From a virus: DNA of 21,150 nt. A program made the translations under genes and the position numbers. Below, piece by piece: positions 1-21,150 of this stretch. The stretch spans positions 1-21,150 of the IMG/VR virus record IMGVR_UViG_3300046458_000159; one strand, given 5' to 3'. The stretch's first letter is position 1; the number at the start of each line of letters is the position of its first letter. A model generated the notes under the pieces. It searched no databases. It saw only the letters and a program-made list of their open reading frames with translations, and was not told the DNA's origin.

Positions 1-1329
1 ATGCTTTTATTTTTATCAGCTGTTTTACTGTGCATTCCACTAAGAATATTTGTGCCTGCTCTTGGCGTTGAAATTGCGCCATCTGACTTGCTATGCCTAC
101 TTATCCTCCCTTACATACTAATCATTCACCACAAGATAAATAAGTGGCTTCTACTCAGCATAATTTTCTCTTTCATCTCACTAATATACGTACAATTGTT
201 TATCCAGCCGGGAAACATCGCCCGATCTATTTTCTCCATAGCGTTTTTCTTCAAGCCATACCTAGTCTATTTGCTGGGTAGAAACATTGGAGAGTCAAGC
301 ATTCACCCTGACAGGTTCAACAAGACATTAATTTATCTACTCACGGCAACCGCGCTTGCAGCAACGGTTGACGCGATTTTCATGAAGGGCCACGTTACTA
401 TATTTACTGAATTTGAGCGTATCCCAGGCGAAGTAATTTACGGTGCCGTCTTCGACCCTACATTTTTCGGTATGAAATTTCATGGTAGCAATGGAATAAA
501 TGGAATAGCTGTATTTTTTTCGACGGCATTCATGATTTGTCTATCGCTAGGCGTAATCATGAAACCCAAAAAAAGCATACGGATTATTTCGTACACTGGA
601 ATGTTGTGCAGCTTAATACTCGTACTTGGCAGTGGATCTAGACAAGCTGCATTTGGTTTAATCGTTAGTTGCTTATGTTGCTTCTTCGCGGGAAAAATGA
701 CAGCCGGCAGGATATTTAGAGCTGCTCTATACATCACGCTTGCCATAGTTTCATCTGCAACCATAATAGCGATTTTCTCAGACTACTTTATTGAACTATT
801 CGCCAAAATACTTTTGATGACAGATAATATCTACTCTGGAAATTGGGATGGGGTTTCATCAGGAAGATTAGGCCTGTATATGATAATTATTGATGACTTA
901 ATAAGCAGCCCGATATTTGGTACTGGCTTTGGTGGCTATGGGCTTTTTAACTCTGAGCTTGGCTACTTCGATAACGATGTGAGCACATCAGGTTATACGC
1001 CACACAATCAATATTTAGGTGCCATTTGGAAAATGGGAGGTCTTGCTGGATTGTTCTATCTGATATTCCTTTGGAGCATCGTAAAACCTTTCTTCAAAAC
1101 CCCTCAAAACGATGAATTTCAAAAGAGATTTTACATTGCAATGATGGCAATGGTCATACCATTCTTTACTGTGTTTAATGTATTTCAAGATGGTCTTTCT
1201 TCCCCATCTACAGGCCCTATATTACTGCTGATACTGGGTTTCTATTGGCGACGCGCATTCAACTTAAACTCCAAAAATAATTCAACAATGCTCGCCCGAC
1301 CTCACGATGCATTCCATCCAGTCAATTAA
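1..1329 (+). CDS. O-antigen polymerase/ligase family membrane protein (Wzy/WaaL-like)
   Basis: The 442-residue product is almost entirely hydrophobic, with roughly ten to twelve predicted membrane segments and one large polar loop at about residues 265-345. That layout is typical of inner-membrane enzymes that polymerise O-antigen repeat units or ligate O-antigen to lipid A core. Family-type motifs are GSGSRQ at residues 210-215, an SGRLGLY stretch, a GTGFGGYG stretch, and the pair TPHNQYL around H335. The gene is clearly AT-richer than the prophage to its right, as is usual for surface-polysaccharide genes acquired by transfer. The first base of the window is the A of the ATG, so the upstream region and a possible longer N-terminus cannot be judged. 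Polymerase and ligase cannot be separated by sequence reading alone; polymerase is slightly favoured because the gene sits beside phage-derived DNA, as in seroconverting phages (inference). Confidence 0.75.
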   Translation: MLLFLSAVLLCIPLRIFVPALGVEIAPSDLLCLLILPYILIIHHKINKWLLLSIIFSFISLIYVQLFIQPGNIARSIFSIAFFFKPYLVYLLGRNIGESSIHPDRFNKTLIYLLTATALAATVDAIFMKGHVTIFTEFERIPGEVIYGAVFDPTFFGMKFHGSNGINGIAVFFSTAFMICLSLGVIMKPKKSIRIISYTGMLCSLILVLGSGSRQAAFGLIVSCLCCFFAGKMTAGRIFRAALYITLAIVSSATIIAIFSDYFIELFAKILLMTDNIYSGNWDGVSSGRLGLYMIIIDDLISSPIFGTGFGGYGLFNSELGYFDNDVSTSGYTPHNQYLGAIWKMGGLAGLFYLIFLWSIVKPFFKTPQNDEFQKRFYIAMMAMVIPFFTVFNVFQDGLSSPSTGPILLLILGFYWRRAFNLNSKNNSTMLARPHDAFHPVN

Positions 1330-1459
1330 AATGAAATCATAAGCGGTACTATGCAAACGTATCGTCTTTTTAGCGCCTCGCGAGAGGTTATGACTGCCAG
1401 TCTTAGGTAAGCCTTCGGGTTGGGGGAAAGAGAAAGCCATTCAGGGATTATTTTTTGAA

Positions 1460-1488
1460 CGAAGAAGGCCAAGGCTCGGCCTTCTTCG
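1460..1488. terminator. Hairpin between convergent genes, possible terminator
   Basis: An 11-bp perfect inverted repeat (CGAAGAAGGCC / GGCCTTCTTCG) with a 7-base loop lies between the ends of the polymerase gene and the tailspike-like gene. Neither side has a convincing T-tract, so it is at best a weak or factor-assisted terminator. Apart from this hairpin, and a small CCTC/GAGG hairpin near 1376-1387, nothing was recognised in the 220-base gap at 1330-1550. Confidence 0.4.
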
Positions 1489-1550
1489 CACTACCCCTTA
1501 AATGACATTTAAACATTGAGAGGCGAACAAACTCATAACACAGCTAGAGC

Positions 1551-2588
1551 TTATGATAAACCCTGCTTGCTAAAGATAAAGCAATCAACGTTCTCTGGAC
1601 TCTCGTATGTGTCAAGAATTAGAGGACGTTCCGTTCTCGGCCGGATATAACCACTTCGGATAGAGTGGGTATATACGCCGACATTTACATTATTCCTGCG
1701 GGCTCTTGCATCGACAGCTACGCTATCAATACAGTAATTCATTGCACTGCCATTACCGCAAAGTTCACCGCCGCTATTTACCATCCGGGATGAATCCTGA
1801 CCTTCCATGACTACACCCCAGGCATTCTGTGTTGGCCCACCACCAGCCTCTGTCCCGGTGCAGTAGCAATCAATGACTGAGTTATTGCTACCGCCGTTAT
1901 CAATAAGGACAAGCGACCGCCCAGTCCAGTTAACAGAGGTAATATCCTGAATAGTGCAATGCTGGCCGTAGTGAATATGAACTCCGACAGCAGAGTTCCC
2001 TGTGAACTCCAGGCCTCGAATTATAACGTTACGAATCGGCACGCACGTAGCAACAATGGCTCCATCCGGATGTCCTTTTTTGAGAACATTGTTGATCACC
2101 AGCGACCCGCTGAATACTCGAATAACCTGCCGAACTTCCATAGGACCATCAAGTGGAAGCGGCTGCCTATGGAAGTCTGTTGAAGCATCGGAAATTACAA
2201 TCCAGTCCCCAGCAACATATTTTGTCGGATCATCGACAAAAATTTCATTCTGATTCAGAAAAGCTTCCCGGGTTAAAAAACTTGCAGGCCGGACCTTCCC
2301 TTGATAATCAAACGCTGCATAGCTCGGATCGGTAGGTACTTCCGGATTTCGACCAATTCCGCTTGAGTCAATAAGCACCTTCTCAATGCCTGGTGCGGGC
2401 TCAATGACCAGACCGTGAATCGGGGTTAGGTCGGCCTTATTCAAGGGCACGGTAGTCTTGATCGGGCATACGTCGCGGTTAATTTGAATCCAGCGATATC
2501 CGGCTTGAATAATTGATCTGAGCTGAGGCCCATTGTCGAGCGTGGCGCTTGGCGTGAATACATATGGTGTTGCGTAGTACACAGACAT
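1551..2588 (-). CDS. Stand-alone phage tailspike-like protein with right-handed beta-helix, SOS-box promoter
   Basis: The 345-residue protein has an N-terminal part typical of tailspikes (polar, with a YRWIQINRDV segment near residue 35) and then, from about residue 185, successive short V/I/N/G-rich coils such as NVIIRGLEFTGNS and CTIQDITSVNWTG. These resemble a pectate-lyase-type parallel beta-helix. Such domains bind or cleave surface polysaccharide. The start ATG has a good ribosome site (CAGGAG, 6 bases upstream). No other tail gene adjoins it, and it is short for a tailspike (usually over 550 residues), so the receptor-cleaving C-terminal part may be missing. A perfect LexA box lies 42 bases upstream of the start. 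It converges on the O-antigen polymerase gene. The fold assignment is from pattern only; catalytic residues were not identified. Confidence 0.65.
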   Translation of the reverse strand: MSVYYATPYVFTPSATLDNGPQLRSIIQAGYRWIQINRDVCPIKTTVPLNKADLTPIHGLVIEPAPGIEKVLIDSSGIGRNPEVPTDPSYAAFDYQGKVRPASFLTREAFLNQNEIFVDDPTKYVAGDWIVISDASTDFHRQPLPLDGPMEVRQVIRVFSGSLVINNVLKKGHPDGAIVATCVPIRNVIIRGLEFTGNSAVGVHIHYGQHCTIQDITSVNWTGRSLVLIDNGGSNNSVIDCYCTGTEAGGGPTQNAWGVVMEGQDSSRMVNSGGELCGNGSAMNYCIDSVAVDARARRNNVNVGVYTHSIRSGYIRPRTERPLILDTYESPENVDCFIFSKQGLS

Positions 2589-2629
2589 GACTTCTCCTGA
2601 TTAGTGGCTATCCTTAACCACTCGACATA

Positions 2630-2645
2630 CTGTACATGCATACAG
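2630..2645 (-). promoter_or_regulatory. LexA (SOS) box upstream of the tailspike-like gene
   Basis: The sequence CTGTACATGCATACAG fits the gamma-proteobacterial LexA consensus CTGT-N8-ACAG in all eight conserved positions and is nearly palindromic. Read on the minus strand it sits between a possible -35 (TTTTGA) and -10 (TATGTC) spaced by 17 bases. LexA binding there would block transcription of the gene starting at 2588. A small 6-bp leader hairpin (TGGTTA-AGGA-TAGCCA, about 2606-2621) lies between the box and the ribosome site. Confidence 0.75.
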
Positions 2646-2692
2646 TTCAAAATCAAAACGAAGCAGCCATATTTTTGTTTCGAGATTTCTCT

Positions 2693-2805
2693 GGCGTACG
2701 CCTGGCAAGCCCGCAGCGCGATCACGGCGTTCCCCCCATTCGTCGGTGATGGCGATAATTCGTTGATCATGCGCTGAGTCAAGTTTGGCTCTACGGACTG
2801 CATGA
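2693..2805 (-). pseudogene. Fragment of a second Rz-type spanin gene (3' end)
   Basis: This stretch is a diverged copy of the 3' end of the intact spanin gene at 5907-6413. It shares the segments encoding the C-terminal ALRACQAY and AITD regions and the alternative-frame Rz1-type QRMxxELSPSPT. Compared with the intact copy, one extra G in a run of six (near 2734-2740) shifts the frame, and similarity stops abruptly at about 2805, where transposase-like sequence begins. At the other end the normal stop is lost near 2693. It is a prophage scrap lying outside attL, in the same orientation as the intact gene. Confidence 0.75.
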
Positions 2806-3895
2806 AATCCTGTGGTCGCTCAAGCAGAAGCGCCGCCCTCGAGATCCCGTTGACCCGCTCTGCCAAAGCATTTTGGTAGCAGTCATAGCCGCCCGTCATG
2901 GAACACCGGATGCCGTGTTTCGCGTACTGTTCCTGGTACATTCCCAAGCGATACTGGCCGGCTCTATCCGAGTGATGAACCAGTGGCTGCGCGGTTTGAT
3001 CCTGACTCACGGATCAACGCAACCTGCACTACCGACTCGGTGTGCAGACTTTCATGGACCTGGTAACCACGATCTTTCGCGAAAAAGCATCCGTCACAAG
3101 TCTCAGATAGGCCACACCTTCCTGAACGGGCAGTTAGGTGATGTCAGCCACCCAGACTTGTTCCGGGCAGGTTGGAACAACCTGTTCAGGACCCGGTTTG
3201 AGTAGGTTCGAGTGGCGCAGAAAGCGATGATGACTGTCGGTCGTCTTGTGATATGCCCGCTTGCGGACCACCAGTAAACGCCTTCGGTGCAGGATCGAAA
3301 ACAGCCGATCTCGCCCCACTTGCAGTTCTAGTTGAGGCTGGCAACGCAGCAAGTGGTGCAGCTTTCGGGTACCCAGACGCGGCCGACGCTGACGTTTTTG
3401 CTGAACGAAGTCGGCAACTTTCTGATCCAGAACCAGACGAGTTGCATCGGTGCGATTGCGTTTGTAGTAAGCCTGTCGGCTTATCCCCAAAAACTGGCAA
3501 GCCCTGCTGATGCTCAGGTTTTGGATTGGTTTATGCGCGAGGAATTGCCGGGACGCTTTTTTACGACAGAGAGACCATAGGCGTTTTTCAAGACATCCAC
3601 GACCGCCTCGAAAAACTGCGCTTTTTGTTTGGAAAACGCCAACTGTTCTTCAAGCATCTTTGATGCGTTGCCATGGCGTTAGTGGTCGTTTTCTGTCGGG
3701 CACAGACCCCATCCCGGCGAGCCAATCTATGTGCCGGGGTCCACTCTTGCCGACCACGCTTGCGTAACCACGTCAGAACGGTCGTTTTGCCTTGGATCCC
3801 GTAGCGCTCTTGAGCCTCTTTATAGCCCAACTCGCCTTTTCGATTTGGTCGACGACCGACAATTTAAAGGTCAGCGTGTAGTCTCGCTAGCTACA
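2806..3895 (-). pseudogene. Degenerate IS3-family element (orfA and orfB remnants)
   Basis: Read on the minus strand, the remnant begins with an orfA-like helix-turn-helix region (KLSVVDQIEK, then GYKEAQERYGIQGKTTVLTWLRK), followed by an orfB-like part (GISRQAYYKR, then VADFVQQKRQRRPRLGTRKLHHLL) and a DDE-type integrase core (VWVADIT, later HHSDRAGQY and YDCYQNALAERVNGI). It is dead. A base is missing in the A-run in orfA near 3838. TAC has become TAA right after VADIT (3134-3136). A base is missing soon after the SRKIV codons near 3080. The element stops in the Rz scrap at about 2806. The right boundary at about 3895 is approximate, because clear terminal inverted repeats were not found. Confidence 0.8.
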
Positions 3896-3974
3896 CCTTT
3901 TTCCTATCTCCATTACGCCCTCCTGGAAATAGATCAGAAGGTGTAGACCTCATTCAGGACGAAACACAGACAAC

Positions 3975-4005
3975 AAAAAAGGGCCCACCTTTCGGTGAGC
4001 CCTTC
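3975..4005 (-). terminator. Intrinsic terminator of the tRNA-Val transcript
   Basis: On the minus strand an AAGGGCTCACC / GGTGGGCCCTT hairpin with a short CGAA-type loop (one mismatch in the stem) is followed by six T. It lies just 3' of the tRNA fragment, as expected for the host terminator of the original tRNA gene. This places the host/prophage boundary inside the tRNA and makes the sequence immediately to the left host DNA. Confidence 0.8.
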
Positions 4006-4033
4006 TAGACCGCCCAGCAGAGCGGATTTTGTT

Positions 4034-4082
4034 TGGTAGGCGCGATTGGACTCGAACCAACGACCCCCACCATGTCAAGGTG
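4034..4082 (-). repeat. 3' half of tRNA-Val(GAC): left attachment site (attL)
   Basis: On the minus strand the sequence runs from the 5' side of the anticodon stem (CACC), through the loop TTGACAT with anticodon GAC, the variable region GGGGGTC, the T-arm GGTTCGAGTCC, and the acceptor strand to an encoded CCA at 4036-4034. It matches the familiar bacterial tRNA-Val(GAC) 3' half. The 5' half (D-arm and acceptor 5' strand) is absent: beyond 4082 the sequence no longer fits. This is the classic result of a phage integrating at the anticodon arm and carrying its own copy of the 3' half. The reconstituted complete tRNA should be at the other end of the prophage, beyond the window's right edge. Confidence 0.85.
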
Positions 4083-4183
4083 ACCCCGGAACACGCGCAA
4101 GCATATGATCTGTAAAGGAAAACACTGCTTTTCAGCGTCATCCAAATACGCTATTTCACCTTATAAGAATCAATAACTTAGCG

Positions 4184-4199
4184 TTGTATATTCCTACAG
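4184..4199 (+). promoter_or_regulatory. Near-consensus LexA box upstream of the first prophage gene
   Basis: TTGTATATTCCTACAG matches CTGT-N8-ACAG at seven of the eight conserved positions. It lies about 90 bases upstream of the small gene starting at 4290, in the otherwise gene-free stretch 4083-4289. It is weaker than the two perfect boxes in this window, so function is uncertain. Confidence 0.4.
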
Positions 4200-4289
4200 T
4201 GGTTCCCCTCTCCGGCGTCCTGCCGACCGAACACAAACTACCCAAAGAACACCGACTGCTAAGCTGTTCACTCCACCAGAGGAACGCCG

Positions 4290-4499
4290 ATGCCCAACTC
4301 AGACCTGCTCCCTTCCCTGCTCTCCAAGCTCTACGAAAACCAGCTGGCCCTTGAGGCTTCCATCATGGAGCTATCTAACTGGGTCGAGCAGCGCGGTTCC
4401 GCTGATGTGGCTGAGAATATACGCGGCGCTCTGCATACGATCGACGAGAACGAAGAGTTCATCAAGCTGACTCTGGCCGTCCTCATGGCGCCCGACTGA
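4290..4499 (+). CDS. Small conserved-type phage protein, function unknown
   Basis: The 69-residue acidic, helical protein has a strong ribosome site (AGAGGAA, 6 bases before ATG). The sequence suggests a short two-helix bundle (LLSKLYENQLALEASIMEL, then NIRGALHTIDENEEFIKLTL). No catalytic motif or membrane segment is visible. It is the first gene inside attL and lies 94 bases before a second plus-strand gene with a perfect LexA box. No function is assigned. Confidence 0.6.
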   Translation: MPNSDLLPSLLSKLYENQLALEASIMELSNWVEQRGSADVAENIRGALHTIDENEEFIKLTLAVLMAPD

Positions 4500-4558
4500 T
4501 CGTCGGGAAAACCTGCAGTTCGTCGCCTCAGGCCTTCCGCCTGTCCAAATCTCGAATA

Positions 4559-4574
4559 CTGTATGAACATACAG
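4559..4574 (+). promoter_or_regulatory. LexA (SOS) box upstream of the coiled-coil gene
   Basis: CTGTATGAACATACAG is a perfect CTGT-N8-ACAG match located 19 bases before the ATG at 4593. It overlaps the likely -10 region (TACTGT), where a bound repressor would block initiation. The gene would therefore be expected to switch on with the SOS response, together with CI inactivation. Confidence 0.75.
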
Positions 4575-4592
4575 CATTCGGAAGCACACCCC

Positions 4593-4949
4593 ATGAACAT
4601 CGATGAAGACACCTGCGAGTGGCTTGGATGCCCTACACCCCTGGAAATGTACAAACATCATGCGGCCATGCTCGAGGACGAGATAAGCGACCTACAGCTC
4701 CACCTGGCCAAGTCCCGGGCAAATATCGCTGGACTGGTGCAAATGAATGACACGCTGCTTATTGCCAAAGCTCGGGCCGAGCGATCTCTCAAGGACGCTT
4801 TAGAACGCATATCGGGGAAGAGCCAAGAACCTGCTGAGACAGGGAGCTTTCGCCCTATCGACCTAATTACCGAGCAGCGCGACCATCTGTTCAGGGAGAA
4901 TCAACGGCTGCTGGCCGAGCTGAAGAGCCTCAAAGAAACTTCAGCCTAG
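4593..4949 (+). CDS. SOS-box-controlled coiled-coil phage protein, function unknown
   Basis: The product is 118 residues from the chosen ATG, preceded by GGAAG. An in-frame ATG at 4563 lies inside the LexA box and is unlikely to be used. After a short N-terminus with two cysteines (C8 and C13) and the segment PTPLEMYKHHAAMLEDEI, the chain is a long heptad-like helix to about residue 70. A polar linker follows, then a second helix (LITEQRDHLFRENQRLLAELKSL). It looks like a dimeric coiled-coil protein. It overlaps the convergent gene at 4941-5150 by nine bases. No family was recognised. Confidence 0.6.
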   Translation: MNIDEDTCEWLGCPTPLEMYKHHAAMLEDEISDLQLHLAKSRANIAGLVQMNDTLLIAKARAERSLKDALERISGKSQEPAETGSFRPIDLITEQRDHLFRENQRLLAELKSLKETSA

Positions 4950-5150
4950 CTCGTCGGCATACGCGGCGACCGCCTCTTCGGTCAGCTCCCGCCACTCGCC
5001 GCTGTCGATTACGCCTCGCTCTTTCATATCGTCAGCCAACGCCAGGCGCCTCTCGTAACGCTCCTCTGGTGTGGCTGAGTTGAAGTCCTGATCGTTGCGC
5101 AGGGAAAACCACCCCTCCATTGCGTTGATCTGATCGATGTTAATTGCCAT
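4941..5150 (-). CDS. Small acidic hypothetical phage protein
   Basis: The 69-residue protein is acidic and helical (EERYERRLALADDMKERG, then EEAVAAYADELG) and has no recognised motif. A TATACT -10-like element lies about 30 bases upstream on the minus strand. The ribosome site is weak (GGGTATTCGTC before ATG). It ends inside the last codons of the convergent coiled-coil gene, a typical close packing of phage accessory genes. Confidence 0.5.
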   Translation of the reverse strand: MAINIDQINAMEGWFSLRNDQDFNSATPEERYERRLALADDMKERGVIDSGEWRELTEEAVAAYADELG

Positions 5151-5233
5151 GACGAATACCCGGGGCCAGTGTCTACAGTATAGAGATTGGCCATGCCCAG
5201 GCTGTTCATTGGGGCCGACGAGCGGAGACGACT

Positions 5234-5920
5234 ATGTGCGGAAGACTTTCCCAGTACAGCGGCATTCATGACTTCGTTGCAGCGCTGAGCATGCCAAATG
5301 CACTGGCGAACTCCGTGGGTGAGTTGCCCCTGGAGCGGTACAACGTCGCCCCGACAACCCAAGTCGCCCTGCTACACCTGCAGGGCGATCTGCTGCATGC
5401 CGACCTGGTGCGATGGGGATGGCGGCCGCACTGGGCCAAGGACCGCGCAGCGCCGATTAATGCCCGCGTTGAGAAGGTGGCCCACGGCCCATTCTTCCGC
5501 GCAATCTGGCCGCACCGGGCAATCACGCCCATCGACAACTGGTTTGAGTGGGTGGACGAAGGCGGGCCCAAGAAGCAGCCCTACCTGATCCGCCGGCGGG
5601 ATGGCGCACCCGTCCTGTGCGCCGCCATTGGCCAACTGCCCGACAGCGACGAAGGCCCGGGCGAGCACGACGGATTCGTGATCATCACCGCCGACAGCGC
5701 CGGCGGAATGGTGGACATCCACGACCGGCGCCCGGTGGTGCTGACGCCGGACCTAGCCCGGGAATGGTTGGACCCGGACACGCCCAAGGAGCGCGCCGAA
5801 CAGATGGTGCTGCACCAGGGCGAACCCGCCGAGGCCTTCGAGTGGTTCAAAGTCGACACTGCCGTGGGCAATGTGCGCAACAAGGGGCCTGAACTGATCC
5901 AGCCGATCAGCGAGCAATAG
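5234..5920 (+). CDS. yedK: SRAP-domain protein (YedK/HMCES type), abasic-site DNA crosslinker
   Basis: The 228-residue protein begins MCGR, so Cys2 becomes the N-terminal nucleophile after Met removal. In this family that Cys forms a stable thiazolidine crosslink with abasic sites in single-stranded DNA, shielding them during replication. The other active-site residues are in their usual contexts: N76 (INAR), E105 (WFEWVDEG) and H163 (VDIHDRRPVVL). Full length matches the family. The ribosome site is GGAGA, and the start is fixed by MCGR. The gene lies on the plus strand facing the lysis genes, overlapping the last bases of the spanin gene (5907-5920), so it is an accessory gene rather than part of the late operon. 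An intact SRAP gene beside LexA-box genes suggests an SOS-time role (inference). Confidence 0.92.
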   Translation: MCGRLSQYSGIHDFVAALSMPNALANSVGELPLERYNVAPTTQVALLHLQGDLLHADLVRWGWRPHWAKDRAAPINARVEKVAHGPFFRAIWPHRAITPIDNWFEWVDEGGPKKQPYLIRRRDGAPVLCAAIGQLPDSDEGPGEHDGFVIITADSAGGMVDIHDRRPVVLTPDLAREWLDPDTPKERAEQMVLHQGEPAEAFEWFKVDTAVGNVRNKGPELIQPISEQ

Positions 5921-6413
5921 CTCTGACGTAAGCCTGGCACGCCCGCAGCGCGATCAATCCTTGGTCGCCTGCGTCGGTGATGGCGATAATTCTTTGAGCA
6001 TGCGCTGGCTCAAGTTGGGCTCGACGGGCTGCATGAACCACGCCGACGGCGCCGGGGGTAGCAGGCACGTTGCAGCCACTGGCTGAATCCGTGGCGTCGA
6101 GAAGGACTGACAGCCGCACATCAGCAGTAGCAAGACGGTCACGCAGCAGAGCCTGGTTGCGCTGGGCATCGGATAATTCCTTGGTGTGTTGTTGGTCGGA
6201 GGCGGCCAATTGCTGCTCGGTGGCGAGGCGCTTGTCTTGTTCGGCGCGGGCCTGGGCGTTCGCGGCATTGCCGATCGCGTCAAGGTCCGTCTGGAACTGC
6301 CCGGCCTGCTTTGCCAGCTTCCCGTCATACCGCCAGTCCTGCACCTGCCAGGCAGCGCCGAAACTTACGGCCATTGCCAGCAGGATCATGGCCAGCTTCT
6401 GTGCCGGCGTCAT
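5907..6413 (-). CDS. Rz-like inner-membrane spanin (i-spanin)
   Basis: The 168-residue protein has one N-terminal membrane anchor (about residues 7-22, LAMILLAMAVSFGAAW) and then a long alanine/glutamine-rich coiled coil to about residue 100. This is the standard design of an i-spanin, which pairs with an outer-membrane lipoprotein to fuse the two membranes at the end of lysis. The start ATG overlaps the lysozyme stop (ATGA at 6410-6413), indicating translational coupling. A second reading frame inside it encodes the partner Rz1. A decayed copy of its 3' end is present at 2693-2805. Confidence 0.85.
   Translation of the reverse strand: MTPAQKLAMILLAMAVSFGAAWQVQDWRYDGKLAKQAGQFQTDLDAIGNAANAQARAEQDKRLATEQQLAASDQQHTKELSDAQRNQALLRDRLATADVRLSVLLDATDSASGCNVPATPGAVGVVHAARRAQLEPAHAQRIIAITDAGDQGLIALRACQAYVRAIAR
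5954..6169 (-). CDS. Rz1-like outer-membrane lipoprotein spanin nested within Rz
   Basis: This 71-residue ORF lies wholly inside the Rz gene in another frame. From the ATG at 6169 it reads a short positive N-terminus, a hydrophobic core (VTVLLLLM) and a lipobox-like MCGC followed by Q-S. The second Cys of that motif is the probable lipidation site. The remainder is proline-rich (ATCLLPPAPSAWF, PVEPNL), as in other Rz1 proteins. Nested Rz/Rz1 architecture is well established in lambdoid phages. The decayed copy at 2693-2805 preserves the same alternative-frame C-terminus, which supports this frame being coding. Confidence 0.75.
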   Translation of the reverse strand: MPSATRLCCVTVLLLLMCGCQSFSTPRIQPVAATCLLPPAPSAWFMQPVEPNLSQRMLKELSPSPTQATKD

Positions 6414-6841
6414 GCTGCCCCCAGGAACATCAACCGCTCAGCAGCGCGGCGTTTGACGAGTCCTCCCAGTACCTGGCCGCCTGCCTTATTCCAGCGCAGG
6501 AACTGCTCTGCAGCTCCGACGTAGTCGCCGGTGTTGAGCAGTCTCAGCAGTGTCGATGAGGCCAAATTGGCAGCGCCAAGGTTGTAGGTGAAGCTCATCA
6601 GCGCATCCCATTGCGCTTGGTTGAGGGTCACCTTTACCAGGCGTTCAATCTCGGGCTCAAAGCGCGCGATGTCATTCAGCAGCATCCGCTCGGCCTGGTC
6701 GTTGGTGATGGTCATGCCAGCGGTGACACCCCGCGTGGCGCCGTAGCCGATCGTCCAGACGCCAACCGAGTCTTGGTAGGACTTCAGGCGCAAACCCTCG
6801 AACGATTTGATCAGGCTCACGCCCTTTTGCGATGTGCGCAT
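6410..6841 (-). CDS. Phage lysozyme (T4-type, glycoside hydrolase family 24 endolysin)
   Basis: The 143-residue enzyme hydrolyses the MurNAc-GlcNAc bond of peptidoglycan. The catalytic pattern E-x8-D-x5-T is intact: E15 in SFEGLR, D24 and T30 in VWTIGYG, numbered from the ATG at 6841. That ATG has a GGAGAA ribosome site; a TTG four codons upstream would also read in frame but overlaps the site. There is no N-terminal membrane or signal-anchor segment, so release to the periplasm should need a holin, and none was found beside it. It is preceded by an intrinsic terminator and a leader shared with the tail-fibre gene. Confidence 0.92.
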   Translation of the reverse strand: MRTSQKGVSLIKSFEGLRLKSYQDSVGVWTIGYGATRGVTAGMTITNDQAERMLLNDIARFEPEIERLVKVTLNQAQWDALMSFTYNLGAANLASSTLLRLLNTGDYVGAAEQFLRWNKAGGQVLGGLVKRRAAERLMFLGAA

Positions 6842-6874
6842 ACTTTTCTCCAAGCAATAAAAAACCCGCTCAGG
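6839..6874 (-). repeat. Terminator-plus-ribosome-site cassette, copy 1 (lysozyme leader)
   Basis: On the minus strand the segment runs from the terminator loop (CCTGAGCGGG) through the T-run to GGAGAAAAGTATG, ending at the lysozyme start codon. Nearly the same segment precedes the tail-fibre gene at 8209-8243, with only three or so differences. Confidence 0.75.
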
Positions 6875-6879
6875 GCGGG
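6857..6879 (-). terminator. Intrinsic terminator between tail-fibre assembly gene and lysozyme
   Basis: On the minus strand CCCGC-CCTGA-GCGGG is followed by six T and ATT. It sits between the assembly gene and the lysozyme ribosome site, so lysis-gene transcription would need read-through or antitermination. Confidence 0.65.
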
Positions 6880-6898
6880 CGGTGTAGAACGTCGGTAG

Positions 6899-7453
6899 TT
6901 ACGCAGGCACGGCGGGCCATTCAATGGCATCCGGGTACTGCGGTTGCTCGATAACCCGGCTCAGCGCTACTCGGTATTTCTTCCAGGACTTGAGCGCCGC
7001 AAGATCTGCGTCAGTGGCTTCGTCGACATCCACGGCGTCCTGAAGTGGCGCGATCGCATAGTCAGCGACGGCACGCAGCCGGGTGATCTCGGCCTGAGCC
7101 AACTCCAGCGGGTCAGCTGCAGGTGCTGTCAGCTCCGGCACCACCTGGACGGGCAAGGAGTCCACGGCCACATGCAAAGTGATGCTGTGCACCAAGTCGG
7201 CGGGCTCACCATCCTTGGCCACGCTGACAGCCAGCACGCCCTCGTTGTAACCGATGTCTACCGAGCAAGCCGCGTCGACCTGGTTCAGAACAAAACCCCA
7301 GCCCTCTGGTGGTGGAACCATCCCAAGCGTTCCGTGCACCAGATACTGGCCAGGGCCCGGGTGCTCGGTGGTGATGGTGCTAACGCCCAAAGACGTGACA
7401 TCGATGACGGCGCCGTCGGCACCGAGAATGTTTACTGCTGCGCGAGTGGTCAT
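6899..7453 (-). CDS. Tail fibre assembly protein (lambda Tfa-like C-terminus)
   Basis: The 184-residue protein ends with a pattern typical of tail-fibre assembly chaperones: a D/E-rich helix and then LAALKSWKKYRVALSRV followed by PDAIEWPAVPA. The N-terminal half is a beta-rich domain that may be a second, fibre-associated module. Such proteins help the fibre trimerise. Its ATG shares one base with the TAA of the fibre gene (TAATG at 7451-7455), a coupling commonly seen for fibre/chaperone pairs. It is followed by an intrinsic terminator. Confidence 0.8.
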   Translation of the reverse strand: MTTRAAVNILGADGAVIDVTSLGVSTITTEHPGPGQYLVHGTLGMVPPPEGWGFVLNQVDAACSVDIGYNEGVLAVSVAKDGEPADLVHSITLHVAVDSLPVQVVPELTAPAADPLELAQAEITRLRAVADYAIAPLQDAVDVDEATDADLAALKSWKKYRVALSRVIEQPQYPDAIEWPAVPA

Positions 7454-8211
7454 TAGATAGCCTTCAGTGTGCCGTCAGCGGCGCGAGTGGTGTTCCCGGT
7501 GTGATAGATCTCAATCCAAGGTGTTACGGCACCGTCGTAAATCGATTGAAATTTAATGGTGCCCGAATTGCCAGCAAGCCCATAAGGCCAGGCAACCGTC
7601 AGCCTGTTAGAGCCATCAGAGTGCCGAAAAATCTGCTTGTAAAAGTAGCCCGTACCGCCGGACGGCATGCCCGGAGAACCTGGCGGGTAGAGGTTTGGAT
7701 CAAGCCCATGTACAGCGTTCGTCAACCAGCTTTGAACCACGCTTGTGCGCGTTCTGCCGACTGCATAAGAGCTCGCCACATTCCCGTCGTCATACCCGAT
7801 CGCGGCCACCGCCGCACTACCAAGCCCTAAGCCAGCGCGAGCTGTAGCCTGGGTTGTGCCGCCGGTACCGCCCATGGCCACAGGAACCACGTTTTGCGTG
7901 GAGACCGTACCCAGGCCGGCCAGGGTGGCGCCCCATTGGTTGACGATCTGCCGGAGCTGATCGGCTGAGTCCTTTACGTAGCCCTGCATCGGAGCCAGGG
8001 CGTACGTGCCAGCAGAGACTGTCGCCCCCAGGTAGTTCGGCGAGATGGTCAGCACCGTGTTGCTGGCGATGTTGGTCACCTCATACCAGCGCCCATCGGG
8101 CCCAGTCCATGCATCACCTACGCGCCCGTTGGCACTGAACGACGTGCCTGTGCCAGTGACCGTATTTGAATTCAATGCAACTGCAACTGTGCCGGCTCTG
8201 TACCAAGGCAT
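7453..8211 (-). CDS. Tail fibre protein
   Basis: The 252-residue protein starts MPWYRAGTVAV with a beta-rich N-terminal domain of the type that attaches fibres to the tail tip. A collagen-like or low-complexity hinge follows (VAMGGTGGTTQATARAGLGLGSAA, about residues 111-135), then a variable C-terminal part (GYFYKQIFRH, DGAVTPWIEIYHTGNT) of the kind that recognises the host surface. The ribosome site GGAGAAAAG lies in the repeated leader. The gene is separated from the upstream tail genes by an intrinsic terminator and coupled to the assembly protein downstream. Short fibres of this size are usual in lambda-like Pseudomonas phages. Confidence 0.82.
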   Translation of the reverse strand: MPWYRAGTVAVALNSNTVTGTGTSFSANGRVGDAWTGPDGRWYEVTNIASNTVLTISPNYLGATVSAGTYALAPMQGYVKDSADQLRQIVNQWGATLAGLGTVSTQNVVPVAMGGTGGTTQATARAGLGLGSAAVAAIGYDDGNVASSYAVGRTRTSVVQSWLTNAVHGLDPNLYPPGSPGMPSGGTGYFYKQIFRHSDGSNRLTVAWPYGLAGNSGTIKFQSIYDGAVTPWIEIYHTGNTTRAADGTLKAI

Positions 8212-8243
8212 ACTTTTCTCCAGGAAATAAAAAACCGCTCAGG
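8209..8243 (-). repeat. Terminator-plus-ribosome-site cassette, copy 2 (tail-fibre leader)
   Basis: On the minus strand CCTGAGCGG, a T-run and GGAGAAAAGTATG lead into the tail-fibre start codon. The segment is almost identical to that at 6839-6874. Confidence 0.75.
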
Positions 8244-8247
8244 GCGG
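8227..8247 (-). terminator. Short intrinsic terminator upstream of the tail-fibre gene
   Basis: On the minus strand CCGC-CCTGA-GCGG is followed by TTTTTTATTT. The stem is only 4 bp, so it is weaker than its counterpart at 6857-6879, but the T-run is good. Confidence 0.5.
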
Positions 8248-8277
8248 CTATTGGATATTGAATTGTCTGGTGAACGG

Positions 8278-8913
8278 CTAAATCACTGGCTTAGCGAACA
8301 CCACGGGCACATAAAATGTCGCAGCGTTAGAGACTCCAATCGTAAACATCACAATCCGGTTGTTTGCGTAGTCCCACACGCAGTACAACTTAGCGCCCTT
8401 GCTAGAACCGGCACTGACATCCATCCCTATGTTGTTGATCATGATGTAATCGCCGGAGTCCAGTGGGGATGGCGCTGTAAAGTTGACCTGGGTCTGACCC
8501 TGTGGTGTTGTGCTGGATCCAATGTAGGTCCAAGCCGATATCGTGCGGGTGAACTGCGCGCATGGCGTCCCGCTATCAACCAGCAACTTGCTTTGCCCAT
8601 CCCACAATCTAAACCCATACTTTGCAGTGGGAGTTGCCCCGCCGAACGAGGCCACAAAGAACTTTCCAGAGCCCATTCCCAAGAATGAGAAGCCCGTCCA
8701 ATTGCCTGCGGTACCGGTTATCTTGGCGTAACTTATGGTTACCGAGGCACTGGGACGGACAAACACCAATGGCGGCTCTTGGGTGGTTATCGGCGATGGG
8801 AATACGATAGGTCCGCTGTAGTCTCCTCTGTACAGGACAACCAACCTGGCAAACTCAGAGTCGATGACTACGACGCCTGAGAGGTTGATAAAAGACATTC
8901 CATAAGAAGGCAT
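8278..8913 (-). CDS. Tail-tip associated phage protein, function unknown
   Basis: The 211-residue, beta-rich protein has no signal or membrane segment. It begins MPSYGMSFIN, and its ATG shares one base with the preceding stop (TAATG at 8911-8915), so the two genes are translationally coupled. Proteins of this size commonly lie between gpJ and the fibre in lambda-like Pseudomonas phages and are presumed minor tail or fibre-adaptor components. No motif was recognised that would allow a finer assignment. An intrinsic terminator follows. Confidence 0.6.
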   Translation of the reverse strand: MPSYGMSFINLSGVVVIDSEFARLVVLYRGDYSGPIVFPSPITTQEPPLVFVRPSASVTISYAKITGTAGNWTGFSFLGMGSGKFFVASFGGATPTAKYGFRLWDGQSKLLVDSGTPCAQFTRTISAWTYIGSSTTPQGQTQVNFTAPSPLDSGDYIMINNIGMDVSAGSSKGAKLYCVWDYANNRIVMFTIGVSNAATFYVPVVFAKPVI

Positions 8914-9260
8914 TATCGGTACTTCATCACTAGAAGCCTCTGTGTGGCCAGCCCTGGGGCCGGCGGCGAAGACGGATTTATGCTCCGGTTAACGTACCAA
9001 ACCCTTACTACCCCGGACATGACCTGGGGTTCGTATTGGATTGCGTTCAGATTCTGTGCGCTGGGATCTTCAGGGTATGGCGCGGTCGGAACGCATACAG
9101 CGCTGCAAGTTGCTGGGTCACAACCAGCAACCGTTATGTCGCTATACAGTGTGCCGGCCGGGCGGGTTACCAAGGCCGAGTAGATAACCTGCACAGTGAA
9201 AGAGTTTTCATCCAATTCAAGGAGGCCCGTAGGCCCCCAAACTCTCGCCCCATAGCTCAT
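8913..9260 (-). CDS. Small tail-tip associated protein downstream of gpJ, function unknown
   Basis: The product is 115 residues from the ATG at 9260, which overlaps the stop of the J fusion as ATGA and has GGGGGA about 9 bases upstream. An in-frame GTG six codons earlier is less likely. The protein begins MSYGARVWGPTGLLELDENS, resembling a small beta-rich family that accompanies tail-tip protein J. It contains three cysteines in one stretch (residues 47-61). Coupling at both ends places it in the J operon. Confidence 0.6.
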   Translation of the reverse strand: MSYGARVWGPTGLLELDENSFTVQVIYSALVTRPAGTLYSDITVAGCDPATCSAVCVPTAPYPEDPSAQNLNAIQYEPQVMSGVVRVWYVNRSINPSSPPAPGLATQRLLVMKYR

Positions 9261-10387
9261 GCTGAAAGATCCCCCCACTGGTATCGCTTCACACCGTTCT
9301 CATCGAACACCTTGCCACCGGCGTTGTTGATTACCTGGCGTGCCTGGCCGCCGAGCGAGCTATTGATTTCAAACGTCCCGTCGAAGAACAACTTCCAGCC
9401 GGCAATACCTGCCTGGTAATTGTTCGACTGGATGTAGTTGCCGATCTTGGCGTTGGTGATCGTCCCGTCCTGAATCATGGCGGAGCTCATGAACACCTGG
9501 CCGCCCTGAACTACAAACGGCGTGGTGAAAGCACCACCATCGATTGTGTTCACTACGGCAAATCGATCAGCACTCACCAGGAACTGGCTTTGCAACAAGC
9601 CATCGGCGCCCTGCTCGATACCCAGTCCAATCCCGGCGGCAACATACTGACCATTGGCATTGATCTGCATTTTTACTGCCCACATCGTAGACAGCTTGCC
9701 GGCGGTGTCAGCCTGGGCCCTGGCCGTGACCTGAATCGCCGCCTTGTTCTTCACCTCGCTGATAGCGCTGGCCAGGTCTCCCTCGTCGGTACCGTCCCGC
9801 CCGCCGCCAACAACCGCCTGAAGCGTGGTGGACTGTGAGGCGACGGCCTTGCTGGTGTCGGCCAGGGAATCGGTGACCGTCTGAACAGCGGCCGAGTTTT
9901 CATCAACCTTCGCCTGTGTCGTGTCGATTTTTTGGCCCAGAGCGGTGTCCGCATTCGCCCGGGCGATTGCCTCTTGGTTGATCGCCGCGCCGTTATTGCC
10001 GACGGTGACCCCCATCTGTTCGATGCGAGTCCCAAGAGCACTATCGGCATCAGCCCGAGTCGACGCTTCACTGCCAATCGCAGCAGTGTTGCCATCGACA
10101 CTGCTTTTCAACTGAGCCAGTCGTGTCGCCGAAGCAAGGGTTTCAGTGGCCACCACCTGCTCAAGCGAGGTAAGCCCGGCCCTGTTCTGCCCTACCGCCG
10201 CATCCAGCGACGTGGTGCGCTCAACCAGTGCTCGGTTGGCCTGCTCGACCGAAATCACACGCTCCGCTGGGACTCGCCCAGAGGCACACCAGCGCTGTAC
10301 GTTCTGTGGCGTGCAGCCAAGAACGCGAGCAAGGGCCGACTGGCTGCCTGCTGCCTTAGCTGCACGCTCTGCTGCATTAGGTTCCAT
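9257..10387 (-). CDS. Chimeric protein: Cro/YdaS-like DNA-binding domain fused to the C-terminal part of tail-tip protein J
   Basis: Residues 1 to about 48 read as a Cro/YdaS-type helix-turn-helix (ERAAKAAGSQSALARVLG, then CTPQNVQRWCASGRVPAERVI), exactly where cro is expected: divergent from CI and just behind the operators. From about residue 50 the sequence changes to the alanine/threonine-rich coiled coils typical of the lambda gpJ C-terminal region (repeats of ADADSALGTRIEQ, ANADTALGQKID type). It then runs into the tail-tip end: AIQVTARAQADTAGKLSTMW, DGTITNAKIGNYIQSNNYQAG, and YQWGDLSA. gpJ is normally over 1000 residues; only the last 325 or so are present. The frame is open throughout with a proper GAGGA ribosome site. 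It is best explained by an in-frame deletion from cro to J. Confidence 0.85.
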   Translation of the reverse strand: MEPNAAERAAKAAGSQSALARVLGCTPQNVQRWCASGRVPAERVISVEQANRALVERTTSLDAAVGQNRAGLTSLEQVVATETLASATRLAQLKSSVDGNTAAIGSEASTRADADSALGTRIEQMGVTVGNNGAAINQEAIARANADTALGQKIDTTQAKVDENSAAVQTVTDSLADTSKAVASQSTTLQAVVGGGRDGTDEGDLASAISEVKNKAAIQVTARAQADTAGKLSTMWAVKMQINANGQYVAAGIGLGIEQGADGLLQSQFLVSADRFAVVNTIDGGAFTTPFVVQGGQVFMSSAMIQDGTITNAKIGNYIQSNNYQAGIAGWKLFFDGTFEINSSLGGQARQVINNAGGKVFDENGVKRYQWGDLSA

Positions 10388-10410
10388 AGAATCCTCGTTA
10401 AAACTTCAAT

Positions 10411-10485
10411 TACAACTCAAAGTTACAGACTTTCGAATTTCACTACAAGTGAGAATTGCAATGCTCGCTACAAGTGCTGGTTGTA
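10411..10485. promoter_or_regulatory. Right operator region oR/pR with three 17-bp CI/Cro sites
   Basis: Three 17-bp sites share the form TACAA-N7-TTGTA: 10411-10427 (right half TTACA), 10444-10460 (right half TTGCA) and 10469-10485 (perfect). Centre spacings are 33 and 25 bp. On the minus strand a candidate pR has -35 TTGTAG (10448-10443) and -10 TAACTT (10425-10420) with a 17-base spacer, so the first two sites cover it. The third site abuts the start of CI and could control the repressor's own promoter. Confidence 0.7.
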
Positions 10486-10496
10486 TTCTCACTTTC

Positions 10497-11213
10497 ATGA
10501 CTACTACCTCCTCACGCATAGCCGCAGCACGAGAAGCGCAGGGACTCAATCAATCTGAGTTAGCCCGCAAGCTTGGCGTTAGCCCTCAGTCGGTCCAGGC
10601 ATGGGAGTCGGGGCGCTCAACTCCTCGAAACCCGCGCATCAAACATCTGAGCGAAGTGCTTGGCGTCTCAGTGGCCTACCTGATGGGCGAATCTGGGCCA
10701 GCCGAATCACACAGCGTCACTGCTGACACCTCTCTGCAAGCAATCGAAACCTGGGACGAAAGCACCCCTCTTGATGACGATGAGGTCTACGTCCCCTTTC
10801 TTCATGAGGTTGAGCTTGCGGCCGGATCTGGAAGATTCGCGATCGAGGAAAGCGACAGCTCTCGGCTGCGGTTCTTCAAGAAGGATCTGCGGCACAACGG
10901 TGTGCAATTCAGTAATGCAAAATGCGTGGTTGTAAGCGGAAACAGCATGGTTCCGGTGCTGCGAGACGGCGCAACCGTGGGCATCAATATTGGAAAAAAC
11001 ACGCTGAAGGACGTGGTTGATGGGGAGATGTACGCCATCAACCACAACGGGCAGCTCAGGGTTAAGCAGCTGTTTCGCCTACCCACAGGCATTCGCCTGC
11101 GCAGCTTCAACCGCGATGAACACCCTGATGAGGAGTACACCTTTCAGGAGATCCAGGAGCAGCAAATCGGCATTCTGGGCCATGTGTTCTGGTGGGCGAT
11201 GTACTCCCGCTAA
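10497..11213 (+). CDS. CI-type phage repressor with LexA-like self-cleavage domain
   Basis: The product is 238 residues from the ATG at 10497. Residues 7-62 form a helix-turn-helix of the XRE type (LNQSELARKLGVSPQSVQAWESG). The C-terminal half is a LexA/S24 peptidase. The likely cleavage site is A109-G110 (ELAAGSG), the catalytic serine is S150 (SGNSM) and the general-base lysine is K190 (LRVKQL). RecA-stimulated self-cleavage would remove repression during SOS. There is no ribosome site before this ATG, so the message may be leaderless, as from lambda pRM. A long in-frame upstream extension (from 10146) overlaps the J fusion and the operators and is rejected. It is divergent from the Cro-like domain and flanked on both sides by matching operators. 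Confidence 0.92.
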   Translation: MTTTSSRIAAAREAQGLNQSELARKLGVSPQSVQAWESGRSTPRNPRIKHLSEVLGVSVAYLMGESGPAESHSVTADTSLQAIETWDESTPLDDDEVYVPFLHEVELAAGSGRFAIEESDSSRLRFFKKDLRHNGVQFSNAKCVVVSGNSMVPVLRDGATVGINIGKNTLKDVVDGEMYAINHNGQLRVKQLFRLPTGIRLRSFNRDEHPDEEYTFQEIQEQQIGILGHVFWWAMYSR

Positions 11214-11243
11214 CCATTGCGTAGTTTCACTCCAGAACCCTAG

Positions 11244-11267
11244 AGCCCGCCATTGAGCGGGCTTTTT
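11244..11267 (+). terminator. Intrinsic terminator of the repressor gene
   Basis: AGCCCGC-CATTGA-GCGGGCT is followed by TTTTT 30 bases after the CI stop. It separates the repressor transcript from the pL operon. Confidence 0.88.
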
Positions 11268-11312
11268 CATGCACTCTGAAATTACAAAAGCGCACCCCTC
11301 TGCAAAAATAAT

Positions 11313-11349
11313 TACAACCTAGGCTTGCACATTACAATTTTCAGTTGTA
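11313..11349 (+). promoter_or_regulatory. Left operator region oL/pL with two 17-bp CI sites
   Basis: Two sites match the same TACAA-N7-TTGTA pattern as on the cro side: 11313-11329 (right half TTGCA) and 11333-11349 (perfect), with centres 20 bp apart. A candidate pL promoter has -35 TTGCAC (11325-11330) and -10 TAGCTT (11348-11353) with a 17-base spacer, so bound repressor would cover it. This promoter would drive the plus-strand early arm toward the integrase. Confidence 0.7.
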
Positions 11350-11395
11350 GCTTTGTTCCATCGCCGGATAACAACCGGCCAGATGGAAGGCAGCG

Positions 11396-11542
11396 ATGAA
11401 CCGGCCTCAACGGTTCAGAGGGTTGGCAACTGACCCGGGCGTGCAGCGTAAAGCGCCAAGACGAGTTATCCAGCGGGAGAACAAGCCGAAGGGCCCGCGG
11501 CTGGAGAGACATTTGATTCAAGCCGGTGACCAACGCCAGTAG
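11396..11542 (+). CDS. Arginine-rich 48-residue ORF, first in the pL transcript
   Basis: The ORF starts with ATG after GGAAGG (7 bases) and encodes a very basic peptide: 11 Arg and 3 Lys in 48 residues, including RKAPRRVIQRENKPK. It has no membrane segment. Position (first ORF after pL) and basic character recall lambda-type N antiterminators, whose arginine-rich motif binds the boxB hairpin. The sequence is not recognisably N, so this is only a positional analogy. A small hairpin GCCGG-ATAACAA-CCGGC lies just upstream (11363-11379). Confidence 0.45.
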   Translation: MNRPQRFRGLATDPGVQRKAPRRVIQRENKPKGPRLERHLIQAGDQRQ

Positions 11543-11893
11543 CGGGTCACGGCCAGATCCAAACGATTTGAATTAGCGCTCTGAGCTTCGGCTATGAGGA
11601 GCGCCGGACCTCATGTGGTGTGCCGAACAAACTACCCAGGCACAGGGCTGTACGCCGCATGTTGTAAATACCCAATGACCACGCCGGTAACGCTGCTGAT
11701 CCAGCCGGAGTGACCAGGGAAGCCCGCCGCCGCACACGACTACCGAAACCTGCAATCAGCAGTGGGGAATAGGCACCAGCAACACGCACCGCTGACGCAA
11801 CAACCCCGGCCTGTCGCCAGTAGCGAGGCCGGGGGTTTCACCGATAGGCCTTGGCGACAGGGCCTAACGGGAAACCAACCGGGAGTCACAACG
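11543..11893 (+). other. Gene-free structured leader of the early operon
   Basis: No convincing gene was found in these 351 bases. Very short frames (for example 39 codons from 11594) lack ribosome sites. The 3' part holds two mutually exclusive hairpins. CCCCGGCCT (11804-11812) pairs with AGGCCGGGG (11826-11834). CTGTCGCCA (11811-11819) pairs with TGGCGACAG (11852-11860). Because they share bases, only one can form at a time. This suggests an attenuator or a processing structure ahead of the HTH gene (inference). Confidence 0.45.
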
Positions 11894-12274
11894 ATGAACG
11901 AGATCATCAACGGCGCATGGAAGGGTCACCTCGGTAGAGGCCTTGCGCCCAAAGAACTTCAGTACCTTCTGGCCGCCGCCCAGGGCATGACTGCCAAGGA
12001 AATCGCCAGGCAGTTCGACGTTGCAGCGTGCACCGTGGCCAAGCGCCTTTCCTGCGCAATGTTCAAGCTCGGCGTCACCCGCCAGACGGCAATGATCGCC
12101 GAGGCCATGCGCCGCCAAATCATCTCGCCGATGTGCTTCGTCCTGGCTGCCCTGATCGCCATGCACGCAATGATCGGTGACGAGTCGATGCGTCGTGACC
12201 GCCGGGTGCCGGAACGCCGTACAGCGCAAGTCAGGATGGTCCGCCGCGCCGAACAACCGGTGCTGCTCGCCTAG
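11894..12274 (+). CDS. LuxR-type helix-turn-helix phage regulator
   Basis: The product is 126 residues from ATG with GGGAG 8 bases upstream; the longer in-frame opening from 11762 crosses the structured leader and has no ribosome site. Residues 18-75 form a LuxR/GerE-type DNA-binding domain (LAPKELQYLLAAAQGMTAKEIARQFDVAACTVAKRLSCAMFKLG). There is no sensory or receiver domain. A hydrophobic helix (MCFVLAALIAMHAMIG, about residues 79-94) and a basic tail (RRDRRVPERRTAQVRMVRR) follow. Stand-alone GerE-type proteins are common in Pseudomonas prophages. It probably acts on early or accessory phage promoters, but the target is unknown. Confidence 0.78.
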   Translation: MNEIINGAWKGHLGRGLAPKELQYLLAAAQGMTAKEIARQFDVAACTVAKRLSCAMFKLGVTRQTAMIAEAMRRQIISPMCFVLAALIAMHAMIGDESMRRDRRVPERRTAQVRMVRRAEQPVLLA

Positions 12275-12310
12275 TCCATGAGGTGGCCACTGCCTGCCCA
12301 GTGAGCGAGC

Positions 12311-12392
12311 TACGGAGGATAGGCGGCCATGTGAACCATGAGCGATTGAAGGCGCCTATCGCGCCGACCTGCGATCACATAGGGAGGTCTGT
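12311..12392 (+). promoter_or_regulatory. Structured leader with start-stop codon pair
   Basis: GGAGG (12314-12318) is followed by ATGTGA (12329-12334), a start codon directly followed by a stop. An 8-bp perfect inverted repeat, GATAGGCG (12318-12325) and CGCCTATC (12353-12360), encloses it and touches the ribosome site. A second strong ribosome site (GGGAGG, about 12382-12387) precedes a GTG that opens into the terminator at 12404-12431. This looks like a translation- or attenuation-type control region, but no known RNA family was recognised. Confidence 0.35.
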
Positions 12393-12403
12393 GTGACGCA
12401 ACG

Positions 12404-12431
12404 AAAGCCCGGGCAACCCCCGGGCTTTTTT
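12404..12431 (+). terminator. Strong intrinsic terminator within the early operon
   Basis: AAAGCCCGGG pairs perfectly with CCCGGGCTTT around a 5-base loop, followed by further T. It lies between the HTH gene and the next early gene, so downstream genes need read-through, antitermination or their own promoter. Confidence 0.85.
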
Positions 12432-12532
12432 ACGCCTCGCCTTTATCCGTCAGCACCCTCCCCTGCGCCCAACGGCAACCAGCAGGCGGTCAGGCTGCTG
12501 ACGAATAAACGCAACCCACTGAGGTATCCGCC

Positions 12533-12814
12533 ATGCACGCATCAGTTCAACAGCGAGTCGATGGGGTTGCGGCCCTGCGAGTTCGCTCCCGCATTGCCAC
12601 CGCCGAGTTCTATGCCCTGATCGGCAAGGAGCAGCCCTTGCAACAGATTCGCTTCCAGGTCATCACCCGCGGCAACGCTTACCACATCGTGGAGCGCTCC
12701 ACCGGCAAGGTGAAGGGCTTCCGCTGGACCTGGAAGGAAGCAAGCAACTTTGCCCAGGAGCTTGAATCTCGTGCAGATGGCGTGAAGGTGACGCTTTCAG
12801 GCGGTGCGCTGTGA
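12533..12814 (+). CDS. Small phage protein, function unknown
   Basis: The 93-residue protein has GAGG 9 bases before its ATG. It appears to be a compact alpha/beta domain, with ITRGNAYHIVERSTGKVKGFRWTWKEASNFAQELE as its most distinctive part. The last codons overlap a GTG start of the next gene (GTGA at 12811-12814), showing coupling. It has the look of a conserved early protein of Pseudomonas prophages. No catalytic motif was seen. Confidence 0.65.
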   Translation: MHASVQQRVDGVAALRVRSRIATAEFYALIGKEQPLQQIRFQVITRGNAYHIVERSTGKVKGFRWTWKEASNFAQELESRADGVKVTLSGGAL

Positions 12815-13125
12815 TAGGCGTCCCGATGGCCAACCCTCGGGACACAGTGATCGCGGATCTGCATCGCCAGATGGACGCATTCTTCGGCGCCGGCAACAAG
12901 GCCGAGCAAATCGCCAGCGGCGTCAGCGGTGAAGTCGGCGGCCCGATCAAGAGCACCCGCAGCATCAAGCTGAAGGCTGCCCGCGACAAGGATGCGCCCA
13001 GGCTGAAGGAACTGGCTGAAGCAGGCCTGACTGCCATCGAGGCCGCCAAAGAGTTCGGCACTGAAAGCAAGCGGGCGCGGCTGATCGCTCAGGAAAATGG
13101 ATTCAAGTTCGCCGACAGCCCGTGA
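12811..13125 (+). CDS. Small phage protein with C-terminal HTH-like segment
   Basis: The 104-residue protein starts at a GTG that overlaps the previous stop; an ATG five codons later is the alternative, but it has no better ribosome site. The N-terminal half includes a helix (DTVIADLHRQMDAFFGAGN) and the C-terminal segment (LKELAEAGLTAIEAAKEFGTESKRARLIAQENG) resembles a helix-turn-helix with an A-x3-G-turn pattern. It may bind DNA, but the family was not recognised. It is followed by another GTGA overlap. Confidence 0.6.
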   Translation: MIGVPMANPRDTVIADLHRQMDAFFGAGNKAEQIASGVSGEVGGPIKSTRSIKLKAARDKDAPRLKELAEAGLTAIEAAKEFGTESKRARLIAQENGFKFADSP

Positions 13126-13319
13126 AGCGCATCAACAACCAGGTGCGGCAGCGCCGGCGGCAGGCATGGCTTGATTTGCCAGCACATGAAATCGAAGAGG
13201 TAGGCCATGGCCAAGGACAACGCGCAGATCCAGCGGGACAAGCGCGCGAAAGAGAAGGCGTTGCTCGAACGGATCGGCGCCGAGAAACGAACGCTGATTG
13301 TCTCGAAAGCGCTCGATGA
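13122..13319 (+). CDS. Possible small basic ORF overlapping the next gene
   Basis: A GTG overlaps the preceding stop (GTGA) and opens a 65-codon frame. Its first 27 residues (MKRINNQVRQRRRQAWLDLP, then AHEIEEV) look like a real basic phage peptide. The rest, from about 13207, overlaps the better-supported ORF that follows and reads as shadow sequence. Either the stop has been lost or only a coupling peptide is made. Confidence 0.35.
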   Translation: MKRINNQVRQRRRQAWLDLPAHEIEEVGHGQGQRADPAGQAREREGVARTDRRRETNADCLESAR

Positions 13320-13518
13320 TGCACTTCAGGTGTTGGGCGAGCGCCACGACTTTGAGGAATGGCAGGAAACGGTATCGACCTTCCTGATCAATTTGGCAGC
13401 AGCCCCCGCCGAGGAATCTGCACGATTCGCCGAAATGTCGAGACTTCTTTTCGAGATTACCGAAAAGCAGTCGCGACTCCTTGAAGATTTCAGCAGAACG
13501 GGAATCAGTACAACTTAA
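13207..13518 (+). CDS. Small helical phage protein, function unknown
   Basis: The 103-residue protein has AGAGG 7 bases upstream of its ATG. It starts with a strongly charged helix (AQIQRDKRAKEKALLERIGAEKRT) and is predicted helical almost throughout; the stretch IVSKALDDALQVLGERHDFEEWQETVSTFLIN resembles small phage proteins that bind DNA or regulate. The last codons overlap the end of the convergent cargo gene by four bases. It marks the end of the plus-strand block before the inverted cargo. Confidence 0.6.
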   Translation: MAKDNAQIQRDKRAKEKALLERIGAEKRTLIVSKALDDALQVLGERHDFEEWQETVSTFLINLAAAPAEESARFAEMSRLLFEITEKQSRLLEDFSRTGISTT

Positions 13519-14078
13519 AAGTGTGGATTGCTGCGTCTTACTAAAAATGGGCGAGCAAAAATCGAACAATTAATTTTATCTGCCTCATACAGTAAAGCTG
13601 TATGCAGCTCTCGTGCATTCCGTATTAAATCTTCGATGTTATCCATAATCTCGGCGTGCCTAGGGAGTGAATGCTCAGGATCTATTACAAAATCAAGTCC
13701 CGCTCCAAAGCGAATACTGTTGATCGCCTGGTAGGTTGAGAAGTATTTTTCATATGCAGGAATTGCTTGAGGGAAATATATATTAATCAACGTCCAGTGC
13801 TCATCCGACCTTGGCTGTGCCTCATCACCAGGAACCGAGACTACCTGTGGCTCAGGGAGCGCTTGCTTTTGATCAATTTTTCTCACCTCGCTAGCCATAC
13901 GTGTCGCATTGACATGCATGTTTCGCATATCTTTAGAGATCTCGACATAGAGACCCTCGAGCTTATTCCTAAGTATTTCACGCTCAGCTCTTCTGGCTCC
14001 GAGAACGTAAGTAATTACACTCGATGAAATAGCGCCGCCAACTAATGCGCTAATTATTGAACTAAAAATATCGGCCAC
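13515..14078 (-). CDS. Membrane-anchored cargo protein, function unknown
   Basis: The 187-residue protein starts at a GTG with AAGGAGAGG upstream. An N-terminal membrane segment (about residues 7-27, SIISALVGGAISSSVITYVLG) is followed by a positive ARRAE stretch and a long cytoplasmic, mainly helical domain with no recognised motif (HWTLINIYFPQAIPAYEKYF, then a helix around residues 145-170). The gene is AT-richer than its neighbours and runs against the early operon, which suggests recent acquisition. The topology resembles small membrane-tethered exclusion or sensor proteins, but no function can be assigned. Its leader is identical to that of the next minus-strand gene. Confidence 0.65.
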   Translation of the reverse strand: MADIFSSIISALVGGAISSSVITYVLGARRAEREILRNKLEGLYVEISKDMRNMHVNATRMASEVRKIDQKQALPEPQVVSVPGDEAQPRSDEHWTLINIYFPQAIPAYEKYFSTYQAINSIRFGAGLDFVIDPEHSLPRHAEIMDNIEDLIRNARELHTALLYEADKINCSIFARPFLVRRSNPHF

Positions 14079-14083
14079 GCGCC

Positions 14084-14125
14084 TCTCCTTGATCCGGCTC
14101 CATGCCGGTCACCCGTAATACCCCA
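14084..14125 (-). repeat. 42-bp leader repeat, copy A
   Basis: This 42-base sequence, identical to 14428-14469, lies immediately 5' of the gene ending at 13515. On the minus strand it contains TGGGGTATTAC, a CCGGC-ATGGA-GCCGG hairpin and the AAGGAGA ribosome site. Confidence 0.9.
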
Positions 14126-14179
14126 ACTGAAACCAACTTGCCACTACAGGCAACGCAGGTAGCTCACGATCAGAACAAA

Positions 14180-14422
14180 CTACCGGGCTGAATTCATGCT
14201 CTTGGCTCGCTCCAAAGCCATTGGCTCAACTTCGGTGAATGCCTGCGCCTCAGATTCCCAGCTCTCTGATGCGTGCTTAAACACTCCGGCAACGCCAGGC
14301 GCGCCCGTCGTGGTTACAAACACGGCAGAGGTCGGTTTTCCGTCGACGTAATCATCGAGGGTGATGTTCACCTCGATTTCGCCGACTCGAACAGTTTTTG
14401 ATTTCCCATCTTTTGCTGTCAC
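14180..14422 (-). CDS. Small cargo protein, function unknown
   Basis: The 80-residue protein starts at a GTG preceded by AAGGAGAAGG from the repeated leader. It is beta-rich in its first half (KTVRVGEIEVNITLDDYVDG, TSAVFVTTTG) and helical in its second. There is no membrane segment. It is separated by 100 bases from the membrane-anchored gene downstream, including the second copy of the leader. The shared leader suggests co-regulation of the pair. Confidence 0.6.
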   Translation of the reverse strand: MTAKDGKSKTVRVGEIEVNITLDDYVDGKPTSAVFVTTTGAPGVAGVFKHASESWESEAQAFTEVEPMALERAKSMNSAR

Positions 14423-14427
14423 AGCCT

Positions 14428-14469
14428 TCTCCTTGATCCGGCTCCATGCCGGTCACCCGTAATACCCCA
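14428..14469 (-). repeat. 42-bp leader repeat, copy B
   Basis: Identical to 14084-14125. It precedes the 80-residue cargo gene, again ending in its ribosome site. Flanking bases on the far side differ completely, so the repeat has a sharp edge. Confidence 0.9.
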
Positions 14470-14495
14470 TATTAACGAATCACGCCAGCCAGCAC

Positions 14496-14873
14496 CTAAA
14501 GGCCGAAAATCTTGAAAGGCAGATCGCCATAGGCCCAGATCAGCGTCCCAGCAATTACTAGACTAAACAGCGCTCTATCGGACTTGTTGAAATAAGGCAC
14601 GAACTTATCTCGCTGTTCGTTCAAGCCTTCCCAGCCAAAACCAGCAGGCGTTATTGACAGTCTTGCTCTGACCAATACGGCTTCGGCCAAAAGAGCAAAC
14701 ACGGTGGTAACTGCCCCGCTTCTGCTAAACCAGCCCCCAAGATCAACCCCGGATAGTGGTGGGTAGGGAACTATCAAAGAGAGCACGGGGGCGAGGATCG
14801 CCAATGCGATCAAGCACCAAGCGACCTTCAAGCTATTTTGCAAATCATCATCCACTGGTTCTTTGAACGACAT
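14496..14873 (-). CDS. Small membrane protein of the cargo block
   Basis: The 125-residue protein has three likely membrane segments: about residues 16-36 (VAWCLIALAILAPVLSLIVPY), 53-68 (AVTTVFALLAEAVLVR) and 101-117 (ALFSLVIAGTLIWAYGD). A charged loop (GWEGLNEQRDKFVPYFNKSDR) lies before the last. The start ATG is preceded only by a weak GGGAA. The gene is divergent from the methyltransferase, with 50 bases between start codons, so a divergent promoter pair is likely. No family was recognised. Confidence 0.6.
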   Translation of the reverse strand: MSFKEPVDDDLQNSLKVAWCLIALAILAPVLSLIVPYPPLSGVDLGGWFSRSGAVTTVFALLAEAVLVRARLSITPAGFGWEGLNEQRDKFVPYFNKSDRALFSLVIAGTLIWAYGDLPFKIFGL

Positions 14874-14923
14874 CGAAACGTTCCCGGCTTACCAAAAATT
14901 CAATATACCGGCGAGGCCCCATC

Positions 14924-16606
14924 ATGCCCATTACTTACGGAAGCGTGTGCAGCGGCATCGAAGCCGCAACACAGGCCTGGCACCCGCTGGGCATGTGCGC
15001 CGCCTGGTTCGCCGAGATTGAGCCGTTCCCCTCGGCGGTGTTGGCCCACCACTACCCTGACGTGCCGAACCACGGCGACATGACCAAGCTGGCCGCCCTG
15101 GTGCTGGCCGGCAAGATCCCGGCACCGGACGTGCTGGTTGGCGGCACCCCATGCCAGGCCTTCTCGGTTGCTGGTATGCGCGAAGGCCTCACCGACCCGC
15201 GCGGCGCCCTCACCATCAAATACGTGGAGCTTGCAGATGCAGTTGACTATGTTCGCGCCGGCCAGCGAAAGCCCGCCAGCGTTATCGTCTGGGAGAACGT
15301 CCCCGGCGTCCTCAGTGACAAAGGGAACGCCTTCGGATGCTTTCTTGGTGCGCTTGCTGGGGAAGACTGCGAGCTGCAGCCTCCAGGGAAGAAATGGCAG
15401 GACGCTGGTTGTGTGTATGGACCCAAAAGAACAATCGCGTGGCGGGTCCTGGACGCCCAATATTTCGGCCTGGCCCAACGACGCCGTCGTGTGTTCGTTG
15501 TCGCAAGTGCTCGAGACGGGTTCGATCCCGCCGAGGTACTTTTTGAGCGCGAAGGCGTGCGCCGGGATACTGCGCCGCGCCGAGGCGAGGGGCAAGACGT
15601 TACCGGAACAGCTCCTTTCGGCCCTGCACTCCAGTGCGGATGTGGATCCGTCTTCGCTGAATCCCTAGGCCAATACGGTTGCCCGAACTGCGAAGGCGAT
15701 GAAGGGCCGGCGGTGTCAATGTTCGGCGGGATACCGGCGTTCGGCGGTCACGGCCTGGAAGGATCAGTTGAGCGATCCGCCACGCTTACCGCGAAGGACA
15801 CCCGCCTGGATGTGGAAAGCGAAACATTCTTCATCGCGCCGACACTGGCTGGCGGGGGCCGAAAGTCCGGAGGGTACTCGCTCGACGACATCCCGCTCAC
15901 GGCTCCAGCACTTCGCGCCCAAGCACAAAGCAGCCACCGAGCCGACTCTGAAGCATTCATCGTGGCTGGCACTCTGCAGGCCGGCGGCAAGGCGGCTGGC
16001 AGCGCCACTCAGCAGGATGCTGAATCGGGTCTGCTGGTGGTGCATGGCACGCAAGACCCTGGTGTCAGCGACAGTCTTGCCTTTGCCTTGGGCCGAAACA
16101 ACGGAGCGGAAAACGCGGTGCTGGCATTCTCCTGCAAGGATCACGGCGCCGACGCGGGGGTGATTGCCCCTACCCTGCGGGCAATGAATCACTCAGGCAG
16201 CCACGCCAATGCAGGCGGGCAGGTCGCGGTGTGCATCACTGGAGACATCACGCACACGCTCAAGACTGAGGGGTTCGATGGGAGTGAGGACGGAACAGGC
16301 CGTGGGCAGCCGATAGTCGCATGCCGCGAGATAGCCCAGACCTTGACCAGCAACTACGGCAAGCAAGTCGACAACACAGACTCATCCCTGGGCCCCAACG
16401 TTGTGTCTTCCACCAGCGCTGTCCGTCGACTCACTCCCCGCGAGTGCGAACGCCTTCAGGGTATGGCCGACGACTACACCCTGATCCCATGGCGCGGCAA
16501 GCCAGCCAGCGAGTGCCCGGACGGCCCCCGCTACAAGGCGATCGGCAACAGCAAGGCCGTCACCGTGGTTCGATGGATCGGCCGGCGCTTGCTGCAGCAG
16601 CTTTAA
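14924..16606 (+). CDS. Phage C5-cytosine DNA methyltransferase (Dcm/M.HhaI type)
   Basis: The 560-residue enzyme transfers a methyl group from S-adenosylmethionine to carbon 5 of cytosine. Motif I is YGSVCSGIEAA (5-15), motif IV GGTPCQAFS has the nucleophile C77, motif VI is WENV (E124), motif VIII is QRRRRVF (185-191), motif IX is RRLTPRECERLQG (501-513) and motif X is YKAIGNSKAV (537-545). Between motifs VIII and IX lies an unusually long variable region of about 310 residues containing a four-cysteine cluster (C238, C240, C253, C256), probably a zinc knuckle, and several glycine-rich segments. That is where target recognition resides. No partner endonuclease is adjacent, so it is an orphan enzyme, probably protecting phage DNA or altering expression. 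Confidence 0.93.
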   Translation: MPITYGSVCSGIEAATQAWHPLGMCAAWFAEIEPFPSAVLAHHYPDVPNHGDMTKLAALVLAGKIPAPDVLVGGTPCQAFSVAGMREGLTDPRGALTIKYVELADAVDYVRAGQRKPASVIVWENVPGVLSDKGNAFGCFLGALAGEDCELQPPGKKWQDAGCVYGPKRTIAWRVLDAQYFGLAQRRRRVFVVASARDGFDPAEVLFEREGVRRDTAPRRGEGQDVTGTAPFGPALQCGCGSVFAESLGQYGCPNCEGDEGPAVSMFGGIPAFGGHGLEGSVERSATLTAKDTRLDVESETFFIAPTLAGGGRKSGGYSLDDIPLTAPALRAQAQSSHRADSEAFIVAGTLQAGGKAAGSATQQDAESGLLVVHGTQDPGVSDSLAFALGRNNGAENAVLAFSCKDHGADAGVIAPTLRAMNHSGSHANAGGQVAVCITGDITHTLKTEGFDGSEDGTGRGQPIVACREIAQTLTSNYGKQVDNTDSSLGPNVVSSTSAVRRLTPRECERLQGMADDYTLIPWRGKPASECPDGPRYKAIGNSKAVTVVRWIGRRLLQQL

Positions 16607-16845
16607 GCTCGACCGGCAATCAGCCTGGCACCAACCTCACGCCCAGCAACCTGCGCCAAGCCACGGTCAACATAGGTTCGGTCACCGGCAACAACCGGCA
16701 CCACCACCTCACCACCGCGCTTTACCTCGACGTTGATACGCCAGGTCTCCCGGCCTTCCTCGTCCTTGTCGCATTCCATGTAGTTCCAAACCTGAAAGCC
16801 TTCGATCTCATCGTAAATATCGTGCTTGGTCATGGTCCAGCCCAT
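16603..16845 (-). CDS. Small hypothetical protein convergent with the methyltransferase
   Basis: The 80-residue frame (76 from the second Met, MTKHDIYDEI) encodes a beta-rich acidic protein (FQVWNYMECDKDEEGRETWRINVEVKRGGE) with no membrane segment. Its stop overlaps the methyltransferase stop by four bases. No good ribosome site precedes either start, so the start is uncertain. The amino-acid pattern is protein-like, and the opposite strand has no alternative gene here. Confidence 0.5.
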   Translation of the reverse strand: MGWTMTKHDIYDEIEGFQVWNYMECDKDEEGRETWRINVEVKRGGEVVVPVVAGDRTYVDRGLAQVAGREVGARLIAGRA

Positions 16846-16903
16846 TTAGAGGAAGGGGCCATCGTAGCACCACACACCGGGCATGGCCCGGCAAGGAATC
16901 CCC

Positions 16904-17461
16904 GTGATCAACCTGTTCTGGCGCCTCGTCGCCAAGCTGCTTGCGCGCCCGGCGGTTGCCGCCTCTCTCATCACCCGCGCCCAGCGCACACCGTACCTGC
17001 ACATCATGTCCGCCGACGGCGCCGAGATGTACATGGGCCGCTGGTGGCTGTTCAACCCCTACTCCCGCGACACGCACAAGCCGGCGCGGTGGTGGTGCCC
17101 ATGGTCGTTCCGCGTACACCACATCATGCGGCCCGATGAAGACCGGGATCTGCACGACCACCCGTGGGATGCCCGCACGATCATCCTCCGCGGCTGGTAC
17201 AAGGAGCAGCGCTTGATAGAGGGCTTCGAGCACCAGCTTGCGGCGCTCGGCTACAGCGGCTCGTCCGAGGCCACGGAATACATCGATCGCCAGGCTGGTG
17301 ACACTGCCCGACTGCGGCACGGCGAGTACCACCGCATTGATCAGATATCACCAGGCGGCGTCTACACCCTCTTCATCACCAGCAAGTGGCGTGGTGACTG
17401 GGGCTTTCTGGTCAACGGCGTGAAGGTGCCATGGCGCACCTACACCGGTGCCGATGACTGA
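16904..17461 (+). CDS. Cupin-like phage protein, function unknown
   Basis: The product is 185 residues from the GTG at 16904, which has an excellent ribosome site (AAGGA, 6 bases); the ATG at 16883 is the alternative but has none. The N-terminus (INLFWRLVAKLLARPAVAASLI) is hydrophobic or amphipathic. The core has a double-stranded beta-helix pattern: FRVHHIMRPDEDRDLHDHPWDARTIILRG (with H84 and H86) and then RLRHGEYHRI (with H143), giving the histidine-rich metal site expected of a cupin. Substrate and role are unknown. The family is often found among Pseudomonas phage early genes. Confidence 0.65.
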   Translation: MINLFWRLVAKLLARPAVAASLITRAQRTPYLHIMSADGAEMYMGRWWLFNPYSRDTHKPARWWCPWSFRVHHIMRPDEDRDLHDHPWDARTIILRGWYKEQRLIEGFEHQLAALGYSGSSEATEYIDRQAGDTARLRHGEYHRIDQISPGGVYTLFITSKWRGDWGFLVNGVKVPWRTYTGADD

Positions 17462-17552
17462 AATCACGATAGGAGTACATCCGTACTCCACCCGCAAAAC
17501 CTGTAACCCCTCCCCCTTCAAAGTCAGCCGCTATAGCGGCAAGGACGAAGTC

Positions 17553-17912
17553 ATGCCTGAAGAAAATGGAAAGCACTGGAACGGCGAAGGATTGCCGCCT
17601 GTTGGAACAAACAGCGAAGCATTCAGCGCTCGGACAGCGACATTTCGGCAATGCACAGTTCTGGCCCACCGCAACGGAATGGCTGTAGTTAGCTTCCTCG
17701 ATCAGGAGGAATTGCAGTGGGCCACAGAGTTTCGCTCGGCAGACAAGGCAGCAGCCGATGCACGGGATTCCGCCATCAACCTGATGATCGGTCACGTCAA
17801 AGATCACCCGGGTGGTCGACACGGTGCGCCGCACCTGACGCAACTCAAGATTCAGGAAGAGGCATGCCGAGACCTGTACGACGCTGGGTACCGCAAAGAG
17901 GTGACGCCATGA
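17553..17912 (+). CDS. Hypothetical phage protein
   Basis: The product is 119 residues from the ATG at 17553, preceded by AAGGA. The same frame is open back to 17448, but that part overlaps the cupin gene and looks untranslated. Sequence features are a mixed alpha/beta chain (RQCTVLAHRNGMAVVSFLDQEEL) and a helix with histidines (NLMIGHVKDHPGGRHGAPHLTQ). No motif was recognised. Its stop overlaps an 18-codon ORF (ATGA at 17909-17912). Confidence 0.6.
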   Translation: MPEENGKHWNGEGLPPVGTNSEAFSARTATFRQCTVLAHRNGMAVVSFLDQEELQWATEFRSADKAAADARDSAINLMIGHVKDHPGGRHGAPHLTQLKIQEEACRDLYDAGYRKEVTP

Positions 17913-17965
17913 TCGCCACCCTCTGGTTCGCCTACGTCTTCATCTACAAGGGGCCCAGGCCATGA
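17909..17965 (+). CDS. 18-residue hydrophobic micro-ORF coupled on both sides
   Basis: The ORF reads MIATLWFAYVFIYKGPRP. Its ATG overlaps the stop of the gene before it (ATGA, 17909-17912), and its stop overlaps the start of the gene after it (ATGA, 17962-17965). The peptide is a short hydrophobic helix with a basic tail, as in small membrane peptides. Alternatively it only serves to carry ribosomes from one gene to the next. Confidence 0.5.
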   Translation: MIATLWFAYVFIYKGPRP

Positions 17966-18207
17966 ATACCTATCGACACACCTTCGCAGCCATCTGCCCT
18001 TCCGACGGCGAAACGATCCTCTACAGACTGGAATTGCGCTCGAGCGCCATGATTCGCGTCGAGCACATCAAGGCGACGACAGCGCTGATCACCAAAGGCT
18101 GGCATGAACAGATTGCCGACAGCTTGGCCGAGTCCCTTGGCGGCGATCAAACCATCATCGCCACGCACCAGGGCGTTGAGATCGAAACAGTGAGGCTTAG
18201 CGGATGA
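17962..18207 (+). CDS. Small phage protein, function unknown
   Basis: The 81-residue protein starts with an ATG that overlaps the micro-ORF stop and ends in an ATGA overlap with the next gene, so four genes in a row are translationally coupled. It is an alpha/beta chain (RHTFAAICPSDGETILYRLELRSS, VEHIKATTALITKGWHEQIADSL) with no membrane segment. It may work together with the transglycosylase-like protein that follows, judging only from position. Confidence 0.62.
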   Translation: MNTYRHTFAAICPSDGETILYRLELRSSAMIRVEHIKATTALITKGWHEQIADSLAESLGGDQTIIATHQGVEIETVRLSG

Positions 18208-18950
18208 TCCATTACCACGGCTTGCCGATAACACCGGAGACGGCCGCGGCCGCGGCGATTGGTGGTGGTCACGCCTTCGTGAGCTTCAGCGATCCCCGGC
18301 AACTCGCACTGGCGGCGCAAGTCTGCCAGTCGTTTGCCGTCGACAACGGAGCGTTTTCCGCTTGGAAGCAGGGCAAGCCGGTTACCGATTGGCAGCCGTT
18401 CTATCGCTGGGCGGCCGACGCGAAGCTGATACCTGCGTGCGACTTCGCCGTAATACCCGACGTGATCGATGGGGACGAAGCCGCAAACGACGCGCTTATC
18501 GAGGAATGGCCGCTGCCACGGTGGTTCGGTGCGCCGGTCTGGCACATGCACGAAAGCCTTGAGCGACTGGAGCGCCTGGCGAGCAGTTGGCCAAGGGTGT
18601 GTATCGGCAGTTCGGGCGATTATTCGCAGCCGGGCAGCGCTGCGTGGTGGACGCAGATGGCAAAGGCAATGCGGGTTGTTTGCGACGATTATGGCAGGCC
18701 GATGTGCAAGCTTCACGGCTTGCGCATGCTTGACCCGGCAATCTTCGGCCACCTGCCTCTTTCCAGCGCTGACAGCACAAACATCGGCCGTAACATCGGA
18801 ATCGACCAAGCCTGGCGCGGCACGTACTCCCCGCCAACTAAGGAGGCCCGCGCAACTGTAATGCGCAGCCGCATCGAGTCGCACAATTCGCCGCCCCGCT
18901 GGACCTACCAAACCCCAGAACCGGCGCCGAAACAAGGCGCACTGCTATAA
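18204..18950 (+). CDS. tRNA-guanine transglycosylase/DpdA-like phage protein
   Basis: The 248-residue protein resembles the TIM-barrel fold of tRNA-guanine transglycosylases and the phage DNA enzyme DpdA, which exchange a guanine for a 7-deazaguanine base. Suggestive motifs are VDNGAFSAW (D47, compare DSGGFQ of TGT), DFAVIPDVIDGDE (80-92), PVWHMHESLERLERL (111-125), VCIGSSGDYSQPG (132-144), KLHGLRMLDP (169-178) and SADSTNIGRN (D190, a possible nucleophile position). It is shorter than bacterial TGT (about 375) and lacks the C-terminal zinc-binding CxCx2C motif, as phage types often do. The start overlaps the preceding stop (ATGA). No 7-deazaguanine synthesis genes are in the window. Assignment is by motif memory and needs a profile search. 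Confidence 0.55.
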   Translation: MIHYHGLPITPETAAAAAIGGGHAFVSFSDPRQLALAAQVCQSFAVDNGAFSAWKQGKPVTDWQPFYRWAADAKLIPACDFAVIPDVIDGDEAANDALIEEWPLPRWFGAPVWHMHESLERLERLASSWPRVCIGSSGDYSQPGSAAWWTQMAKAMRVVCDDYGRPMCKLHGLRMLDPAIFGHLPLSSADSTNIGRNIGIDQAWRGTYSPPTKEARATVMRSRIESHNSPPRWTYQTPEPAPKQGALL

Positions 18951-18966
18951 CCACCTTCCCCCTTAA

Positions 18967-18987
18967 GGCCTGCCGGTTACCGGCGGG
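18967..18987. terminator. Hairpin between convergent genes
   Basis: GCCTGCCGG-TTA-CCGGCGGGC forms a 9-bp stem (one G-T pair) just after the plus-strand gene ends and before the minus-strand gene ends. There is no T-tract, so termination is possible but weak. Confidence 0.4.
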
Positions 18988-18993
18988 CGAGGG

Positions 18994-19236
18994 TCACGGA
19001 AGCTGACTATCAACCCAGCGTTCGGCTACCGACATCGCTTCGTCCAGGGCGGCAGGGTAATCGGCCCAGGGCCCAGCCAGCTCAGCTGCGACTTCACCCA
19101 TTCCGTGTATGTCCACGGGCTCGATGATTGTCGCGGATACAGGCACCGGGTCGTTCGGCCTTTTCCAGGCGAACTTGAGGAATACCGTGTGACCTCGGTA
19201 CTCATGAGCGATCGGCACATCTAGGTTGTGTGACAC
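18994..19236 (-). CDS. Small hypothetical phage protein
   Basis: The product is 80 residues from a GTG at 19236 that has a near-perfect ribosome site (GGGAGG, 4 bases). The frame stays open much further upstream, to 19506, but that part would run antisense through the start of the next plus-strand gene, and its sequence (arginine/serine/proline rich) does not look like protein. The product is beta-rich at first (HEYRGHTVFLKFAWKRPND, PVSATIIEPVDIHGMGE) and helical at the end. No family was recognised. Confidence 0.6.
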   Translation of the reverse strand: MSHNLDVPIAHEYRGHTVFLKFAWKRPNDPVPVSATIIEPVDIHGMGEVAAELAGPWADYPAALDEAMSVAERWVDSQLP

Positions 19237-19387
19237 GCGTCCTCCCACAGGCGCAACGACTTGAACACCTGTTGTACACCCATCCAAAGGGTTGAGAAAC
19301 CCGAGCAAAACGCCATTACTCCATTCCCCTATGGCCATCGCAGAGCGGTGCGCCGACTTCTGCCGCCCAGCGCGGCAAGGACACCAC

Positions 19388-19609
19388 ATGTTCGCATTCA
19401 AACTCACCCTGATCCTGCTGGGCGCTTTGCTGTACCTGGTCGGCACCGCAGGCTGGTTCTTTTGGCTCGGCCCACGCCTTCTGGCCGACGGCGAAACAGC
19501 CGACATCCTCTACGCCTTCGCCGGCACCTGTGGCTGGCTGCTGATCACCTTCGGTTTCATCGTTCACATCATCAAGACAGCGCGGCCCGCGGCGGCCGGC
19601 GGGAGGTAG
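19388..19609 (+). CDS. Small two-helix membrane protein
   Basis: The 73-residue protein has two membrane segments (about residues 4-28, FKLTLILLGALLYLVGTAGWFFWLG, and 39-63, DILYAFAGTCGWLLITFGFIVHII) with a short polar hairpin between. The start ATG has AAGGA 5 bases upstream; longer upstream in-frame openings do not. It ends two bases before the excisionase start. It could be a small superinfection or membrane-effector protein, but no evidence beyond topology exists. Confidence 0.62.
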   Translation: MFAFKLTLILLGALLYLVGTAGWFFWLGPRLLADGETADILYAFAGTCGWLLITFGFIVHIIKTARPAAAGGR

Positions 19610-19611
19610 CT

Positions 19612-19845
19612 ATGGCACGACTTATTGCGCAGATCACAGTAAAGCTGCCGCGCCTCATGGAGGCCGGCGAGTACAGGAAGTTGCGGTATGTCGGCGGAAA
19701 GCCGAGCCTGCAGCAATTGAAGAAATGGATTGAGGAAGGCGAAGTGATCGGAGAGGTAAAAGGCGGGATGTATTTCGTCGATGTGCAGGCAGCAATCATG
19801 GGTTCGAGTGACCCGCTGCTGGCGAAGATGCTGGAGATAGGCTGA
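19612..19845 (+). CDS. xis: Excisionase-like DNA-binding protein
   Basis: The 77-residue protein has a strong ribosome site (GGGAGG, 5 bases). After a short strand (RLIAQITVKLPRLMEAGEYRKLRYV), the segment GGKPSLQQLKKWIEEGEVIGEVKGGMYFVDVQ is a winged-helix pattern as seen in MerR/AlpA/Xis-type excisionases. Its TGA overlaps the integrase ATG (TGATG at 19843-19847), so the two directionality proteins are made together. Xis family proteins bend attL/attR DNA and steer integrase toward excision. Confidence 0.75.
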   Translation: MARLIAQITVKLPRLMEAGEYRKLRYVGGKPSLQQLKKWIEEGEVIGEVKGGMYFVDVQAAIMGSSDPLLAKMLEIG

Positions 19846-20981
19846 TGGCTGCCCGGCCCCGCACGCTGCAAAACAGAAAGCTGCCGCCAAACCTTTACCC
19901 TAATGGGAAGTACTGGCGGTACCGCAACCCGGTCACCGGCGTGATGACCAGCATCAACCGCCGCCTGGAGGAGGCAATCAAGCTGGCCCGGGCAGCAAAC
20001 CTCAAGTTTGCCGAGCTCGTCGTCGATGACGGCTCGCTTCTGGCGGTGCTGACCGGCGACCGCCTGCCTATTGTGAGCAACCTGCTCACGCGATTCGAAG
20101 AGGAGTGGCTGCCGGACCGGTCATATGCCGCGCGCACCCTCGAGGAAATCAAGTTCAAGCTTGAGCGGTACCGGCAGGATCTGGGCGACCGGCTGATAGG
20201 CCAGTTGGATGTGCTGGCCATGGCCGAATACCTCGACAACTTCAGCAACAACGCCTACACGAAGCACCGCGGGCTGTGGGTGCAGATCTTTGCCTTTGCA
20301 GTAGCCAAGGGCCTGGCCGAGCGTAACAACGCCGAGCTGACCCTGGTGAAGAAAGAGGCCGAGAAGAAGCGGCAGCGCCACACGCTCGACGGTTTGAAGT
20401 TGATCATCGAGGCGGTAACCACGCCTCCCTGGCTGAAGCGGGCAATCCGCCTGGCCCTGGCCAGCCTCCAGCGCCGGGACGACATCGTCACTTGGCTCAA
20501 GTCCGCTGCGGACATGGAGAAGAACACGCTCACCGTCTCCCCCGGAAAGACCCAGGGTTATGAGAACCCTGTGCACCTCAAAATCACCATGGGCGCTGCG
20601 CTGCGGGAGGTGGTCGGGGAATGCCTGCGCTCGCCGCTCGCGTCGCCCTACCTGATCCACTACAAGCCCAAGGCCCGCCGGCGGGAACAGATCGACGCCA
20701 AGGACCACTGGACATCGGTGACGCCTGACTACCTGACCAAAGAGTTCAGCAAGGCCAGGGACGCTGCGCATGCCTACGATCATGTGCCGGCCGGTGAGCG
20801 ACCCACTTTTCACGAGATCCGCGCGTTGGGTGCCTGGCTGTATGAGCAACAGAAATTCCCACAGGAATACATCCAGGCGCTCATGGGGCACGCGGACGAG
20901 AAGATGACGAAGCACTATCAGGAGGGGCACGACGAAAAGAAGATCGAGTACCTGGAGGTGGGCGCCGAATTGGCGTTCTGA
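19845..20981 (+). CDS. int: Phage tyrosine integrase (lambda type)
   Basis: The 378-residue recombinase has an N-terminal arm-site domain (LPPNLYPNGKYWRYRNPVTG, about residues 13-32), a core-binding helical domain (about 75-170) and a catalytic domain. The catalytic residues are visible: R210 (SLQRRDDI), K235 (SPGKTQG), H323 and R326 (FHEIR), H349 (LMGHADEKM) and Y358 (TKHYQ). It reads toward the missing attR, the usual orientation in which integrase sits next to the attachment site. It is expected to recombine within the tRNA-Val anticodon arm. The catalytic set is complete, so the enzyme may still be active, although excision also needs an intact attR beyond the IS. Confidence 0.95.
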   Translation: MAARPRTLQNRKLPPNLYPNGKYWRYRNPVTGVMTSINRRLEEAIKLARAANLKFAELVVDDGSLLAVLTGDRLPIVSNLLTRFEEEWLPDRSYAARTLEEIKFKLERYRQDLGDRLIGQLDVLAMAEYLDNFSNNAYTKHRGLWVQIFAFAVAKGLAERNNAELTLVKKEAEKKRQRHTLDGLKLIIEAVTTPPWLKRAIRLALASLQRRDDIVTWLKSAADMEKNTLTVSPGKTQGYENPVHLKITMGAALREVVGECLRSPLASPYLIHYKPKARRREQIDAKDHWTSVTPDYLTKEFSKARDAAHAYDHVPAGERPTFHEIRALGAWLYEQQKFPQEYIQALMGHADEKMTKHYQEGHDEKKIEYLEVGAELAF

Positions 20982-20988
20982 GGTGGGA

Positions 20989-21021
20989 GTTTTGCAAAAG
21001 TTTTGCAAATGTTTTGCAAAT
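20989..21021 (+). repeat. Three tandem 11-bp repeats after the integrase gene
   Basis: GTTTTGCAAAA, GTTTTGCAAAT and GTTTTGCAAAT follow one another with exactly 11-bp period, about one helical turn. They lie 8 bases past the integrase stop, where P'-arm integrase sites are found in lambda-type attP, so they are candidate arm sites. Confidence 0.7.
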
Positions 21022-21026
21022 CGCAG

Positions 21027-21150
21027 TGTCTAGTCCTGAAATAGGTTTACACCTGTTTTAACCTCAAAACGCCCGATGCACCGCATCGGGCGTTTTGTAT
21101 TTCAGCGACAGATGAGGCCGCTCGTTGTTATAGATCAGCACCGACTCGTC
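21027..21150 (-). mobile_element. End of an IS3-family insertion sequence (runs out of window)
   Basis: The element appears to begin near 21027 (TGTCTAGTCCTGAAATAGG), directly after the 11-bp repeats, with a TG terminal dinucleotide as in the IS3 family. It encodes the 3' end of a transposase on the minus strand and extends beyond the right edge. The precise terminus needs comparison with a complete copy. Confidence 0.7.
21064..21150 (-). CDS. IS3-family transposase, C-terminal fragment
   Basis: Only the last 28 residues are in the window. They end YNNERPHLSLKY, then KTPDAVHRAF and a stop. The YNNERPH motif is diagnostic of the end of the IS3-family orfB DDE integrase domain. The frame is open, so the gene may be intact beyond the edge. 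It is not closely similar to the dead copy at 2806-3895. Confidence 0.88.
   Translation of the reverse strand, partial: DESVLIYNNERPHLSLKYKTPDAVHRAF

Follow-up and report, generated by a model that had tools for sequence, protein, structure and literature searches.

The window analyzed here, the whole of a 21,150-nt IMG/VR virus record, covers a Pseudomonas prophage region that carries near one end a stand-alone gene for a tailspike-type beta-helix protein, a predicted mini-depolymerase (Table 1). This mini-tailspike gene has its own ribosome-binding site, is preceded by a perfect LexA box, and converges with an O-antigen polymerase gene. An initial annotation had pointed to these elements, all of which were recovered, the box lying 41 nt from the start codon. 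It had also placed the gene apart from any other tail gene. Prophage tail and lysis genes lie 3.3 to 8 kb away on the same strand, so the statement holds only in part, although a tRNA-Val att core and an insertion sequence remnant do separate them from the gene.

The neighboring prophage, with its integrase, tail, and lysis genes, ends at this att core, and the mini-tailspike and wzy genes lie beyond it, behind the IS3 remnant and the remnant of an Rz gene. The module matches positions 9784 to 12591 of a Pseudomonas yamanorum locus (L002) at 90%, where att copies flank it at 9190 and 13010. Because the window module lies outside the att core and its counterpart is bracketed by att copies, we interpret it as what remains of an older prophage that used this same tRNA and to which the wzy gene also belonged, given its position between the two att copies of P. 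yamanorum. At that locus wzy is frameshifted, and in a second Pseudomonas locus (L017) the partner is mostly deleted, leaving a 109-nt remnant; in both, the mini-tailspike gene and its box are intact. The neighboring window prophage contains an open reading frame (ORF) that fuses a Cro/repressor-like N terminus to the C-terminal part of a central tail fiber J protein, which indicates a large internal deletion and thus a defective prophage.

Table 1. Features of the window, with positions counted from its first nucleotide
Feature	Position	Strand	Evidence or remark
Wzy_C-type O-antigen polymerase/ligase gene	1-1329	plus	Pfam Wzy_C, E 3.7e-11, above cut-off; convergent with mini-tailspike gene
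Mini-tailspike gene	2588 (ATG) to 1551 (stop)	minus	Uninterrupted ORF, 345 codons
Ribosome-binding site AGGAGA	2598-2593	minus	Sequence
Predicted 5'-UTR stem-loop	2603-2622	minus	8 bp, loop AGGA, z -1.7; between LexA box and ribosome-binding site
Perfect LexA box CTGT-N8-ACAG	2630-2645	minus	CTGTATGCATGTACAG; 41 nt upstream of mini-tailspike ATG
Rz-type spanin gene, 3' remnant	2670-2806	minus	Directly upstream of box; resembles 3' ends of Rz genes in L002 and L004 and the window's intact Rz
IS3-family transposase remnant	2810-3960	minus	Frames broken; rve/rve_3 matches; between att core and module
tRNA-Val(gac) 3'-end att core	3971-4082	minus	112 nt, with 100% identity to the tRNA-Val region of L002; right end of neighboring prophage
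Second perfect LexA box with 118-aa coiled-coil ORF	4559-4949	plus	Box 18 nt upstream of ATG at 4593
SRAP gene	5234-5920	plus	SOS-response-associated peptidase, phrog_1599
Cro/repressor-tail fiber J fusion ORF	9257-10387	minus	
cI-cro region	10388-10500		Different, imperfect palindrome
Third CTGT-N8-ACAG match	17599-17614		Within predicted coding sequence
Integrase gene of neighboring prophage	19845-20981		

Perfect LexA boxes number three in the window, versus 0.18 expected from shuffling. Among 17 homologous mini-tailspike genes, 12 carry a perfect CTGT-N8-ACAG 39 to 52 nt before the start codon, and these represent about seven diverged lineages (genes with ~90% DNA identity being merged into one) whose upstream sequences otherwise differ. 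For any one 90-nt upstream stretch, composition predicts a chance of ~0.0012 of finding a box, and the rate observed elsewhere in these loci predicts 0.0046. In two related prophage contigs (L024 and L025), the box lies between TTTTTG/TTTATG (-35) and TATAAT (-10) elements with 16-nt spacing; the box of the recA promoter is likewise situated between -35 and -10. A box at the promoter and conserved in relatives is the signature of a LexA regulon operator, and we predict that LexA binds it and places the gene under SOS control, as had been proposed. An operator of the phage repressor was considered instead and rejected, as the window's cI-cro region lacks CTGT-N8-ACAG.

The five box-less genes are those of L027, L005, L028, and two Burkholderiales chromosomes. 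In L027 the gene follows a tailspike gene by 60 nt, and in L005 and L028 it stands behind the gene for a 569-aa acyltransferase. These three belong to Pseudomonas prophages, and their lack of a box counts against the reading favored below, as it means that the role of the protein does not depend on SOS control. Stem-loops of unlike sequence are predicted in the 5' untranslated regions of most relatives and are missing in some; since few fall clearly below shuffled sequences in energy, we refrain from calling them a conserved RNA element.

The second box of the window precedes another conserved, predicted SOS-controlled prophage gene, whose orthologues carry the same box in L004, L005, L026, and L028 and in phages VW-6S (where the orthologue is annotated as DarA-like) and SC_8_H2H8_2017. 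Together with the adjacent SRAP gene, it forms a small SOS-linked cluster at the right end of the prophage. The third match is probably due to chance.

Protein and profile searches showed that the mini-tailspike family is rare. Its 17 genes comprise the window gene, a gene with 99% identity (L004), two copies in P. yamanorum, two in the Pseudomonas genome G265 (L014/L017 and L016/L018), those of eight further IMG/VR prophage contigs (L005, L011, L012, and L024 to L028, with two copies in L026), and those of two Burkholderiales chromosomes (L003, from Trinickia fusca, and L020). The gene occurs in 2 of 399 sampled Pseudomonas genomes. No homologue was found by tblastn in 50,697 phage and 72,556 plasmid records, and neither a set of 398 genomes from the phylum nor one of 101 near genome G445 yielded anything new. 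Searching with an exact pattern for the best-conserved motif retrieved no further IMG/VR contig, and a relaxed pattern of the rungs gave 17 IMG/VR matches, none of them a homologue. No earlier description of such a gene was found in a literature search whose coverage left out most subscription journals.

The initial annotation had named two findings that would speak against its reading: homologues that always sit in full tail operons with longer C termini, which would make the gene a truncated remnant, and relatives without the box. Most relatives do carry the box, and homologues are never longer at the C terminus, although some adjoin tail genes. All are 343 to 347 aa in length, except for the Trinickia protein of 386 aa, and none of the 17 genes, which share the same limits, contains an internal stop. 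Close pairs have dN/dS values of 0.03 to 0.13, which indicate purifying selection and argue against a decaying fragment. A functionless piece of a former tailspike might well lie where this gene does, beside tRNA-Val among the remains of grounded prophages; yet the ribosome-binding site is conserved along with the box, and the gene outlives a broken (P. yamanorum) or deleted (L017) partner. We consider such decay very improbable and reject the remnant hypothesis on the grounds of uniform length, box conservation, and dN/dS.

Structure prediction is consistent with the beta-helix proposed from the letters. An AlphaFold2 (AF2) model from an alignment of 14 sequences reached a pLDDT of 72.8 (35 with a 6-sequence alignment), with residues 1 to 250 mostly above 80 and the C-terminal ~70 residues (278 to 345) poorly modeled; with only 14 sequences aligned, details of the groove are uncertain. 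The model resembles the right-handed beta-helix catalytic domain of phage depolymerases (Z 20 to 23), and these were the top matches in structure comparison: the Klebsiella K1 polysaccharide lyase (Z 22.6 over 292 residues), K64-1 S2-4 (21.9), phi297 gp61 (20.7), AP22 gp54 (20.5), KP34 gp57 (20.4 over 290 residues), and LKA1 gp49 (19.9). Other beta-helix enzymes ranked behind them (Z 15 to 18). The fold is clear in the model, and the Pfam Beta_helix match is subthreshold (E 0.0023). In sequence comparison, the match between the family profile and the LKA1 family was weak and not significant, profile comparison with the K1 lyase, KP34gp57, and the L024 and L012 tailspikes gave no match, and a search of PDB sequences with one protein or the profile returned only noise (histones, cyclophilin).

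The protein spans the catalytic part only, corresponding, for example, to residues 68 to 407 of the 634-residue K1 lyase chain. An N-terminal virion-binding domain is absent, as the alignment to tailspikes begins at residue 2 to 8 and the model at the beta-helix cap, and a C-terminal trimerization/carbohydrate-binding domain is absent as well, as the protein stops where the helix domain ends. The earlier suspicion that the short protein might lack its catalytic part is thus reversed: it is essentially the catalytic domain alone. In the model, a six-stranded beta-barrel insertion (residues 99 to 182), with a sequence pattern that resembles LKA1 residues 284 to 370, interrupts the helix. Enzymes that act as monomers typically have such an insertion, and it has been named a fingerprint of intra-chain active sites (PMC10653864). 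Invariant residues H204/H206, D230, E262/Q264/D265, and D288 lie on successive rungs. From these features, we infer that the protein is a depolymerase catalytic domain with predicted enzyme activity.

Against an enzyme stands the fact that no member of the family has a known activity. The fold and groove would also permit mere binding: a noncatalytic O-antigen lectin or decoy could mask the receptor or sequester it while the cell lyses, or it could keep other phages out. Moreover, the catalytic residues of LKA1 or the K1 lyase are not confidently traceable. For the catalytic His494 of LKA1 gp49 (PMC5701251), a short and weak profile match placed H204 there at 66% probability with a single sequence, which the family profile did not confirm (1.2%), and the catalytic Asp497 has no clear counterpart. 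However, the stacked H/D/E residues at the groove are strongly conserved across proteins of about 50% identity, and the nearest folds are enzymes, making a pure binding protein unlikely.

Pairing with polysaccharide-modifying genes, noted for the window, extends to the relatives. Protein clades follow the neighboring conversion gene: a convergent wzy in the clade of the window gene, a convergent 371-aa O-acetyltransferase gene (phrog_3333) in the L024/L011/L002b clade, and a 569-aa O-acetyltransferase gene on the same strand in the L005/L028 clade, the O-acetyltransferases being identified by Acyl_transf_3 and phrog_3333. Exceptions are L012, where no conversion gene adjoins, and L017 with its 109-nt remnant, both of which count against the reading favored below, and L016, a member of the window clade next to hexapeptide acetyltransferase and MaoC genes that may be host genes. 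Pairwise identities of mini-tailspike and partner proteins correlate (r 0.91), but much of this correlation stems from the separation of the two kinds of acyltransferase. Lysogenic conversion modules place an O-antigen polymerase or O-acetyltransferase gene beside late phage genes or at the att side, as is seen here, and the family supports the earlier suggestion of a domesticated or seroconversion-module origin. On one prophage contig (L026 9938-14953), two diverged mini-tailspike copies, each with a LexA box, surround an O-acetyltransferase gene.

The gene always runs in the late-gene direction and is last among the late genes, standing after tail or lysis genes in complete prophages. In L024, L025, and L027 it lies directly behind the tailspike gene, in L027 without a LexA box. 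This placement would suit an accessory virion spike, produced late as a structural companion of the main tailspike, for which the LexA promoter would supply no more than additional early expression. However, the protein lacks any adaptor or attachment domain at its N terminus, LexA control is ill suited to a virion part, the gene persists in relics that have no morphogenesis genes left, and there are homologues on Burkholderiales chromosomes, one with a signal peptide. We regard an accessory spike as unlikely, slightly more so than a lectin or decoy.

The chromosomal homologues (L003 9920-11080 and L020 1501-2544) lack a LexA box, and that of Trinickia has no obvious phage genes nearby. The N terminus of the Trinickia protein is a Tat-like signal, MKRRHFLTATATLAAAA, which fits action outside the cytoplasm. 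Secretion, as first proposed, is not borne out for the prophage forms, none of which has a signal peptide.

A bacteriocin-like role had also been put forward, for which there is no positive evidence. SOS control is typical of bacteriocins, and retention in relics that have lost their prophage could be expected of a weapon released upon DNA damage that strips the O-antigen of neighboring strains and sensitizes them to phage or tailocin. However, genes for immunity or export were not found, and the module between the att core and the window end contains neither of the hallmarks of tailocins and bacteriocins, which are a complete tail cassette or a killing domain accompanied by an immunity gene. 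The partner genes, moreover, point to the polysaccharide of the producing cell itself; we consider a competitor weapon improbable.

Several known systems share parts of this arrangement. Klebsiella phage KP34 gp57, like the active monomeric mini-enzyme obtained by trimming its C terminus, has the same beta-helix, beta-barrel insertion, and intra-chain groove (PMC10653864), whereas the full-length protein bears an anchor at the N terminus and a CBM/trimerization domain at the C terminus. The natural end of the window protein lies near the engineered cut, and a LexA box precedes its gene. The KP34gp57 study also speculates about catalytic domains within prophages that have become domesticated (PMC10653864). 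The O-antigen tailspikes LKA1 gp49, phi297 gp61, and D3 orf27 of Pseudomonas phages (PMC5701251) are alike in fold (Z 20 to 21) and differ as virion tailspikes of roughly 745 to 770 aa. In D3, phi297, and Marin, an LKA1-type tailspike gene is followed by a convergent wzy-beta gene, or by iap and an acetylase gene, in a layout like that of the window, although the D3 region, unlike the window gene, has no LexA box. Seroconversion cassettes (D3 iap/acetylase/wzy-beta and phrog_3333 O-acetyltransferases) also resemble the module in partner genes and convergent layout. Because D3 and its relatives show a similar layout, the novelty lies in the separate SOS-controlled mini-enzyme; to our knowledge, known phage seroconversion cassettes contain no SOS-controlled stand-alone depolymerase. 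LexA operators also occur on other prophage genes outside the repressor circuit. Among these, 186 tum, the Gifsy antirepressors, and dinI-like genes regulate induction or repair, and we know of no LexA-controlled prophage gene with a polysaccharide-active product.

The reading we favor, with a probability of roughly 55%, is that the gene is a moron of a lysogenic conversion module and encodes an SOS-induced mini-depolymerase that is released at lysis and acts on the converted O-antigen. In the lysogen, LexA would repress the gene while the convergent gene (wzy, or an O-acetyltransferase gene in relatives) changes the O-antigen of the host. Upon DNA damage, LexA would be cleaved and the enzyme made together with the phage. 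Lacking a signal peptide, it would accumulate in the cytoplasm until cell lysis sets it free to cut or trim the converted surface polysaccharide, and progeny virions would then probably be neither trapped on debris nor held up by sibling cells that have been converted. Both the window and P. yamanorum retain the module next to tRNA-Val as a grounded relic, the remainder of its prophage having disappeared.

More tentatively, the family may represent a two-part conversion system of temperate phages, in which an O-antigen rebuilder excludes other phages during lysogeny, a soluble, LexA-controlled depolymerase matched to that O-antigen strips it off upon induction and so frees the progeny, and hosts retain the SOS-released enzyme after the prophage has died. 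If the mini-depolymerase reading is right, the protein would be a natural monomeric mini-depolymerase of a kind made so far only by engineering, and the SOS response would be tied directly to remodeling of the cell's own surface polysaccharide. Pairs of enzyme and conversion gene would constitute ready-made sets with which depolymerases could be assigned to the polysaccharide modifications that they fit. The module also offers a testable answer to the puzzle of how the progeny of seroconverting phages escape from a lysate filled with O-antigen.
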